NCBI RefSeq assembly: GCF_014836755.1
Contig: NZ_JACSQF010000002.1
Coordinates: 20,473 to 84,472, forward strand
Direction of reading: 5' to 3'
From: Oerskovia merdavium
GTDB taxonomy: Bacteria; Actinomycetota; Actinomycetes; Actinomycetales; Cellulomonadaceae
Length of the DNA: 64,000 nt
The translations under genes were made by a program, and so were the position numbers. This document shows, in pieces, positions 1 to 64,000 of this stretch. The first letter of the stretch is position 1. Each line of letters starts with the position of its first letter. The notes under the pieces were generated by a model. That model searched no databases. It was not told where the DNA came from and saw only the letters and a program-made list of their open reading frames with translations.

Positions 1-1653
1 GACGACCGGGCCCGCCCGGCCCGCGACGAGCGTGACGGCCGCGACTCGCGTCCCGCCAAGGTGACCCGCGACGGTCGCCCCGTCCGTGAGCGCGACTCGC
101 GCGACGGCCGCGGCGCCGGCCAGGGCCGCCCCGCGGGCGCCAACCGTGAGCAGCGCGCTCCTCGTGAGCAGCGCGAGCAGCGTCCCGCCCCCGTCCGCTC
201 GTCGGTCCCGACCGTCGTGCCCGAGGGCCTGACGTTCGCCGACTTCGCGATCCCCACCACGGTGGTCCGCGAGCTCAGCAGCCAGGGCATCGAGTCGCCC
301 TTCCCCATCCAGGTCGCCTCGCTCCCGGACACGCTCAAGGGCCGCGACGTCCTGGGCCGTGGCCGCACGGGCTCGGGCAAGACCCTCGCGTTCTCGCTGC
401 CGGTCGTCACGCGCCTGTCCCAGTCGGACACGCGTCGCGCCGCCCGTCGCCCCCGCGCACTGGTCCTGTGCCCCACGCGTGAGCTCGCGAACCAGATCAA
501 CGCCACGATGGAGCCGCTCGCGAAGGCCCTGGGCCTGAACACGACGACCATCTTCGGTGGCGTCGCGCAGAGCCGCCAGGTCAGCGCCCTCAACGCGGGC
601 GTCGACATCGTCATCGCCTGCCCGGGCCGCCTCGAGGACCTGCTCAACCAGCGCGTCCTGTCGCTCGACGGCATCGAGATCACGGTCCTCGACGAGGCCG
701 ACCACATGGCCGACCTGGGCTTCCTGCCCGGCGTCAAGCGCATCATGGACAAGACCCCGACGCGCGGCCAGCGCCTGCTGTTCTCGGCGACGCTCGACAA
801 CGGCGTGGACCAGCTCGTCAAGCGCTACCTGAGCAACCCGGTGAGCCACTCGGTGGACTCGGCCGAGTCGCCCGTCTCCAACATGACGCACCACATCTTC
901 GCGGTCCGTGACGCGGACGCGAAGAAGGACGTCGTGCAGCAGCTCGCGTCGGGCACGGGCCGTCGTGTCCTGTTCACGCGCACCAAGCACCAGGCCAAGA
1001 AGCTCGCGAAGCAGCTCACGGCGCAGGGCATCCCGTCGGTCGACCTGCACGGCAACCTCGGTCAGGGGGCGCGCGAGCGCAACCTCGAGGCGTTCTCGAA
1101 CGGTTCGGTCCGCGTGCTCGTCGCGACGGACATCGCGGCGCGCGGCATCCACGTCGACGAGATCGAGCTGGTCGTCCACGTCGACCCGCCGGCCGAGCAC
1201 AAGGCGTACCTCCACCGCTCGGGCCGTACGGCCCGCGCCGGTTCCGAGGGCGTCGTCGTGACCGTCATGCTCCCCGAGCAGCGCAGCGACGTGAAGGACC
1301 TGACCCGCAAGGCGAAGATCACGGCGCAGCCGCAGTCGGTCGCCCCGGGTGACGCGGCGATCACGTCGCTCGTCGGCGAGGTCGCCGAGTACGTGCGCCC
1401 CGCGGACATCACGCCGCCGCAGACGCAGGCCCGTCGTGGCACGCCGTCGCGCAACGGTGGGACGCGTGCGACGCGCACGGCGGCCCCGGCCAAGTCTGCA
1501 GGCCCGACGGCGCAGCGCGCCCAGGGTGGGCGCGGCCAGTCGGCGCAGGGCGGTGAGGGCGGCGCTGGTGCGCAGGCTCGTCGTCGTGGCGGCCGCGGTC
1601 GCGCGCAGCGCGGTGGCGGCTCGGCGACGGTGTACTCGTCGTCGTCGTACTGA
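1..1653 (+). CDS. DEAD-box ATP-dependent RNA helicase (5' end outside window)
   Basis: RNA-unwinding ATPase of the DEAD-box family, cytoplasmic, usually acting in ribosome assembly or RNA turnover. The frame is open from base 1, so the true start lies upstream; the GTG at 61 is internal to the Arg/Asp/Gly-rich N-terminal extension. Counting from base 1, the Q-motif region (FPIQ) is near residue 102, Walker A GRTGSGKT near 121-128 (Gly replaces the usual Ala), PTRELA near 156, DEAD near 231 and SAT near 262. The C-terminal helicase half contains the arginine-finger motif HRSGRTARAG. The last 100 residues form a low-complexity Arg/Gly/Gln tail ending in a Ser/Tyr run, typical of actinobacterial RhlE/CsdA-like helicases, where such tails bind RNA. 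A strong hairpin follows at 1713. The family is certain; the individual paralogue cannot be named. Confidence 0.93.
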   Translation, partial: DDRARPARDERDGRDSRPAKVTRDGRPVRERDSRDGRGAGQGRPAGANREQRAPREQREQRPAPVRSSVPTVVPEGLTFADFAIPTTVVRELSSQGIESPFPIQVASLPDTLKGRDVLGRGRTGSGKTLAFSLPVVTRLSQSDTRRAARRPRALVLCPTRELANQINATMEPLAKALGLNTTTIFGGVAQSRQVSALNAGVDIVIACPGRLEDLLNQRVLSLDGIEITVLDEADHMADLGFLPGVKRIMDKTPTRGQRLLFSATLDNGVDQLVKRYLSNPVSHSVDSAESPVSNMTHHIFAVRDADAKKDVVQQLASGTGRRVLFTRTKHQAKKLAKQLTAQGIPSVDLHGNLGQGARERNLEAFSNGSVRVLVATDIAARGIHVDEIELVVHVDPPAEHKAYLHRSGRTARAGSEGVVVTVMLPEQRSDVKDLTRKAKITAQPQSVAPGDAAITSLVGEVAEYVRPADITPPQTQARRGTPSRNGGTRATRTAAPAKSAGPTAQRAQGGRGQSAQGGEGGAGAQARRRGGRGRAQRGGGSATVYSSSSY

Positions 1654-1712
1654 TCCTTCGTCAGCCGGCCCGACGGGAGCCTCCCGCCGGACGCAGGTGA
1701 ACGACCCAGCAG

Positions 1713-1748
1713 GGCCCCGGCGGTGATCTTCGGATCGCCGCCGGGGCC
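1713..1748 (+). terminator. Rho-independent-type hairpin after the helicase gene
   Basis: The arms GGCCCCGGCGGTGATC and GGATCGCCGCCGGGGCC pair almost perfectly around a three-base loop. The hairpin starts 60 nt after the helicase stop. Only a short T-containing tail (TTCTG) follows, as is usual in high-GC actinomycetes. Confidence 0.75.
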
Positions 1749-1829
1749 TTCTGCGTCCGGGGACCGGGCTCGTCGCGCCACCGGGAACACCTGCAGTCCG
1801 GCGACGGTTGTCGCTGTCGGAGGTGGAGC

Positions 1830-2279
1830 ATGACCAACGAGACCCACGACACGACCAGCAGCCTGTTCTCGCAGAAGGTGTACCCGGTCGCCAAGCCCGA
1901 GGCCAAGTGGCGCGAGGAGCTGGCCCCCGACGAGTACGCGGTGCTGCGACAGGCCGGCACCGAACGCCCCTGGACGGGTGAGCTCCTGGACGAGAAGCGC
2001 GAGGGCATCTACCGGTGCCGGGCGTGCGGCCACGAGCTGTTCCGTTCGGACACCAAGTTCGACTCGCACTGCGGGTGGCCGAGCTTCTACGCGCCCAAGG
2101 AGTCGGACGCGGTCGAGCTCATCCAGGACCGGAGCCACGGCATGGTCCGCACCGAGGTGAGGTGCGCGAACTGCGGTTCGCACCTGGGGCACGTGTTCGA
2201 CGACGCGCCCCAGACCCCGACGGGCGACCGGTTCTGCATGAACAGCCTCAGCCTGACGTTCGAGGACGCCGAGGCCTGA
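1830..2279 (+). CDS. msrB: Peptide-methionine (R)-S-oxide reductase MsrB
   Basis: Reduces methionine-R-sulfoxide in proteins back to methionine, using thioredoxin or another thiol donor; a cytoplasmic oxidative-damage repair enzyme. The 149-residue length is normal for a free-standing MsrB. Two CxxC pairs that bind structural zinc are visible (C63/C66 in CRAC, C112/C115 in CANC), as are CGWPSF at 81-86 and GSHLGHVF. The catalytic Cys is C136 in RFCMNS. The start is fixed by GGAGGTGGAGC just before the ATG. The gene stands alone between two terminators. Its partner msrA is not in the window. Confidence 0.96.
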
Positions 2280-2299
2280 GCCGTCCCGGCAGCCGCGTG

Positions 2300-2764
2300 T
2301 CAGAGCGGGCGTGACCTCGAGGTCACGCCCGCTCTGGCGTCCACGACCAGGTCGAGGCCGACCGCGAGCAGCACGCCCAGCAGGTAGAGCAGCAGGTCAC
2401 GCGCGTTGAACGTGCTCCCGAGCACCCACGCCGCCGCGGGCACGACGTCGAGCACCGCGCCGACCGCGGGCGTCGCCTGGAGGGCCTCGACGAGCCAGCA
2501 CCACGCGAGTGCCACGGCCCCCGCGACCCACGGCCTCAGCCGCGGGGCCACGAGCACGAGCGCCACGTAGACCGCGACCGCGTACAGCAGGTCCCCGACC
2601 ACGTCACCGACGGGGTCGGGGACCTGCGTCGTCACCACGAGGCCCAGGACGACCACGGCCGCGAGGACGGCCAGGACGCGCGGGCGGCTGCGGCGTCGGG
2701 CACCGTGCCACCACGGCGCGGAACCCCGCCGCCCCGCGGGCACCGCGTCCGGCCGACCCGTCAT
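2300..2764 (-). CDS. DUF2809-type small integral membrane protein
   Basis: A 154-residue membrane protein of unknown function. After an Arg-rich N-terminus there are about four hydrophobic segments. The later part carries the family pattern of a segment ending in VEALQ, then a STFNARDLLLYLLGVLLA segment, which matches DUF2809 from memory. The ATG lies one base after the stop of the upstream MarR gene (stop 2766-2768, start 2762-2764), so the two are almost certainly cotranscribed and translationally coupled. The 3' end runs into the bidirectional terminator. No function can be assigned; its position suggests it belongs to the MarR/efflux group. Confidence 0.75.
   Translation of the reverse strand: MTGRPDAVPAGRRGSAPWWHGARRRSRPRVLAVLAAVVVLGLVVTTQVPDPVGDVVGDLLYAVAVYVALVLVAPRLRPWVAGAVALAWCWLVEALQATPAVGAVLDVVPAAAWVLGSTFNARDLLLYLLGVLLAVGLDLVVDARAGVTSRSRPL
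2301..2336. terminator. Perfect bidirectional hairpin between convergent msrB and DUF2809 gene
   Basis: An 18-bp perfect palindrome with arm CAGAGCGGGCGTGACCTC, centred between 2318 and 2319. It overlaps the last codons of the minus-strand DUF2809 gene and sits 22 nt after the msrB stop, so it can serve both transcripts. Its core, CGTGACCTNGAGGTCACG, recurs in the terminator at 8535-8568. Confidence 0.8.
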
Positions 2765-2765
2765 C

Positions 2766-3281
2766 TCAGCGCGTCGCCTGCCAGCGCACGACGTCCTCCG
2801 AGTAGCGGTGCAGCAGGCCCGCGAGGGCTGCGACGTCGTCGGAGGACCAGTCGCTCAGGGCCTGCGAGATCGAGTCGACGCGCCGCTCGTGCGTGGTCCG
2901 CAGCAGCGTCGCGCCCTCCTCGGTGAGGGTGATGATCTGGCCGCGGGAGTCGTCGGGGTCCACCTCGCGGCACACCATCCCCACGGACTCGAGCCGTGCG
3001 AGCTGGCGCGAGATGGTCGCGCGCCCCACGCCGAACTGCTGCGCGAGGTCCGACCCCCGCACGCCGGGGTTCACGGCGATGTGCGCGAGCAGCGGGTAGG
3101 CGCTCGCGTCGAGGTCGGGGTGGATGCGCTTGGCCATCGCGTTCGCGGACGATCCCGCGCGGCGGGTCAGGACGCGCAGCTCGCGCTCGAGCGCGAACAG
3201 GGGCGACTCGTCGCTGGGCGAGGTGGTGGGTGTTGAGGACACAGTCGGCTCCGGCTGGTCGGTCGGCGAGGGCGAGGTCAC
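2766..3281 (-). CDS. MarR-family transcriptional regulator (second of the pair)
   Basis: A winged-helix repressor of the MarR family. The DNA-binding part reads GVRGSDLAQQFGVGRATISR (recognition helix), followed by a DDSRG wing and EEGATLL, all typical. I place the start at the GTG at 3281, giving 171 residues. An upstream TTG at 3320 is open in frame but lies inside a terminator-like hairpin (3303-3337) and has no ribosome site. The gene is downstream of the DHA2 efflux pump and one base upstream of the DUF2809 gene. The window therefore has a MarR gene on both sides of one pump. Confidence 0.88.
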   Translation of the reverse strand: MTSPSPTDQPEPTVSSTPTTSPSDESPLFALERELRVLTRRAGSSANAMAKRIHPDLDASAYPLLAHIAVNPGVRGSDLAQQFGVGRATISRQLARLESVGMVCREVDPDDSRGQIITLTEEGATLLRTTHERRVDSISQALSDWSSDDVAALAGLLHRYSEDVVRWQATR

Positions 3282-3302
3282 GGCCCCATCATGGCGTGCA
3301 GC

Positions 3303-3337
3303 GGGGCCGCCGTGGAACAAGCATCCACGACGGCCCC
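3303..3337 (-). terminator. Hairpin between the efflux pump and the second MarR gene
   Basis: The arms GGGGCCGCCGTGG and CCACGACGGCCCC pair with one mismatch around a 9-nt loop, 25 nt past the stop of the pump gene. It may terminate or attenuate readthrough into the MarR gene at 3281, and it argues against the longer TTG start of that gene. Confidence 0.55.
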
Positions 3338-3361
3338 GGGTGAGGTCCGGCAGGTGGGCGG

Positions 3362-5014
3362 TCAGCGCGACGCGCTGCGCCCGGACGGGGCGCCGTCGCC
3401 GGCCCCCGCGAGGACGGCCTGCTCGGCGTCGAAGTCGCCCTCGTGCTCCTGCTCGATCTCGTCGGTCAGGTCCGTCAGGCCGGCCGCGAGCTCGCGCTCG
3501 AGACGCTCGTCGAGGCCCGACTTGGTGCCGAGCGGCACCTCCTTGAGGAACAGGACGCAGATCAGACCGATGACGGCGAGCGGCACGGCCACGAGGAAGA
3601 TGTCGGCGATGCCGTCGCCGTAGGAGCGCTCGACCAGGTCACGCAGGGGGGCGGGCAGGGTGCTGACGTCGGGCACGGTGCCACCCGTCGCGTCGGTCGG
3701 CACGCCCATCTTGGCCAGGCCGTCCTGGATCGAGGTCGTGACCTTGCTCGCGAGGATCGCCCCCAGGACCGAGACGCCGATCGCGCCGCCCAGGGTGCGG
3801 AAGAACGCGACCGTCGAGGTGCCGGCACCCATCTCGGAGACGTCCAGGGTGTTCTGGACCGCGAGCACGAGGTTCTGCATGAGCATGCCCATGCTGGCGC
3901 CCAGGAAGAACAGGTAGACGCTGATGAGCACGAAGCTCGTCTGGTAGTCGATCGTCGACAGCGCGTAGAGCGACGCGACGAGGAACACGCCACCGGCGAC
4001 CATGAATGCCTTGTAGCGCCCGGTGCGCGTGATGAGCTGGCCGATGAGCGTCGAGGCGACGAACGTCCCGATGATCATGGGGATCGTCAGCAGGCCCGAC
4101 TCGGTCGCGGTCTTGCCGCGGGCCACCTGCATGTACTGGCTCAGGAAGACGGCCGTGCCGAACATCGCGACACCGACCGCGACGCTCGCGAGGACCGCGA
4201 GGACGAACGTGCGGTTCTTGAACAGGTGCAGCGGGATGATGGGCTCGACCGCGCTCTTCTCGACCAGGACCGCCGCGACCAGCGCGAGGACCGAGCCGAC
4301 GACCATGACGGCGCTCTGCCACGAGACCCACTCGAAGTTGTTGCCCGCGAACGTGACCCACAGCAGCAGGGTCGAGACACCCGCGCTGATGAGCAGCGCG
4401 CCCCAGTAGTCGATCTTGACGATGCGGCGGGGGACGGGCGGCAGGTGCAGCGTGCGCTGGAGCACGACGATCGCGGCGATCGCGAACGGCAGGCCCACGA
4501 AGAAGTTGAGGCGCCAGCTCACGGTGTCCGTGAGGACACCGCCGAGGAGAGGGCCGCCGATCTGGCTCACGGCCATGATCGCGCCCATGAGGCCCATGTA
4601 CTTGCCGCGCTCGCGCGGGGAGATGATGTCCGAGATCAGGACCATGGCCAGGGCCATGAGGCCACCGGCGCCGATGCCCTGGAGGGCGCGGAACGCGATG
4701 AGCGTGCCGACGTTCTGCGAGAGGCCCGCGAGGGCGGCCGCGACCACGGAGATGACGAGCGCGACCTGGATGAGGACCTTGCGGTTCGTCAGGTCGGCGA
4801 GCTTGCCCCAGATGGGCGTGGAGATGGTGGTCGTCAGCAGGGTCGCGGTGACGACCCAGGTGAACGACGACTGCGACCCCTCGAGGTCGCTGATGATCTT
4901 GGGGAGCGAGCTCGAGACCACGGAGGTCGCGAGGATCGAGACGAACATCCCGAGCAGGATGCCGGACAACGACTCCAGCACCTGCTTCCGGGTCATGGTG
5001 GTGGTAGCGCTCAT
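3362..5014 (-). CDS. DHA2-type (14-TM) MFS multidrug efflux transporter
   Basis: Proton-coupled drug exporter of the EmrB/QacA (DHA2) branch, in the cytoplasmic membrane. At 550 residues it has the length for 14 helices plus a charged C-terminal tail. Visible family signatures are the cytoplasmic loop GKLADLTNRK after TM2, the antiporter motif C region GPLLGGVLTDTVSWRLNFFV, and a hydrophilic loop near residues 400-430. The C-terminal 60 residues are acidic. ATG 5014 has a poor ribosome site; a six-codon frame (MNVRPV) ends in an ATGA overlap with this start, so translational coupling is possible. The MarR gene 100 nt upstream is the likely repressor. Substrates cannot be predicted. Confidence 0.92.
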   Translation of the reverse strand: MSATTTMTRKQVLESLSGILLGMFVSILATSVVSSSLPKIISDLEGSQSSFTWVVTATLLTTTISTPIWGKLADLTNRKVLIQVALVISVVAAALAGLSQNVGTLIAFRALQGIGAGGLMALAMVLISDIISPRERGKYMGLMGAIMAVSQIGGPLLGGVLTDTVSWRLNFFVGLPFAIAAIVVLQRTLHLPPVPRRIVKIDYWGALLISAGVSTLLLWVTFAGNNFEWVSWQSAVMVVGSVLALVAAVLVEKSAVEPIIPLHLFKNRTFVLAVLASVAVGVAMFGTAVFLSQYMQVARGKTATESGLLTIPMIIGTFVASTLIGQLITRTGRYKAFMVAGGVFLVASLYALSTIDYQTSFVLISVYLFFLGASMGMLMQNLVLAVQNTLDVSEMGAGTSTVAFFRTLGGAIGVSVLGAILASKVTTSIQDGLAKMGVPTDATGGTVPDVSTLPAPLRDLVERSYGDGIADIFLVAVPLAVIGLICVLFLKEVPLGTKSGLDERLERELAAGLTDLTDEIEQEHEGDFDAEQAVLAGAGDGAPSGRSASR

Positions 5015-5114
5015 ACAGGTCTCACATTCATAGGTCGTGCTTCTTCGTCGAAACGTCGTGGCAAGGCCCGACGGCGGAGGTTGGGCCGGGTGGGCGGGGT
5101 CGCCCGGGGAGTGG

Positions 5115-5621
5115 TCAGGTGTGCGAGAGCGCCTCGGTGAGGCGCTCCAGGTGGCGGATCGCCTCCCGGAGCTGTTCGGGGGTCCAGCCCACGAACGTCT
5201 CGGCGGTACGGCTGGTGAGGAGCGCGAAGGTCTCCTCGACCTTGGCGCGTCCCGCGGGCGTGAGGGTCACGCTGCGGGCGCGACGGTCGTCGTCGCACGC
5301 GGTGCGCTCGACGAGGCCGGCCTCGGCGAGATGGGTCACCTGGCGGCTCGCGACCGACAGGTCGACCCGCAGGTGGTGCGCGAGCTCGGTGACCTGGAGG
5401 GGGCCGCAGCGCTGGAGGAGCCGGAGCGCTCCGAGCGAGGCCCGGGGGAAGTCGAGCTCGCGCGACAGGCGGGCCGAGACCTCGCGCTGGGCGCGGTTGA
5501 GCTCCTCGAGCGCGACCGTGAGCTCCATGACGGGGACGTCGAGGGGCTGGGTCGGGGAGGGGGTGGGGGGTGCCGCGTCGTCGAGGGGGGCGTCGAGCGA
5601 CGGGGTGGTGGAGAGGGACAC
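5115..5621 (-). CDS. MarR-family transcriptional regulator upstream of the efflux pump
   Basis: A 168-residue winged-helix regulator, probably autorepressing and controlling the downstream pump. After a Pro-rich 30-residue N-terminus come the dimerisation helix, the recognition helix region VTELAHHLRVDLSVASRQ, the wing with CDDDRRARSVTLTPAG, and a C-terminal dimerisation helix. The start is the GTG at 5621, preceded by AAGGAG nine bases away; the open frame upstream is spurious. Two copies of TTGC-N5-GCAA lie just before the ribosome site (see 5639-5679). Confidence 0.9.
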   Translation of the reverse strand: MSLSTTPSLDAPLDDAAPPTPSPTQPLDVPVMELTVALEELNRAQREVSARLSRELDFPRASLGALRLLQRCGPLQVTELAHHLRVDLSVASRQVTHLAEAGLVERTACDDDRRARSVTLTPAGRAKVEETFALLTSRTAETFVGWTPEQLREAIRHLERLTEALSHT

Positions 5622-5638
5622 GCGAGAAGGCTCCTTAG

Positions 5639-5679
5639 TTGCTGCAAGCAACGATACTCCGAATGGTTGCTGAGGGCAA
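5639..5679 (-). promoter_or_regulatory. Two TTGC-N5-GCAA operator-like dyads before the MarR gene
   Basis: TTGCTGCAAGCAA at 5639-5651 and TTGCTGAGGGCAA at 5667-5679 share the same TTGC-N5-GCAA symmetry, with centres 28 bp apart. The proximal one abuts the AAGGAG of the MarR gene and would cover its transcription start. Paired short dyads overlapping the promoter are typical of autoregulated MarR genes. The binding protein is inferred. Confidence 0.55.
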
Positions 5680-5768
5680 TGGTTGCAGGGGGCATCTTCT
5701 GCGATCCGGTTCACGTGCGTCGGGCTGCTCCGCCGCGCCCGCGCGAGCCCCGCCGTCGGGCCCCTGCG

Positions 5769-5774
5769 TACGAT
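5769..5774 (+). promoter_or_regulatory. Leaderless -10 box TACGAT
   Basis: TACGAT lies exactly six bases before the GTG at 5781, the classical actinobacterial spacing for transcription that begins at the start codon. There is no real ribosome site before that GTG. Confidence 0.6.
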
Positions 5775-5780
5775 CGAGAG

Positions 5781-6425
5781 GTGAGCGAACAACCGACCCC
5801 CACCCACCGCCCGCGCCGCCCCGCGATGCTCGACCCGCGCGACGCCGAGGAGCTCCCCGGGGAGATCGACCCCGCGCTGCGCGACCAGATCGCCCACACG
5901 ACCGCGGCCGCGATCGTGCACGGCGCCCGCGCGTCCGAGGACCCCGAGGTCGTCGACCGGCTCATCCGGCTCGTCGAGACCGAAGGGCTCGACGTCGTCT
6001 CGGGACTCTGGGCCGACTCCGCCCCCTCGACGCTGCCCGGAGCCCTCTGGCGCCTGTACGTCCTGCGCGAGTGGGTGCGCCGCGACCCCGAGACCGTGAC
6101 GCTGCGCTACCGGCTCGGCGTCGACGCGGCCCCCGTCCACGAGGTCGTCGCGGGCGTCGCGAGCCCGCCCGGACCCCAGGACGTGCGCGAGCTCGCCGAC
6201 GCCGTGCTCTCGGGTGTGTTCGCCGGAGACCTCGCCGTGGCCCTCGAGCGGGCCGCCGCGTTCTGCCGCATCCTCGCCACGGGGGCCGCGTTCGACGCCG
6301 ACACGCGCGAGGTCGCCGACCCGGACTCGGCGCTGCGCATGACGCGCGGCGCCTCGTCGCTGCTGCGCACCGCCGAGGAGCTCGAGCACGCCGCCGCGCT
6401 CTGGCGGGCCGACAAGCTGGACTGA
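5781..6425 (+). CDS. Conserved-looking hypothetical protein (214 aa)
   Basis: I do not recognise this family. It is a soluble, Ala/Asp/Glu-rich, mostly helical protein with no signal peptide, membrane segment or catalytic motif. The N-terminal 25 residues are Pro/Arg-rich. The middle contains LYVLREWVRRDPETVTLRYRL and the C-terminus ELEHAAALWRADKLD. The strand is set by the strong GC3 bias of this frame and by a leaderless -10 box before the GTG. It sits upstream of the DUF47/PiT phosphate genes, separated by 450 bp, so a shared role is only a guess. Confidence 0.72.
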   Translation: MSEQPTPTHRPRRPAMLDPRDAEELPGEIDPALRDQIAHTTAAAIVHGARASEDPEVVDRLIRLVETEGLDVVSGLWADSAPSTLPGALWRLYVLREWVRRDPETVTLRYRLGVDAAPVHEVVAGVASPPGPQDVRELADAVLSGVFAGDLAVALERAAAFCRILATGAAFDADTREVADPDSALRMTRGASSLLRTAEELEHAAALWRADKLD

Positions 6426-6878
6426 CGCTCCGCCGTCGGGCGTGCGGGAGCGGGGCGCGGTGCTCGCACGGTGCCGTCACCAGCCGGTTCGGAGGCTCCC
6501 GCCGAGCGGGCGTAGGATGAACGACGACGTCGGGTCGCGGTAGCCCCGGGCTCCAACATCAGCCGCTTCGAGCGGCCTTCGCGCCGACAGGCGCTCCCGG
6601 CCCGGCGTCGCCCCCCACCATGACGTGAGCCCCGTTCCGCCCTGCCCTGGCAGGCGTTCTCGGTGCTGCCGTCGGGGTGCCCGAGCGATTGAACGTTCAG
6701 GCGACAGTTCGGTTACATTTGACGGGCGTTAGGGATGCGTTAACGCGCACCTCGAGCGCTTCTCACCACAGCGTCACCTTCCAACAGAACACCTGTGACA
6801 TCCAGGTGGCGATCGCTCTGAGCGGTCGTCATCTCGCCTGTGAAACCCCACCAGCGTCCAGCCCTTCCGGAGCCTCCC
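6426..6878 (+). promoter_or_regulatory. Long non-coding leader before the phosphate-uptake genes
   Basis: No gene was found in these 453 bases. TAGGAT near 6514 is a candidate -10 and would give a leader of about 350 nt. Small hairpins follow (GCCGCT/AGCGGC near 6561, GCGCC/GGCGC near 6589, CCTGCC/GGCAGG near 6641). From 6695 there are direct repeats: GTTCAGGCGACA then GTTCGG with a 12-nt period, and GCGTTAGGGAT then GCGTTAACGCG with an 11-nt period at 6726-6747. Such repeats resemble binding sites of OmpR-type response regulators such as PhoP. A structured RNA element is possible but matches no class I know. Confidence 0.4.
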
Positions 6879-7499
6879 GTGCGCTTGCGCCTCACCCCGC
6901 GCGATACCTCGTTCTTCGACCTTCTCGCTGACTCCGCGCAGCACCTGGTCACCGGGGCAAACCTTCTCGCCGAGCTGCTCGGCGCAGACCGGCCCACCCG
7001 CAAGGAGCTCGCCAAGAAGCTGGCCGAGACCGAGCACCTGGCTGACGACGCGACGCACACGATCATGCGGCGCCTCAACCAGACGTTCGTCACGCCGTTC
7101 GACCGCGACGACATCTACGGCCTCGCCTCCGCGCTCGACGACTGCATGGACTACATGGAAGAGGCCGCGGACCTCATCGTCCTGTACAAGATCGACGAGC
7201 TGCCCGCACGCGTCTCCGAGCAGGTCCAGGTCCTCCAGCGCGCGGCCGAGCTGACCGCAGAGGCCATGCCGCGCCTGCGCTCGCTCAACGACCTCGCCGA
7301 GTACTGGGTCGAGGTCAACCGCCTCGAGAACCAGGCCGACAAGATCCACCGCAAGCTCCTCGCCGAGCTCTTCGACAACGTCGCCGACCCGATCCTCCTC
7401 ATCAAGCTCAAGGAGGTCGTCGAGATCCTCGAGCAGGCCGCCGACGCGTTCGAGAAGGTCGCGAACACCGTCGAGACCATCGCGCTCAAGGAGTCCTGA
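6879..7499 (+). CDS. DUF47-family PhoU-like protein, partner of the PiT transporter
   Basis: A PhoU-like helical-bundle protein of the DUF47 (PF01865) family. Such proteins are regularly encoded just before PiT transporters and are thought to modulate phosphate or metal transport. The 206-residue length is normal. It starts RLRLTPRDTSFFDLLADSAQ, the usual N-terminus of actinobacterial members, and continues as amphipathic helices with an acidic region DCMDYMEEAADL near residue 90. I choose the GTG at 6879 because CCGGAG lies six bases before it; the in-frame GTG at 6840 is unsupported. The stop is six bases from the PiT start, so the genes form an operon. Confidence 0.9.
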   Translation: MRLRLTPRDTSFFDLLADSAQHLVTGANLLAELLGADRPTRKELAKKLAETEHLADDATHTIMRRLNQTFVTPFDRDDIYGLASALDDCMDYMEEAADLIVLYKIDELPARVSEQVQVLQRAAELTAEAMPRLRSLNDLAEYWVEVNRLENQADKIHRKLLAELFDNVADPILLIKLKEVVEILEQAADAFEKVANTVETIALKES

Positions 7500-7504
7500 G
7501 CTCC

Positions 7505-8509
7505 GTGGAATTCGCTCTTGTCGTCCTCGTCGTCGCGCTCGCGCTGAGCTTCGACTACACGAACGGATTCCACGACGCGGCCAACGCGATCGCGACGTCC
7601 GTCTCGACGCGCGCGCTCACCCCGCGCGCTGCCCTGCTCATGGCCGCGGTCATGAACTTCACCGGCGCGCTGCTCGGCACGGAGGTCGCGGAGACCATCG
7701 CGACCTCGATCGTCGACCTCCAGGACGTGCCATCGCACACGGCCCTGGTCGTGGTGCTGTGCGCCCTGATCGGGGCCATCGTCTGGAATCTCATCACCTG
7801 GTGGTTCGGGCTGCCGTCGTCCTCGACGCACGCCCTCATCGGTGGCCTCGTGGGCGCCGGCCTCGCCGGCGGGCTCGCGATCTACGGCCAGTCGATCATC
7901 GACAAGGTCGTCCTGCCGATGGTCTTCTCCCCGATCGTGGGCTTCGGCCTCGCGTTCGCCGTCATGGTCGGTCTGCTGTGGCTCTTCCGCCGCGCGGCGC
8001 CCTCCAAGACCACGCGCCGCTTCCGCCTCGCGCAGACCGTGTCCGCCGCAGCCATGGCCCTGGGCCACGGCCTCCAGGACGCGCAGAAGACCATGGGCGT
8101 CATCTTCATGGCGCTCCTCACGGTCGGCTGGGCCAGCCCCGACGAGGGCATCCCGCTGTGGGTCAAGCTCGCCGCAGCGGCCGCGATCTCCGCCGGGACG
8201 TACTCGGGCGGCTGGCGCATCATGCGGACCCTGGGACGCAAGATCATCGAGCTCGACCCGGCGCGCGGGTTCGTCGCCGAGTCCGTCTCCGCGATCGTGC
8301 TCTACGTCAACGCGTTCGCGCTGCACGCACCGGTCTCCACGACGCACACCATCACGTCCGCGATCATGGGTGTCGGCGCCACCAAGCGGCTGTCCGCCGT
8401 CCGGTGGGGCGTGGCGAAGAACATCGGCATCGCCTGGGTCCTGACCATCCCGGCCGCCGCCCTCGTGGCCGCGATCATGTACTGGATCCTGCACCCGATC
8501 CTGCTCTGA
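7505..8509 (+). CDS. PiT-family inorganic phosphate transporter
   Basis: Low-affinity symporter for phosphate (as neutral metal-phosphate) driven by protons, in the cytoplasmic membrane; PHO4 family, 334 residues with about ten helices. The N-terminal PiT repeat carries GFHDAANAIATSV near residues 20-32. The second repeat carries LYVNAFALHAPVSTTHTIT near residues 262-280. It begins at a GTG with AAGGAG inside the end of the DUF47 gene, so translation is coupled. The strong terminator at 8535 ends the operon. A polyphosphate kinase operon lies 1.5 kb away, beyond the inserted DUF559 cassette. Confidence 0.95.
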   Translation: MEFALVVLVVALALSFDYTNGFHDAANAIATSVSTRALTPRAALLMAAVMNFTGALLGTEVAETIATSIVDLQDVPSHTALVVVLCALIGAIVWNLITWWFGLPSSSTHALIGGLVGAGLAGGLAIYGQSIIDKVVLPMVFSPIVGFGLAFAVMVGLLWLFRRAAPSKTTRRFRLAQTVSAAAMALGHGLQDAQKTMGVIFMALLTVGWASPDEGIPLWVKLAAAAAISAGTYSGGWRIMRTLGRKIIELDPARGFVAESVSAIVLYVNAFALHAPVSTTHTITSAIMGVGATKRLSAVRWGVAKNIGIAWVLTIPAAALVAAIMYWILHPILL

Positions 8510-8534
8510 GGCTCCGCCTCGTCCGCGCGTTGCC

Positions 8535-8568
8535 AGGACCAGCGTGACCTTGAGGTCACGCTGGTCCT
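8535..8568 (+). terminator. Strong perfect-stem terminator after the PiT gene
   Basis: A 15-bp perfect stem, AGGACCAGCGTGACC with its complement, closes a TTGA loop and is followed by GCTGTTT. Its inner part is the same sequence as the core of the terminator at 2301. Confidence 0.9.
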
Positions 8569-8586
8569 GCTGTTTCCGGGGGATCA

Positions 8587-8632
8587 GTTGTCAGAACTGA
8601 GCCGGGGGATACCCGGGTGTGCTTCTGACAAC
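8587..8632 (+). repeat. 46-bp REP-like palindrome, copy 1 (downstream side of DUF559 gene)
   Basis: The outer arms GTTGTCAGAA and TTCTGACAAC form a perfect 10-bp stem, with a smaller inner stem CCGGG/CCCGG around GGATA. It is one base different from copy 2 at 8672-8717. Confidence 0.9.
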
Positions 8633-8671
8633 TTTGCTGGTGATGTGGCCTGACCGACGTTGCACTGCTTG

Positions 8672-8717
8672 GTTGTCAGAACTGAGCCGGGGGATACCCC
8701 GGTGTGCTTCTGACAAC
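8672..8717 (+). repeat. 46-bp REP-like palindrome, copy 2, abutting the DUF559 stop codon
   Basis: Same orientation as copy 1 and nearly identical; 39 bp separate them. Its last base is shared with the TAG stop codon of the minus-strand DUF559 gene (8717-8719), so the palindrome starts exactly where the coding region ends. Confidence 0.9.
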
Positions 8718-9670
8718 TACGCGGAAGTCTCCTGCGCTGCCGACCCGAGATGGTGCCGGAGGATGTCGTAGACCCGGTCCGGCTCCAACCGGACGGCACC
8801 AGCAGGGACCCTGACGACGATGTCCCGCCTGCTCGCGTCGAGCTCGGCCGTGCGCAACAGGTCCTCGTACCAACGGTCCGGATCGCTGTGGCCGATCCCG
8901 TCGACCTCGACCACCAACCGACGCCCGTCGCGGAGCCGCCACTCGATGTCGAGGTAGCGCTGGCGTCCCTGCGAGTCCTTGCGTCGCGCCTGCCGTTCAG
9001 GGGCGGGCAGGTCGCGCTCGCGGCAGAACCTGATGAAGTCGATCTCGGCCAAGGACTGCGAACCGCCGGCGATGTCGACGAGCGAGGTGCGCATGACGCT
9101 CCGGAAGCGGACGGCGCCCACCCGATCGAGCTGTTCGAAGAGCTCGTCGGTCGTGGCCAGCCCCTGCTGGACGGTGGCGGCGAGCAGACCGACGGCGGTG
9201 CGGGGGTGTCGTTGCCACGCAGCTGCGTCGACCGCAGCGCGCGGCGCCGTGTGGACAGGGAGCCCGAGGAACGGACGGATGTCCTCGGGCGCCGGGCGGC
9301 GAGACTCGTGGACGACGACGGCGGAGACTCGTGGGGGCCTCGCCCCACGAGCGACGACGATGTGGATCCCCGGCCGGGTCCAGCCCGTCAGCCCGCGCAT
9401 CGACAGTGCGGACCACGAGCCGATGGCGACCGTCCCCTGTGCGCTCAGCACCGCGATCCATCGCCGGGCCGGCTCGGTGACAGGGCCGTTGTGAAGCAGG
9501 ACGACATCGCGGGTTGCGAGCGTCCACCGTCGCGCAGCCAGCTGTGCGCTCACGTGGTCCCAGGAGACGCCCAGCCCCCGCAGCTGCTTCCGGGTCACCA
9601 CTCCTTCCTGGTAGTGGTTGATCCGGTGCAGGCCCGGGACTGACTCCAACGCGTCCGACGTTCCGCTCAT
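8717..9670 (-). CDS. AbiEi-like N-domain + DUF559 (Vsr-like) nuclease-fold protein
   Basis: A 317-residue two-domain protein. Residues about 10-65 (HYQEGVVTRKQLRGLGVSWD onward) look like the winged-helix domain of AbiEi-type antitoxins. Residues about 215-310 match the DUF559 domain of the PD-(D/E)XK/Vsr-like fold, with acidic residues in RYLDIEWRL and VVEVDGIGH as the likely metal site. Such orphan genes are common in actinomycetes, annotated as 'type IV toxin-antitoxin AbiEi domain' or 'endonuclease domain' proteins; activity is unproven. No AbiEii toxin gene is adjacent. The start is ATG 9670 with a weak ribosome site. Two copies of a 46-bp palindrome lie on each side in opposite orientation, suggesting mobility. 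Confidence 0.82.
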   Translation of the reverse strand: MSGTSDALESVPGLHRINHYQEGVVTRKQLRGLGVSWDHVSAQLAARRWTLATRDVVLLHNGPVTEPARRWIAVLSAQGTVAIGSWSALSMRGLTGWTRPGIHIVVARGARPPRVSAVVVHESRRPAPEDIRPFLGLPVHTAPRAAVDAAAWQRHPRTAVGLLAATVQQGLATTDELFEQLDRVGAVRFRSVMRTSLVDIAGGSQSLAEIDFIRFCRERDLPAPERQARRKDSQGRQRYLDIEWRLRDGRRLVVEVDGIGHSDPDRWYEDLLRTAELDASRRDIVVRVPAGAVRLEPDRVYDILRHHLGSAAQETSA

Positions 9671-9788
9671 GCCGGGGATTCTTGGCGGCCGCGACGTCGG
9701 GCGTCAGGGGGGACGCGGTCGTCTGTGGACGAAGGACGCAGTGAGTGCGCGGTGCACGCCGTCGAACGGTGCGATTCCACCGCCGCCG

Positions 9789-9834
9789 GTTGTCAGAGCT
9801 CGCCCGGGGTATGGCCCGGCTCAGTTCTGACAAC
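9789..9834 (-). repeat. 46-bp REP-like palindrome, copy 3 (upstream side of DUF559 gene)
   Basis: Reverse orientation relative to copies 1 and 2. Read on the minus strand it begins GTTGTCAGAACTGAGCCGGG, identical to the first 20 bases of copy 1, and ends CTGACAAC. The inner bases differ from copies 1/2 at several positions. Confidence 0.9.
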
Positions 9835-9881
9835 TGGAGCGGGTGAGCTGGGGATCACTGGGGTGCTCCGCCTGGGCATGA

Positions 9882-9927
9882 GTTGTCAGAGCTCGCCCGG
9901 GGTATGGCCCGGCTCAGTTCTGACAAC
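9882..9927 (-). repeat. 46-bp REP-like palindrome, copy 4
   Basis: Identical to copy 3 over all 46 bases and in the same orientation, 47 bp away. Confidence 0.9.
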
Positions 9928-9961
9928 AAAGCGGTGGCCGTCCCAGGTGCTCGGATTCGCT

Positions 9962-10009
9962 CCGAGCTTCCGAGCTTCCGAGCTTCCGAGCCTCCGAGCC
10001 TCCGAGCCT
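9962..10009. repeat. Six tandem octamers CCGAGCYT downstream of mutT1
   Basis: Three copies of CCGAGCTT are followed by three of CCGAGCCT without interruption, then a degenerate CTGGGCTC. The array ends 77 nt past the mutT1 stop. It is the first of three arrays with an 8-bp period in this window. Confidence 0.92.
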
Positions 10010-10085
10010 CTGGGCTCCCGAGGCGTACGAGCGAGCCCACTCCCTGGCTTCGACACAGGGACCGAGCACACACCACCGGCCCACC

Positions 10086-11111
10086 TCAGTGCAGCGGCGG
10101 CGCGACCTTCTCTGCCGCGAGCACGCGCGGCCCCTTGGGGGTGTCCGCGACGTGCGCCACGAGCATCTCTCCCGGCTCCAGGAACGGGTCCCGTGTCGGC
10201 AGGGCGTTGGCCACGGGGCGGCGTGAGTGCTGACCCAGGACGTCGAGGACCGTGGGCAGGACGGGCCGGTGCGTGCAGAGCACGGTCGACCGCTGCGACT
10301 CGAGCAGCTCGCGCACGGTGCGCGCAACCCGCGAGGGGGACCGCTCGTGCTGCGCCTCGGTCAGGTGGTCGATCGAGAGGGTCTCGAGCCGGGCGGCCTG
10401 CGCGTAGGGCGCGATGGTCTGGGCACAGCGGTCCCACTGGCTCGTCACCACGGTGTTGACCCCGTAGGCCGCGAGCACGGGGACCAGTGCGACGGACTGC
10501 GCGTGCCCGGCGGGCGTGAGCGGCCGGTCCTGCTCGGCCCCGTGCCATGCGGCCCGGGTCACGGCCTTGCCGTGCCGGGCGATCACGACGACGCGGGTCG
10601 AGAGCCGTCCGTGCGTGTACTCCTCGACGAGCGCGGCGAGCGGACCGCGGTCTGCCTTGCGGGTCACCCGGCGTGCGGCCTCCTCGACGCCGAGCCACTC
10701 GGTCGCGTCGATCTCGTCGGGCGACACCGGGGGCACGGGGGCGCGCGCGGCGAGCGGGCCCGCGTCGCGCACGCGCTTGGCCTGCTGCGCAGCCCAGTAG
10801 TGCACGCGCTTCACGCGCCCCTCCGGGGTCAGGTACTGCAGCCCGGGCAGCGGGACGCCGAGGATCACGGGCTTGCCGGTCTCCTCGGCGACCTCGCGCA
10901 CGGCGGCGGTCTGGAAGGTCTCGCCCGGGTCGAGCTTGCCCTTGGGCCACGACCAGTCGTCGTAGCGCGGCCGGTGGACGAGCCGTACCTGCAGCTCACC
11001 GTCGCGCACGCGCCACACGAGCCCTCCCGCCGACTCGATCACGGGGGCGTGCGGGACGTGGGTGGGGCCGAGGGTGTCCACGAGCGGTGCGAACGAGGAC
11101 GGAGAGCTCAT
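10086..11111 (-). CDS. mutT1: MutT1-like NUDIX hydrolase fused to a histidine phosphatase domain
   Basis: Probably sanitises oxidised nucleotides (8-oxo-GTP/dGTP) and may act on diadenosine polyphosphates, as its mycobacterial counterpart MutT1 does. The NUDIX box runs from G58 ([10 protein letters not shown], then REVAEETG to about residue 79). The C-terminal half is a histidine-phosphatase domain opening with the RHG motif at 179-181 and containing CTHRPVLP further on. The two-domain layout and the 341-residue length match MutT1. The ATG overlaps the ppk stop (ATGA), so it is the last gene of mshD-ppk-mutT1. Confidence 0.9.
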
Positions 11112-13441
11112 TGACCCATGCCCAGACGACGGCGTTGTCGGGTGATGAGGGTCGACTGGATGTCGGTCAGGGCCCCGTCGGGTCCGGTCGAGTGCCGCAC
11201 CCAGGTCCCGTCCGCCTGCAGGTGCCACGACGCGGTCCCGCTGTCCATCGAGATGTCGATGAGGTCGAGCAGGTTCGTGATCTGGTCCGGGTCGACGAGC
11301 CGCACGAGCGTCTCGACGCGGCGGTCGAGGTTCCGGTGCATGAGGTCGGCCGACCCGATGAAGACCTCGGGGCCGGACTCTGGGCCGTCCGCGATGGCCG
11401 GGCCGCCCGAGTTGGCGAACGCGAAGATGCGCGAGTGCTCGAGGAACCGGCCCAGGATGGACCGCACGCGGATGTTCTCGCTGAGCCCGGGCACCCCGGG
11501 GCGGATCGCGCAGATGCCGCGGACCACGAGGTCCACCTTCACCCCGGCCTGCGAGGCTCGGTACAGGGCGTCGATGATGGTCTCGTCGACGACCGAGTTG
11601 ACCTTGAACTTGACCCACGCGTCGCGGCCCTCGCGGGCTGCGACGGCCTCGCGCTCGATCCGTTCGACGAGGCCCGAGCGCACCGAGCGGGGCGCGACGA
11701 GCAGCCGGTGGAACCTCGACTGGGGTGCGTAGCCGCTCAGCTGGTTGAACAGGCGCGTGAGGTCCTGGCCGACCTCGGGGTCCGCGGTGAGCAGCCCGAG
11801 GTCCGTGTAGAGGCGCGCGGTCTTGGGGTTGTAGTTGCCCGTGCCCACGTGGCAGTAGCGCACGAGCCCCTCGGGCTCCTGGCGGACCACGAGCGAGAGC
11901 TTGCAGTGCGTCTTGAGGCCGACGATCCCGTACACGACGTGCACGCCCGCCTGCTCGAGCTTGCGTGCCCACGAGATGTTGGCCTGCTCGTCGAAGCGCG
12001 CCTTGATCTCGACCAGGGCGAGGACCTGCTTGCCGGCCTCGGCCGCGTCGATCAGGGCGTCGACGATCGGCGAGTCGCCCGACGTCCGGTACAGCGTCTG
12101 CTTGATCGCGAGCACGTTGGGGTCCGCGGCAGCCTGCTGGAGGAACGTCTGGACCGAGGTCGAGAACGAGTCGTACGGGTGGTGCAGCAGGATGTCGCGC
12201 TCACGGATCGCGGCGAACACGTCGGTCGGGTTGGCGCTCTCCACCTCGGCGAGGAAACGGTGCGTGGTCGGCACGAACCGCGGGTAGTGCAGGTCCGCGC
12301 GGTCCAGGTCGGCGATGAGGTTGAGGCCCGTGAAGTCGAGCGGCGCGGGCAGCTTGTAGACCTCGTCGTCCGCGACGTCGAGCTCGCGCACGAGCAGCTG
12401 GCGGATGCGCGGGCTGATCCCGTCGGCGATCTCGAGGCGCACGGGCGGGCCGAACCGGCGACGCAGCAGCTCCTTCTCCATGGCCTGGAGCAGGTTCTCC
12501 GCGTCGTCCTCCTCGACCTCGACGTCCTCGTTGCGGGTCACGCGGAACGTGTGGTGCTCGCGCACCTCCATGCCCGGGAAGAGGTGGTCGAGGTGCTGGG
12601 AGATGACGTCCTCGAGCGGCACGAACGACGTGGGGCCCTTGTCGGGGTCTGCGGCCTGCGTGCTGGGTGCCGACGGGCGGCCGCGCGAGTCGACCGCGAT
12701 GAAGCGCGGCAGCAGCGGCGGCACCTTGACGCGCGCGAAGTGCTCCTTGCCCGTCGTCGGGTTCACCACGACGACCGCGAGGTTGAGCGAGAGCCCCGAG
12801 ATGTACGGGAAGGGGTGCGCGGGGTCCACGGCCAGGGGCGTGAGCACGGGGAAGATCTGCTTGCGGAAGAACTTGTGCAGGCGCTCCTGCTCGCGCGTGT
12901 CGAGGTCCTCCCAGCGCAGCAGCGAGATGCCCTCGGTCGCCAGCGCGGGCTGCACCTGGTCGGCGAACACCGCGGCGTGGCGGGCCATGAGCTCGTGCGC
13001 ACGCTCGCTGATCGCGTCGAGCACCTGGCGCGGCGTGAGACCGGAGGCGGCCGTCACGGCGAGCCCGGTCGCGATGCGTCGCTTGAGCCCTGCGACCCGG
13101 ACCATGAAGAACTCGTCGAGGTTCGACGCGAAGATCGCGAGGTAGCGCACGCGCTCCAGCAGGGGCTGGTTCTCGTCCTCGGCGAGCTCGAGCACGCGCT
13201 GGTTGAACGCGAGCCAGCTCAGCTCGCGGTCCGCGAACCGGTCGGCGGGCAGGGGCTCGGCACTGAGCACCTCCTTGTCGACGGTCCCCGTGACGGGCTC
13301 CTCCTCGGCGATGTGCTCGGCGATGTGCGCCGCGAGCTCAGGGTCGAGGGCGGGCCGGGGACGGGCGTCGCGAGAAGCCTCCGGCTGCTGGTCCGGGCGC
13401 GCGGGGGTCCGGACGCCGGGACGGACGGTGGAGTCGGTCAT
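11108..13441 (-). CDS. ppk: Polyphosphate kinase PPK1
   Basis: Reversibly transfers the terminal phosphate of ATP to polyphosphate. At 777 residues it is slightly longer than E. coli Ppk because of an N-terminal Pro-rich extension. The N-terminal domain shows [17 protein letters not shown] and [17 protein letters not shown]. The catalytic region has [13 protein letters not shown], holding the histidine expected to be phosphorylated, and a second conserved His in [30 protein letters not shown] is also typical. ATG 13441 overlaps the mshD stop (ATGA), and the gene's own stop overlaps the mutT1 ATG in the same way. It lies near the PiT phosphate genes. Confidence 0.97.
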
Positions 13442-14436
13442 GGCTTCATGGTGGCATCACTCGGTGAACTTTGGGTGACGGGATGCACAGCCGCCGGGCC
13501 GTACTGCACGTCCACGGTGTCCTTGCCGAAGCCCGCGCCGAGGTAGGTGCGGGTCGCTGCGGTGTTGTCGCCGTCGACGTAGAGGACCGCGCGGTCGAGG
13601 CCCTGGGCCGCGAGGTGCGCGAGCCCGACGGCGGTCAGCACCTTCCCGAGCCCCTCGCCCTGGGCGTCGGGGTCGACGCCGACGACGTAGATCTCACCCT
13701 CGCGCACGGGCGCGTCCGAGGACCCGGCCTGGTCCGTGGGCACCTTGGTCCACAGGAACCCGGCGAGCGACCCGTCCTCGCGCTCGAGCAGGAAGAACCC
13801 CTCGGGGTCGAACCAGTCCTCGGCGAGCCGGGCGTCGAGGTCGGCCTGGGTCAGGCGGCCCTGCTCGGGGTGGTGCGCGAAGGCGCGCGCGTTGACGCGG
13901 AGCCAGGCCGCGTCGTCGGGCCCGGGGCGGAACGTGCGCAGTCGCAGGCCCGCGGGGACCTCGGGACGCTCCCACGTCCCCGGGCGCAGGTCCAGGCCCA
14001 TCTTCCACAGCTCGCGCACGACGACGAGCCCCGCGTCGGCCGCGAACGCGCGCGCCGCGGGGAGGTCGCCGTGCGCCCACACGTGCAGCGTGCGGCCGTG
14101 CTGGCCGGGCTCGCCCGAGCGGGCGGGCAGGGTCGCGTCGCGCTGCGCGGTGCGCAGCAGCATGCGGCCGGTCCGACGCCGGCGCGCGGCCGGGTGCACC
14201 ACGAGCTCGGCGCTCGCGACGTCCCCGCCGCGGTCGATCTGTGCGTACCCCGTGACGGTGCCCGCACCGTCGTACGCGACCACGTGCGTGAGGTCCTCGT
14301 CGTCGACGCCGAGGCGCAGGAGCGGCTGCTCGGAGAGGGGGGCGACGCCGTCGGACTCGCGGGCGGCGGCGGCCAGAGCGCGGACCTCGTCCGCGGTGGC
14401 CGGGTCGAGCGGGCCGATCTCGAGAGGGGAGTGCAT
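13438..14436 (-). CDS. mshD: Mycothiol synthase MshD
   Basis: Last step of mycothiol synthesis: acetylates the cysteine amine of Cys-GlcN-Ins with acetyl-CoA, in the cytoplasm. The 332-residue protein has two tandem GNAT domains. The C-terminal, active one carries the acetyl-CoA loop [20 protein letters not shown], followed by [29 protein letters not shown] lies between the domains, all typical of MshD. The ATG is preceded by GGGATGGAG. Its stop overlaps the ppk start. Its presence identifies the organism as an actinomycete. Confidence 0.96.
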
Positions 14437-14472
14437 GGCTCCATCCCATCACAACCGGGCGGACGCACCGGC

Positions 14473-15681
14473 TCAGGGCTGGGCCAGGTGCTCCGAGACG
14501 AACTCCAGCCCGTAGGGCAGACCCGCGTGGACCATGGCCCACGTGTGCCCCTGGCCGGGCTCCTCGCGCAGCGCGACGGTCTGACCGCGTTCGGTGAGGG
14601 CGGCGGCCAGCCGGCGGTTCGCCTCGCGGTCGAACCGCGGGGCCTCGGAACCGCCGTCGAGGAAGACCGCGACGGGCGCCGTGAAGTCCATGGTCGGGAT
14701 GTAGCGGCTGGGGGAGTTGGCGTCGAGCTCCTCCTGGGTCGCGAGCATCGCGCGCCCGCCGCCGCCCGGGTCGCCGTAGGGCTCGAGGGCCATGATCGCG
14801 CTGAACGTGTCGAGGTGACGCAGGCCCAGGTTGAGCGCGCAGAACCCGCCGGACGACGCCCCGCCGATCGCGCGGTGGTCCCGGTCCGGGACCGTCGGGA
14901 AGGTCTTGTCGACCCACGGGATCACGACGTCGGTCACGTAGGTCTCGACCTGCGCGCCGCCCGTCGTGGAGTCCAGGCACTCGGTGTCGCGCGGGGAGGG
15001 ACCGGTGCCGTTGACGTCGACCGCGACGAGGATCATGGGCTGGACGAGCTGCGCCGCGAGCAGCGTGTCCATGACGTTGGCGCTGTCGGCCGCCGCGAAC
15101 CAGTCGCTCGGCTGTCCGGGGCTGCCGTGGAAGAGGTAGACGACGGGGTAGCGGGTCGGGGCTGACGGGTCGAAGCCCGGCGGCGTGTAGACCCACGTGA
15201 TGCCGTCGGCCATGCGCAGGTCCGGGGCCGGCAGCGGCGTCGAGCTCACCGATCCCGTCGCCGACGAGCCCGTGCGCTCCGCGGGCTTGTCGCGATGGCT
15301 CGGCGGTGGATCGACGATCCCCCAGCCCGCCATCGTGGTGCGGAACGCCGCGGCGTTGGGGACGTAGCCCGCGTACGCGTTGACCGCGACCGTCACCGAC
15401 AGGACCACGAGGAGCCCCGAGGCGACCGTCCCGACCCAGGCGCGCCACACGCCGCGCGGTCTGCCCGGACCACCTGCGTGGCGTGCTGTCCGTCGCCGCC
15501 GGTCCCAGACCACGAGCCCGGCGACCAGGACGCCGGCGGCCGCGAGCAGACCGACCGTCCACCACGAGGACACCCAGTCGCTGCGCCCCGCGAGCTCGCG
15601 CAGCACGGCAGGGGGGAGGGTCGGTGCGGTGTCGGGCTCGGGCAGCGGGACTGCGCCGGGGAGGGCGTAGGACGGACTCAC
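14473..15681 (-). CDS. Membrane-anchored alpha/beta-hydrolase (esterase D / antigen 85-like fold)
   Basis: A 402-residue protein with two N-terminal membrane segments (WWTVGLLAAAGVLVAGLVVW near 40-60, and a second near 85-110) followed by an extracytoplasmic alpha/beta-hydrolase domain of the PF00756 esterase family. The domain shows YPVVYLFHGSPGQPSDW, the nucleophile elbow GGASSGGF, a late Asp region (FLDGGSEAPRF) and the histidine in GQGHTWAMV. Related actinobacterial proteins include mycolyltransferase-like esterases, but the substrate is unknown. The start is the GTG at 15681, with TGGAGG just before it. The gene lies 37 nt upstream of mshD and may feed that operon. Confidence 0.85.
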   Translation of the reverse strand: MSPSYALPGAVPLPEPDTAPTLPPAVLRELAGRSDWVSSWWTVGLLAAAGVLVAGLVVWDRRRRTARHAGGPGRPRGVWRAWVGTVASGLLVVLSVTVAVNAYAGYVPNAAAFRTTMAGWGIVDPPPSHRDKPAERTGSSATGSVSSTPLPAPDLRMADGITWVYTPPGFDPSAPTRYPVVYLFHGSPGQPSDWFAAADSANVMDTLLAAQLVQPMILVAVDVNGTGPSPRDTECLDSTTGGAQVETYVTDVVIPWVDKTFPTVPDRDHRAIGGASSGGFCALNLGLRHLDTFSAIMALEPYGDPGGGGRAMLATQEELDANSPSRYIPTMDFTAPVAVFLDGGSEAPRFDREANRRLAAALTERGQTVALREEPGQGHTWAMVHAGLPYGLEFVSEHLAQP

Positions 15682-15846
15682 CCCTCCAGGGTGCCCGCCG
15701 TGCACAGGTTCCACCGGGCGAACGCCCAGGTGGCCGCCAAGGTCCACGGGACGTTCACGGGGTGTCCCCACGCGTGCCGTCGCGCTGTGCGGTGCGTCAC
15801 GGCCGTGCCGTGGATGAGTCCCGCGGCCCGCGCGGTTGGTACGGGT

Positions 15847-16429
15847 GTGAGCACCTCTGCACCGGCACACCACCTCTCGACGACCAGGCACATCGACCGG
15901 TCCCAGCCCGTCGACGTCGACGTCCTCGTGGTGGGCGCGGGGCAGGCCGGGCTCTCGGCCGCCTACCACCTGCGGCGGCGCGCCGGAGAGCGTCGTGTCC
16001 GTCACGGGCCTGCCGCTCACGCCGGTCTACGAGGCGGGGATCGCCTCGGGCGTCCTGCGTCGCCTGCCCATGTTCTCGCGCGTCGTGCCCGACGGCGTCG
16101 CGTGGGACGAGGGGGTCCGTCCCGACGGCGTGACGCACCAGGGCGCCGACGTGATCCTGTGGGCCACGGGCTTCCGGGCCGCGCTCGACCACCTCGGGCC
16201 GCTGGGGCTGCGCGGGCCGGGCGGCGGGATCGTCATGGACGGGCCGACCGTGGTCGCCGACCCGCGCGTCCAGCTCGTCGGGTACGGGCCGAGCGCGTCG
16301 ACGATCGGGGCGAACCGCGCCGGCCGCGAGGCCGTGCGGGCCGTCCTGCGGGTGCTCGAGGGTGCCGCGCCTCGCGACGGTGCGGTGCCGCACGACCGTG
16401 CCCGGCCGGTGGTGCCGGGACGGGCGTGA
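15847..16429 (+). pseudogene. Flavin-containing monooxygenase remnant with large internal deletion
   Basis: The GTG at 15847 opens a frame with the FAD-binding N-terminus VDVLVVGAGQAGLSAAYHLR. After about 45 codons the homology jumps, near 15980, into another frame, which encodes only the C-terminal quarter of such an enzyme (SVTGLPLTPVYEAGIASGVL, then ILWATGFRAAL and GYGPSASTIGANRAGREAV). Intact NAD(P)/FAD oxidoreductases of the CzcO type are about 350 residues, so roughly 500-600 bp of the middle are missing and the junction is out of frame. No product is expected. Its stop is 24 bases before the next MFS start. Confidence 0.85.
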
Positions 16430-16441
16430 GCCCCGCGCCGA

Positions 16442-16447
16442 TACGCT
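16442..16447 (+). promoter_or_regulatory. Leaderless -10 box TACGCT
   Basis: TACGCT is followed by exactly six bases and then the GTG start of the MFS gene at 16454. No ribosome site is present. Confidence 0.6.
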
Positions 16448-16453
16448 GCCCGG

Positions 16454-17872
16454 GTGACTCCTGATCCTCTTCCCGGACCTGACGGCCCCCCCGTCGACCG
16501 CATCCAGCGGCGGACCGTCTCGGTCCTGGCCGCGAGCCAGGTCTTCGGCGGGATCGGGGTCGCGACCGGGATCTCGGTGAGCTCTCTGATCGCGTCCGAG
16601 CTGTCCGGCTCCGACGCGATCGCCGGGCTGGCGCAGACGACGGCCGTGGTCGGCGCCGCGCTCGTCGCCCTGCCGCTCTCGCGCCTTGCCGAGCGCCACG
16701 GCCGACGCCGGTCGCTCACGACGGGCTACGTCGTCGCCCTCCTGGGGGCCGCCCTCGCGGCGACCGCGACCCTGCTCCAGACCTGGCCGCTGCTGCTCGC
16801 CGGGATGCTGCTGTTCGGGGCGGGCTCGGCGACGGGTCTCGCCTCGCGCTTCACCGCGACCGACCTGGCCCGGCCCGAGCGGCGGGCCACCGACCTGTCC
16901 GTGGTGATCTGGGCGACGACGATCGGTTCGGTGCTCGGCCCCAACCTCGCCGGGGCGACCGAGAAGCTCGGTCTCCTGCCCGGCCCGGCCGGGGAGCACG
17001 GCGCGCACGGCACGTCGGCCGCACCCCTCCTCGTCGCAGCCCTGGCGTTCGCCGCGGCCGCCGCGTCCGTCTGGGTCCTGCTCCGTCCCGACCCGCTGCA
17101 CGTGGCGGCCGCGCGAGCAGCGGCCGGATCCGCCGAGACCGCCGAGTCGCGGCCCGGGACGAGCGGGACCGGTGCGGGCGCTGCCGAGGAGGCTGCGCCG
17201 TCGGGCGGCGAGGAAGCACCTCCCGAGGCGGACGTGGTCGCCGCCCCGACCCCCGCGCGCCCCGGCTTCCGCGCGGGCCTCGCGGCCGGGTGGGCCGTGA
17301 TCCGCGCGTCGGCGACCGCGCAGCTCGCGCTCGCGGCGATCGTCGTGAGCCACCTCGTGATGGTCGGGCTCATGTCCATGACCCCGGTGCACATGGGGCA
17401 CGGCGGTGCGAGCCTCCAGGTCATCGGGATCGTCATCAGCGCGCACATCGCGGGCATGTACGTGCTCAGCCCCGTGATCGGGTGGGCTGCCGACCGGGTG
17501 GGGCACGCGCGCGTCCTCGCGGTGGGCGGGGTGGTCCTGCTGGCGTCGGCCGTGGTCATCGCGGGCGCGCCCCGCGACGACTCGGGACGGCTCACGGTCG
17601 GGCTCGTGCTGCTGGGCGTGGGCTGGTCGTGCGGGCTCGTCGCCGGCTCGGCGCTGCTCATCGACGCGACGCCGGCCGGGGACCGGACCCAGGTCCAGGG
17701 GCTCTCGGACTTCGCGATGAACCTCGGCGGCGCGCTCGGCGGGGTGCTCGCGGGGATCGTCATCGCGGTCTCGTCGTACGGCGCGCTCGCGTGGGGCGCC
17801 GCGGTGCTGCTCGTCGCGTACCTCGTGCTGGTCGCGGGACGGCTGCTGCGCGCGCCGCGCATCGCGGTCTGA
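16454..17872 (+). CDS. MFS transporter (12-TM)
   Basis: A 472-residue major facilitator protein with twelve hydrophobic segments and a long hydrophilic central loop (about residues 215-275, Ala/Pro/Glu-rich). The loop after TM2 is SRLAERHGRRRSLTTGYVVA, the usual MFS motif A variant. FTATDLARPERRATDLSVVI in the first half is typical of one actinobacterial MFS group with unknown substrate. A leaderless -10 precedes the GTG. It is not obviously in an operon; the gene before it is a pseudogene and the next is convergent. Confidence 0.9.
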   Translation: MTPDPLPGPDGPPVDRIQRRTVSVLAASQVFGGIGVATGISVSSLIASELSGSDAIAGLAQTTAVVGAALVALPLSRLAERHGRRRSLTTGYVVALLGAALAATATLLQTWPLLLAGMLLFGAGSATGLASRFTATDLARPERRATDLSVVIWATTIGSVLGPNLAGATEKLGLLPGPAGEHGAHGTSAAPLLVAALAFAAAAASVWVLLRPDPLHVAAARAAAGSAETAESRPGTSGTGAGAAEEAAPSGGEEAPPEADVVAAPTPARPGFRAGLAAGWAVIRASATAQLALAAIVVSHLVMVGLMSMTPVHMGHGGASLQVIGIVISAHIAGMYVLSPVIGWAADRVGHARVLAVGGVVLLASAVVIAGAPRDDSGRLTVGLVLLGVGWSCGLVAGSALLIDATPAGDRTQVQGLSDFAMNLGGALGGVLAGIVIAVSSYGALAWGAAVLLVAYLVLVAGRLLRAPRIAV

Positions 17873-17980
17873 GGCGCTGCGCAGCTTTCGCGCCCGGCGC
17901 GTCCGTGCCCGTGGGGGCTCGGCAGTCGTCTGGGCGTGGCAGGGAGGTGCTCGGGGCGCCCTTGCCCCTGGCAGGAGCCG

Positions 17981-18634
17981 TCAGCGCGCGCCGAGCTGCT
18001 TGTAGAAGATCGTCGTCGACACCAGTGCGCCGCCCGCGACCTTGGCGAACCCCGGGACGGCGCCGACCTCGGACCAGCCCCACCGGCGGTACAGCGACTC
18101 GGCGAGGCTGCCCGTCTCGGTGTCGAGCGTCAGGAGCGAGAGCCGCTCGGCCTTCGCGAAGCGCTCGATCGTGGCCATGAGTCCCGGGGCGAACTTGTTG
18201 CCGCGCGCCTGACGGTGGACCAGGAGCTTGACGACCTCGGCGCGGTGCGTGCCGTTGGCCTTGGACGTCAGGGCGAGCGACGCGGTCGCGACGATCCGAC
18301 CCGAGTCGTCGCGCCCGACCCACGTGCGGTGGTCCGGGTCTGCGAGGAACGCCGACCACCACGCGGTCGCCTGCTCCTTGGTCGGCGCCTTGACCCAGCC
18401 GACGCTCGCGCCGCCCTGCACGCAGTCGATCAGCACGTCGGCGAGGCACGACAGGTCGGCCGTCCGGGCGGCGAGGCTGTCGAGGAGCGAGAGGCCGGCC
18501 GCGGGGGCTGCCGCAGGGCCCGGCCTGCCGGGCGCGCCCGGGCGGCCCGACCGGACGGCGGTCCCGCCGCGGGCGTTCGAGGAGACGAGTGCGCCACCAC
18601 CGGGCGCGGGGAAGGTGAGAGGTTCGATCCGCAT
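17981..18634 (-). CDS. GNAT-family N-acetyltransferase
   Basis: A 217-residue acetyltransferase-fold protein. The N-terminal 45 residues are Gly/Pro/Ala-rich and unlike the rest. The GNAT core shows VGRDDSGRIVATASLALTSK (beta strands), VVKLLVHRQARGNKFAPGLM (the acetyl-CoA pyrophosphate loop, with R-x-x-GN in place of R/Q-x-x-GxG/A), and LTLDTETGSLAESLYRRWGW. The substrate is unknown. ATG 18634 is the simplest start, but an in-frame GTG three codons upstream cannot be excluded because neither has a clear ribosome site. It converges with the MFS gene; no clear terminator separates them. Confidence 0.82.
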   Translation of the reverse strand: MRIEPLTFPAPGGGALVSSNARGGTAVRSGRPGAPGRPGPAAAPAAGLSLLDSLAARTADLSCLADVLIDCVQGGASVGWVKAPTKEQATAWWSAFLADPDHRTWVGRDDSGRIVATASLALTSKANGTHRAEVVKLLVHRQARGNKFAPGLMATIERFAKAERLSLLTLDTETGSLAESLYRRWGWSEVGAVPGFAKVAGGALVSTTIFYKQLGAR

Positions 18635-18796
18635 GGCCGTCACGGTAGCCACGGAGCGTTTCGGCCCCGTGAACGGCAGGGACTGTCCCTGTGTCCGGAC
18701 GACCGTGAGTCCGAGGTCACTGCGGACCTGACGGCTCGTCGCCGCGCGCGGCGCGCACCGCGCGGGAAGACTGGGGCTCAACCTTCAGGAGGTCCC

Positions 18797-19651
18797 GTGT
18801 TCCTCAGCCTGCTCGCCGCCATCACCGCCGCGATCGGTTACGGCGTCAGCACCGTCATGCAGGCCGTCGCGGCCCGCCGCGCCCAGGGGCTCGCGGTGGT
18901 GCGGCAACCCCTCGTGATCCTCGCGTTCACGGTCGACCTCGTCGCGTGGCTCTTCTCGCTCGTGGCGCTCGACCACCTGCCGCTCTTCGTGGTCCAGGCC
19001 GTGCTCGCGAGCTCGCTCGTCGTGACGGTCCTGCTCGCCAAGGTGTTCCTCTCGGTGCCCATGCGACGGATCGACGTCGCCGCGATGGCGGCCATCGTGG
19101 CCGCGCTCGTGGTGCTCGGGATCGCGGGCGGGGAGCAGCCCGCGCCCGTGCCGCCCGACTGGTTCACGCCCGTGCTCATCGGGGTGGCCGCGGGCCTCGC
19201 GGTCATCGCGCTGATCTTCTACAAGGCCGGGACACCCGTGCTGCTCGCCGTGATCGGGGCCCTCGGGTACTCCGGGGCGGCCGTCGCGGCTCGAGGCGCG
19301 CACGCCTCGGGGGACATCTGGGACACGATCTTCCAGCCGCTCGCGATCGCGATCGTGCTGTTCGGGGTCGTGGGGGCGCTCGCGTACCTGCGCTCGCTCG
19401 AGCGCGGCAAGGTTGGGACGAACGCCGCGATCCTCTCGGTGGTCGAGGTCGTCGTCCCCGGGGCCGTGGGCATCGCGGTGCTCGGCGACACGATCCGCTC
19501 GGGCTGGGACCCCGCGGTCGCCGTCGCGGCGCTCGTCGCGCTCGCGGGCTGCGTGGTCCTCGCGACGAGCCCCGCGAACGAGGCGGCCGAGTCCGGGGAG
19601 GCGAGCGACGGCGTCGGGCCGTCGAAGGACGCGGCGGCAGAGCCCGCGTAG
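18797..19651 (+). CDS. DMT/EamA-like membrane protein
   Basis: A 284-residue integral membrane protein with nine or ten hydrophobic segments in the drug/metabolite-transporter arrangement: GYGVSTVMQAVAARRAQGL, LVALDHLPLFVVQAVLASS, LEVVVPGAVGIAVLGD-like segments and a hydrophilic C-terminal tail. The repeated helix pairs resemble EamA halves, but the match is weak and the substrate unknown. AGGAGG six bases before GTG 18797 fixes the start. It is a single gene ending in a bidirectional terminator shared with acs. Confidence 0.82.
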   Translation: MFLSLLAAITAAIGYGVSTVMQAVAARRAQGLAVVRQPLVILAFTVDLVAWLFSLVALDHLPLFVVQAVLASSLVVTVLLAKVFLSVPMRRIDVAAMAAIVAALVVLGIAGGEQPAPVPPDWFTPVLIGVAAGLAVIALIFYKAGTPVLLAVIGALGYSGAAVAARGAHASGDIWDTIFQPLAIAIVLFGVVGALAYLRSLERGKVGTNAAILSVVEVVVPGAVGIAVLGDTIRSGWDPAVAVAALVALAGCVVLATSPANEAAESGEASDGVGPSKDAAAEPA

Positions 19652-19751
19652 GGCGCTCTCGTCGAGGCCGGCGGGGCGCCGCGGCCCGACGGCAGTGCGC
19701 CCCACGTGTAGTGGCGTCACCCGGGGTGCGTCGGGGCCCCGGTCCCGGTGT

Positions 19752-19784
19752 GCCCGGCGCGCCGCCCAGCTCGGCGCGCCGGGC
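19752..19784. terminator. Bidirectional terminator between DMT-like gene and acs
   Basis: A perfect 13-bp stem (GCCCGGCGCGCCG and its complement) with a seven-base loop lies between the convergent genes, directly beside the acs stop at 19790. Confidence 0.85.
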
Positions 19785-19789
19785 CGGGC

Positions 19790-21832
<2,043 letters not shown>

Positions 21833-21958
21833 TCTTACCTCCGGTGCGCATCGACTCTGGTGCGGGGGCTCATGACGTGAGATCCCCTCGGCCTGCGAGC
21901 GGCGCGGAGGGGTGCGAGACACGTCGAGCGACGGGGCCTGTCCTGCCCCGACTGGGCG

Positions 21959-21988
21959 AGTCTAGACCCGATCGGGTGACCGGCGTCA
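21959..21988 (-). promoter_or_regulatory. Promoter of acs
   Basis: Read on the minus strand, TGACGC (-35-like, 21983-21988) and TAGACT (-10, 21959-21964) are separated by 18 bases. This predicts a leader of about 120 nt before the acs GTG. Confidence 0.55.
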
Positions 21989-22142
21989 CTGCTTCTCGAA
22001 ATGGGCGAGGGTGCTGACAAAAGGGTGAGCGGCGTCGTCCGGCGCGGGTTCCTCATACGACAACGTCGCAGGAGTGCCACGATGGCCGGAACCCGAACTA
22101 CTGACCAGGTGAGCACCCTGTGCTCGCTGCGAAAGGAACGTC

Positions 22143-23780
22143 GTGGCGCGATCTCGAGCAGTACGTCCTGTTCTCCCGGTGATCGCCCTGACCGGCGTCC
22201 TGGTCCTCACGGCCTGCACCACACCGGGCGGGAGCGTCGACGGCGCGAGCGCGGCGGGGGCCGACGGCACCGACGGCATAGTGCTCGCCGACGGCTACGA
22301 GCTGGGCGGGTACAACCCCGTCGCAGGCTTCGGGGCCGCAGGCGAGGCCAAGATGTACGACGGCCTGGTCCGCCTCACGGGAGGCGAGGGGATGCCCGGG
22401 TTCGAGCCCGCGCTCGCCGCGGAGCTCCCCACGGCCAACGAGGACGCGACCGTCTGGACCGTGAAGATCCGCCCCGACGTGACGTTCTCCGACGGCAGCA
22501 CGTTCGGCGCCGAGGACGTGGTCGCGACGTACGAGGCGATCCTCGACCCGGCGTCCGCGTCCGAGGCCCGGTCGTCGTTCGACATGATCGAGGAGGTCGT
22601 CCAGACCGGCGACGACACGGTCGAGTTCCACCTCGCATACCCCTACGCGCCGCTCCTGACGAAGATGCTCATCGGCGTCGTGCCCTCGGAGTCCGTCGCG
22701 ACGCCGGGCCTCGCGGCCGAGTCCACGCTCAACACCGCACCGATCGGGACCGGGCCGTACACGCTCGTCGACCTGTCCCCGGACCGCGCGGTCCTCGAGG
22801 CCAACGAGGACTACTGGGACGGAGCACCCGAGGTCAAGAAGCTCACGCTCCTCTACGTCCCGGACGACAACACGCGCGCGCAGCGCATGGCCTCGGGCGA
22901 GATCGACGGCACCAACCTGCCGCCGCTGCTCGCCAACACGTTCGAGGGCAAGGACGGCATGACCGTCACGGCGCACACCTCGGCCGACTGGCGCGGCCTC
23001 TCGCTCCCCACCGACAACCCCGTCGCGGGCGACCCCGCGGTCCGCATGGCCCTCAACCTGGCCGCGAACCGGCAGTCGATGATCGACAACGTCCTGGGCG
23101 GGCACGGACGCGTCGCGGCGACCCCGATCCCCGAGGTCTACGGCGACGCCTACGAGCCCGGCGCGATCTTCACCTACGACCCCGCCCGGGCCGAGCAGAT
23201 CCTCACGGACGCGGGCTGGATCGAGGGCCCGGACGGGATCCGGGTCAAGGACGGGCAGCGCGCGCAGATCGCGCTCATGTACAACTCGGTCGACACGGTC
23301 CGCCGGGACCTCGCGCAGGCCTTCGCGTCCGACGCGCTCGCGGTGGGCGTCGAGGTGAACCTCGAGGCGCTGTCCTGGGACCGGATCGACCCGCGCATCA
23401 ACACCGACTCGACGCTCCTGGGCGGCGGCGACGAGCCGTTCGACCCGGACACGCAGGCCTACGGCGCCCTGAGCTCGGTGTTCGTCCAGCCCGACGTCGG
23501 CAGCATCTACGACAACCCGAGCGACTACCAGGACGCGACGGTCGACGCGGCCCTCGAGGTCGGGCGGCGCAGCCTCGACCAGGCCGAGCGCGACGCGGCC
23601 TACCGCGAGGTCCAGGACGCGTACATCGACGACCCGGGGTACGTGTACCTCGTGTTCCTCGACCACACGTACGTCTCGAAGGACGCGGGCTGGACCATGT
23701 CGGGACCCGTCCTCGAGCCGCACGCGCACGGCGTGACGTGGGGGCCGTGGTGGTCTCTGCAGTCCTGGACGCGGGACTGA
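22143..23780 (+). CDS. ABC importer substrate-binding lipoprotein (peptide/nickel family 5)
   Basis: Extracytoplasmic solute-binding protein of the DppA/OppA/NikA type, 545 residues. It has a lipoprotein signal peptide with lipobox LTAC and the lipidated Cys at position 25. The mature part shows the family-5 pattern: WTVKIRPDVTFSDGSTFGAE, IGTGPYTL, then NEDYWDG and VRMALNLAANRQSMIDNVL. The start is the GTG at 22143, with AAAGGA upstream. It is the first of five overlapping genes forming a complete importer. Whether the ligand is a peptide, nickel or a metallophore cannot be read from the sequence. Confidence 0.92.
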   Translation: MARSRAVRPVLPVIALTGVLVLTACTTPGGSVDGASAAGADGTDGIVLADGYELGGYNPVAGFGAAGEAKMYDGLVRLTGGEGMPGFEPALAAELPTANEDATVWTVKIRPDVTFSDGSTFGAEDVVATYEAILDPASASEARSSFDMIEEVVQTGDDTVEFHLAYPYAPLLTKMLIGVVPSESVATPGLAAESTLNTAPIGTGPYTLVDLSPDRAVLEANEDYWDGAPEVKKLTLLYVPDDNTRAQRMASGEIDGTNLPPLLANTFEGKDGMTVTAHTSADWRGLSLPTDNPVAGDPAVRMALNLAANRQSMIDNVLGGHGRVAATPIPEVYGDAYEPGAIFTYDPARAEQILTDAGWIEGPDGIRVKDGQRAQIALMYNSVDTVRRDLAQAFASDALAVGVEVNLEALSWDRIDPRINTDSTLLGGGDEPFDPDTQAYGALSSVFVQPDVGSIYDNPSDYQDATVDAALEVGRRSLDQAERDAAYREVQDAYIDDPGYVYLVFLDHTYVSKDAGWTMSGPVLEPHAHGVTWGPWWSLQSWTRD

Positions 23781-24892
23781 TGACCACGGTCCAGGCGGGG
23801 CGCGAGGAGCGCCCGGCCGGTACCGGTCAGGACGCGGGGCAGGCAGGCACGGTGCCCGACGACGCCCCCCGCCCCTCGGAGGGCCAGGCACCCTCGGTGC
23901 AGGACCTGCGCCGGGGGCGCCACCGCGACATCTGGGCCATGGTGGGGCGCCGCCTGCTCTTCATCGTGCCGGTCACGGCGGCCGTCTCGGCGGGACTGTT
24001 CGCGGCGGCCAAGTACTCGCCGTTCGACCCCCTGGTCGGGTACCTCGGCACCCGGTACATGACCACGAGCGACGCCGACAAGGCGATCATCTCGGAGCAG
24101 CTCGGGTTCGACCGGCCCTGGTACTCGACGTACTGGGGATGGGTGCAGGACCTGTTCGGCGGGGACCTGGGGCTGTCTCGGTCGTTCAACCAGCCCGTCG
24201 CTCAGGTCATCGGCGAGCGGCTGCCGTGGACGCTGCTGCTCGCGGGGACCGCGCTCGCGCTCGCGGTCGTGGTCGCGCTCGTGCTGGGGATCGCGGCGGG
24301 CGTGCGCAGCGGCGGGATCCTGGACCGGGGCGTCACGGCGCTGTGCGTCGTGGTGCAGGGGCTGCCGCCGTTCGTCATGTCGCTCGCGGCGATCGCGGTG
24401 TTCGCGCTCGCGCTGGGATGGTTGCCCGCGGCAGGGCTCACGGACGGGGGAGCGGACCCCACGGTCGGGGGCGTGCTGCGGCACCTGGTCCTGCCGGTCG
24501 TGGTCCTCGCGATCTCGCAGGTGCCGTGGCTGCTGCTCGCGGTGCGCGAGTCGGTCGTGACGTCGAAGGGCGAGGACTTCGTGGCCGGCGCGGTCTCGCG
24601 CGGCATCCCGACACCGACCATCACGCGCCGCCACATCGTGCCGACGTCGCTCGCGCCGTTCGTCAACATCGTCGGGGTGCGCCTGCCCGAGCTGGTCGTG
24701 GGAGCCGTCCTGGTCGAAGAGGTCTTCAGCTGGCCCGGCGTCGCGGGAGCGATCGTCACGTCGGCCCGCGACCTCGACATGGCGCTCCTGGCGTTCCTGA
24801 CGATCGGGACGACGGTCGTGGTCATGGTCGGCTCGCTCCTCGCGGACGTCGTCGTGGCCCTGATGGACCCCCGGGTGAGCACCGATGGCTAG
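23780..24892 (+). CDS. ABC importer permease (DppB/NikB type)
   Basis: A 370-residue membrane subunit with an unusual polar N-terminal extension of about 50 residues (Gly/Gln/Arg-rich) before the first helix, LLFIVPVTAAVSAGLFAAA. It then carries the BPD_transp_1 domain with the EAA-type loop EDFVAGAVSRGIPTPTITRR. The extracytoplasmic loop LGFDRPWYSTYWGWVQDLF is typical of the B permease. The ATG overlaps the binding-protein stop (TGATG). Confidence 0.9.
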   Translation: MTTVQAGREERPAGTGQDAGQAGTVPDDAPRPSEGQAPSVQDLRRGRHRDIWAMVGRRLLFIVPVTAAVSAGLFAAAKYSPFDPLVGYLGTRYMTTSDADKAIISEQLGFDRPWYSTYWGWVQDLFGGDLGLSRSFNQPVAQVIGERLPWTLLLAGTALALAVVVALVLGIAAGVRSGGILDRGVTALCVVVQGLPPFVMSLAAIAVFALALGWLPAAGLTDGGADPTVGGVLRHLVLPVVVLAISQVPWLLLAVRESVVTSKGEDFVAGAVSRGIPTPTITRRHIVPTSLAPFVNIVGVRLPELVVGAVLVEEVFSWPGVAGAIVTSARDLDMALLAFLTIGTTVVVMVGSLLADVVVALMDPRVSTDG

Positions 24893-25706
24893 GCGCAACC
24901 TCGTGATCGCGGGCTCGGTCCTGGCGGTCGTGGTGCTCTACGCGGTCCTGGTCCCGTGGCTCGCGGGCGTCGACGACCGGGTCACGGACTTCGCGCAGGC
25001 CCGCCAGGCGCCGTCGGCGGACCACCTGTTCGGCACCGACTCCGCGGGACGCGACCTGTTCGTCCGCATCGCGTCGGGCATCCGGACCTCGCTCGTCGTG
25101 GCGCTCCTGTGCGCGCTGCTCGCGACCGTGATCGGGGTCGTGGTCGGTACCGCCGCGGGGTTCTGGGGCGGGTGGCCGGACCGGATCATCATGCGCAGCA
25201 CCGACGCGGTCAACGCGCTGCCGCACCTGCTGCTCGGGATCGTGATCGTCGCGATGTTCCGCGGCAGCCTCCTCGCGATCGTCCTGTCGATCGCCCTGAC
25301 GCACTGGACGCAGGTCGCGCGCATCATCCGCTCGGAGATCCTCAGCCTGCGCCAGCGCCCGTACATCGACGCGGCGGTCCTCGCGGGCGCGAGCCGCCGG
25401 CAGGTCGCGGTGCGCCACCTGGTCCCCGCGACCGCGCCGCAGGCCATGATCGCCGTGGTCCTGCTCCTGCCGCACGCGGTGTGGCACGAGTCGACGCTGT
25501 CCTTCCTGGGCTTCGGGCTGCCTCCGCACGAGCCGAGCCTCGGCACGCTCCTCGAGGAGGCGCGCAGCTCGCTGCTCCTGGGTGGCTGGTGGACGCTCGT
25601 CTTCCCCGCGGCCGTGCTCGTGATCGTCACGCTCGCCGTGGCGTTCGCGGGACAGGCGCTGCGCAAGGTCATCACCCCACCCCAACCCTCGGAGCTGAGA
25701 CTGTGA
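24885..25706 (+). CDS. ABC importer permease (DppC/NikC type)
   Basis: A 273-residue second permease. HLFGTDSAGRDLFVRIASGI after the first helix is the hallmark of the C subunit. RPYIDAAVLAGASRRQVAVR is the EAA loop that contacts the ATPases, and FLGFGLPPHEPSLGTLLEEA comes near the end. It overlaps the previous gene by eight bases and ends in a GTGA overlap with the first ATPase gene. Confidence 0.93.
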   Translation: MARRNLVIAGSVLAVVVLYAVLVPWLAGVDDRVTDFAQARQAPSADHLFGTDSAGRDLFVRIASGIRTSLVVALLCALLATVIGVVVGTAAGFWGGWPDRIIMRSTDAVNALPHLLLGIVIVAMFRGSLLAIVLSIALTHWTQVARIIRSEILSLRQRPYIDAAVLAGASRRQVAVRHLVPATAPQAMIAVVLLLPHAVWHESTLSFLGFGLPPHEPSLGTLLEEARSSLLLGGWWTLVFPAAVLVIVTLAVAFAGQALRKVITPPQPSELRL

Positions 25707-26614
25707 GCCTGCGCGTCGAGAACCTGACCGTGCGCCTGCCCCTGCCGAACGGGTCGGTCGTGCACGCCGCGAGCGACGTGAGCCTCGACGTCCCGCGGGG
25801 CACGATCACGGCCCTCGTGGGCGAGTCGGGCTGCGGCAAGTCGATCCTCGCCTCGGCCGTCATGGACCAGCTCCCGGCAGGGGCGCGCCGGAGCGGGTCG
25901 ATCACGGTCACGACCCCGCAGGGCGCTCTGGACGTGTTCGCCGGCGAGCCCTTCCGGGGTCTGCATGCCGCGCTCGTCCCGCAGTCCGCGGCCACGCACC
26001 TCACGCCCGTGCGCACCGCGCGCTCCCAGCTCGACGAGACGATCACGACGCTCGGCTCCCCGCGCACGAGCGACGAGCTGGCTGTGCGCGTGGGCCTCGA
26101 CCCGTCGGCGCTGGACTGCTACCCGCACGAGCTCTCGGGCGGGATGGCCCAGCGGGTGGCCGTCGCGGGGGCGCTCGCGGGCGACCCCTCGGTGATCGTC
26201 GCGGACGAGCCCACGGCGAGCCTCGACCGGGCCCTGACGGACAGGGTCCTGGGGCTGTTGCGCGAGTGCGCCGACGACGGTGCGGCGGTCCTGCTCATCA
26301 CGCACGACCTCGCGTCCCTGGTCCGCACGGGCGTGGCCGACCGGCTCGCCGTCATGTACGCCTCGCGCCTCATGGAGACCGGCCCGGCGGCCGAGGTGTT
26401 CGACGACCCCTGGCACGACTACACGCGCGACCTCCTGGGCGCGCTGCCTTCACGCGGGCTGCACCCGCTGCCGGGCTCGCCGCCGCAGCTCACCGACCTG
26501 CCCGACGACTGCGTGTACTTCCTGCGCCGCCCCGAGACGCGGCAGTCGGGAGGCCCGACAGCCCTGGTCCAGGTCGGCGACCGTTCCTACCGCACGTTGC
26601 GCGAGGTGGCCTGA
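25703..26614 (+). CDS. ABC importer ATPase 1 (DppD/NikD type)
   Basis: A 303-residue nucleotide-binding subunit. Walker A is GESGCGKS, the signature is LSGGMAQRVAVAGAL, Walker B is VIVADEPTASLD, and the H-loop is LLITHDLASL. The C-terminal part has LPGSPPQLTDLP, the oligopeptide-type extension, which is shortened and shows only one cysteine where peptide transporters usually carry a cysteine cluster. The GTG start overlaps the permease stop, with GGAG upstream. Its ATG-containing end overlaps the second ATPase gene. Confidence 0.92.
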   Translation: MSLRVENLTVRLPLPNGSVVHAASDVSLDVPRGTITALVGESGCGKSILASAVMDQLPAGARRSGSITVTTPQGALDVFAGEPFRGLHAALVPQSAATHLTPVRTARSQLDETITTLGSPRTSDELAVRVGLDPSALDCYPHELSGGMAQRVAVAGALAGDPSVIVADEPTASLDRALTDRVLGLLRECADDGAAVLLITHDLASLVRTGVADRLAVMYASRLMETGPAAEVFDDPWHDYTRDLLGALPSRGLHPLPGSPPQLTDLPDDCVYFLRRPETRQSGGPTALVQVGDRSYRTLREVA

Positions 26615-27276
26615 TGAGCCTCGAGGCGCGCGGCGTCGTGGCGGGATACCGCCGCAAGCCCCCGGTCCTGACCGACGTCTCGATCAGCGTCCCGGCGGGC
26701 ACGATCGTGGGACTCTCGGGGCCCTCGGGCACGGGCAAGACCACGCTCGCCCGTGTCCTGGCGCTGCTCGACGCACCACGCGCCGGGACCGTGACCATCG
26801 ACGACCAGGTCGCGACGGGCACGCGGTTCGCGGTCCAGGGGGACCTGCGCGGATCGGTCGCGATGCTCTTCCAGTCGCCGCGAGCCTCGACCGACCCTCG
26901 CCTGACGCTGCGCTCGATCATCGCCCAGCCCGCCGAGGTCGCCCGTCGCCCGGTCGACGTCGAGGGGGTCGCGGCGCGCGTCGGCCTGACCCCCGACCTG
27001 CTCACGCGCAGGCCCTACCAGGTCTCCGACGGGCAGCTCCAGCGGGCCTGCCTGGCCCGGGCGCTCGCGCAGGAGCCGCGCTACCTGATCTGCGACGAGG
27101 CGACCGCGATGCTCGACGCCGCGACGACCGCCACGCTCGTGCGCCTCGTCGAGGCCGAGGTCGCCGCGCAGGGCGTGGGGGTCCTGCTCATCAGCCACGA
27201 CGAGGAGCTGCTCGCCGCGTGCTGCTCGCAGGTCAGCGCGCTCGCGGACCTGCGGCGGGCGCCGGTCCAGCGCTGA
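26614..27276 (+). CDS. ABC importer ATPase 2 (NikE-like), compact with divergent signature
   Basis: A 220-residue ATPase without the C-terminal oligopeptide extension. Walker A is GPSGTGKTT. The Q-loop region reads MLFQSPRASTDPRLTLRSII. The ABC signature is degenerate, VSDGQLQRACLARAL in place of LSGGQ. Walker B is YLICDEATAMLD, with CDEAT in place of the usual DEPT, and the H-loop is LLISHDEE. The changes resemble those of NikE-type subunits, where one partner is less canonical. It starts in a TGATG overlap and closes the operon; a terminator follows at 27318. Confidence 0.88.
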   Translation: MSLEARGVVAGYRRKPPVLTDVSISVPAGTIVGLSGPSGTGKTTLARVLALLDAPRAGTVTIDDQVATGTRFAVQGDLRGSVAMLFQSPRASTDPRLTLRSIIAQPAEVARRPVDVEGVAARVGLTPDLLTRRPYQVSDGQLQRACLARALAQEPRYLICDEATAMLDAATTATLVRLVEAEVAAQGVGVLLISHDEELLAACCSQVSALADLRRAPVQR

Positions 27277-27317
27277 GCGGTCCGCGCCCGGGCGGGGCGG
27301 CCGGGCGAGAGGCGTCC

Positions 27318-27349
27318 TGCCCGACGGCGGTGCGCGGCGCCGTCGGGCA
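27318..27349. terminator. Bidirectional terminator between the ABC operon and malic enzyme
   Basis: A perfect 12-bp stem (TGCCCGACGGCG and complement) with an eight-base loop, midway between two convergent genes. Confidence 0.85.
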
Positions 27350-27388
27350 CGTCGCCCCGACGAGAGGTCCAGCCGGGCCGGGTGTGGC

Positions 27389-28798
<1,410 letters not shown>

Positions 28799-29226
28799 GT
28801 GGTCAGCGTATTCGCCTGTCGTGCGCAGCTGGTGCACCGAGCAGGTGAGCGGCGGACCCGGCGTGGCGATGGCGCCGGAAGAGGCCCCGGGCACGGGAAC
28901 GGCGCCCCCGGAGGGGCGCCGTGCTCGCCAGCGGGACGGGGGTTAACAAGCGTGCTGCGAGGGTAGGTGCTGCAACGGGGCGAGCCCGGTCAGCCAGTCC
29001 TATGCGTGGACTTCTCGCGCGTGGGTTCCGCCCGTCCCTGATGCTGTTGTTCCTCAGTGATACGCCGCTCCGGGACGCCGCGCAAGGGGTGGCGGGGAGA
29101 ACGGGAGAACCTCCACCGGGTGTTCGATCCCGAGCCGGGAGGAGCCGGACAACGGGGACCCCGCGGGTTCGAACAGGCCACGTTCCGGCCCGCTCGTGCG
29201 GACCGCCGGGAGAGCCCGGGGCATCG
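28799..29226. other. Gene-free stretch between malic enzyme and HAD genes
   Basis: Only the malic enzyme promoter and one perfect hairpin (GGCGCCCC-CGGA-GGGGCGCC, 28901-28920) were recognised. The hairpin could end transcripts coming from the HAD gene. The frames through this stretch lack homology and good codon bias. Two T-arm-like segments near 29115 and 29172 do not extend into a tRNA. Confidence 0.5.
28805..28810 (-). promoter_or_regulatory. Leaderless -10 box TACGCT of malic enzyme
   Basis: On the minus strand TACGCT, six bases (GACCAC) and the ATG follow directly, with no ribosome site. Confidence 0.62.
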
Positions 29227-30102
29227 CTACCCGGCACGCCCCGAGCGCTTGCGCACCGCGCGCCACACGAGCCAGCCGACGACCGCGACCGCCACGGCCC
29301 CGCCGACCACGACCGCGCCCCGAGGCGGCGCGAGCTGGGTGCGCAGCGTGACGGGGCGTACGAAGGTGAGCGTGCCCCAGCCGCTCTCGCCCGCGAGGCG
29401 GCGCAGCGTCCGGTCGGGGTTGACCGCGAACCCGTGGCCGACCTCCGCGAGCATGGGAGCGTCGGTGATCGAGTCCGAGTAGGCGTAGGACGCGTCGAGG
29501 TCGTAGCCGTGGGTCTCCGCCAGCTCGCGGATCGCGAGGGCCTTGTTCTCGCCGTACGCGTAGAAGTCGATCTCGCCCGTGTAGCGGCCGTCGACGATCT
29601 CCATGCGCGTCGCGACGTAGTGGTCCGCGCCGAGCACCGCGGCGATGGGCTCGACGACCTCGGAGCCCGAGGCCGAGACGATCACGACGTCGTGCCCCCG
29701 GTCGTGGTGGCTCACGATGAGCTCGACGGCCTCGGCGTAGACGACCGGGTCGATGTACTCGTGCAGCGTCTCCTCGACGATCTGCGAGACCACGCGCACG
29801 TCCCAGCCCGTCACGAGCGAGCTGAGGTGTGCGCGCATGCGCTCGGTCTGGTCCGCGTCCGCGCCGCCGACCATGTAGAGGAAGTGCGCGTACGCGCTGC
29901 GCAGCACGTCGCCGCGGCTGATGAGCCCGCCCGCGTAGAACGGCTTGGAGAACGCGGCGGTCGACGAGGTCGCGATGATCGTCTTGTCCAGGTCGAAGAA
30001 CGCGGCGACCTTGCGCGGGCGCGTCTCGCGGGCGCCTGGACGGGGAGGCGCGAGGGGCGCGCTGCGCGGACCGGTCTGCGGTGAGTCCTGGGGCTGGGTC
30101 AC
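29227..30102 (-). CDS. HAD-IB family phosphatase with C-terminal membrane anchor
   Basis: A SerB-like haloacid-dehalogenase hydrolase, 291 residues. Motif I is FFDLDKTII, motif II is VIVSASGSE, and motif III/IV is the lysine of GENKALAIRE followed by AYSDSITDAPMLAEVG. The cap insertion (FLYMVGGADADQTERMRAHL region) is that of the IB subgroup, which includes phosphoserine phosphatases and lipid-phosphate phosphatases. A hydrophobic segment near residues 258-280 followed by basic residues should anchor it in the membrane. The start is the GTG at 30102, six bases after a TAGGCT -10. The substrate is unknown. Confidence 0.88.
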   Translation of the reverse strand: MTQPQDSPQTGPRSAPLAPPRPGARETRPRKVAAFFDLDKTIIATSSTAAFSKPFYAGGLISRGDVLRSAYAHFLYMVGGADADQTERMRAHLSSLVTGWDVRVVSQIVEETLHEYIDPVVYAEAVELIVSHHDRGHDVVIVSASGSEVVEPIAAVLGADHYVATRMEIVDGRYTGEIDFYAYGENKALAIRELAETHGYDLDASYAYSDSITDAPMLAEVGHGFAVNPDRTLRRLAGESGWGTLTFVRPVTLRTQLAPPRGAVVVGGAVAVAVVGWLVWRAVRKRSGRAG

Positions 30103-30108
30103 CCGGTG

Positions 30109-30114
30109 AGCCTA
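30109..30114 (-). promoter_or_regulatory. Leaderless -10 box TAGGCT of the HAD gene
   Basis: On the minus strand TAGGCT, six bases and then GTG; there is no ribosome site. Confidence 0.6.
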
Positions 30115-30268
30115 ACCGGCGAGCGCACGAGATGTCCCGGTTCGGCAGCGTCGTCGTGCCGCGGGTGCCGTGCGGTCCCGGGCAGATCCACCCGACGGGA
30201 TGTCGTCGTGCCGCCCGCGCGGTACGTTCGGCCGGACGGACCGTGGCCCAGCCCCGTGGGAGGCACGC

Positions 30269-31906
30269 ATGATCACGCTCGACGAGCTCCGCGCCATCAC
30301 GATCTTCGAGCCCCTTCCCCCCGAGCCGCTCGAGTTCCTCGTCGGGGCGGTCGAGGACATCCGGCTCCTGCCGGGCGAGTACTTCGCGCACGAGGGCGAC
30401 GAGCGCGCGTTCTTCGTCGTGATCGAGGGGCGTGCGGAGATCACCAAGATGATCAACGGCGACGAGCGCGTGATCGGGGTCCGCACCCCGGGCATGTTCT
30501 TCGGCGAGGTGCCCATGACGCTCAGCACGAGCTTCCCGGCGAGCGGGCGCGCGACCGAGGCCACGCGCATCATGAAGCTCGACGCGACGGTCTTCTACGG
30601 TCTCGCGGCCATGGCGCCGGCGGTCCCGGCCCACGTCGCGACCCTGGCGCGCAGCTACCTCGATGCGCTCCAGGCGCACGCCTCGGAGAAGCCCGTGGCC
30701 GAGGCGCACGTGATCGGGCCCCGGCTCGACGCGGGCGTCCGGGACCTGGCGACGTTCCTCACGCGCAACCACGTGCCGTTCGACCGGGTCGTGGTGGAGG
30801 CACCGACCGAGGTCGCGGCGAGGGTCGCGCTGCCCGCGCACCCGGTCCTCGAGCTGCGCGACGGGTCGCGGCTCGTCGCGCCGACCATGCGTGAGGTCGC
30901 GCACACGGTCGGTCTGGCAGTGGAGCCCACCGCACCGGACTACGACGTCGTGATCCTCGGCGGAGGGCCCGCGGGGCTGACCGCAGCGGTCAACGCTGCG
31001 GCCGAGGGCTTGCGCACGCTCGTCGTCGAGAGCCTCGCGCCGGGCGGCCAGGCAGGGACCTCGACGCGGATCGAGAACTACACGGGGTTCCCCTACGGCA
31101 TCTCGGGGGACGACCTCGCGAGCCGCGCGCTGACCCAGGCGCAGCGGTTGGGCGCCGAGATCGTCGTGACGCGCACGGTCGAGTCGATCGACCCGGGATC
31201 GCACCGGGTCGTGCTCGACGGCGAGGACGCGCTCGGGGCGCAGGTCGTGATCGTCGCGACCGGGGTCGAGTGGCGCACGTTCGCGCTGCCGGCCGTGGAC
31301 CGCTACCTCGGCAACGGCCTGTACTACGGGGCCGCGCGCAGCGACGCGGCCCTCGCCCAGGGGCAGGACGTCTGCATCGTCGGCGCGGGGAACTCGGCAG
31401 GGCAGGCGGCGATCTTCTTCTCGCGGCACGCCCGGTCCGTCACGATGCTCGTGCGTGGCGAGTCGCTCGCTGCCAGCATGTCGCGCTACCTGATCGACCA
31501 GATCGCCGCCAACCCCGGGATCCAGGTCGAGACCCGGGCCCAGATCGTCGACCTGCACGGTGACGAGGGACTCGAGCACGTCGACGTGCTCGACGCGCGG
31601 ACGGGGGAGACCGCTCGCCGTGCGCTCCCGGTCGTGTTCGTGATGATCGGCGCGGACGCCGTGACGGGCTGGCTGCCCGCGGAGGTCGCGCGCGACTCGC
31701 ACGGGTTCGTGCTCACGGGGGCCGAGGCCGCGGCCGCACCGCAGTGGACCGCCGAGCGCCGGCCGTTCGCCCTGGAGACGAGCGCCCCGGGGGTCTTCGC
31801 GATCGGCGACGTGCGCTCCGGGTCGGTCAAGCGCGTCGCGGCCGGGGTGGGCGAGGGCGGGATGGCGATCGCGTACGCGCACCAGTACCTCGCACTGGCT
31901 CACTGA
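30269..31906 (+). CDS. Cyclic-nucleotide-binding domain + thioredoxin-reductase-like flavoprotein
   Basis: A 545-residue fusion. Residues about 10-125 form a cNMP-binding fold (PGEYFAHEGDERAFFVVIEG, later GMFFGEVPM). A short thioredoxin-like linker domain follows (about 145-215), and then an FAD/NAD(P)H module: GGGPAGLTAAVNAAAEGL near 228, APGGQAGTSTRIENYTGF, the NAD(P)H motif GAGNSAGQAA near 372, and the C-terminal FAD motif GVFAIGDVRSGSVKR. The redox CxxC of thioredoxin reductases is absent; YYGAARSD occupies that stretch. Electron acceptor and effector are unknown. GGGAGG precedes ATG 30269, and TACGTT near 30225 may be the -10. It is monocistronic. Confidence 0.9.
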   Translation: MITLDELRAITIFEPLPPEPLEFLVGAVEDIRLLPGEYFAHEGDERAFFVVIEGRAEITKMINGDERVIGVRTPGMFFGEVPMTLSTSFPASGRATEATRIMKLDATVFYGLAAMAPAVPAHVATLARSYLDALQAHASEKPVAEAHVIGPRLDAGVRDLATFLTRNHVPFDRVVVEAPTEVAARVALPAHPVLELRDGSRLVAPTMREVAHTVGLAVEPTAPDYDVVILGGGPAGLTAAVNAAAEGLRTLVVESLAPGGQAGTSTRIENYTGFPYGISGDDLASRALTQAQRLGAEIVVTRTVESIDPGSHRVVLDGEDALGAQVVIVATGVEWRTFALPAVDRYLGNGLYYGAARSDAALAQGQDVCIVGAGNSAGQAAIFFSRHARSVTMLVRGESLAASMSRYLIDQIAANPGIQVETRAQIVDLHGDEGLEHVDVLDARTGETARRALPVVFVMIGADAVTGWLPAEVARDSHGFVLTGAEAAAAPQWTAERRPFALETSAPGVFAIGDVRSGSVKRVAAGVGEGGMAIAYAHQYLALAH

Positions 31907-32092
31907 CGTCGGGCTCGTCCACAGGGGCACGGCGGGCGCGGTCGTCCACAGGCCCGACGGCGCAGCCCCCGCCCTCGGTCGTCTCGCCCCAGGATGAGGG
32001 TCGGCCCGTGCGGACGGGCCGGTGCGGAGGAGGTCCGCGGCCCGCTCGTCGGGCCCACGGCTGCCCTGCGCGTCGCGACGAGAGGGGGAGCC

Positions 32093-32917
32093 GTGGGACG
32101 GGAAGAGGCCGACGTGGTGGGGGTCGTCGGGGCGTGCGGCGGGGCCGGGGCGAGCACCGTGGCAGCAGCGCTCGCGGACGGGCTGCGGCGGGCCGGTCGA
32201 CGACCGGTCCTCGTGGACCTCGCGACCACGGGTGCAGGGATCGACGTGCTCCTCGGGATCGACCATCGGGACGGCCCGCGCTGGGCGGACCTCCGCGACG
32301 CCCGGGGCGAGGTGGACGGCCGAGCGCTCGTGGAGCTGCTGCCGACCTGGTCCACCGTGCCGGTCCTCAGCGCCCTCCGCGCCGACCCGGTGGCCCTCGA
32401 CCCGGGCGTGGTCGTCGACGTGTGCTCGGCGCTCGCGGACGCGTGCGACGTCCTGGTGCTCGACCTGCCGCGCGCAGCGCTCGCTGCGGGGGCGGTCGCG
32501 TCCGCGCTGACCGGGGCCGGGGCCGGGGCGGGAGCCGGGCCCTGCGAGAGGGGGGACGCCGACCATGCTGCGCTCGTCGGGGCGTGCGACACGCTGTTCC
32601 TCGTGACCCCGCTCGAGGTGCCCGCGGTCGCGGGAGCCGTCGCGGCCGTCACGCTCGCGCGCCGCACCGGAGCCGACCGGTCGATGCGCCTGGTCGCACG
32701 GCGACCCGCGCCCGGGCGGCTGGACCCGTGGGAGGTGAGCGACGTCGTCGGGCTCCCGCTCGCGTGCGTCGCCGGATGGGACCGGACCCTCGCGGCGCGC
32801 GTCGACCGCGGGCAGGGCCCACCCGTCGGAGCACGTCGCCCCCTGGGACGCGCAGGACGCGAGCTCGCGGCGCTCGTCACCGCCCGGACGGTCACACGAA
32901 GCCCGGTCCTTGCGTGA
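32093..32917 (+). CDS. Ssd/CpaE-like MinD-family ATPase of the Tad locus
   Basis: A P-loop protein of the CpaE/TadZ group, in actinomycetes called septum-site-determining (Ssd) or 'helicase/secretion neighbourhood CpaE-like'. It probably localises pilus assembly. The nucleotide loop VVGACGGAGASTVAAALADG is the deviant form without the usual first lysine, as known for Ssd. DLATTGAGIDVLLGIDHRDG is the switch region. I choose the GTG at 32093, with GGGGGAG just before it, giving 274 residues; an ATG at 31994 would add 33 residues and has no ribosome site. The stop overlaps the tadA start (GTGA). Confidence 0.82.
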   Translation: MGREEADVVGVVGACGGAGASTVAAALADGLRRAGRRPVLVDLATTGAGIDVLLGIDHRDGPRWADLRDARGEVDGRALVELLPTWSTVPVLSALRADPVALDPGVVVDVCSALADACDVLVLDLPRAALAAGAVASALTGAGAGAGAGPCERGDADHAALVGACDTLFLVTPLEVPAVAGAVAAVTLARRTGADRSMRLVARRPAPGRLDPWEVSDVVGLPLACVAGWDRTLAARVDRGQGPPVGARRPLGRAGRELAALVTARTVTRSPVLA

Positions 32918-34062
32918 GCCCGATCGACGACGGGCTCCTGGCCGAGGTGCGCGGCCGGCTCGTCGGGGGCACCACGGCCGACGACTCCGAGCTCCGGGCG
33001 GCGCTGCGCGGCACCGGGCGCGTGCTCGGCAGCGACGCCCTGACCGACCTGACCCGGCGCGCACGTGCCGAGCTGTACGGGGCCGGACCGCTCCAACCCT
33101 TGCTCGAGGACCCTGACGTCACCGACGTCCTGGTCAACTCGCCCGCCGAGGTCTGGGTCGACCGCGGGGCAGGCCTCGAACGTGCGCCCGTGCACCTTGG
33201 GAGCGTGGCCCAGGTCCGGGCGCTCGCGGTCCGGCTCGCTGCCGCGGGCGGACAGCGGCTCGACGACGCGAGCCCGCTCGTGGACGCGCGGCTGCCCGAC
33301 GGCACCAGGCTGCACGCAGCGATCGCTCCCGTGTGCGAGTCGGGGGCCGTGATCTCGTTGCGCGTGCTGCGCTCGCGGGCTTTCACGCTCGACGAGCTCG
33401 TGGACTCGGGCGGGCTGCCCGCCCCGTGGGGCCCGGTGCTGCGGCGCCTCGTCGCGGCGCGCGCCAACATGCTCGTCTCGGGCGGCACGGGGACGGGCAA
33501 GACGACGCTGCTCGCCGCGCTGCTGTCCCTCGTGCCGGGGCACGAGCGCGTCGTGTGCGTCGAGGAGGCGCGCGAGCTCGTGCCCGACCACCCGCACGTC
33601 GTCCCCCTGACCGCGCGGCGCCCCAACGTCGAGGGTGCAGGGGCGGTCGACCTGGCGGACCTGGTTCGTAACGCCCTGCGCATGCGCCCGGACCGGATCG
33701 TCCTGGGCGAGTGCCGTGGTGCCGAGGTCCGCGAGGTCCTCATGGCCCTCAACACGGGTCACGACGGCGGGCTCGCCACGATCCACGCCAACTCCGCGTC
33801 GGTCGTCCCCGCGCGGCTCGAGGCCCTCGCTGCGTTGGCGGGGATGACGCGCGAGGCCGTGGCCGCCCAGGCAGCGGGGGCGCTCGACGTGGTGCTGCAC
33901 CTGCGCCGGTCCGGGCGGGTCCGGTACCTGGCGGAGATCGGTGCCGTGCGCGACGTCCGGGGTGAGCTCGTGGTCGAGCCCGTCGCGACCTGGGACGGCG
34001 TGCGGGAACCGGTCGCGGCCGAGGGATGGGACGCGTTCGCCGACCGGTGGAGCGGGGTGTGA
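32914..34062 (+). CDS. tadA: TadA/CpaF-type secretion ATPase
   Basis: Hexameric motor ATPase for Flp pilus assembly or secretion, 382 residues. The N-terminal domain includes LYGAGPLQPLLEDPDVTDVL, the usual GP-interaction region. Walker A is SGGTGTGKTTLLAALL; then come the Asp box (VVCVEEARELVPDHPHVV) and the Walker B and His-box region RPDRIVLGECRGAEVREVLM with GHDGGLATIHANS. It begins in GTGA overlap with the Ssd gene and ends in the same overlap with tadB. Confidence 0.95.
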   Translation: MSPIDDGLLAEVRGRLVGGTTADDSELRAALRGTGRVLGSDALTDLTRRARAELYGAGPLQPLLEDPDVTDVLVNSPAEVWVDRGAGLERAPVHLGSVAQVRALAVRLAAAGGQRLDDASPLVDARLPDGTRLHAAIAPVCESGAVISLRVLRSRAFTLDELVDSGGLPAPWGPVLRRLVAARANMLVSGGTGTGKTTLLAALLSLVPGHERVVCVEEARELVPDHPHVVPLTARRPNVEGAGAVDLADLVRNALRMRPDRIVLGECRGAEVREVLMALNTGHDGGLATIHANSASVVPARLEALAALAGMTREAVAAQAAGALDVVLHLRRSGRVRYLAEIGAVRDVRGELVVEPVATWDGVREPVAAEGWDAFADRWSGV

Positions 34063-34748
34063 GCGGCGATCTCGCGGTCGCGGTCACGGTCGGGTGCGCG
34101 GTCTGGGTGGCCGTGGCTCCTGCGGGTCGGCGAGCCGCAGAGGTGACGGCCGGTCATCGGGTGCGGTCGGCGGGGTGGCGAGAGGGCTCCGGGGTGGTCG
34201 TGCGGGCTCTCGGTCGACGTCCGGTCGCCGGGCGTTCGGTGCGCGTGCTCGTCTCGCACGTCGCGTCGTTGGTGCGCTCGGGGAGCGCGCCCGGCCACGC
34301 GTGGGCGACCGCGGCCGGCGTGCGGGTGGACCCCCGGGGTGTCCCCGAGACCGCCGACCTGCGCGTGGTCGTGGGCGCACACGGCTCGGACGAGGCGTCG
34401 GGGCAGGTCGCGGCGGTCGTCGCGGCGAGCCGGTTGGCGGCCGACGTGGGGGCACCCCTCGGGGCGGTCCTCGAGTCGATCGCCCAGGCGCTGTCCGCAG
34501 AGTCGGAAGCGCGGGCCGACCGGGAGGCGTCGCTCGCCGGCCCTCAGGCGACGGCGCGCGTGCTGCTGTGGCTCCCGGCGGTCGGGGCGCTGCTCGGCGT
34601 GGTGCTGGGGGTCGATCCTGTGGCGACCGCGCTGGGTGGTGGGGTGGGATCTGCTGGGCTGCTGGCGGGCGGGGTGCTGCTCCTCGTGGGTCGCCGGTGG
34701 TCAGGTCGACTGGTCGCGAGGGCCAGGGCGGCAGGGGCACCGCCGTGA
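34059..34748 (+). CDS. tadB: TadB-like inner-membrane platform protein
   Basis: A 229-residue protein of the type II/IV secretion F-domain family, usually paired with TadC as the pilus platform. A hydrophobic N-terminal helix, a cytoplasmic helical stretch (VAAVVAASRLAADVGAPLGA, the T2SSF-type core) and two C-terminal helices (LLLWLPAVGALLGVVLGV and LLAGGVLLLVG) are visible. It is short compared with proteobacterial TadB (about 320), as is usual in actinomycetes. GTGA overlaps on both sides. Confidence 0.85.
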   Translation: MSGDLAVAVTVGCAVWVAVAPAGRRAAEVTAGHRVRSAGWREGSGVVVRALGRRPVAGRSVRVLVSHVASLVRSGSAPGHAWATAAGVRVDPRGVPETADLRVVVGAHGSDEASGQVAAVVAASRLAADVGAPLGAVLESIAQALSAESEARADREASLAGPQATARVLLWLPAVGALLGVVLGVDPVATALGGGVGSAGLLAGGVLLLVGRRWSGRLVARARAAGAPP

Positions 34749-35329
34749 GCGCCGACTGGCCGCTCGCGGTGGCGTTGTCGTGCGGGTTCCTGGTCGCGGC
34801 GAGCCCGTGGTGCGTCGCCCGGGCGGGAGTGCGGGCTCGGCTCGGTGACCTCGTGGCCGTCGCGGCGGCTCCCGGCCGGACGCCGGCGACGGGCGGGCCG
34901 GTCGAGATCGGTGTCCTGCTCGAGCTGCTCGCGGCTGCGGTCCGCGCGGGGACGAGCGTCCCGCGTGCGCTCGAGGCGGTGGGCCAGGCGGTCGGAGGGC
35001 CCGACGGCGTCGCCCTCCACCGCGCCGGGGCGGCGGTCGTGCTCGGGGCCGGGTGGGCCGAGGCGTGGTCCGGGGCGCCGACGCGGCTGGACGTGGTGCG
35101 TTCGGCGCTGGCACCCGCCTGGGAGCAGGGAGCCGCTCCGGGGGAGTCGTTGCGCGTGGCGGGCGAGCAGCTCCGGCGAGACCAGCAGGCGGCCGCACGG
35201 CAGGCCGCAGCGAGGCTCGCGGTGCACCTGGTCCTGCCGCTGGGCGTGTGCTTCCTGCCGGCGTTCGTCCTCATCGGGCTGCTACCCGTGCTGCTGTCGT
35301 TGGGCGGTGGGGTGCTCGGTGGTGGGTGA
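34745..35329 (+). CDS. tadC: TadC-like inner-membrane platform protein
   Basis: A 194-residue second platform protein. VEIGVLLELLAAAVRAGTSV is followed by a T2SSF-type helical domain and a C-terminal hydrophobic hairpin with VHLVLPLGVCFLPAFVLIGL, characteristic of TadC. It overlaps tadB by GTGA. In related actinomycetes the pilin gene follows immediately; here it is 4.2 kb away, beyond an accessory block. Confidence 0.85.
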   Translation: MSADWPLAVALSCGFLVAASPWCVARAGVRARLGDLVAVAAAPGRTPATGGPVEIGVLLELLAAAVRAGTSVPRALEAVGQAVGGPDGVALHRAGAAVVLGAGWAEAWSGAPTRLDVVRSALAPAWEQGAAPGESLRVAGEQLRRDQQAAARQAAARLAVHLVLPLGVCFLPAFVLIGLLPVLLSLGGGVLGGG

Positions 35330-35445
35330 GGGGTGGCTGGTGCTGGTGCTGGCCGAGCTCGGCGGCGGGGAACGGATGCCGCGTGATGGTGCGGACGGTC
35401 GTGCCGAGGACGCGGGACTGGCGGCGTGGTAGCCGAGGGTGGGGG

Positions 35446-35757
35446 TCAGCGGCGCCCACGCTGCGAGCCGTCGTCGAGGAGGTCGTCGACTGGACAGCCG
35501 AACGCTGCGGCGATGGTGCCGAGGTCGTCGAGCGACCAGGCGACCTTGCCCGTGAAGCGCTGCGAGATCGCGCTGCGCGACCGACCGAGCAGCTCGGCGA
35601 GGTCCTCCTGGCTGATGTCGCGCCGTGCGGACTCGAGCCGGATCGCGCCGGCAGCGACCCGGCTGAGCGGTACCCCGTACCCGGAGGTCAGGGGGAGATC
35701 GTCGAGCGGCCACGACGGGCCTTCCGGGATCATGTGGGCGAGTGGTCGGGGGAGCAT
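35446..35757 (-). CDS. XRE-family helix-turn-helix regulator
   Basis: A small DNA-binding protein, 103 residues from ATG 35757. The HTH core is ARRDISQEDLAELLGRSRSA, then ISQRFTGKVAWSLDDLGTIA, with the typical C-terminal segment AFGCPVDDLLDD. A longer open frame upstream has no homology; ATG 35757 has a weak GAGG five bases upstream, and a second ATG eight codons later is also possible. It lies in the accessory block between tadC and the pilin gene and has no partner gene beside it, so its target is unknown. Confidence 0.78.
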   Translation of the reverse strand: MLPRPLAHMIPEGPSWPLDDLPLTSGYGVPLSRVAAGAIRLESARRDISQEDLAELLGRSRSAISQRFTGKVAWSLDDLGTIAAAFGCPVDDLLDDGSQRGRR

Positions 35758-36097
35758 GTGTGCCTCGCAGGGGTGTGTGGGAATCGGGAGTCGTGTTCGA
35801 TGAGCGGGCCGTGGTTTCGCTGAGCGAACAGCGCTCGCCACAACCCTTGGGGGACTCGCCAGACGTTCCTGGACTGCTCGCCGCGGGGTCCTGAACCCGT
35901 GGAGTCTCTGAGGCAGCCAGCCACGTGGACGAGGTTCAGCGATGCTGCTGATCGGATGCCATTGATTCATGCTGGCCGGTCGGCGGGCCATGGGTCAGGC
36001 TTTCCACAGGTCCACAGGTCCACAGGTCCACAGGTCCACAGGTCCACAGGTCCACAGGTCCACAGGTCCACAGGTCCACAGGTCCAGTCCGCCCGAG
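35758..36097. other. Gene-free stretch upstream of the XRE gene, containing an octamer array
   Basis: These 340 bases are visibly lower in GC than the surroundings and hold no supportable gene. They contain the ten-copy TCCACAGG array (36003-36082) and presumably the XRE promoter. Confidence 0.55.
36003..36082. repeat. Ten perfect tandem copies of the octamer TCCACAGG
   Basis: The unit TCCACAGG repeats ten times without a mismatch, then a partial TCCA. The array ends 15 bp before the stop codon of the ECF42-type sigma gene, i.e. on that gene's 3' side. The unit contains TCCACA, the core of the DnaA box; the junction with flanking DNA gives CTTTCCACA, which fits the relaxed DnaA-box consensus. 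Confidence 0.97.
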
Positions 36098-37375
36098 CTA
36101 GCCGACCAAATCCTCACGGACCTCCGCGAGCCGCCGCGTCAGATGCTCTCGCTCGGCCGCGTTCCCGCACCGGCCGATCGCCTCCTCGAACGACGCCACG
36201 GCCTCGGCAGGTCGGCCCGCACGCGCCAGCAGCTCGGCACGGGTCGCGGGTAGCCGATGGTTGGTCCGGAGCGCCTCGTCGATCCCCTCGAAGTCGTCGA
36301 TCAGCGCGAGCCCGGCGGTCGGCCCCTCGGCCTCCGCGACCGCGACCGACCTGGCGAGCCGGACCATGGGCGAGCCCGTGGCCGCCTCGAGCTCGGCGTA
36401 CAGGTCGGCGATCCCGCCCCAGTCCGTGTCGGTAGCGCGTCCCGCGACAGCGTGTGCGGCGGCGATCGACGCCTGGAGGCGGTACTCGTGCGCGAGGCCA
36501 GTGACGCCGTCGGGCACGGAGGCCAGCAGCGCGAGACCCGACGCGATCTCGCCGCGGTGCCACCGCGCCCTGTCCTGGTCCGCCAGCAGCACCAGGGCCC
36601 CCTCGACGGAGACGCGTGCGTCACGCCGCGAGTGCTGGAGCACCATGAGGGCGAGCAGCGCCCGCACCACGGAGCGCCCCGGCAGGAGCTCGTCGAGCAG
36701 GCGTGCCAACCGGATCGCCTCGCCCGCCAGGGCCACCCGCAGCACGTCGGGCCCCGTGCCCGGCGCGTACCCCGCGGTGAAGGTCAGGTACAGGACCGAG
36801 GCGACGTCGTCGAGCCGGTCGTCCAGGCGCTCGGGCGCCGGCACCTCGAACGGGATGCCCGCCGCCACCAGACGCTTCTTCGCACGCGTCAGACGCGCCG
36901 CCATGGTCGCGTCCTGGACCAGGAAGAGCCGCGCGATGTCCGGCACGGGCAGGCCTGCGACGAACCGCAGCGTCAACGCCGCACGCGACTCGACCGACAA
37001 CGCCGGGTGGCAGCACGAGAAGACGAGGCGCAGCCGGTCGTCGGGCAGGTGCGCGCCGTCGTCGATCATGCCCGGCGTGCCGTCCGCCGCCTCGGCCGCG
37101 GACTGCGCCTCCACGATCATGAGCGGCTCCTTCTGGGCCGCGACCGCCTCGGCGCGCAGACGGTCGAGGACGCGCCGCCCGGCCGCTGTCCGCAGCCAGG
37201 CGGCAGGAGAGTCCGGCACGCCGTCGACGGGCCACGTCCTCGCCGCGGCCGCGAACGCGTCCGCGAGCGCGTCCTCCGCGAGGTCCGGACGGCGGTAGCG
37301 CGCGACGAGCATCGCGAGCAACCGCGCCCAGTGGTCGCGCCACGCCGAGGCGAGCGCGTCGTCGACGAGCGTCAC
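36098..37375 (-). CDS. ECF42-type RNA polymerase sigma factor with C-terminal extension
   Basis: A 425-residue extracytoplasmic-function sigma factor. Sigma region 2 spans about residues 10-75 (VARYRRPDLAEDALADAFAA) and region 4 about 110-165 (LRFVAGLPVPDIARLFLVQD). The following 230 residues form a helical, TPR-like extension with LVLLADQDRARWHRGEIASG, the mark of the ECF42 group. In that group the sigma gene is regularly linked to DGPF/YCII genes, as here, and no classical anti-sigma factor is present. The start is the GTG at 37375, 22 bases after the stop of the YCII gene before it; the ribosome site is poor. Confidence 0.9.
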   Translation of the reverse strand: MTLVDDALASAWRDHWARLLAMLVARYRRPDLAEDALADAFAAAARTWPVDGVPDSPAAWLRTAAGRRVLDRLRAEAVAAQKEPLMIVEAQSAAEAADGTPGMIDDGAHLPDDRLRLVFSCCHPALSVESRAALTLRFVAGLPVPDIARLFLVQDATMAARLTRAKKRLVAAGIPFEVPAPERLDDRLDDVASVLYLTFTAGYAPGTGPDVLRVALAGEAIRLARLLDELLPGRSVVRALLALMVLQHSRRDARVSVEGALVLLADQDRARWHRGEIASGLALLASVPDGVTGLAHEYRLQASIAAAHAVAGRATDTDWGGIADLYAELEAATGSPMVRLARSVAVAEAEGPTAGLALIDDFEGIDEALRTNHRLPATRAELLARAGRPAEAVASFEEAIGRCGNAAEREHLTRRLAEVREDLVG

Positions 37376-37397
37376 GGCTGCGCGACCGACGACGACG

Positions 37398-37745
37398 TCA
37401 CAGGCCGTCCACGTCCACGACCGGACGCAGCTCGACCGTGTACTGCGGCAGGAGGGTGACGGCCTCGATCGCGGTGTCGATGCTCGGCAGCACGGCGACG
37501 TAGAAGCCCCCGAGCTGCTCGGCGAGCTCGGCGAACGGCCCCTCGGTCACGACCACCGCACCCTCGCGGCTGCGGACCGTCGTGGCCGCGGCGACCGTGC
37601 TCAGCGCCTCCGCGGCCACGATGCTCCCGTGGTTCCTGAGGAACGCGGCGAACTCGTCGTGCTGGGCCATGTACCGCGAACGTTCCTCCGCGGAGGCATC
37701 GGCCCAGACCCGCTCGTCCCCGTACAGCAGGAACATGACCTTCAC
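37398..37745 (-). CDS. YCII/DGPF-family protein 1
   Basis: A 115-residue small soluble protein of the YCII-related (DGPF) family. It starts KVMFLLYGDERVWADASAEE and contains VTEGPFAELAEQLGGFYV, the position of the DGPF motif (here EGPF). The biochemical function of this family is unproven; it is the usual partner of ECF42 sigma factors. It lies 3 bases after the second YCII gene and 22 bases before the sigma gene, so the three form one operon. Confidence 0.88.
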   Translation of the reverse strand: MKVMFLLYGDERVWADASAEERSRYMAQHDEFAAFLRNHGSIVAAEALSTVAAATTVRSREGAVVVTEGPFAELAEQLGGFYVAVLPSIDTAIEAVTLLPQYTVELRPVVDVDGL

Positions 37746-37748
37746 GGC

Positions 37749-38144
37749 TCAGGCCTCCGCCCGTGCGCCGGCGGTCGCGGCGGCGTCGTCGACCCCGCCG
37801 TGATCCACCGTGGGGCGGATCTCGTACGTGCAGCCGTCGCCCGCGAAGACCTCGTCGATGATCGTCACGAGGCCCGGCAGGTCGTCGCTCACGACCAGGT
37901 AGATGCCGCCGATCTGCTCGGCCAGCTCGGTGAACGGGCCCTCGGTCGTCCCGACCCCCGGGCGGACGAGGGTCGCCGTCCCGGCTGCCTCGAGCTCGAC
38001 ACCGCCCGAGATCCGGTGACCCTCCGCCTCGACACGGCGCGAGAACTCCTCGTGCTGGGCCATGATCTCCTCGGCCAGGTCCGGGCGCATGGCGGGCGTG
38101 CCGTCTTCCGGGGCGTGGATGAGGACTGCGTACTCGGTGCTCAT
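37749..38144 (-). CDS. YCII/DGPF-family protein 2 (first gene of the ECF42 operon)
   Basis: A 131-residue paralogue of the next gene: TEYAVLIHAPEDGTPAMRPD at the start and TTEGPFTELAEQIGGIYLVV in the middle. GGAGG six bases before ATG 38144 fixes the start. The operon promoter should lie between here and the divergent hydrolase gene, where a 29-bp dyad is found at 38280. Confidence 0.88.
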   Translation of the reverse strand: MSTEYAVLIHAPEDGTPAMRPDLAEEIMAQHEEFSRRVEAEGHRISGGVELEAAGTATLVRPGVGTTEGPFTELAEQIGGIYLVVSDDLPGLVTIIDEVFAGDGCTYEIRPTVDHGGVDDAAATAGARAEA

Positions 38145-38279
38145 GATTCCTCCAGGTGGTGCGGATGGATGGTCCTTCATCACGATGACGCGCGACCACC
38201 GACGGAATCGACAGCCCCTCGCGACCAGTTTCGCGGGTGGTCGCGGCGGGCGCGAGAGACCGCGGGGCACGGGCGTGCG

Positions 38280-38308
38280 CAGTACCGGTCACAAGCTGAC
38301 CTGTACTG
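38280..38308. promoter_or_regulatory. 29-bp dyad operator between the ECF42 operon and the hydrolase gene
   Basis: CAGTACCGGTCA (38280-38291), five bases, then TGACCTGTACTG (38297-38308): a 12-bp inverted repeat with one mismatch. It lies about 60 bp before the hydrolase ATG and 135 bp before the YCII start, well placed to control either or both. A dimeric regulator (HxlR, MarR or TetR type) is likely; none is encoded beside it except the XRE protein. Confidence 0.6.
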
Positions 38309-38369
38309 GTCGCACGATGGCGGCATGAGCTCACCGACAAGTCCCGGTACCCGATGGAGAGAAACCCCG

Positions 38370-39323
38370 ATGCCCGACCTCAGCGACTTCCCCGAACCCA
38401 CCCTCGTTCCTGTCAACGGAGTGGAGCTCGAGGTCTTCGAAGCCGGCCGGCACAACGCAGGACGGCCCGTCGTGCTGTGCCACGGCTGGCCCGAGCATGC
38501 CTCTTCCTGGCGCCACCAGGTGCCCGCCCTCGTCGCGGCGGGCTATCACGTCATCGTGCCGAACCAGCGAGGTTACGGCGGCTCGTCCCGCCCGGCCGAC
38601 GTGACGGCGTACGACATCGAACACCTGTCGGGCGATCTCGTCGCGCTTCTCGATCACTACGGGTACGACGACGCCACGTTCGTCGGTCACGACTGGGGTG
38701 CGTTCGTCGTCTGGGGGCTGACGCTGCTGCACCCGCACCGTGTCAACAGGGTGATCAACCTGAGCCTGCCGTACCAGGAGCGCGGAGAGCGGCCCTGGGT
38801 CGAGCTCATGGAAGAGGTGCTGGGCGGCGACTTCTACTTCGTCCACTTCAACCGACAGCCAGGCGTCGCGGACGCCGTGCTCGACGAGAACACCTCCCAG
38901 TTCCTCCGCAACCTGTACCGGAAGAACGAGCCCCCCAGAGCACCAGAGCCCGGCATGGCGATGATGAACCTCGCCCGGGCGCAGACGCCGCTCGGCGAGC
39001 CCGTCATGAGCGAGAGCGAGCTGGCCGTCCTCGTGTCCGCGTTCGAGTCGACCGGTTTCACAGGAAGCATCAACTGGTACCGGAACCTGGACCGCAACTG
39101 GCGTCTCCTGGCGGGCGTGGACCCGATCATCCGGCAGCCGACACTCATGATCTACGGCGACCGGGACCAGGTCGCGCGGTCCGAGAGGCTGGCAGAGTTC
39201 GTCCCCCAGGTGGACGTGGTCACCCTGGACTGTGGTCATTGGATCCAGCAAGAGCTGCCGGGGGAGACCAACCGAGCGATCCTCACCTGGTTGGCGCAGC
39301 AGGAGGCCGTCAGAGGGTCATGA
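38370..39323 (+). CDS. Alpha/beta-hydrolase, epoxide-hydrolase-like
   Basis: A 317-residue soluble hydrolase. The oxyanion region is LCHGWPEHASSWRHQ (HGWPE). The nucleophile elbow is VGHDWGAFVVWG, with an aspartate nucleophile at about residue 107. The acid lies in IYGDRDQVA and the catalytic histidine in CGHWIQQELPGE. An Asp rather than Ser nucleophile, with paired cap tyrosines, is the pattern of epoxide hydrolases and haloalkane dehalogenases. GGAGAGA precedes ATG 38370. It faces the ECF42 operon and shares its intergenic dyad. Substrate unknown. Confidence 0.9.
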   Translation: MPDLSDFPEPTLVPVNGVELEVFEAGRHNAGRPVVLCHGWPEHASSWRHQVPALVAAGYHVIVPNQRGYGGSSRPADVTAYDIEHLSGDLVALLDHYGYDDATFVGHDWGAFVVWGLTLLHPHRVNRVINLSLPYQERGERPWVELMEEVLGGDFYFVHFNRQPGVADAVLDENTSQFLRNLYRKNEPPRAPEPGMAMMNLARAQTPLGEPVMSESELAVLVSAFESTGFTGSINWYRNLDRNWRLLAGVDPIIRQPTLMIYGDRDQVARSERLAEFVPQVDVVTLDCGHWIQQELPGETNRAILTWLAQQEAVRGS

Positions 39324-39490
39324 CCGCGCCTCGCGGGAGCGCCTGGCCTCTGCGAGCGGGTTGTCCACAGGATCTCCCGCGGGGTGCCGCTCCACAGCGG
39401 CGACCCTCGGCCCAGCGCGCGAGGGCCGCCGTTCGCCACAGTGGGCGGCACGGCCCGCGACAGGCGGGCCACGAGAGCCAGGAGGCACCC

Positions 39491-39703
39491 ATGAAGGCCA
39501 TGCACCGAGCGAGAGCGACGGGAGCGGGGCTGCTCGTCCGCGTCCGCGGTGACGATCCGGAGTCCGGTCTCGCGACCGCCGAGTACGCGGTGGCGACCAT
39601 CGCCGCCGTCGGGTTCGCGGGCCTGCTGATCGCGATCCTCAAGAGCGGCGAGGTGCGCGAGATGCTGCTCGGCATCATCCAGCGCGCCCTGTCGATCGGG
39701 TGA
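39491..39703 (+). CDS. Flp-pilin-like small protein (DUF4244)
   Basis: A 70-residue pilin-like protein. A basic leader of about 25 residues ends in ESGLATAEYAVATIAAVGFA, where the Gly-Leu junction and the Glu five residues later fit a prepilin-peptidase site, followed by the hydrophobic helix. DUF4244 proteins occupy this place in actinobacterial Tad loci. AGGAGG lies five bases before ATG 39491. Its stop overlaps the next TadE-like gene (GTGA). It belongs with tadC at 35329 but is separated from it by the accessory block. Confidence 0.9.
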   Translation: MKAMHRARATGAGLLVRVRGDDPESGLATAEYAVATIAAVGFAGLLIAILKSGEVREMLLGIIQRALSIG

Positions 39704-40140
39704 GCGTGACGGCCATCAGCACGTGGGCGCCGCGGTCGGCGACCTCGCGGCAGGGGACGTGGGGTCGGTCGCGGCGTCGGCAGGGGCGGGGACGGAGGTC
39801 ACCGGACCGTGAGCGCGGCACCGTGACCGCCGAGCTCGCCCTCGCACTGCCCGCGGTCGTCCTCGTGCTGGTGGCCGTCCTCACGCTCGCCGCAGCGGCG
39901 AACGCGCAGCTCCAGGCCGCCGACGCCGCTCGCGCCGCAGCCCGGGCCGTCGCGATCGGTGAGGACGACGCGGTGGTGCGCGCCGTCGTCGTGCAGGTGG
40001 CCGGGGCCGACGCCACGGTCGCCGTCTCGCGCGGCGACCCGTGGGTCGAGGTGCGGGTCGCCAAGCCGGTGGTCGGTGGCTGGCTGTCGAGCTCGCCGCT
40101 CCAGGCACGCGGGGCCGCGGTCGCGTGGAACGAGCCGTGA
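39700..40140 (+). CDS. TadE-like pseudopilin of the Tad locus
   Basis: A 146-residue minor pilin-like protein. A 38-residue basic leader precedes RGTVTAELALALPAVVLVLV, the TadE motif with Glu at +5 and a single hydrophobic helix, then a short extracellular part. It starts at a GTG overlapping the pilin gene's stop and ends in GTGA overlap with the next gene. Confidence 0.88.
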   Translation: MSVTAISTWAPRSATSRQGTWGRSRRRQGRGRRSPDRERGTVTAELALALPAVVLVLVAVLTLAAAANAQLQAADAARAAARAVAIGEDDAVVRAVVVQVAGADATVAVSRGDPWVEVRVAKPVVGGWLSSSPLQARGAAVAWNEP

Positions 40141-40490
40141 GGCCCGGCGACCGGGGTTCGGGGACCGTGCTCGCACTCGGTCTGATCGCGGTCGCGCTCG
40201 TCCTGGGGCTCGCGCTCGCGGCCTTGTCGTCCGCGCAGGGCGCGCGGGGACAGGCTCAGACGGCAGCGGACCTCGCGGCCGTCGCCGGGGCGACCGCCCT
40301 CCAGGGGGGTTGGGACGCGTGCCCGACGGCGCGCGAGACCGCGGAGCGCAACGGCGCCGTGGTCGCGGCGTGCGTCGAGCAGGGCGACGGGGTGGTCAGG
40401 GTCGACGTCACGCGCGAGGCGACGGGATGGGCCGGGGCGCTGGGGACGGCGCGGGCCGCGGCACGGGCGGGACCGGTGTCGGCACGGTGA
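40137..40490 (+). CDS. Second TadE/TadG-like protein (helicase/secretion-neighbourhood type)
   Basis: A 117-residue protein. DRGSGTVLALGLIAVALVLG gives the pilin-like N-terminal helix (there is no Glu5). AQTAADLAAVAGATALQGGW is characteristic of the Rv3655c-like, TIGR03816-type family found only beside this helicase. It contains two cysteines (CPTARET and ACVEQG) that could pair outside the cell. Last gene of the pilus operon, it converges with the helicase gene 21 bp away. Confidence 0.87.
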   Translation: MRPGDRGSGTVLALGLIAVALVLGLALAALSSAQGARGQAQTAADLAAVAGATALQGGWDACPTARETAERNGAVVAACVEQGDGVVRVDVTREATGWAGALGTARAAARAGPVSAR

Positions 40491-40511
40491 CTCGTCGGGC
40501 CCGGGCCACGG

Positions 40512-43313
40512 TCACGCAGGCGCGTACGCGAGCACCGCGTCGAGCAGCCGGACCGCCGCGGCCTTGTCGAGCGGGTTGTTGAAGTTGCCGCACTTGGGCG
40601 ACTGCACGCACGCGGGGCAGCCGTCCGTGCACGGGCAGCGCGAGATCGCGGCCCGGGTCGCGCGCAGCCACGTCGCCCCCAGGTGGAAGCCGCGCTCGGC
40701 GAAGCCCGCGCCGCCCGGGTAGGCGTCGTACACGAACACGGTCGCCTGCTCGGTGTCGACGTGCATCGCGGTCGACACCCCGCCCAGGTCCCAGCGGTCG
40801 CACGTCGCGAGCAGCGGCAGGAGGCCGATCGACGCGTGCTCGGCCGCGTGGAGCGCTCCCGGCGCCGTCTCGGCGTCGATGCCCGCGGCCTCGAGGACGT
40901 CGGCCGGGACGGTCCACCACACGGCGGTCGTCGGGAGCGTGTGCTCGGGCAGGTCGAGCGGTTCGACACCCAGGATCTGGAGGTCCGGCAGGCGTCGGCG
41001 CTGGAAGCTCACGACCTGGCTCGTGACCTCGACAGGCCCGAACCCCCAGCCGATCGGCCCCCACCAGCGCTGGATCGCAGGGTGTGCGGCGTCGTTCGGT
41101 GCCGAACCCTGCGGGACGGACGGCTCGTCGCCCGGGGCGGGCTCCGCCGTCGGGCCGTCGCCCGACGGAGCCGAACCGACCGAGGCCTGGGCCTCGCCCC
41201 GGCCCTCGTCGCGGATCCCGTGGATCGCGATCTCCGTGACGGATCGCGACCACGTCCCGAAGTCGACGTCCCGGCGTGCGACGAGCGCGACGCCGTCGCG
41301 CAGGTCGAGGGTCTCCACGACGTAGCTCACACCCTGGTGCACGTAGACCGCGCCGTCGTGGACCGACCCGTCGGCCGAGGCCGCGTCGACCGTGCCGAGC
41401 AGGCGGCCCGTGCCGGACTCGACCACGCGCACGGGCGAGCCGCCTGAGCCGCGCAGGTCGGTCATCGCGGCGGCGGACTGGGCGTGGGTCCAGTACCACC
41501 CGGACGCCCGACGGCGCAGCGCACCCCGCGCGACGAGCACGCCCAGGAGCTCGGTCACCGCGGCCGGGTCGCCGAACGTCGTGAGGTCCGACTGCCGGAG
41601 CGGGACCTCGGCGGCCGCCGCGCACAGGTGCGGTGCGAGGACGTACGGGTTGGCGGGGTCGAACACCGTGGCCTCGAGCGGGGCCGCGAAGATCGCCTCG
41701 GGGTGGTGCACGAGGTAGGTGTCGAGGGGGTCCTCGCGCGCGACGAACGCGACCAGGCCGTCGGCTCCTGCCCGCCCCGCGCGGCCCGCCTGCTGCCAGA
41801 CCGACATGCGCGTGCCCGGCCAGCCCGCGATGAGGACCGCGTCGAGGCCCGAGATGTCGACACCGAGCTCGAGCGCGTTGGTCGTCGCGAGGCCGCGGAC
41901 CGCGCCGCTGCGCAGCGCCTGCTCGAGCGCTCGGCGCTCCTCGGGCAGGTACCCGCCGCGGTACGCCGCGACGCGGCGCGCGAGCTGGGGCGAGACGACG
42001 CGCAGGTGGTCCTGGGTCTGGGTCGCGACGGCCTCGGCCCCGCGGCGAGACCGGGTGAAGGCGAGCGTGCGGGCGCCCGCGGCCGTGAGGTCGGCCAGGA
42101 GGTCCGCGGCCTCGGCGGTCGCGGACCGGCGCGGGCGCTCGGGCGGGTCGCCGGGGGTCGCGGGCTCGTCGGGGTCGCTCGTCAGGCCCAGCTCGTCGTG
42201 GGCCGTGGGGTCGATCAGCAGGGCCTCGGCGAGTGCCGCGTCGGCCGCCGGGTCGTTCGCCGCCGCGGCGCGGGCCTGCGCGGCCTCGTAACCCAGGACC
42301 TCCGGGGGCTGCCAGAGCGCGAACGTCTTGCGCCCCGCGGGGCTCGTGTCGGTGTCGACCGTGACGATCTGCTCGGGCGGGACCCCGATGAGCCGGCCGG
42401 CGCTCGCCGCGGGGTCGGCCGTGGTGGCCGAGGCGACGACGAAGGTGAGGCGGTTCCGGGGGGTGCCGGCCGGAGCGGACGACCCGGCTGGTGGCGCCGG
42501 CGCGTAGTGCGCCTGGAGCCGGGCGAGCCGCCGCAGCACGAGCGCCACGTGCGCCCCGAACACGCCCCGGTAGGAGTGCCCCTCGTCGACGACGACGTAG
42601 CGCAGGTTCCGCAGGAACCGCGCCCAGCGGCGGTGGTTGGGCATGAGCGCGAAGTGCAGGAAGTCGGGGTTGGTCAGCACGACGTCGGCGTACTCCTGGA
42701 CCCACTTGCGCTCCTCGAACGAGGTGTCGCCGTCGCACGTCGAGACCTTGACGTCGTTCGCGCGCGACGCGTCGAGCAGGCGCTGGAGACCGTTGACCTG
42801 GTCGGCCGCGAGGGCCTTGGTCGGGCTCAGGTAGAGGACCGTGCCGCGCGACCGGGCGCTCTCGATCCGGCCGGGCGCCAGCGTCTCGGCCGCGCGGTCG
42901 GCGCGCACCGCGGTGAGCGCGGGCAGCCAGAACGCGAGCGACTTGCCCGAGCCGGTCGAGGTCGCGAGCGCGACGTGCCGACCCGACCAGGCGGCCTCGG
43001 CCGCCTCGACCTGGTGCGCCCACGGTCGCTCGACGCCCATCGAGCGGTAGCCCGCCACGAGCGAGGCGTCGGCCCAGCCGGGCCAGTCGGCGTGCTGACC
43101 GGGGCGCCCGGGCAGGTGCTCGACGTGCGTCAGCCGGTCGGCGCGGCGGCCGCCTGCGAGCAGGACGTCGAGCAGGGCGCCGGGACGGTCGGGCACGGTC
43201 GGCAGACCCGTGCTGGTGCGGTCGCGAGCGTCCGGGTCGCCGGTGGGCGAGGAGCCGCGCGACGGGCTGGTCGACGCGGCGTCCGGTTCCGGGGTTCGCG
43301 ACGGGCTGGGCAC
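40512..43313 (-). CDS. DEAH-box helicase with DUF1998 domain (TIGR03817-like)
   Basis: A 933-residue superfamily 2 helicase of the kind constantly found next to actinobacterial Tad genes (the 'helicase/secretion neighbourhood'; mycobacterial counterpart Rv3649). Its Q-like region is ERPWAHQVEAAEA, Walker A is ATSTGSGKSLAF, motif II is VVVDEGHSYRG, motif III is VASATTADP, and motifs V-VI include IAGWPGTRMSVWQQAGRAGR. The C-terminal DUF1998 region has cysteines in CPCTDGCPACVQSPKCGN that should bind a metal. Why a helicase accompanies the pilus is unknown. The start is the GTG at 43313; the ribosome site is weak. Confidence 0.92.
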   Translation of the reverse strand: MPSPSRTPEPDAASTSPSRGSSPTGDPDARDRTSTGLPTVPDRPGALLDVLLAGGRRADRLTHVEHLPGRPGQHADWPGWADASLVAGYRSMGVERPWAHQVEAAEAAWSGRHVALATSTGSGKSLAFWLPALTAVRADRAAETLAPGRIESARSRGTVLYLSPTKALAADQVNGLQRLLDASRANDVKVSTCDGDTSFEERKWVQEYADVVLTNPDFLHFALMPNHRRWARFLRNLRYVVVDEGHSYRGVFGAHVALVLRRLARLQAHYAPAPPAGSSAPAGTPRNRLTFVVASATTADPAASAGRLIGVPPEQIVTVDTDTSPAGRKTFALWQPPEVLGYEAAQARAAAANDPAADAALAEALLIDPTAHDELGLTSDPDEPATPGDPPERPRRSATAEAADLLADLTAAGARTLAFTRSRRGAEAVATQTQDHLRVVSPQLARRVAAYRGGYLPEERRALEQALRSGAVRGLATTNALELGVDISGLDAVLIAGWPGTRMSVWQQAGRAGRAGADGLVAFVAREDPLDTYLVHHPEAIFAAPLEATVFDPANPYVLAPHLCAAAAEVPLRQSDLTTFGDPAAVTELLGVLVARGALRRRASGWYWTHAQSAAAMTDLRGSGGSPVRVVESGTGRLLGTVDAASADGSVHDGAVYVHQGVSYVVETLDLRDGVALVARRDVDFGTWSRSVTEIAIHGIRDEGRGEAQASVGSAPSGDGPTAEPAPGDEPSVPQGSAPNDAAHPAIQRWWGPIGWGFGPVEVTSQVVSFQRRRLPDLQILGVEPLDLPEHTLPTTAVWWTVPADVLEAAGIDAETAPGALHAAEHASIGLLPLLATCDRWDLGGVSTAMHVDTEQATVFVYDAYPGGAGFAERGFHLGATWLRATRAAISRCPCTDGCPACVQSPKCGNFNNPLDKAAAVRLLDAVLAYAPA

Positions 43314-43380
43314 GTCTTCGAGTCTCCCACCTGGGGCGTGCCGGGCCGAACCGTCGAGCGGACGCTGTCCCCCGGGACCG

Positions 43381-43447
43381 CGAGGTAGGACGTCCTGCGC
43401 GACGTAGTACGCGAGGGGTTCTACCTCGCGCAGGACGTTCTACCTCG
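43381..43447. repeat. 67-bp long inverted repeat (MITE- or REP-like)
   Basis: The terminal arms of 22 bp (43381-43402 and 43426-43447) begin CGAGGTAGGACGTCCTGCGC and match with one mismatch. The centre holds a second nested stem, CGCGAGG/CCTCGCG. It lies between the stop of the aminopeptidase gene and the start of the helicase gene, so it can act as terminator, but its length and nested arms look more like a dispersed element. Confidence 0.85.
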
Positions 43448-43457
43448 GCAACTCAGG

Positions 43458-43489
43458 CAGTGCCGCAGTGACGCAGTGCCGCAGTGCCG
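43458..43489. repeat. Four tandem octamers CAGTGCCG/CAGTGACG downstream of the M18 gene
   Basis: CAGTGCCG occurs four times in tandem, the second copy with one substitution. The array ends 19 bp before the stop codon of the aminopeptidase gene, on its 3' side, and touches the 67-bp inverted repeat. Confidence 0.88.
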
Positions 43490-43508
43490 CGGCGCGCGTC
43501 CGCCGCCC

Positions 43509-44900
43509 TCAGCCCGCGAACACCTGCCCGATCGCCCGCGACAGGTAGTACGGGTCCGCGACGGCCGTGAGCTCGCGCGCCGAGTGCATCGAGAGGATCG
43601 GCGCGCCCACGTCGACCGTCCGGATCCCGAGCCGGGTCGCGGTGAGCGGCCCGATCGTCGACCCGCACGGCACGGTGTTCTCCGAGACGAACTCCTGGCT
43701 CGGCACGCCCGCCGCGGCGCAGGCGGCGGCCCAGGCTGCCGCGCCGTGGGCGTCGGTCGCGTACCGCTGGTTGGCGTTGATCTTGAGGATGGGGCCGCCG
43801 CCGGCCAGCGGCCGGTTGGCCGGGTCGTGGCGCTCGGGGTAGTTGGGGTGGACCGAGTGGCCGACGTCGCTCGACACGCACAGCGACCCCGCGAGCGCAC
43901 GGTGCCGGTCCTCCTCGCTCGCTCCGAACCCGGCGCTGATGCGCGAGAGCACGTCGGCGAGGAAGGGGCCGCTGGCCCCCGAGCGGGTCTCGCTGCCGAT
44001 CTCCTCGTGGTCGAACGCCGCGAGCACGGCGACGGGCGTCTCGTGCCGCCCCCGGTGACCGGCCCCGGTGGACGCCCCGGGCGCCCCCGCCGCCACCTCG
44101 AGCAGCGCCGTGAGCCCGGCGTGCACCGACAGCAGGTTGTCGAGCCGCCCCGAGGCGAGCAGCTCCTCGTGCGCCCCGAAGATCCGCGGGGCCTGGGTGT
44201 CGGCCACGACCAGGTCGTACCCGCCGACGTCCGCGGCCCGCACGCCCGCGTGCTCGGCGAGGAGCGCGAGCAGGTCCGCGTCGGGGGCGCCGAGCGCGCC
44301 GAGACCCCACACCGGCTGGGTGTGGCGCTGCTTGTCGAGCGTCAGACCGTCGTTGGCGCCGCGGTCGAGGTGGATCGCGAGCTGCGGGATGCGCAGCAGG
44401 GGTCCGGTGCGGACCAGGTGGCTGCGGCCGTCGATCGTCACGAGGCGCCCGGCGAGCTCGAGCTCGCGGTCGAGCCACGAGTTGAGCAGGGGGCCGCCGT
44501 ACACCTCGACGCCCGCCTGCCACCAGCCCTCGCGGCCCGTGGTGGGCTTGGGCTTGAGCTTGAAGCCGGGCGAGTCGGTGTGCGCGCCGAGGATCGCGAA
44601 GGGCGTCGTGGCGCTTGCCCCCGCGGGCGTCGCCCACGCGATGACGGCACCGTCGCGCACGACGACGTAGCGCCCCTCCGCGCCCGCGAGCGGCCAGGCG
44701 TCGGCCTCGTCGAGCAGCGTGAAGCCCGCCTCGACCGCGCGGCGGACGACCTCGTGGGCCGCGTGGAACGACGAGGGCGAGGCCTCGACGAACCGGGCGA
44801 GGTCCTCGGCGTGGGCGCGGGCCTGCGGGGACGGACCCTGTGGGGTGGCGACCACGGGAGTGGCGGGGCGGGCGGGGACGGGGGCTGCGGCGTCGGGCAC
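43509..44900 (-). CDS. M18-family metalloaminopeptidase
   Basis: Zinc aminopeptidase removing N-terminal (often acidic) residues from peptides, cytoplasmic. It has 463 residues. Metal ligands are visible in LGAHTDSPGFKLKPKP (His and Asp), DHEEIGSETRSGA (Glu-Glu) and SSDVGHSVHPNYPERHD; the C-terminal STIGPLTATRLGIRTVDVGA and MHSARE complete the site. The GTG at 44900 follows GATAAT by six bases, suggesting a leaderless message; an ATG nearby is in another frame. It is divergent from the methyltransferase gene at 44955. Confidence 0.94.
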   Translation of the reverse strand: MPDAAAPVPARPATPVVATPQGPSPQARAHAEDLARFVEASPSSFHAAHEVVRRAVEAGFTLLDEADAWPLAGAEGRYVVVRDGAVIAWATPAGASATTPFAILGAHTDSPGFKLKPKPTTGREGWWQAGVEVYGGPLLNSWLDRELELAGRLVTIDGRSHLVRTGPLLRIPQLAIHLDRGANDGLTLDKQRHTQPVWGLGALGAPDADLLALLAEHAGVRAADVGGYDLVVADTQAPRIFGAHEELLASGRLDNLLSVHAGLTALLEVAAGAPGASTGAGHRGRHETPVAVLAAFDHEEIGSETRSGASGPFLADVLSRISAGFGASEEDRHRALAGSLCVSSDVGHSVHPNYPERHDPANRPLAGGGPILKINANQRYATDAHGAAAWAAACAAAGVPSQEFVSENTVPCGSTIGPLTATRLGIRTVDVGAPILSMHSARELTAVADPYYLSRAIGQVFAG

Positions 44901-44906
44901 GTGTCC

Positions 44907-44912
44907 ATTATC
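44907..44912 (-). promoter_or_regulatory. Leaderless -10 box GATAAT of the M18 gene
   Basis: On the minus strand GATAAT, six bases (GGACAC) and then GTG. There is no ribosome site. Confidence 0.55.
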
Positions 44913-44954
44913 CGCCCGCGCGTCCCTCCCACCGGGTAGTAGCGTGAGCCCCCC

Positions 44955-45716
44955 ATGACCCCAGCAGAGATCGTGCTCACCCTCCGCGCCGCGGGCTGCG
45001 TGTTCGCCGAGGACGAGACGGACCTGCTCGTCGCCGCGGCGACCTCTCCTGCGGAGCTCGACGACATGGTCTCGCGCAGGGCCTCGGGGCTCCCGCTCGA
45101 GCAGGTCCTCGGCTGGGCCGAGTTCTGCGGCCTGCGCATCCTCGTCGAGCCCACGGTGTTCGTGCCGCGCAGGCGTTCGGAGCTCCTCGCAGGTTCGGCC
45201 CGGGACCTCACGGCCGAGCACGCGACGGTCGTGGACCTGTGCTGCGGCACGGGCGCGCTCGGCGCTGTCCTGCGTGCAGCCCGTCCCGGCATCGACCTGC
45301 ACGCCGCGGACATCGACCCCGCGGCCGTTCGGTGCGCGCGCCGGAACCTTCACGGACAAGTCCACGAGGGCGACTTGTACGACGCGCTGCCCGAAGAGCT
45401 GCGAGGAACGGTCGACGTGCTCGTCGTCAACGCCCCGTACGTCCCGACCGACGCGATCGAGACCATGCCCCCCGAGGCCAGGCTCCACGAGGCCCGGGTC
45501 GCGCTCGACGGGGGTGCCGACGGGCTCGACGTGCACCGACGGGTCGCCGCCGACGCCGCGGCCTGGCTCGCCCCGGGTGGCCACCTGCTCATCGAGACGA
45601 GCGAGCGCCAGGCCCCCGTCGCGGTCGGGCTCTTCGAGCAGGCCGGGCTGGTCGCCCGGACGGTGACCGACGACGACCTCGGCGCGACCGTGGTGGTCGG
45701 CACGAACCCCGGGTAG
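44955..45716 (+). CDS. PrmC/HemK-like protein-(glutamine-N5) methyltransferase, TIGR03704 type
   Basis: A 253-residue SAM-dependent methyltransferase related to PrmC but of the separate actinobacterial group. SGLPLEQVLGWAEFCGLRIL is the HemK N-terminal/linker signature. VVDLCCGTGALGAVLRAARP is the SAM-binding motif I. The catalytic motif is NAPYVPTDAI in place of NPPY, so the substrate (Gln of release factors or another amide) is uncertain. TAGTAG/TAGCGT about 15 bases upstream suggests a very short leader. It stands divergent from the M18 gene. Confidence 0.87.
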   Translation: MTPAEIVLTLRAAGCVFAEDETDLLVAAATSPAELDDMVSRRASGLPLEQVLGWAEFCGLRILVEPTVFVPRRRSELLAGSARDLTAEHATVVDLCCGTGALGAVLRAARPGIDLHAADIDPAAVRCARRNLHGQVHEGDLYDALPEELRGTVDVLVVNAPYVPTDAIETMPPEARLHEARVALDGGADGLDVHRRVAADAAAWLAPGGHLLIETSERQAPVAVGLFEQAGLVARTVTDDDLGATVVVGTNPG

Positions 45717-45808
45717 CGGTCGACCGGCCCGGCCCGGCCTGGCCTGTACGTCCCGGCCCGCGCAGGTCCGAGGACCGCGTCCGGGGCCGGCCCGTGAGGC
45801 CCGCCCCG

Positions 45809-45814
45809 TAGACT
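45809..45814 (+). promoter_or_regulatory. Near-leaderless -10 box TAGACT of rlmC
   Basis: TAGACT, seven bases (CGGGGGA) and then the rlmC ATG. The spacing places transcription start at or next to the ATG. Confidence 0.6.
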
Positions 45815-45821
45815 CGGGGGA

Positions 45822-46946
45822 ATGCAGTGCCCCCACTTCGACGCCCACGAGTGCCGTTCGTGCACCCTCATGGGGCAGGGCTACGCCGCGCAGCTCGCCG
45901 ACAAGCAGCGGCACGCGGGCGACCTCCTCGCGGCGCACGGGGGACTGCGGTGGGACCGCCCGTTCCCGAGCCAGGAGTCCGGCTTCCGCAACAAGGCCAA
46001 GATGGTCGTCGGCGGCACGGTCGAGCACCCGACGCTCGGCATCCTCGACGCGGGCGGGCGCGGCGTCGACCTCCAGGACTGCGGCCTGTACCCGGCGGAC
46101 CTCCAGGCCGTCTTCCCCGTCCTCGCAGCGTTCGTCACGCGCGCCGCCCTCACGCCGTACGACGTGACGACGCGACGCGGTGAGCTCAAGAACGTGCTGG
46201 TCACGCAGTCGCCCGACGGCGAGCTCATGGTGCGCTTCGTGCTGCGCTCCCAGGAGCCGGTCTCACGTCTGCGCAAGCACCTGCCAAGCCTGCTCGACGC
46301 GCTGCCGCGGGCGCGCGTGGTGTCGGCCAACATCCTGCCCGAGCACAAGGCCGCGCTCGAGGGGGACCAGGAGATCCTGCTCACCGAGGCCGACACCCTG
46401 ACCATGCGCGTCAACGGCATCGAGATGCACCTGCGTCAGCAGAGCTTCTTCCAGACGAACACGGAGGTCGCCGCTGCGCTGTACCGGCAGGGGCGCGAGT
46501 GGGTCGACGAGGCCGCGCCGACGAGCGTGTGGGACCTGTACTGCGGGGTCGGCGGGTTCGCGCTGCACTGTGCGGCGCCGGGGCGCGAGGTGGTCGGGAT
46601 CGAGTCCAGCCGCGAGGCGATCGTGAGTGCCGAGCGCAGCGCCGAGCAGGCAGGGTTCGACGACCTGACGTTCCGGGCGGGGGACGCGACCGCGTTCGCT
46701 CTCGCGGCCGAGCGGGTCCCTGACCTGGTGATCGTGAACCCGCCGCGGCGCGGGATCGGCGCGGAGCTCGCGGGGTGGCTCGAGACCTCGACCGTGCGGC
46801 AGGTCGTCTACTCGAGCTGCAACGCCGAGTCGCTGGCCCGCGATCTCGCGGCCATGCCGTCGCTGCGCCCGGTGCGTGGCCGGGTGCTCGACATGTTCCC
46901 GCAGACCTCGCACTACGAGGTCATGGTCCTGCTCGAGCGCGCCTGA
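45822..46946 (+). CDS. rlmC: 23S rRNA (uracil-C5)-methyltransferase RlmC
   Basis: Methylates a uracil of 23S rRNA (U747 in E. coli) using SAM. Its 374 residues match E. coli RlmC in length. The iron-sulfur cluster cysteines are in MQCPHFDAHECRSCTL at the very N-terminus, with a fourth in LQDCGLYPAD. There is no TRAM domain, as expected for RlmC. QQSFFQTNTEVAAALYRQ, the SAM motif WDLYCGVGGFALHCA, VNPPRRGIG and the catalytic cysteine in VVYSSCNAESLARDL are clear. It ends 13 bp before the convergent SWIM gene. Confidence 0.95.
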   Translation: MQCPHFDAHECRSCTLMGQGYAAQLADKQRHAGDLLAAHGGLRWDRPFPSQESGFRNKAKMVVGGTVEHPTLGILDAGGRGVDLQDCGLYPADLQAVFPVLAAFVTRAALTPYDVTTRRGELKNVLVTQSPDGELMVRFVLRSQEPVSRLRKHLPSLLDALPRARVVSANILPEHKAALEGDQEILLTEADTLTMRVNGIEMHLRQQSFFQTNTEVAAALYRQGREWVDEAAPTSVWDLYCGVGGFALHCAAPGREVVGIESSREAIVSAERSAEQAGFDDLTFRAGDATAFALAAERVPDLVIVNPPRRGIGAELAGWLETSTVRQVVYSSCNAESLARDLAAMPSLRPVRGRVLDMFPQTSHYEVMVLLERA

Positions 46947-46959
46947 GCGCCCGAGGCCC

Positions 46960-47751
46960 TCAGCGGTCCCGGGCCGTGAGCCGCTCGGCCGCGTCGAGGG
47001 CCGCCGCGGCGAGCGCGGCTCGCAGCCCTGCGACGTCGACGGGGGTCCCATCGGGGGTCCGGTCGGGGACGCCGACGAGCAGGTCCGCCGCGACGGGCGG
47101 TTCGGGGACGTCGGGCGGGGGAGGCAGCTCGCCGAGGACCCGCAGGCCCGACGGCGCCGCTCCCGTCCCGGCGCCCCTCGCCGAGATCCCCCGCAGCGCG
47201 TCGAGCACCTGCTCGCGCGACCGGCCGCGCAGGAGGAACAGCACGAACGGGTCGGCGTCGAGCAGCCAGCCCGCCTGGTAGCTGAGCGCTGCGGCGTGCA
47301 GGCAGGGCAGGTCCCAGGTGGGGCAGTCGCACTCGGGTTCGAGGTCCCCGATCCCGGGGAGCAGCGTGACGTCGGCGTCGAGGGCCGCAGCGACGACGTC
47401 GCGTGGCATCTCTCCGGCGAGCAGGGCAGCGAGTCGGCCGGACCGTGAGGCGAGGGCTTCGAGGAACCTGTCCCACTCGTCGTCGGTCAGCGGTTCGAGC
47501 GAGACGACCGTGTGGTACATCTCCCCATCGTCATCTTGTACGCGCGCCTGGACCGCGCCGGGGCTGACCGTGATCGGGCCGACCCGACCGGTCCGCGCGT
47601 AGGCGCGCCCCTTCTTGAGAGGGCCCGCGTCAAGCGCGAACTCTTCCATGGCGCGCACCCACGAGCGCGCCCACCAGGACTGCCCCCGACGGACGGCGCC
47701 CTTGGTCGCGGTACCGGTCGGCGGGAAGGCCGGGAAGCCCACGGCGCTCAC
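46960..47751 (-). CDS. SWIM zinc-finger protein paired with an SNF2 helicase
   Basis: A 263-residue protein. SWWARSWVRAMEEFALDAGP at the N-terminus and ALDADVTLLPGIGDLEPECD lead into the SWIM finger CDCPTWDLPCLH (CxCxnCxH). SWIM proteins of this type are regularly encoded with bacterial SNF2 helicases and presumably give nucleic-acid or protein binding to the motor. The GTG overlaps the helicase stop (GTGA), so the two products are made together. The C-terminal half is Pro/Ala/Asp-rich. Confidence 0.9.
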   Translation of the reverse strand: MSAVGFPAFPPTGTATKGAVRRGQSWWARSWVRAMEEFALDAGPLKKGRAYARTGRVGPITVSPGAVQARVQDDDGEMYHTVVSLEPLTDDEWDRFLEALASRSGRLAALLAGEMPRDVVAAALDADVTLLPGIGDLEPECDCPTWDLPCLHAAALSYQAGWLLDADPFVLFLLRGRSREQVLDALRGISARGAGTGAAPSGLRVLGELPPPPDVPEPPVAADLLVGVPDRTPDGTPVDVAGLRAALAAAALDAAERLTARDR

Positions 47752-50700
47752 GAGCGCCCCCTCTCCTCGGCGCGGAGCGCGTCGCTCTCCGCCGGGAGAC
47801 GCTCACCCTCGGACGCCCGCAGCGACACGAGCTCGGCCAGGTCGTCCGTGCTGAGCTCGGAGATCGCGCCCTCGACCCCACCCGGTGCCAAGACCGCGTC
47901 GGCGAGCTCGCGCTTGGACTCGATCATGCGGGCGATGTGCTCCTCGATGGTTCCCTCGCTCGTCAGCCGGTGCACCTGGACGGGCCGGGTCTGACCGATC
48001 CGGTACGCCCGGTCGGTGGCCTGCTCCTCGACGGCCGGGTTCCACCAGCGGTCGTAGTGGATGACGTGGTCGGCCCGCGTGAGGTTGAGCCCGGTGCCTG
48101 CGGCCTTGAGCGAGAGCAGGAACACGGGCGGCATCTCCGTGGTGCTCTGGAACCGGGCGACCATCTGCTCGCGCTGGGCCACGGGCGTCCCACCGTGCAG
48201 CAGCATGGTCGGGACGCCGCGACGCGCGAGGCAGGACTCGAGGAGCCGGGCCATCGCGACGTACTGCGTGAACACGAGGATCGCGCCCTCCTCGGCCCGG
48301 ACGGTCGCCACGAGCTCGGTGAACGCGTCGAGCTTGCCCGATCGTCCGGAGAGCCGGGGCTCGTCCTCGTGCAGGTACTGGGCCGGATGGTTGCAGATCT
48401 GCTTGAGGTGCGTGAGCAGGCCGCCGATCATGGCGCGGCGCCCCATGCCCTCGGCGCGGGCGATCTCGTCGAGCGCCGACCGCACGGCGCCCTCGTAGAG
48501 CCCCACCTGCTCGGCCGTGAGGGGCACGACCTGGTCGGTCACGGTCTTCGGCGGCAGCTCGGGCGCGATCCCCGGGTCGGACTTGCGTCGTCGGAGCAGG
48601 AAGGGGCGGACCAGACGGGACAGCTTCTCGGCCAGCACGGGGTCGCGGGTCTGCTCGATCGGGTCGGCCCACCGGCGCCGGAACTGCCCGCGCGAGCCCA
48701 GCAGGCCGGGGTTGAGCCAGTCCATGACGGCCCACAGCTCGGTGAGGTTGTTCTCGACGGGGGTCCCGGACAGGGCGACGCGCGCCTCGGCGGGGATCGT
48801 CCGCAGGGCCTTCGCGGTGCTCGAGCCCGGGTTCTTGACGTGCTGGGCCTCGTCCGCGACGACGAGCCCCCAGCCGTGCGCCGCGAGCACGGGGGCGGCC
48901 TGGGACGAGTCCGACAGGACGGTCCCGTAGGTCGTCAGCACGAACCCGTCGGCGACCCCGCGCAGGTCGCGCGACGCGCCGTGGAAGCGCCGCACCGCGA
49001 CTCCCGGTGCGAACCGGCGGATCTCCTGCTCCCAGTTGCCCAGGAGCGAGGCCGGGCACACGACCAGGGTGGGTCCGGTGCCCGCGCGCTCCCCGGTGGG
49101 ACCTGCGGCGTCGTCGGGCCGGGGGCGAGCGCGGTGCAGGTGCAGCGCGATGAGCGTGACGGTCTTTCCCAGGCCCATGTCGTCCGCGAGGCACGCGCCC
49201 AGGCCCAGCCCTGTCAGGCGTGCGAGCCAGCGCAGGCCGTCGAGCTGGTAGTCGCGCAGCGTCGCGCGGAGCCCCGGGGGGACGACGACGTCGCGCGCCG
49301 GGGCAGGGTCCTCGAGCTCGGCGCGCAGGCGGTCGAGCCAGGGTGTCGGGGTCACGGCGAGGTCCTGGTCGCCCACGCGGGCGACCCCGGTGAGCGCGGC
49401 CGCGACGGCGTCGAGCGCGGAGACGGGCTGGGGCGTGCGTCGCGTCGCGGCCGTGGCTGCGGCCGGGTCCGCGAGGACCCAGCGCCCCCGCAGCCGCACG
49501 ACGGCGGAGCGCCCCTCCGCGTGGACGCGCGCCAGGTGCTCGCGCTCGGCCGCGGTGAGCCGTACACCGTCGAGCGTGAGCTCGTGCGTGAGAGTCATGG
49601 GCGACGACGGGACGGAACGATGACGGCTGAGGCCGGACGATCCGAGCAGAGCGGGCAGGGCCCGGCGCTCACCGGCCGGGTCGTCACCGGGGACCTCGGT
49701 CGGGGAGAAGACCGCGACCGACCGGACATGACCTGCGAGGCCTGCGGGCCACTCGACCGCGATCCCGGTCGCGGCCAGCGACGCGGAGCCCTCGGCGAGG
49801 AGCTCGCGGACGTCGGCCGGGGCGAGCACGAGCGCGCGGGGGACGGGTTGGTCGAGCAGCTCGTCGAGCGGAGGCCAGGCCGTCGCTCCCGCGCGCAGCC
49901 GGACCAGGACGTCGCCGACCTCTTCCTGCGCCTCGCGCGTTCGTGTGCCGGACCGGGCCGCGGCCCAGAGCTCGTCAGCGGTGCGGGACCCGGCGGGGCC
50001 GCGGACGACCACGGTCGCGCGCCAGTCGCACGTGGCCAGGTCCTCGTGACGGTCGTCTTCGGCAGGCAGCGGGTCGTCCTCAGCGGCCCGTGGACCGGCG
50101 GTGCGGAGCACGAGCGGCTCGAGCCGCAGGCTCACGGCCACGCGGGGGTCGAGGAGGGCCGTGGCATCGTGCACCCAGGCCACCAGCTGGTCGGGGACGG
50201 GGGCCGCGTCGGCGGCGACCCGCCGGCCGTCGACCGCGTCGGCGGCGAGCGCCTCGGCGGCACCCCGGCTCGTGCCGGCTCCCGGCCTCGCGACCAGGCC
50301 GCGCGCCACCCCGCGAGGTGCTCCGACGCTCGCCCCGACCTCCCGGACCAGGGTGTCGGCCACGGCATCCATGGCGCCACGGACCAGGGAAGTCCGGGTG
50401 CCCGTGCCGCTCGTCGCGCCCGGTCCTCGCCCGTCGGACGGCATGGCCTCGGCGAGCGCGTCCAGACGGTCGAGCGAGGGGCCGTCGAGCGGGCCGACCC
50501 GCCACCCCACCGAGGGCGGCGCACCGTCGGCCTCGGCCGGTCTCGCCGCTCCGGCCGAGGCAGCCGGCCCGCCGGTGCCCGTCGACCTCCCGGTGTCCTC
50601 CCGGACCACGGGAACCAGGCGCCCAGCCGCGACATGGCTCAGTGCCTCGGCGCACACCGCGCCCCAGAACACCTCGTCGGGTGACGCGTCGCCCGACGCC

Positions 50701-50822
50701 CACGCGTCGAGCAGGTCGTCGACCGTTCCCCGGTCCCAGTGCTCGGGCGAGGCGAGAGCGGCGGCGCCGGCGCCCCGTCGTGGCGCGGTCGGTCCCGTCG
50801 AGAGGGGGGCTGCTGGGGTCAC
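47748..50822 (-). CDS. SNF2-family (Swi2/Snf2-like) DEAD/DEAQ-box helicase
   Basis: A 1024-residue DNA translocase of the bacterial SNF2 group. The N-terminal 480 residues are a variable Ala/Arg-rich domain (SNF2-associated type). The motor has LADDMGLGKTVTLIALHLHR (Walker A, near 547), VVADEAQHVKNPGSSTAKAL (DEAQ), ALSGTPVENNLTELWAVMDW and QATDRAYRIGQTRPVQVHRL (motif VI). The start is the GTG at 50822, with AGGAAGG before it; the longer frame beyond it crosses a divergent promoter and is not real. Roles proposed for such SNF2-SWIM pairs range from repair to defence; nothing here decides. Confidence 0.92.
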   Translation of the reverse strand: MTPAAPLSTGPTAPRRGAGAAALASPEHWDRGTVDDLLDAWASGDASPDEVFWGAVCAEALSHVAAGRLVPVVREDTGRSTGTGGPAASAGAARPAEADGAPPSVGWRVGPLDGPSLDRLDALAEAMPSDGRGPGATSGTGTRTSLVRGAMDAVADTLVREVGASVGAPRGVARGLVARPGAGTSRGAAEALAADAVDGRRVAADAAPVPDQLVAWVHDATALLDPRVAVSLRLEPLVLRTAGPRAAEDDPLPAEDDRHEDLATCDWRATVVVRGPAGSRTADELWAAARSGTRTREAQEEVGDVLVRLRAGATAWPPLDELLDQPVPRALVLAPADVRELLAEGSASLAATGIAVEWPAGLAGHVRSVAVFSPTEVPGDDPAGERRALPALLGSSGLSRHRSVPSSPMTLTHELTLDGVRLTAAEREHLARVHAEGRSAVVRLRGRWVLADPAAATAATRRTPQPVSALDAVAAALTGVARVGDQDLAVTPTPWLDRLRAELEDPAPARDVVVPPGLRATLRDYQLDGLRWLARLTGLGLGACLADDMGLGKTVTLIALHLHRARPRPDDAAGPTGERAGTGPTLVVCPASLLGNWEQEIRRFAPGVAVRRFHGASRDLRGVADGFVLTTYGTVLSDSSQAAPVLAAHGWGLVVADEAQHVKNPGSSTAKALRTIPAEARVALSGTPVENNLTELWAVMDWLNPGLLGSRGQFRRRWADPIEQTRDPVLAEKLSRLVRPFLLRRRKSDPGIAPELPPKTVTDQVVPLTAEQVGLYEGAVRSALDEIARAEGMGRRAMIGGLLTHLKQICNHPAQYLHEDEPRLSGRSGKLDAFTELVATVRAEEGAILVFTQYVAMARLLESCLARRGVPTMLLHGGTPVAQREQMVARFQSTTEMPPVFLLSLKAAGTGLNLTRADHVIHYDRWWNPAVEEQATDRAYRIGQTRPVQVHRLTSEGTIEEHIARMIESKRELADAVLAPGGVEGAISELSTDDLAELVSLRASEGERLPAESDALRAEERGRS

Positions 50823-50863
50823 GAGGCCTTCCTGGTACGCCGTCCGTCGACGTTTCCCGAGCC

Positions 50864-50888
50864 GATCAACGTACGATGTACGCAGATC
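50864..50888. promoter_or_regulatory. 25-bp dyad between the SNF2 and TetR genes
   Basis: GATC-N2-CGTAC-N3-GTACG-N2-GATC: perfect symmetry in the core and the ends. TACGAT (50872-50877) inside it is a good plus-strand -10, so binding would block the TetR promoter and possibly the SNF2 promoter 40 bp away. It is the expected operator of the TetR-family regulator at 50958. Confidence 0.65.
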
Positions 50889-50957
50889 ATTCCCGACAGT
50901 TCGGGTGAACGTCGGGCACTCCTCGATGATCCCTGACCCCGACCGAGGAGGCAGCCC

Positions 50958-51734
50958 GTGCCGACCCCCACGCCCAGCCCAGCTCCCCCCGCGCCGCGCG
51001 ACCCCGCGCGGACCCTCGCCCTTCTCTGGGGTCTGCACGCCGACCGTGGCGCGCGGGGCCCCCAGCAGTCCCGGACACCCGACGACGTGGCACGTGCCGC
51101 CGTCGGGCTCGCGGACCAGGACGGGGCGCTCACGGGGCTCTCGATGCGCAAGGTCGCGGCCGCGCTGGGCATCGGCACCATGTCGCTCTACACCTACGTG
51201 CAGAACAAGGACGACCTCGTGGACCTGGTGGTCGACCGTGCCTACGGCGAGCTCTATCCCCAGGGGCGTGCGACGGGGACGACGTGGCAGGACCGGCTGC
51301 GATCGGTGGCCCGCGCGAACTGGGACCTGTTCGCGGCCCACCCGTGGCTCCTCGACGTCGACCTCGCGCGCCCCGTCCTGGGACCGGGCGAGACCCGCAA
51401 GTACGACGTCGAGCTCCGAGCGATCGAGGGAGTCGGACTCGACGACGTCGCGATGGACGCGACCGTGACGCTCGTCGTGGGCCAGGCGACCACCGCTGCA
51501 CGCCGCGCTCGCGCGGCCCGCGCCGCACACGAGGCCAGCGGCCAGACCGACGACGAGTGGTGGGCCGCGAACGCCCCGCTCCTCGAGCGCATCAGCGCGA
51601 TGAGCACGTTCACGGTCGCGGGCCGCGTCGGCGCGACGGTCGGCGAGGCGCAGCAGTCGGCGTACTCGGCCGAAGCCGAGCTCGACTTCGGGATCGAGCG
51701 CATCGTCGCGGGCGTCGAGGCCCTGGTCGCATGA
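50958..51734 (+). CDS. TetR-family transcriptional regulator
   Basis: A 258-residue repressor. A Pro-rich 20-residue N-terminus comes before the HTH: DDVARAAVGLADQDGALTGL, SMRKVAAALGIGTMSLYTYV, QNKDDLVDLVVDRAYGEL. The C-terminal ligand domain is of the TetR_C type with helices through VVGQATTAARRARAARAA. GTG 50958 follows GAGGAGGCAGCCC. It is the first gene of TetR-DUF998-hydrolase; its stop overlaps the DUF998 ATG. Probably autorepressed through the dyad at 50864. Confidence 0.9.
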   Translation: MPTPTPSPAPPAPRDPARTLALLWGLHADRGARGPQQSRTPDDVARAAVGLADQDGALTGLSMRKVAAALGIGTMSLYTYVQNKDDLVDLVVDRAYGELYPQGRATGTTWQDRLRSVARANWDLFAAHPWLLDVDLARPVLGPGETRKYDVELRAIEGVGLDDVAMDATVTLVVGQATTAARRARAARAAHEASGQTDDEWWAANAPLLERISAMSTFTVAGRVGATVGEAQQSAYSAEAELDFGIERIVAGVEALVA

Positions 51735-52528
51735 GCTCGAAGCCCTCACCCGATGGGTCGCGCGCGGGCCGTCCGGGCGCTCGGCTGGTCTCGGCTGCGC
51801 AGGTTCTGCTCGCCCTCGCCGGGATCCTCTACCTGGGGGTCGTCGTCGAGGCGGCGGCGGGCTGGCCCCTCGACCCCGCGCGGTCGTACCTGTCCGAGCT
51901 CGCGGCGCTCGACCAGGCCACCTCACCCCTCTTCCGGTCCACCGACGTGGCGTCGGGAGCCTTGGTGCTCGTGGGCCTCGCCCTCCTGGGGACGGCGTAC
52001 GTGCGCGCCCGCCGGGCGGGCGCGCCGGCCGCGACCCTCGGGCAGAAGGTGACGTTCTGGGCGTTCGTCGCGTTCGGCCTCGCGACCGTGGCGGACGCCC
52101 TGCTGCCGCTCGACTGCGCGCTCTCGGTGGGCGACTGCCCGGCACGCGAGGCGGCCGGGGAGCTCAGCCTCGCTCACGAGGCGCACACCTTCTCGAGCGT
52201 GGCCTCGGGAGTCAGCTCGTTCGTCGCGAGCGCGGGGGTCGTGTGGCTCGCGCGTGCCCGACGGCGCACCCTCCTCGGCTTCTCGGCGCGCCTCGCGGGC
52301 GCGCTGGGACCGTTCCTGGGGGTCGTGACCGGCACGATCGGCCTGTTCGGCAGCCCGCTCCCCGTCGGGACCGGGATCGTGCAGCGCGTCCAGGTCGTCG
52401 CGTTCTCCGTGGTGCTCGTGCTGGCCGTGCAGGTCCTGACGCTGCGCCGGCCGCGCCGGCGCGCACCGGAGACAGATGCTCCCCAGGACGGCACAGCGCG
52501 CTCCCCGGTGGCGCACAGCGAGCCGTGA
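51731..52528 (+). CDS. DUF998-family membrane protein
   Basis: A 265-residue membrane protein with six hydrophobic segments. WPLDPARSYLSELAALDQAT after the first helix and LLPLDCALSVGDCPAREAAG in the middle are characteristic of DUF998 proteins, which have no known function. The two cysteines of the central extracytoplasmic loop may pair. The ATG overlaps the TetR stop (ATGA), so the TetR protein probably controls it. Confidence 0.85.
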   Translation: MSSKPSPDGSRAGRPGARLVSAAQVLLALAGILYLGVVVEAAAGWPLDPARSYLSELAALDQATSPLFRSTDVASGALVLVGLALLGTAYVRARRAGAPAATLGQKVTFWAFVAFGLATVADALLPLDCALSVGDCPAREAAGELSLAHEAHTFSSVASGVSSFVASAGVVWLARARRRTLLGFSARLAGALGPFLGVVTGTIGLFGSPLPVGTGIVQRVQVVAFSVVLVLAVQVLTLRRPRRRAPETDAPQDGTARSPVAHSEP

Positions 52529-52541
52529 TGGACTGTGCCGC

Positions 52542-53396
52542 ATGGCTTCGGCGATCATCGCACCGGCACCCACGACCTGGGTGGTCCTCCCGGGTCTACT
52601 GCTCGCCCCCTCGGACATGGAGCCCGTCGCCCGCGTGGTGCGTGAGCAGTACCCGGACGCGACGGTCCTGGTGCTCGACTCCTGGGACACCGCCGTCACG
52701 GCCCCGGTCGGGGAGGTCCGTGCCCAGCTCGGGCTGGTCGAGGCCCAGGCGCCGGGCAGCGTCGGGCTCGTGGGGCACAGCGTGGGTGGCCTGGCCGCGA
52801 TCGAGTGGGCGCTGACCCACCCCGAGGAGGTCGGCGCCGTGCTGCTGCTCGACCCCACGACCCCGTTCCTCCCGCGGCGTCCCGAGCGTCCGGCCCCCGT
52901 GGGACTGACGCTCCTCGCGGAACGGGTCGTCCACACGAGCGGCCTGCTGCTCTCTCGCTGCCCCGCGGTGACGAGGTGGGGGCCCGCGCTGCGTCGTCGG
53001 GCCTGGTACGACGCGACGCACCGCCCCGACCCGCTGCCCGACGACGAGGCCGTCCGCCGCTACGGCACGCCCGAGGCGTGGCGCCTGCTCACCGGGCAGT
53101 ACGAGCAGAGCTGGGCGCAGGCAGAACGGGTCACCGAGCTCTTCGCGCGTGACGCGGGCGCGCTGCAGAGGCTCGCCGTGCGCCCGGTCCAGCTCGTCGG
53201 CTGGGGGCGGCGTGGCCAGGGGGCGTTCCTGCGCGAGGAGCGTGAGCTCGGCGCTCGGCTGGGCGCGAAGGTCTACGGCCTGCGCGGCGAGGGGCACATG
53301 TTCCCGCTCACCCGTCCGGACGTCGTCGCGCAGGTCCTGCGCGGAGAGGTTCCCGACGGGGCCGTGGCCCCCACGGTGGAGGCGGCGTTCGCCTGA
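52542..53396 (+). CDS. Alpha/beta-hydrolase (serine nucleophile)
   Basis: A 284-residue soluble hydrolase. WVVLPGLLLAPSDMEPVARV is the first strand and oxyanion region, VGLVGHSVGGLAAIEWAL carries the nucleophile Ser (GHSVGG), and the late GEGHMFPLTRPD contains the catalytic His. The substrate is unknown. ATG 52542 is 13 bases after the DUF998 stop. The ribosome site is poor, but TGGACT seven bases before it could be a -10. It converges with the VanY-type gene 7 bp away. Confidence 0.84.
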   Translation: MASAIIAPAPTTWVVLPGLLLAPSDMEPVARVVREQYPDATVLVLDSWDTAVTAPVGEVRAQLGLVEAQAPGSVGLVGHSVGGLAAIEWALTHPEEVGAVLLLDPTTPFLPRRPERPAPVGLTLLAERVVHTSGLLLSRCPAVTRWGPALRRRAWYDATHRPDPLPDDEAVRRYGTPEAWRLLTGQYEQSWAQAERVTELFARDAGALQRLAVRPVQLVGWGRRGQGAFLREERELGARLGAKVYGLRGEGHMFPLTRPDVVAQVLRGEVPDGAVAPTVEAAFA

Positions 53397-53403
53397 GTGC
53401 CGG

Positions 53404-55059
53404 CTACCAGCCGGACGCGTACTCGAAGTGCCACGGCTCGGGCTTGGAACCGTTGGTCCGGGCCCAGGCCGGGTTGTCCCAGCCGTAGAGCGGGGCGTTG
53501 GCGCGCAGCCACTTGTACTGGGCCGAGCCGGGGTTCGACGCGGGAGAGGTCAGGTCGATCGCCAGGCCCCAGCCGTGGTTGGACGTGCCGGGCACTGCCG
53601 CGAGGCCGGGCTTGGCCGCGCGGGTCGCGACCTGGCTGGCGTAGGAGCGGTACGAGTCGGTCAGGCCGATCGGCTCGCCGAAGCGCTGCTGGTAGGCCGC
53701 GGACAGCTCCTCGAGCATCGCCGCCGCGTCGCAACGCAGCATGTGGCTGCGAGCGAACGAGAGCGTCGTCAGGGCGGAAGCCGGGATCTTGCCGTTCGCG
53801 TAGTTCGTGGACCCGCACTGGGCGAGCAGGTTCGCCGCGCGCACGCGGCGCTCGGCCGCGAGCTCGCCGGGGGTCGCCGGAGCCGGCGTGACGCCGGAAG
53901 CGCCCGTCTCGCCGAAGTCCTGGAGCAGGACCGCGACCCGGTTCGCCGCGCGGGCGACGTCCTCGCTGGTCGCCGGGGCGGCGGCCTCGGTGTCGACCTC
54001 TGCGGCGGTCTCCGTCGTCAGGGCTGTGCGCTCGCTCGAACGCGAGGCACGGTCCGTGCCCTGGGCGCGCTCGGCGATCAGGGACTCGGTGAGCGCGGCC
54101 AGCTCGGCCTTCGCGTCAGCGAGGTCCTGCGGGCTCGTGGCCCGGTCTGCGGCGGGGCCGTCGGCGCGGGTGAGGAGGTCCTGCGCCTGGCTGAGGAGCT
54201 GCTCCTCGGCGTCGACCTCTTGCTGGGCGAGCTCGGTCGTGGTGTCGCCGGCCTCGTCGTCCGCGAGGTCCGTCCGCATGCCGCCAGGGGCGAAGTCCCC
54301 CGAGGCCGTGCTGGGAAGCACCAGAGGGACGCAGGCCAGGGCACCCACGAAGGCTGCACCCGTCGCCGCGCGGGCCACGAACTTGGAGCCGAACAGAGGT
54401 CCGCGCGTCGGTGCTGCCGTGGCAACGACCGGGGTGGGACCCGTAGCCGGTCCGCCGGTCTTGCGCTCACGTCGTGTGAGAGGGGCGAAGGGGTGCTCGA
54501 CCGTCGCCGCGTCGTACGACGCGGGTTCGACGACCGGGCTCTGCGGGGCCGCGACGACGGGCGTGGGGGTCGAGCGCAGAGGGGTCGGGGCGGGTACCAG
54601 GACGACCGGGATCTCACCTGAGGGTGTCTGCAGCGGCGCGACGGGCTCGGTGGCACGCTGGATGCCCGTGGGCGGGAAGGGCGAGACGCGGGGAGCCGCG
54701 GGCTGGGCTGCGACCGGAGCCTCGACGGGGGCCATGGCGCGGGCCGCGGCGGCCGGGGAGACGGCCGGGGAGACGGCCGGGCTGGCAGGGGCTGGTGCCT
54801 GGTGCGCGCCGGCGAAGTGGGCCGGGACGGAGAGCGACGGCTCGACGGGGGCAGGAGGAGCGGCGACCTGGGGCACCGCGAACGTCGCAGGACGGGGCGC
54901 GGTGTGGCGGTGCTCGACGTGCAGCGAGTCCGTGTGGGCGCGTCCCTCGAGGCCTGCTGCGGCGAGCTCGCGTGCTCGGAGCTCGGCCTGACGTTGACGC
55001 CGCGTGGGGGTCGGCGCGGCGCCGTGCGGGCGCTGCTGGACCGGTGCGGACGTTTCCAC
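53404..55059 (-). CDS. VanY-type D-Ala-D-Ala carboxypeptidase with long disordered N-terminus
   Basis: A cell-wall peptidase, 551 residues. Residues 1-225 are Pro/Ala/Val-rich, with a repeated SPAVSPAVSP stretch, and presumably stay in the cytoplasm. One membrane segment lies near 232-252 (GAAFVGALACVPLVL). A Gln/Glu-rich coiled-coil region follows (about 270-400), then the VanY domain in the last 150 residues: DSYRSYASQVATRA, the zinc motif GTSNHGWGLAIDLTS and PWHFEYASGW. It should act outside the membrane on peptidoglycan stem peptides. The start is the GTG at 55059, with GGAG upstream. MtrA-like direct repeats lie at 55170. Confidence 0.88.
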   Translation of the reverse strand: METSAPVQQRPHGAAPTPTRRQRQAELRARELAAAGLEGRAHTDSLHVEHRHTAPRPATFAVPQVAAPPAPVEPSLSVPAHFAGAHQAPAPASPAVSPAVSPAAAARAMAPVEAPVAAQPAAPRVSPFPPTGIQRATEPVAPLQTPSGEIPVVLVPAPTPLRSTPTPVVAAPQSPVVEPASYDAATVEHPFAPLTRRERKTGGPATGPTPVVATAAPTRGPLFGSKFVARAATGAAFVGALACVPLVLPSTASGDFAPGGMRTDLADDEAGDTTTELAQQEVDAEEQLLSQAQDLLTRADGPAADRATSPQDLADAKAELAALTESLIAERAQGTDRASRSSERTALTTETAAEVDTEAAAPATSEDVARAANRVAVLLQDFGETGASGVTPAPATPGELAAERRVRAANLLAQCGSTNYANGKIPASALTTLSFARSHMLRCDAAAMLEELSAAYQQRFGEPIGLTDSYRSYASQVATRAAKPGLAAVPGTSNHGWGLAIDLTSPASNPGSAQYKWLRANAPLYGWDNPAWARTNGSKPEPWHFEYASGW

Positions 55060-55169
55060 CTGAGGTGACTCCTGTGCTCTGGACGGCCTCCCGGGGGAGG
55101 ACGCTGCTGACTGCCGTGGTGCGGGAGCCAGTGGTCGTTGCCGTCCGTGCTGCGCCCGATCGTCGCCTA

Positions 55170-55199
55170 CGTTACCCGTTCGTTATCGCTCTGTGTGAC
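55170..55199 (-). promoter_or_regulatory. MtrA-like direct repeats upstream of the carboxypeptidase gene
   Basis: On the minus strand GATAACGAACG is followed directly by GGTAACGTAGG: TAACG repeated with an 11-nt period, preceded by GTCACA. MtrA, the actinobacterial response regulator, controls many peptidoglycan hydrolase genes and binds such tandem GTAAC-type half-sites. The assignment is inference. Confidence 0.4.
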
Positions 55200-55224
55200 G
55201 CCATCCACACCCCACGACGATCTC

Positions 55225-55256
55225 TCCGCACGGTGGTGCGGAAAACTCGTGCGGAG
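55225..55256. promoter_or_regulatory. Triple half-site TCCGCAC / GTGCGGA / GTGCGGA
   Basis: TCCGCAC (55225-55231), GTGCGGA (55236-55242) and GTGCGGA (55249-55255) give one inverted pair and one direct pair with 13-bp spacing. They lie between the VanY-type gene and the small membrane protein gene. The regulator is unknown. Confidence 0.45.
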
Positions 55257-55315
55257 CATCTCTCGGCGGCACGTCGGACTGGCCAGGACCGGTCCGATAC
55301 GCGAAGGTTGGCCGG

Positions 55316-55588
55316 ATGCCGACGGGCGGCACGGGAGCGAGGACGACGATGCTGTACCTGTTCGCCGTGGTGTTCGGTGCGGGCACGGGGGCGGTCCTCG
55401 ACCATCTCAAGAAGCAGCGCTCGCCCGAGGGTCGCGTCGCTGTCCCCATGACCGCGCTCGTGCTGGCTTTCGCGGCCGGAGGCGGGGCCTTCGCCGCTGC
55501 GGGCCCGGGGGAGCCCTTCCTCGTCGGGGTGGCCCTGGTCTCGATGGCGCTCGGGATGGTGCTCGCTTCGAGGCGCCGTCGGGCGTGA
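55316..55588 (+). CDS. Small hypothetical membrane protein
   Basis: A 90-residue protein, or 79 if translation starts at the ATG at 55349, which has GGAGCGAGG before it. Two or three hydrophobic segments are visible (LYLFAVVFGAGTGAVLDHLK, MTALVLAFAAGGGAFAAAG, FLVGVALVSMALGMVLASR), with a basic C-terminus. I do not recognise the family. It lies between the VanY-type gene and lysX on the other strand, and a hairpin follows its stop. TACGCG near 55299 could be a -10. Confidence 0.55.
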   Translation: MPTGGTGARTTMLYLFAVVFGAGTGAVLDHLKKQRSPEGRVAVPMTALVLAFAAGGGAFAAAGPGEPFLVGVALVSMALGMVLASRRRRA

Positions 55589-55604
55589 CGTCCCAGGGAC
55601 GCCG

Positions 55605-55653
55605 GACCGGGATCGGTCGGGCTCGCCGTCGATCTACCCCACCGATCTCGGTC
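55605..55653. terminator. Hairpin between the small membrane protein gene and lysX
   Basis: The arms GACCGGGATCGGT and ACCGATCTCGGTC pair with one mismatch around a 23-base loop, between convergent genes. Confidence 0.5.
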
Positions 55654-55674
55654 CCGCCCCCGACGAGCTCTCGC

Positions 55675-58600
55675 TCAGCCGCGGCCCGACGGCCGCACGA
55701 ACGGGAACGCGAGCGTCTCGCGGATGCTCGCACCGATGAGCATCATGTAGACGCGGTCGACCCCGATCCCGAGCCCACCCGTGGGCGGCATCGCGAACTC
55801 CAGGGCGGACAGGAACTCCTCGTCGACCTCCATGGCCTCGGGGTCGCCCGCTGCGGCCAGCAGGGACTGCTGCGTGAGGCGTTCGCGCTGGTCCACAGGG
55901 TCGATGAGCTCCGAGTACGCGGTGCCCAGCTCGGCGCCGAACGCCACGAGGTCCCACCGCTCGGCGAGCCGCGGGTCGCGGCGGTGCGTGCGGGTCAGCG
56001 GCGAGGTCTCGAGGGGAAAGTCCGTGTAGAACGTGGGCTCGACGGTCTGCCCTTCGACGAACGCGTCGTACAGCTCGGTGACGATCGCGCCGTGCGTCAT
56101 GGTCGGGGTCCAGTGGACGCCCTTCTCCTCGCAGATCGCCTGGAGCGTCTCGAGGGGAGTGTCTGGCGTGACCTCCTGGCCCACCGCCCGGGACACGGCC
56201 CCGTGCACGGTGTGGACGGGCCACTCGCCGTCGAGCCGGACCACGGTCCCGTCGGCCCGGCGTGAGACCGGCTCGCCGTGCACCGCGATCGCGGCCTCGA
56301 TGATGAGGTCACGGGTGAGGACGCGCATCGACGTGTAGTCGCCGTACGCCTGGTAGGCCTCGAGCGACGTGAACTCGGGGTTGTGGGTCGCGTCGGCGCC
56401 CTCGTTGCGGAAGTTGCGGCCCAGCTCGAACACCTTGCCGACCCCGCCGATCGCGAGCCGCTTGAGGAACAGCTCGGGCGCGATGCGCAGGTACAGGTCC
56501 ACGTCGTAGGCGTTGATGTGCGTCGTGAAGGGGCGGGCGTTCGCGCCACCGTGCACGCGCTGCAGGATCGGGGTCTCGACCTCGATGAACTCGCGCGCCG
56601 CGAGCGAGTCGCGCAGCGACTTCACGGCCGCGCTGCGGCCCCGCAGGACCTGGGCCGTGCGGGTGTCGAGGGCGAGCTCCATGTGCTTGAGCCGGACCTT
56701 GGCCTCGGCGTCGGCGAGCCCCCGGTGCTTGTCGGGGGGTGAGGTCAGGGCCTTGGAGGCCATGCACCAGGCGGTGCCGTGGATCGAGAGCTCGCCGCGC
56801 CGGCTGCGGGTCAGGTCGCCCGTCACGCTCACCTGGTCGCCGAGGTCGACGGCTCGGCGCCACAGCGCGAGGTCCGGGCCCGGTCTGTCCGCGGTGAACA
56901 TGACCTGGATCTCGTCGGTGCCCTCGCGCAGGTCGGCGAAGATCACGCCGCCGTGGTCGCGCAGCCGCACCACGCGCCCGACGACGGACAGGTCGCCCGA
57001 GGTGGGCACGTCGCCGGGTGAGGTGCTCGCCCCGGCCGGTGCGCCGACGTCGGGCACGTGGGCGCCCCGGCGCACGGCCTCGCCGATCGAGACGGTCCGG
57101 GGGACCGAGACGGGGTAGGGCTCCATGCCCGCGGCCCGCAGGACGCCGAGCTTGGCGTGGCGCGTGGCCTGCTGCTCGGTCAGGCGGCGCGTGGGAGCCG
57201 AGACCGTGAGCAGCGCGGTCTCCTGGGCGCGCACGGCATCGGCGAAGGCCGCGGAGACCTCGGGCCGGTGCAGGTCCGGAGAGCGGTCGCGGCGGTGGAG
57301 GAGGTTCGGGGTGTTCGGCAGGAAGCCCTCTGCCTGCCCGACCGCGAAGATGATCTGCGTGAGCTGGCCCGCGTTCTGGTAGCAGAGCAGGCGGGGCTTC
57401 CAGTCCGGCAGGTACTTCTCGTTCGACTTGTACAGCGAGTCGAGCTGCCAGAACCGCGACGCGATCAGCAGCACCCGGCGGTTGAAGCGCTGGACCGGGG
57501 TCGCTCCGATGCGGGCGCCCTGCTCGAACGACCCGCGGAACATCGCGAAGTTCATCGAGATGCGGTCGATCCCCGTGCCGCGGGCTGCGGCGACGAGCTC
57601 GGTGACCATGAACTCGGTGACGCCGCTGACGGCCTGCGGGTGGCGGCGCATGACGTCGAGCGACAGGCCGCGGCGCCCCCACGGTACGAACGACAGGAGG
57701 CCGCGCGGGTTCCCGTCGGCGTCGTGGGCCGAGACGATCATCTCGCGCGGGTCCGCGGGGTCCCCGAGGCGGCTCAACGACATCGAGAAGCCGCGCTCCT
57801 CGCCGTGCCGCCACTCGTCGGCCACAGCGACCAGCTTCGCGAGCTCGTCGGGGGCGATCTCCGACTGGCGGCGGACCAGGACGCGGTAGCCCTCGCGCTC
57901 GGGGCGCGCGACCGCGTGCCGGACGGACCGCATGGCCGGGCCGTCGAGGTTGAAGGTGCGCGTGTTGATGATGGCCTCGTCGCCCAGCGCGATCGGGTGC
58001 AGGTCGACCGCCTGGAAGGCCTTGGCGCCGAGCTCGCTCGTCGACAGCACCGCGGGGACCCAGCCGAACCGGCGGGCGTGCGCACGCCACTGCTCGATCG
58101 CGTCGGGCCAGCTCGCCTTGTCACCGATCGGGTCGCCTGCCGCGAGGCACACTCCCGAGATGACCCGGTAGGAGATCGCCGCCCGCTGGTCCTGCGAGAA
58201 GACGGCGCTGCGGTCCCAGCGGGTCGCGAAGTACTCGAGCGAGTCGTCGCTCGGGTGCTCGAGCAGGAGCTTGCGCACCGCGAGCTCGTCCGCGGCCTCG
58301 ACCTTGGCGTCGTGCGGGGCAGAGCGCATGAACACCGCGATCGCCAGGACCAGCGCCAGGGCCGAGATGAGGCCTGCGAGCAGGGCGAGCCATGCGGGGC
58401 CCATGCCGTCGGCGTGCAACGGGTAGTCGCTGGGCGCGAGGCCCGTCGCGACCGACAGGCTCCAGTTCACCCGGTTGCGGATCCCGTGCAGCGTGTTCGG
58501 GACGACCTCCAGGAGGAGGAGGGTGACGAACGCGGAGAGCGCGACACCGATGACGAGCACGAGGATCGCCCGCCACCAGGCCCCCTTGCTGACCTTCGCC

Positions 58601-59052
58601 GGGAACGCCGAGCGGGCCGCGATCAGCAGGATCACGGCTGCGACCGCCACGATCCAGGACGCGACCTCGAGGGGAGTCAGGACCAGGCCGTCCGACCGCA
58701 GGGCCTGCTTGTCGTCGTCGAACACCCACAGGAGGCCGACGGCGAGCCCCAGCACCGCGACCGGGAGCTGCCACAGGAGGACCACGAACCACAGGGCCGC
58801 ACGCTGCCTGCGCAGGAGACCGCTCGCGATCACCCCGACCAGGACCACCGAGAACACGCTCGGGAAGGTGGGGAGGTTCAGCACCGCGAGCCAGTCGCTC
58901 ACGGTCCGCACGAAGCCCGGGGCGAACAGGAGCAGGATCAGCGCGAGCACGAGCCAGAACGCGACGGCCTGCACGATCCGGCCCGTCCAGGACGCGACCG
59001 CCTCCGCCCAGGGGGGAGCAGACGTGCGAGAGAGTGAGGTCGAGCGGGGCAT
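55675..59052 (-). CDS. lysX: LysX: lysylphosphatidylglycerol synthase fused to lysyl-tRNA synthetase
   Basis: A bifunctional enzyme that charges tRNA-Lys and transfers lysine to phosphatidylglycerol, giving cationic membranes and resistance to cationic peptides. 1125 residues (M. tuberculosis LysX is about 1170). Residues 25-250 hold about seven membrane helices. The GNAT-like DUF2156 transferase domain follows (about 270-570, with RGFSMSLSRLGDPADPREM and ISMNFAMFRGSFEQGARIG). Then come an OB-fold (about 680-790) and a class II synthetase core with FIEVETPILQRVHGGANARP, KVFELGRNFRNEGADATHNP and PPTGGLGIGVDRVYMML. The ATG follows AAGGAG by five bases. It is probably a second copy of LysS function; the housekeeping lysS is not seen here. 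Confidence 0.95.
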   Translation of the reverse strand: MPRSTSLSRTSAPPWAEAVASWTGRIVQAVAFWLVLALILLLFAPGFVRTVSDWLAVLNLPTFPSVFSVVLVGVIASGLLRRQRAALWFVVLLWQLPVAVLGLAVGLLWVFDDDKQALRSDGLVLTPLEVASWIVAVAAVILLIAARSAFPAKVSKGAWWRAILVLVIGVALSAFVTLLLLEVVPNTLHGIRNRVNWSLSVATGLAPSDYPLHADGMGPAWLALLAGLISALALVLAIAVFMRSAPHDAKVEAADELAVRKLLLEHPSDDSLEYFATRWDRSAVFSQDQRAAISYRVISGVCLAAGDPIGDKASWPDAIEQWRAHARRFGWVPAVLSTSELGAKAFQAVDLHPIALGDEAIINTRTFNLDGPAMRSVRHAVARPEREGYRVLVRRQSEIAPDELAKLVAVADEWRHGEERGFSMSLSRLGDPADPREMIVSAHDADGNPRGLLSFVPWGRRGLSLDVMRRHPQAVSGVTEFMVTELVAAARGTGIDRISMNFAMFRGSFEQGARIGATPVQRFNRRVLLIASRFWQLDSLYKSNEKYLPDWKPRLLCYQNAGQLTQIIFAVGQAEGFLPNTPNLLHRRDRSPDLHRPEVSAAFADAVRAQETALLTVSAPTRRLTEQQATRHAKLGVLRAAGMEPYPVSVPRTVSIGEAVRRGAHVPDVGAPAGASTSPGDVPTSGDLSVVGRVVRLRDHGGVIFADLREGTDEIQVMFTADRPGPDLALWRRAVDLGDQVSVTGDLTRSRRGELSIHGTAWCMASKALTSPPDKHRGLADAEAKVRLKHMELALDTRTAQVLRGRSAAVKSLRDSLAAREFIEVETPILQRVHGGANARPFTTHINAYDVDLYLRIAPELFLKRLAIGGVGKVFELGRNFRNEGADATHNPEFTSLEAYQAYGDYTSMRVLTRDLIIEAAIAVHGEPVSRRADGTVVRLDGEWPVHTVHGAVSRAVGQEVTPDTPLETLQAICEEKGVHWTPTMTHGAIVTELYDAFVEGQTVEPTFYTDFPLETSPLTRTHRRDPRLAERWDLVAFGAELGTAYSELIDPVDQRERLTQQSLLAAAGDPEAMEVDEEFLSALEFAMPPTGGLGIGVDRVYMMLIGASIRETLAFPFVRPSGRG

Positions 59053-59157
59053 GCGTGCTCCTTGAGGACGGCGGTGCACCCATTCAAGCGCAGGAGCTCT
59101 GGTTGCGAGAGGTGGAGCGAGTCCGGCCGTGGCACTGACCGTCGCCGGGAGCCGGGC

Positions 59158-59199
59158 GGCCCGCTCGCCGTCGGAGGTTTCTCCGGGGCGAGCGGGGCC
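59158..59199 (-). terminator. Hairpin after the sigma-factor operon
   Basis: GGCCCGCTCGCC pairs with GGCGAGCGGGGCC (one bulged G) around a 17-base loop, just past the stop of the gene at 59217 and upstream of lysX. It separates the sigma operon from lysX. Confidence 0.6.
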
Positions 59200-59216
59200 G
59201 CTGCGTCCAGCGTCGG

Positions 59217-60698
59217 TCAGTGGCTCCAGTAGCCCCCGCAGGCTCCCATGATCGCGTCCCCACCGAGGTGCCAGTTCCGTATGGTCTCCGCGCTCGACTG
59301 GATCGCCCACCAGACACGCGGTGAGGCGATCCACCGAGCCTTGATCTCTCGGTAGACCGACGAGTCCACGGCTCGCGCCGGGTCGGCGGCGAGCGCAACG
59401 ACGTCGGCTTGGGCGATGGCGCTGACCTCTCCCGTTCCGTTCAAGCTCGACTCGAAGGCGGAGCAGACGGCCCGGTCCTCGAGTGCCGGCGGTGGAGCCA
59501 CCGGTGTCGCGCCGACGATCTCCTGGAGCGTGATGATCGGCTTGGCCCCCGAGCCGTCGAAGGTCGCGGTAAAGGTACCGAGCAGCCGGGAGAAGCTCTC
59601 CCAGTCCTGCAGGTCGTCGGGAACCAGGGCGCCGCCGTGAAGCTCCAGGCTCCACCCGTCGTCGCTCGTCGTACGAGGCCGTCCGCCGGTCTCCGTGTTC
59701 GGTTCGATCGTGAGAGTTCGCACGCCGGCAGGGCCGTCGGTCAGGGGCGTGTGCGCGAACAGGTCGAGCGAGACCGGGGCGCCCGTCGTGGCGGCCCTGC
59801 GCAAGGCCGCGAAGACCGCCGAGGTGTCGGCACCGATCGCGTCCCGGACGACGACCGGCTCCTGTGCGGGGGTGACCGGGTCCGGCTCGGGAGCGATCGT
59901 CAGCGGGACCGGTTCGGCGACGAGCCACCCGTCGAACAGGGCCCCGGTCGTCTCCTCGTCCCAGGTCCCGTCCGCTCGGAGGGCCGAGTAGCCCGTGAGC
60001 GGGAACCGGTGCAGCGCGAACACCTCGTAGTCACCCGCCGGGAGCGGCGACGGCTGCGTGGTGGTCGGGTCGCACGACGCGGACGAAGCGAGCTCGAGCT
60101 CCCAGGTCGCCGAGGAGCCTGGGGCAGGCGTGGCCTCACCCGTGGTCTCGGCAGCAGGGAGCGGCGAGCTGACGATGACCCCGCCCTGGGTGACGATGTA
60201 CGCGCCCGTGGCCGAGTCGGCGTACCGGAGGCGCGCGTCGCCGTCGAACCGCAGGAGGACCGGTGCGGTCACGGAGCCGGCTGTCTGCGCCGTGAGGGCG
60301 GGCACCCCGACGCTCAGGTGGGCGGGCAGGTCGTCGCCCGTCGGGATCGGGGCAGGCTGCTGGCACGCGAGAGCCGTGGCGTCGATCCCTGCAGGGAAGG
60401 TCGGCGATGCGGACGTCTGCGTCGGGATCGCCGAGGGGGACGGGGACTCGGCCGGAGCGACGGGCGTGGGTCGGACTCCCTGCGGGAGCGTGATCGCCGC
60501 GACGCCCAGCGCCCCGGCGACGCACAGCGTGGTCGCCCCCAGGGCGACCTTCTTCGCTGCCCGACGGCGGCGCGTGCGTCCGCGGACGACGTCCAGGTGG
60601 GTGTCGAGCCCCGGGAGGGACGCGTCGTCGACCAGGTCGCGCAGGGCGCTGCGCAGCTCGTCGTCGTGGTTCGAGGGGCCGATGTGGGTGGCGTTCAC
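59217..60698 (-). CDS. Membrane-anchored protein overlapping an ECF sigma gene (putative regulator)
   Basis: A 493-residue protein of unrecognised family. An N-terminal cytoplasmic part of about 50 residues (DDELRSALRDLVDDASLPGL onward) is followed by a basic stretch RRRRAAKK and one membrane helix (residues about 50-72). The extracellular part is long, Pro/Thr-rich first and then globular, with several cysteines (CQQPAPIP, CDPTTTQ, CSAFESS, CGGYWSH). Its GTG overlaps the stop of the sigma gene (GTGA), the usual place of an anti-sigma factor, but no ZAS-type zinc motif is visible. A sensory or anti-sigma role is inference. Confidence 0.75.
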   Translation of the reverse strand: MNATHIGPSNHDDELRSALRDLVDDASLPGLDTHLDVVRGRTRRRRAAKKVALGATTLCVAGALGVAAITLPQGVRPTPVAPAESPSPSAIPTQTSASPTFPAGIDATALACQQPAPIPTGDDLPAHLSVGVPALTAQTAGSVTAPVLLRFDGDARLRYADSATGAYIVTQGGVIVSSPLPAAETTGEATPAPGSSATWELELASSASCDPTTTQPSPLPAGDYEVFALHRFPLTGYSALRADGTWDEETTGALFDGWLVAEPVPLTIAPEPDPVTPAQEPVVVRDAIGADTSAVFAALRRAATTGAPVSLDLFAHTPLTDGPAGVRTLTIEPNTETGGRPRTTSDDGWSLELHGGALVPDDLQDWESFSRLLGTFTATFDGSGAKPIITLQEIVGATPVAPPPALEDRAVCSAFESSLNGTGEVSAIAQADVVALAADPARAVDSSVYREIKARWIASPRVWWAIQSSAETIRNWHLGGDAIMGACGGYWSH

Positions 60699-61447
60699 TG
60701 GGTGTTCCTCCCGTTCGTCGCTGCGGGGGTCGGCAGGTCCTGTGCCGGTGTGGTGGGTGGCTTCGCGCGGGACGGCGAGGCCGGTTCCGTCGTCCGTTCC
60801 GCCTTCCGGGCCGGGCCGGGCCGGGCCGGTGTCGTGGCGGCGACCGGCAGCGCCGGCACGGCCGGGGCAGCTGCCCCCAGCGTCTGCTGCATGACGGTCA
60901 TCGCATCGGACAGGTGCCGCTTGACGGTCCCCTCGGCGCACCCGAGCTCCTCGGCGATGCGGGGGACGGTCAGGTCCTCGTAGTACCGGAGCACGACGCA
61001 CGCGCGCTGGCGCGGCGTCAGCCCCGCGAGCGCCTTGGCCGTGTCGGCGCGGGCCGACGCAGGTGCCTCCGGGCCGGGGACGGGCTCCCGCTGCCCGACG
61101 AGGTGCCGCAGCCCGAGCCAGCTCCGTCGACGGCGGTAGCCGTCGAGGTAGAGCGTGAGGATCGCCCGTCGCACGTACCCCTCGAGGTGTGCGACGGGGC
61201 GCTCGGCCTCGCTGCGGGGGGCGTCGTCGAGCGTGAAGAGCCTCGTCCCGCCCGAGGGCGACGTCGGCGCGGGCTGTCGGGACGCCGTCGGGCCCCTTCC
61301 ACGAAGCCGTGAGAACACCTTGACGAGTGCGTCCTGCACCACGTCCTCCGCATCGCGCCTGTTCCCGCAGAGCAGGTAGGCGTACCCCGTGAGCGCTTGC
61401 CCGCGCTGTGCTGTCAGCGCGGCGAGCTCGTCGTCCCAGGTGGCCAC
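60695..61447 (-). CDS. SigE/SigM-like ECF RNA polymerase sigma factor
   Basis: A 250-residue ECF sigma factor. Region 2 reads LTGYAYLLCGNRRDAEDVVQ; an unusually long Pro/Ser/Thr linker of about 35 residues is inserted within or after region 2. VRRAILTLYLDGYRRRRSWL follows, then region 4 as LTPRQRACVVLRYYEDLTVP and IAEELGCAEGTVKRHLS. The C-terminal 60 residues are a Pro/Ala-rich tail. The start is the GTG at 61447 behind GGGGGA. Cotranscribed with the overlapping membrane protein gene. Confidence 0.9.
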   Translation of the reverse strand: MATWDDELAALTAQRGQALTGYAYLLCGNRRDAEDVVQDALVKVFSRLRGRGPTASRQPAPTSPSGGTRLFTLDDAPRSEAERPVAHLEGYVRRAILTLYLDGYRRRRSWLGLRHLVGQREPVPGPEAPASARADTAKALAGLTPRQRACVVLRYYEDLTVPRIAEELGCAEGTVKRHLSDAMTVMQQTLGAAAPAVPALPVAATTPARPGPARKAERTTEPASPSRAKPPTTPAQDLPTPAATNGRNTQ

Positions 61448-61468
61448 CGATCCCCCTTCGTCCTGTGC

Positions 61469-61495
61469 GTGACCACCCGTGGTGGGTGGTGTCAC
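61469..61495. promoter_or_regulatory. Imperfect hairpin/dyad in the sigma gene leader
   Basis: GTGACCACCC and GGGTGGTGTCAC pair with a two-base bulge around GTGGT. It could be an operator or an mRNA hairpin 20 nt before the sigma gene start. Confidence 0.35.
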
Positions 61496-61502
61496 TGATC
61501 AT

Positions 61503-61528
61503 GACGGTCGGCCGCGTCGGATCGTTGG
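61503..61528 (-). promoter_or_regulatory. ECF-type promoter, possibly autoregulatory, before the sigma gene
   Basis: On the minus strand CCAAC and CGTC are separated by 17 bases, matching the general ECF pattern (AAC motif at -35, CGT at -10). The sigma factor may therefore transcribe its own gene. Inference from motif and position only. Confidence 0.35.
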
Positions 61529-61582
61529 GGTGCTCTCTCGTGAAGACCTGCACGACGTCGCGTGACGTGCGCCACACATGGC

Positions 61583-61588
61583 TAGACT
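61583..61588 (+). promoter_or_regulatory. -10 box TAGACT of hppA
   Basis: TAGACT about 70 bases before the hppA ATG, with a CGTGAC -35-like element 16 bases further upstream, gives a normal leadered promoter. The same hexamer serves acs and rlmC. Confidence 0.5.
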
Positions 61589-61657
61589 CGGGCGCATCCT
61601 CCGGGGGTGCCGGAGGTCAGCCGGTGACCCCGGTCCAGCAGTCGTCAAGGAGGACGG

Positions 61658-63961
61658 ATGCTCACGCTCAGCTCCACCAGTCTCACGATCGTCGCGGTGA
61701 TCGGGGCCATCGGGCTCGCCGCGCTGGTCTTCGCCTTCGTGCTCAGACGTCAGGTCCTCGCGGCGCCCGAGGGGACCGCGAAGATGCAGGACATCGCGCA
61801 AGCGATCCAGGAAGGGGCGTCGGCCTACCTCAACCGGCAGTTCCGCACGCTCGCCCTGTTCGCGGTCATCGTGTTCGGTCTCCTGTTCCTGCTGCCGGGG
61901 GACGCCGGCATCAAGGTAGGGCGTTCGGTCGCGTTCCTCGTGGGCGCCGGGTTCTCGGCGTGCATCGGGTACCTGGGGATGTGGCTCGCGGTGCGCGCGA
62001 ACGTGCGCGTCGCGTCGGCCGCGACCAGACCCGGCGGCCGTGCCGAGGGGGCCCGCGTGGCCTTCCGCACCGGAGGCGTGGTGGGGATGTCCGTCGTGGG
62101 TTTAGGGCTGCTCGGTGCGGCAGGGGTCGTCCTGCTGTACCGAGGGGACGCGCCGGCTGTGCTCGAGGGGTTCGGGTTCGGGGCTGCTCTGCTCGCGATG
62201 TTCATGCGCGTGGGCGGCGGGATCTTCACCAAGGCGGCGGACGTCGGTGCCGACCTGGTGGGCAAGGTCGAGCAGGGGATCCCCGAGGATGACCCGCGCA
62301 ACGCGGCGACCATCGCGGACAACGTGGGCGACAACGTGGGCGACTGCGCGGGCATGGCCGCCGACCTGTTCGAGTCCTACGCCGTCATGCTCGTCGCGGC
62401 CCTCATCCTGGGCAAGGCCGCGATGGGTGAGCAGGGGCTCGTCTTCCCGCTGATCGTCACGGCGATCGGCGCGTTCGTCGCGGTGCTGGGCGTGTTCATC
62501 ACGCGTATCCGCGGCGAGGAGAACGGCCTGCGGGCCATCTACCGCGGGTTCTACCTCTCGGCGCTGCTCGGCGCGGTCCTGGCCGGGGTCGCGGCGTTCG
62601 CGTACCTCCCGTCGTCGTTCTCCGAGCTGTCGGGCACCGCGGACCTGGGCGACGTCACGAGCGACCCGCGCGTGGTCGCGGCGCTCGCGGTCCTCATCGG
62701 CGTGGTCCTGGCGGGCATCATCCTGTGGGTCACGGGCTACTTCACGGGCACGACGTCGAAGCCCACCCTCCACGTCGCCGCCACCTCGCGCACGGGGGCG
62801 GCCACGGTCGTCCTGTCCGGCATCGGGGTCGGGTTCGAGTCCGCGGTCTACACCGCGGGCATCATCGCGGCTGCCATCTGCGGCGTCTTCCTCATCGCGG
62901 GCGGCTCGGTCTGGCTCTCGCTGTTCCTCATCGCGCTCGCAGGCTGCGGGCTCCTGACGACCGTGGGTGTGATCGTCGCGATGGACACGTTCGGTCCGGT
63001 GTCCGACAACGCGCAGGGCATCTACGAGATGTCCGTGGGCGAGGCGGGCGACGGCGACCCGGAGGCCGCGCAGATCCTCACCGACCTCGACGCCGTGGGC
63101 AACACGACCAAGGCCATCACCAAGGGCATCGCGATCGCGACCGCGGTCCTCGCGGCGACCGCGCTGTTCGGGTCCTACGCGGACGCGGTGGGCGGGGCGC
63201 TCGCGGACATCACGAACCCGGCCGGTGGGCTCGTGGTCTCGATGCTCGACTACTCGATCATCTCGCCCATCACCCTGGTCGGCGTGATCCTCGGGGCGGC
63301 GACCGTCTTCCTGTTCTCGGGCCTCGCGATCGACGCCGTGACCCGCGCGGCCGGTGCGATCGTCTACGAGGTGCGCCGCCAGTTCCGCGAGCACCCCGGG
63401 ATCATGACGTACGACGAGCGCCCCGAGTACGGCAAGGTCGTCGACATCTGCACGCGCGACTCGTTGCGCGAGCTCGCGACGCCCGGCCTGCTGGCAGCGT
63501 TCGCGCCCATCGCGGTGGGCTTCGGCCTGGGGGTGGGCCCGCTCGCGGGCTTCCTCGCGGGGGCCATCGGCGCGGGCGTGCTCATGGCGGTCTTCCTGGC
63601 GAACTCCGGGGGCGCGTGGGACAACGCGAAGAAGATCGTCGAGGACGGCGCGTACGGCGGCAAGGGGTCCCCGGCGCACGAGGCGACCGTCGTCGGCGAC
63701 ACCGTGGGCGACCCGTTCAAGGACACGGCCGGTCCGGCGATCAACCCGCTGCTCAAGGTCATGAACCTGGTCTCGGTGCTCATCGCCCCCGCTGTCGTGC
63801 TCCTGAGCGTCCCCGAGGACGCCAACCACACCCTGCGCATCGGCATCGCGGTGGTCGCGGCGGGCATCGCGTTCGGGGCGGTCATCCTGTCGAGGCTGCG
63901 CGCGGCGCGCGTCGACCGCGAGCAGATGTCCGAGGAGCCGCAGGCGGTGCGCACGAGCTGA
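61658..63961 (+). CDS. hppA: Membrane-bound proton-translocating pyrophosphatase (K+-independent type)
   Basis: Couples hydrolysis of pyrophosphate to proton export. 767 residues, about 16 helices. The catalytic loops are GGIFTKAADVGADLVGKVEQ (pyrophosphate-binding), DDPRNAATIADNVGDNVGDC, and near the C-terminus VVGDTVGDPFKDTAGPAINP. In the diagnostic stretch GNTTKAITKGIAIATA near residue 485, Lys instead of Ala predicts the K+-independent class. AAGGAGG lies before ATG 61658. Monocistronic; its leader faces the sigma-factor operon. Confidence 0.96.
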   Translation: MLTLSSTSLTIVAVIGAIGLAALVFAFVLRRQVLAAPEGTAKMQDIAQAIQEGASAYLNRQFRTLALFAVIVFGLLFLLPGDAGIKVGRSVAFLVGAGFSACIGYLGMWLAVRANVRVASAATRPGGRAEGARVAFRTGGVVGMSVVGLGLLGAAGVVLLYRGDAPAVLEGFGFGAALLAMFMRVGGGIFTKAADVGADLVGKVEQGIPEDDPRNAATIADNVGDNVGDCAGMAADLFESYAVMLVAALILGKAAMGEQGLVFPLIVTAIGAFVAVLGVFITRIRGEENGLRAIYRGFYLSALLGAVLAGVAAFAYLPSSFSELSGTADLGDVTSDPRVVAALAVLIGVVLAGIILWVTGYFTGTTSKPTLHVAATSRTGAATVVLSGIGVGFESAVYTAGIIAAAICGVFLIAGGSVWLSLFLIALAGCGLLTTVGVIVAMDTFGPVSDNAQGIYEMSVGEAGDGDPEAAQILTDLDAVGNTTKAITKGIAIATAVLAATALFGSYADAVGGALADITNPAGGLVVSMLDYSIISPITLVGVILGAATVFLFSGLAIDAVTRAAGAIVYEVRRQFREHPGIMTYDERPEYGKVVDICTRDSLRELATPGLLAAFAPIAVGFGLGVGPLAGFLAGAIGAGVLMAVFLANSGGAWDNAKKIVEDGAYGGKGSPAHEATVVGDTVGDPFKDTAGPAINPLLKVMNLVSVLIAPAVVLLSVPEDANHTLRIGIAVVAAGIAFGAVILSRLRAARVDREQMSEEPQAVRTS

Positions 63962-64000
63962 GGCTCGTCCGCCGACCAGCCGTCAGGAGCGGGGCCGGGG

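What the first reader, a model, noticed from the sequence alone, without database searches (positions are those of the whole stretch)
8587..9927. DUF559/AbiEi-like gene bracketed by inverted pairs of a 46-bp palindrome: a possible REPtron-like mobile unit
Four palindromes were seen directly. Copies 1 and 2 (one mismatch between them) follow the gene; copies 3 and 4 (identical) precede it in the opposite orientation, and all share GTTGTCAGA/TCTGACAAC ends. Copy 2 begins at the last base of the stop codon. RAYT transposases flanked by inverted REPs are the known precedent, but this gene encodes a Vsr-like nuclease fold with an AbiEi-type N-domain. I infer that the protein recognises the palindrome and spreads or maintains it. 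The unit interrupts the region between the PiT and ppk operons.
Basis: partly seen in the sequence, partly recalled or inferred. Interest (0 to 1): 0.82.

Follow-up and report, generated by a model that had tools for sequence, protein, structure and literature searches.

The report
Nuclease genes with travelling palindromes
In many actinobacteria a gene for a predicted DNA-reading nuclease sits between copies of its own private 46-base palindrome; in the lineages searched that palindrome also lies elsewhere in the genome, at places where a sister species has none, so the protein likely spreads its own landing sites, which would make this a new kind of minimal mobile DNA.

Summary
Matching palindromes bracket 80 of 98 family loci, against 11 of 333 control window pairs. 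Palindrome sequence is private to each gene and follows the protein. Cognate copies are dispersed: 9 exact ones in this genome, 1-200 in relatives. Of 14 Oerskovia enterophila sites with an alignable counterpart here, none carries the palindrome here; two gains lie in frame inside coding genes.

The protein is predicted to be an AbiEi-type DNA reader fused to a Vsr/EDxHD-type nuclease with invariant acidic residues. Published AbiEi operators are pairs of 23-bp inverted repeats (PMC7319586), and 46 = 2 x 23.

Two results set it apart from RAYT/REP: the arms of a palindrome do not covary (162 palindromes), and neighbouring palindromes are mostly helically phased, 61.5 + 10.5n bp. Both point to protein on duplex DNA, not a hairpin. 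The inverted layout holds here but not family-wide (48 direct, 25 inverted, 7 ties).

Best reading: a REPtron-like mobile system run by an unrelated nuclease. Binding, cutting and mobility are untested.

The parts
8717..9670 (-). 317-aa gene, predicted AbiEi-type DNA reader fused to a Vsr/EDxHD-type nuclease
   Evidence: Open frame with ATG start; fold comparison; one copy by protein search of the genome
9068..9670 (-). Residues 1-201: predicted AbiEi antitoxin-like part (DNA-binding N domain plus C domain)
8732..9061 (-). Residues 204-313: predicted Vsr/EDxHD-type nuclease, E209, D241, E255, D257 invariant in 22 diverse members
8587..8632 (+). Palindrome copy 1 (gene 3' side, outer)
8672..8717 (+). 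Palindrome copy 2 (gene 3' side, abuts the stop codon); 85 bp from copy 1
9789..9834 (-). Palindrome copy 3 (gene 5' side, first base 119 bp beyond the start codon)
9882..9927 (-). Palindrome copy 4 (gene 5' side, outer); 93 bp from copy 3
8529..8574 (.). Likely worn remnant of the other (type B) palindrome of the genus, behind pit; it may now act as a terminator
   Evidence: Core ACCAGCGTGACCT..AGGTCACGCTGGT matches type-B palindromes of G043 and G059; strong hairpin, z -5.0

Best explanation
The gene and the palindromes around it likely form a self-contained mobile system in which a predicted AbiEi-type DNA reader fused to a Vsr/EDxHD-type nuclease would bind each 46-bp palindrome as two inverted 23-bp half-sites in duplex DNA and, by cutting DNA, spread palindromes to new places. 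Shown by sequence: the bracketing of the genes, a private palindrome sequence for each, its dispersal, its presence at sites where relatives have none, independence of the two arms, and helical phasing of neighbouring palindromes. Predicted: the two-domain fold and an active nuclease. Inferred: binding by a dimer, contact between dimers on neighbouring palindromes, cleavage, and that this protein rather than another enzyme drives the gains. The upstream copy probably also serves as an autoregulatory operator, as in AbiEi systems. How copies are made is open; the nearest precedent for the nuclease is break-induced copying as in homing.
For: Bracketing: 80 of 98 loci against 11 of 333 control pairs, Fisher 1.7e-56. 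Palindrome similarity follows protein similarity: fraction alike 0.00 in each bin below 30% protein identity (1641 pairs), 13 of 13 pairs at 80% or more. Copies accompany the gene: 22 of 22 against 16 of 128 genomes; the Nocardioides type in 10 of 10 genomes whose gene carries it and in 1 of 22 others. Gains: 14 O. enterophila sites with a counterpart in this genome, palindrome in none of the counterparts; net 45 bp and 165 bp in-frame gains. Duplex reading: no arm covariation, 0.625 against 0.629 +- 0.009, n = 162; 62 of 69 spacings on a 61.5 + 10.5n ladder. Fold: AbiEi plus EDxHD, whose known sites are 2 x 23 bp (PMC7319586, passages) and nearly 60 bp for a dimer (PMC3943268, passages). Invariant acidic residues. 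Held-out case: a 32.6% homologue in a record found later is bracketed too.
Against: No binding, cutting or movement was measured. 18 of 98 loci fail the pair test, among them one of this genome's four family members (L202); about 3% of the passes should be chance, and L205 looks like one. 16 of 128 genomes without a close homologue still have 6 or more copies; gene loss is assumed. This genome has 12 and O. enterophila 60 TGTCAG-type copies though the proteins are 97% identical. Many of the 14 counterparts align on one flank only or lie in reshaped intergenic DNA; only two gains are clear, and no target duplication was seen. The nuclease could act elsewhere, for example in repair. One hairpin (S6) is kept in most of the genus with paired changes, so some copies may be host hairpins. 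Arm similarity was above chance in one of ten sets (G052, n = 9, p 0.023) and in this genome before duplicates and S6 were dropped (p 0.019).
Confidence: 0.6

Rival explanations
1. Autoregulator with scattered operators: the protein is an AbiEi-like repressor or chromosome-organising protein, the palindromes are its binding sites, kept because they regulate neighbours, and the nuclease domain has another job.
For: AbiEi proteins bind pairs of 23-bp inverted repeats in their promoters (PMC7319586, passages). The upstream copy is centred a median 145 bp before the start codon. Arms behave as independent half-sites and spacings are helically phased.
Against: A copy also lies behind the gene (median 66 bp after the match end); copy number ranges from 0 to 200 within one family; copies have entered coding genes in frame; nuclease residues are invariant. 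It would explain binding but not the gains.
Confidence: 0.2
2. Defence nuclease: an AbiEi-nuclease that attacks invading DNA, with its own palindromes used as storage, control or self-marking sites.
For: PADLOC AbiEi match; Vsr-type nuclease fold.
Against: No partner toxin or methylase among the neighbours tested; a steady 46-49-bp site on both sides of the gene and recent spread of copies are not expected of defence genes.
Confidence: 0.1
3. Hitch-hiking: the palindromes are miniature elements moved by some other enzyme, and the gene is a passenger.
For: Palindromes persist in genomes without a close homologue (16 of 128).
Against: Each palindrome family tracks its own gene across at least 80 loci and copies accompany the gene.
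Confidence: 0.07
4. A classical REP-type hairpin element or RNA terminator, acting as a folded single strand.
For: Single strands fold well, z -5.4 to -6.3 for three of the copies; doublets resemble REPINs.
Against: Arms do not covary; no HUH transposase in fold or family matches; no Rfam match and no terminator-like site by consensus scan.
Confidence: 0.03

Closest known systems
RAYT transposases with REP/REPIN elements (REPtrons)
   Same: A gene bracketed by short palindromes, dispersed mostly non-coding copies and doublets, co-evolution, and a gene that changes faster than its neighbours (traits of RAYT/REP: PMC2817692 and PMC3116915, passages).
   Different: The enzyme is predicted to be an AbiEi-Vsr/EDxHD fusion, not a HUH tyrosine transposase; arms do not covary; flanking copies are not consistently inverted; 46 bp with no GTAG tag.
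AbiEi antitoxins and their operators (AbiE type IV toxin-antitoxin)
   Same: Predicted AbiEi fold over residues 1-201; a site of two 23-bp inverted repeats near the promoter (PMC7319586, passages).
   Different: No AbiEii toxin gene among the neighbours tested; a nuclease domain is fused on; sites also lie behind the gene and are dispersed over the genome.
EDxHD (Vsr-like) homing endonucleases, I-Bth0305I
   Different: Not set in an intron, intein or conserved gene; carries its candidate site on both flanks; the site itself multiplies.
CGTC REPs and Rickettsia RPEs
   Same: Short palindromes, some in frame inside coding genes (PMC3733652, passages).
   Different: That paper reports no dedicated enzyme for them; no sequence relation to ours was tested.

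Membership tests
RAYT/REP (REPtron) | HUH tyrosine transposase encoded by the bracketed gene | tested here: not met
   Pfam and PADLOC matches are AbiEi, DUF559 or MTES_1575 REase, none a transposase; best fold matches are AbiEi and EDxHD nucleases
RAYT/REP (REPtron) | Two flanking palindromes in inverted orientation | tested here: not met
   Met in the window (9 mismatches inverted, 13 direct) but across 80 loci 48 direct, 25 inverted, 7 tied
RAYT/REP (REPtron) | Palindrome arms kept complementary by paired changes | tested here: not met
   Within-palindrome arm identity 0.625 against 0.629 +- 0.009 for random pairing, 162 palindromes in 10 sets
RAYT/REP (REPtron) | GTAG tag at one end | tested here: not met
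   Ends read GTTGTCAG/CTGACAAC here and other sequences elsewhere
RAYT/REP (REPtron) | Many dispersed copies that accompany the gene | tested here: met
RAYT/REP (REPtron) | Gene and palindrome co-evolve | tested here: met
   Palindrome similarity follows protein identity, Spearman 0.45 over 3160 pairs
AbiE type IV toxin-antitoxin | AbiEi fold | tested here: met
AbiE type IV toxin-antitoxin | Adjacent AbiEii (DUF1814) toxin gene | tested here: not met
   The four neighbour genes scanned are PhoU_div, PHO4, NUDIX/His_Phos and PP_kinase
AbiE type IV toxin-antitoxin | Protein binds pairs of 23-bp inverted repeats upstream of its gene | not testable with these tools
   The geometry fits (46 = 2 x 23, upstream copy present); binding needs the bench
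EDxHD homing endonuclease | EDxHD/Vsr-type nuclease fold with conserved acidic residues | tested here: met
EDxHD homing endonuclease | Cuts an allele that lacks the element and is copied into it | not testable with these tools
   Sites without the element exist; no cleavage data
Miniature transposon of an ordinary insertion sequence | Target-site duplication at insertions | tested here: inconclusive
   None seen at the L273 site compared with L287 and L288, but flanks have diverged

The most novel reading that the evidence does not exclude
A new class of minimal mobile DNA in actinomycetes: a homing-type nuclease has taken over the AbiEi antitoxin's operator logic, reads two 23-bp half-sites per palindrome in duplex DNA, pairs palindromes on one face of the helix, and copies its own binding sites around the genome. 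Genomes carry up to nine relatives of the gene, many with a private palindrome family, so several mutually independent systems coexist and can replace one another at a fixed locus.
Probability: 0.5. Interest if true: 0.92.

Novelty: categorically new. Interest (0 to 1): 0.85.

Why it matters
RAYTs are the dedicated enzymes known for REP palindromes, and whole repeat classes (CGTC REPs, including some Rickettsia RPEs) are reported without one (PMC3733652, passages). An unrelated nuclease tied to many private palindrome families would show that this lifestyle arose more than once and by another chemistry. It would also give a role to AbiEi-nuclease fusion genes that databases often call hypothetical. 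Each protein-palindrome pair is a natural experiment in how a DNA reader and a roughly 46-bp site change together, and dozens of such pairs can be tested directly by binding assays.

Tried and rejected
RAYT/REP membership was rejected on enzyme, arms, tag and orientation. RNA element: no Rfam match in 7000-12000, no terminator-like site in 8450-10100. Plasmids: no match among 72,556 records. Phages: 1 unverified, unannotated record of 50,697. Sequence relatives in the PDB: none at E up to 1.

Literature: searches for DUF559 with palindromes; REPIN and RAYT with actinobacteria; interspersed palindromes with Cellulomonas; Vsr, endonuclease and DUF559 with palindromic repeats; AbiEi with DUF559; palindromic repeats with Nocardioides; and MTES_1575 listed no paper that I recognised as tying this gene family to a repeat (listings, plus passages of PMC12907096 and PMC3710099). 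The library holds no bioRxiv and few subscription journals.

Tests that gave little or were replaced: the first flank test took the single best palindrome on each side (60 of 90 loci, 0 of 204 controls) and missed this very gene, because the hairpin behind pit scored higher; the pair search replaced it. Mutual information within arms was only slightly above that between arms. The frame test flagged 4 of 36 sites as coding and missed the S2 copy that one search shows in frame. Two fetched O. enterophila sites (L267, L276) had only short matches and were not aligned. Of the nine sites, S3, S4 and S9 align poorly outside O. enterophila. The arm test used capped listings: 30 of 35 listed palindromes for G154, 17 of 20 for G157, 11 of 12 for G049 (one of another type left out); duplicates were dropped in the others. 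Some of the 98 loci are close relatives (13 pairs at 80% protein identity or more). 3 of 93 loci without full flanks were left out; the same length rule was applied.

Full report
Observation. The window holds a 317-aa gene on the minus strand (8717-9670) with two 46-bp near-palindromes on each side. Copies 1 and 2 differ by one base, copies 3 and 4 are identical, and 16-17 of 23 positions pair. The 4.49-Mb genome has 9 copies with exact ends TTGTCAGA/TCTGACAA, 4 here and 5 elsewhere, with 0 for the reversed control, and 15 within 3 mismatches, control 0.

A family-wide association. I took 98 family loci with enough flank, from named genomes and unnamed ones, and looked for the best-matching pair of near-palindromes, one on each side. 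In 80 of 98 the pair is at least 62% identical; in same-size window pairs elsewhere in these loci 11 of 333 are (Fisher 1.7e-56). At 70% or more the count is 72 of 98, above the highest control, 0.69. The element is 46-49 bp in the examples read, but its sequence is private: GGGTAGGTGAGCGAGGGCCATGG..., GTCCACGAGCGTGACCGTGCACGG..., GCCTAAGTTTCTTCGCTTTG.... Palindromes of two loci resemble each other only when the proteins do: fraction 0.00 in each bin below 30% protein identity (1641 pairs), 0.22 at 50-60%, 13 of 13 at 80% or more. A homologue of 32.6% identity, found later in an unannotated record, is bracketed by its own palindrome. This genome has four family members by profile. This gene, L204 and L210 pass the pair test with three unrelated palindromes (0.81, 0.78, 1.00); L202 does not.

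Dispersal. Among 150 genomes of the family, 58 contain TGTCAG-N30-CTGACA, with 1 to 200 copies; the reversed control hits 1 genome once. All 22 genomes with a homologue of 50% identity or more have at least 6 copies; 16 of the other 128 do (Fisher 1.7e-16). All 16 hold more distant members by profile, one of them only weakly; loss of a cognate gene is assumed. The Nocardioides type GTCGTGTGCC...GGCACACGAC occurs in 10 of 10 genomes whose gene is flanked by it (1-79 copies) and in 1 of the 22 other genomes searched, control 0.

Gain and turnover. At the pit-NUDIX site of seven Oerskovia genomes, two carry this gene, two a 57%-identical gene with type-B palindromes, one only type-B remnants with nearly the same spacer as G059, and two about 3.7 and 6.0 kb of other sequence. 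The flanking genes match at 86-93% DNA identity, so gene and palindrome change much faster than their surroundings. Of nine dispersed sites compared, S1 holds type A in the two gene-A genomes and type B in G043, G059 and G085; S7 holds type A in the gene-A genomes and type B in G043, but nothing in G059; S5 is shared with gene-less G073; S2, S4 and S8 are seen in the gene-A genomes only. From O. enterophila I took 20 sites and aligned 18 to this genome or G073. Fourteen had a counterpart here: none has the palindrome, one has a degenerate trace; many align on one flank only. Two cases are clear: a net 45 bp (one palindrome) in frame in one coding gene, and a net 165 bp (a doublet) in frame in a gene I read as a sensor kinase, each also absent from G073. 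A further copy is in frame in another kinase-like gene of both gene-A genomes. A crude frame test puts 32 of 36 sites outside long coding-like frames.

What form of DNA is read. If a hairpin mattered, the arms of one palindrome should resemble each other more than arms drawn at random from the same genome. They do not: 0.625 against 0.629 +- 0.009 for 162 palindromes in ten sets; only G052 (n = 9) stands out, p 0.023. So each arm behaves as an independent match to a half-site. In O. enterophila the half-site reaches outward, C at +5 in 46 of 52 flanks. Neighbouring palindromes are spaced, start to start, at 61-62, 71-73, 82-83, 92-95 and 104 bp: 62 of the 69 spacings between 55 and 110 bp lie within 1.5 bp of 61.5 + 10.5n (11 further spacings are shorter or longer). 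Counting each value once per group, phasing at 10.2-10.8 bp was not reached in 5000 random draws. Off the ladder are 59, 64, 85 (also the window's downstream pair), 95 and 108. Fixed doublet spacing alone is not unique, since REPINs show 71 and 110 bp (PMC3116915, passages); the ladder and the independent arms are what point to protein on duplex DNA.

Mechanism. Two solved relatives predict such a site. AbiEi binds two 23-bp inverted repeats 3 bp apart and Rv2827c binds two such pairs (PMC7319586, passages); 46 is 2 x 23. I-Bth0305I dimerises on nearly 60 bp (PMC3943268, passages). I propose that a dimer reads each palindrome, that dimers on neighbouring palindromes meet on one face of the helix, and that cutting by the nuclease domains lets palindromes be copied or inserted elsewhere, the upstream copy also serving as operator. 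Binding, cutting and copying are inference.

Comparison. It works like RAYT/REP but is not a member: enzyme, arms, tag and orientation fail (membership table). It is not an AbiE toxin-antitoxin pair, since none of the neighbours scanned is a toxin. It shares the predicted nuclease fold of EDxHD homing enzymes but lies between ordinary genes. I rate it categorically new as a system because it fails a defining feature of each known system tested. If mobility fails in the laboratory it becomes an AbiEi-type regulator with an unusual set of sites, a new variant of a known kind.

Noticed in passing
window 9960-10022: Tandem array of an 8-bp unit (TCCGAGCT, 7.8 copies) directly behind palindrome copy 4.
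   Followed up: no
window 8529-8574: Hairpin behind pit whose core equals the type-B palindromes of O. turbata and O. jenensis relatives: a likely trace of an earlier gene B at this locus.
   Followed up: partly
L210 (G000 C11:363656-364387) and L204 (G000 C22:182316-183089), outside the window: Two more family members of this genome, bracketed by unrelated palindromes: AGTGAGCAGATGCCCC... (identical both sides) and CGTGCAGTTCGGG...CCCGAACTGCACG.
   Followed up: partly
G000 C17:7236-7281 (L021) and orthologous sites: A hairpin kept at one place in most of seven Oerskovia genomes while its sequence changes on both arms; it may be a terminator rather than a mobile copy.
   Followed up: no
L397 (MT837139.1, unverified 'Bacteriophage sp.' from faeces): A 32.6% homologue bracketed by its own palindrome GTCGGTGATGCA...TGCATCACCG; the record may be a bacterial contig.
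   Followed up: partly
G023 C18:51724-51843: A fragment of the gene (37 residues, 76% identical) far from the intact copy in O. enterophila.
   Followed up: no
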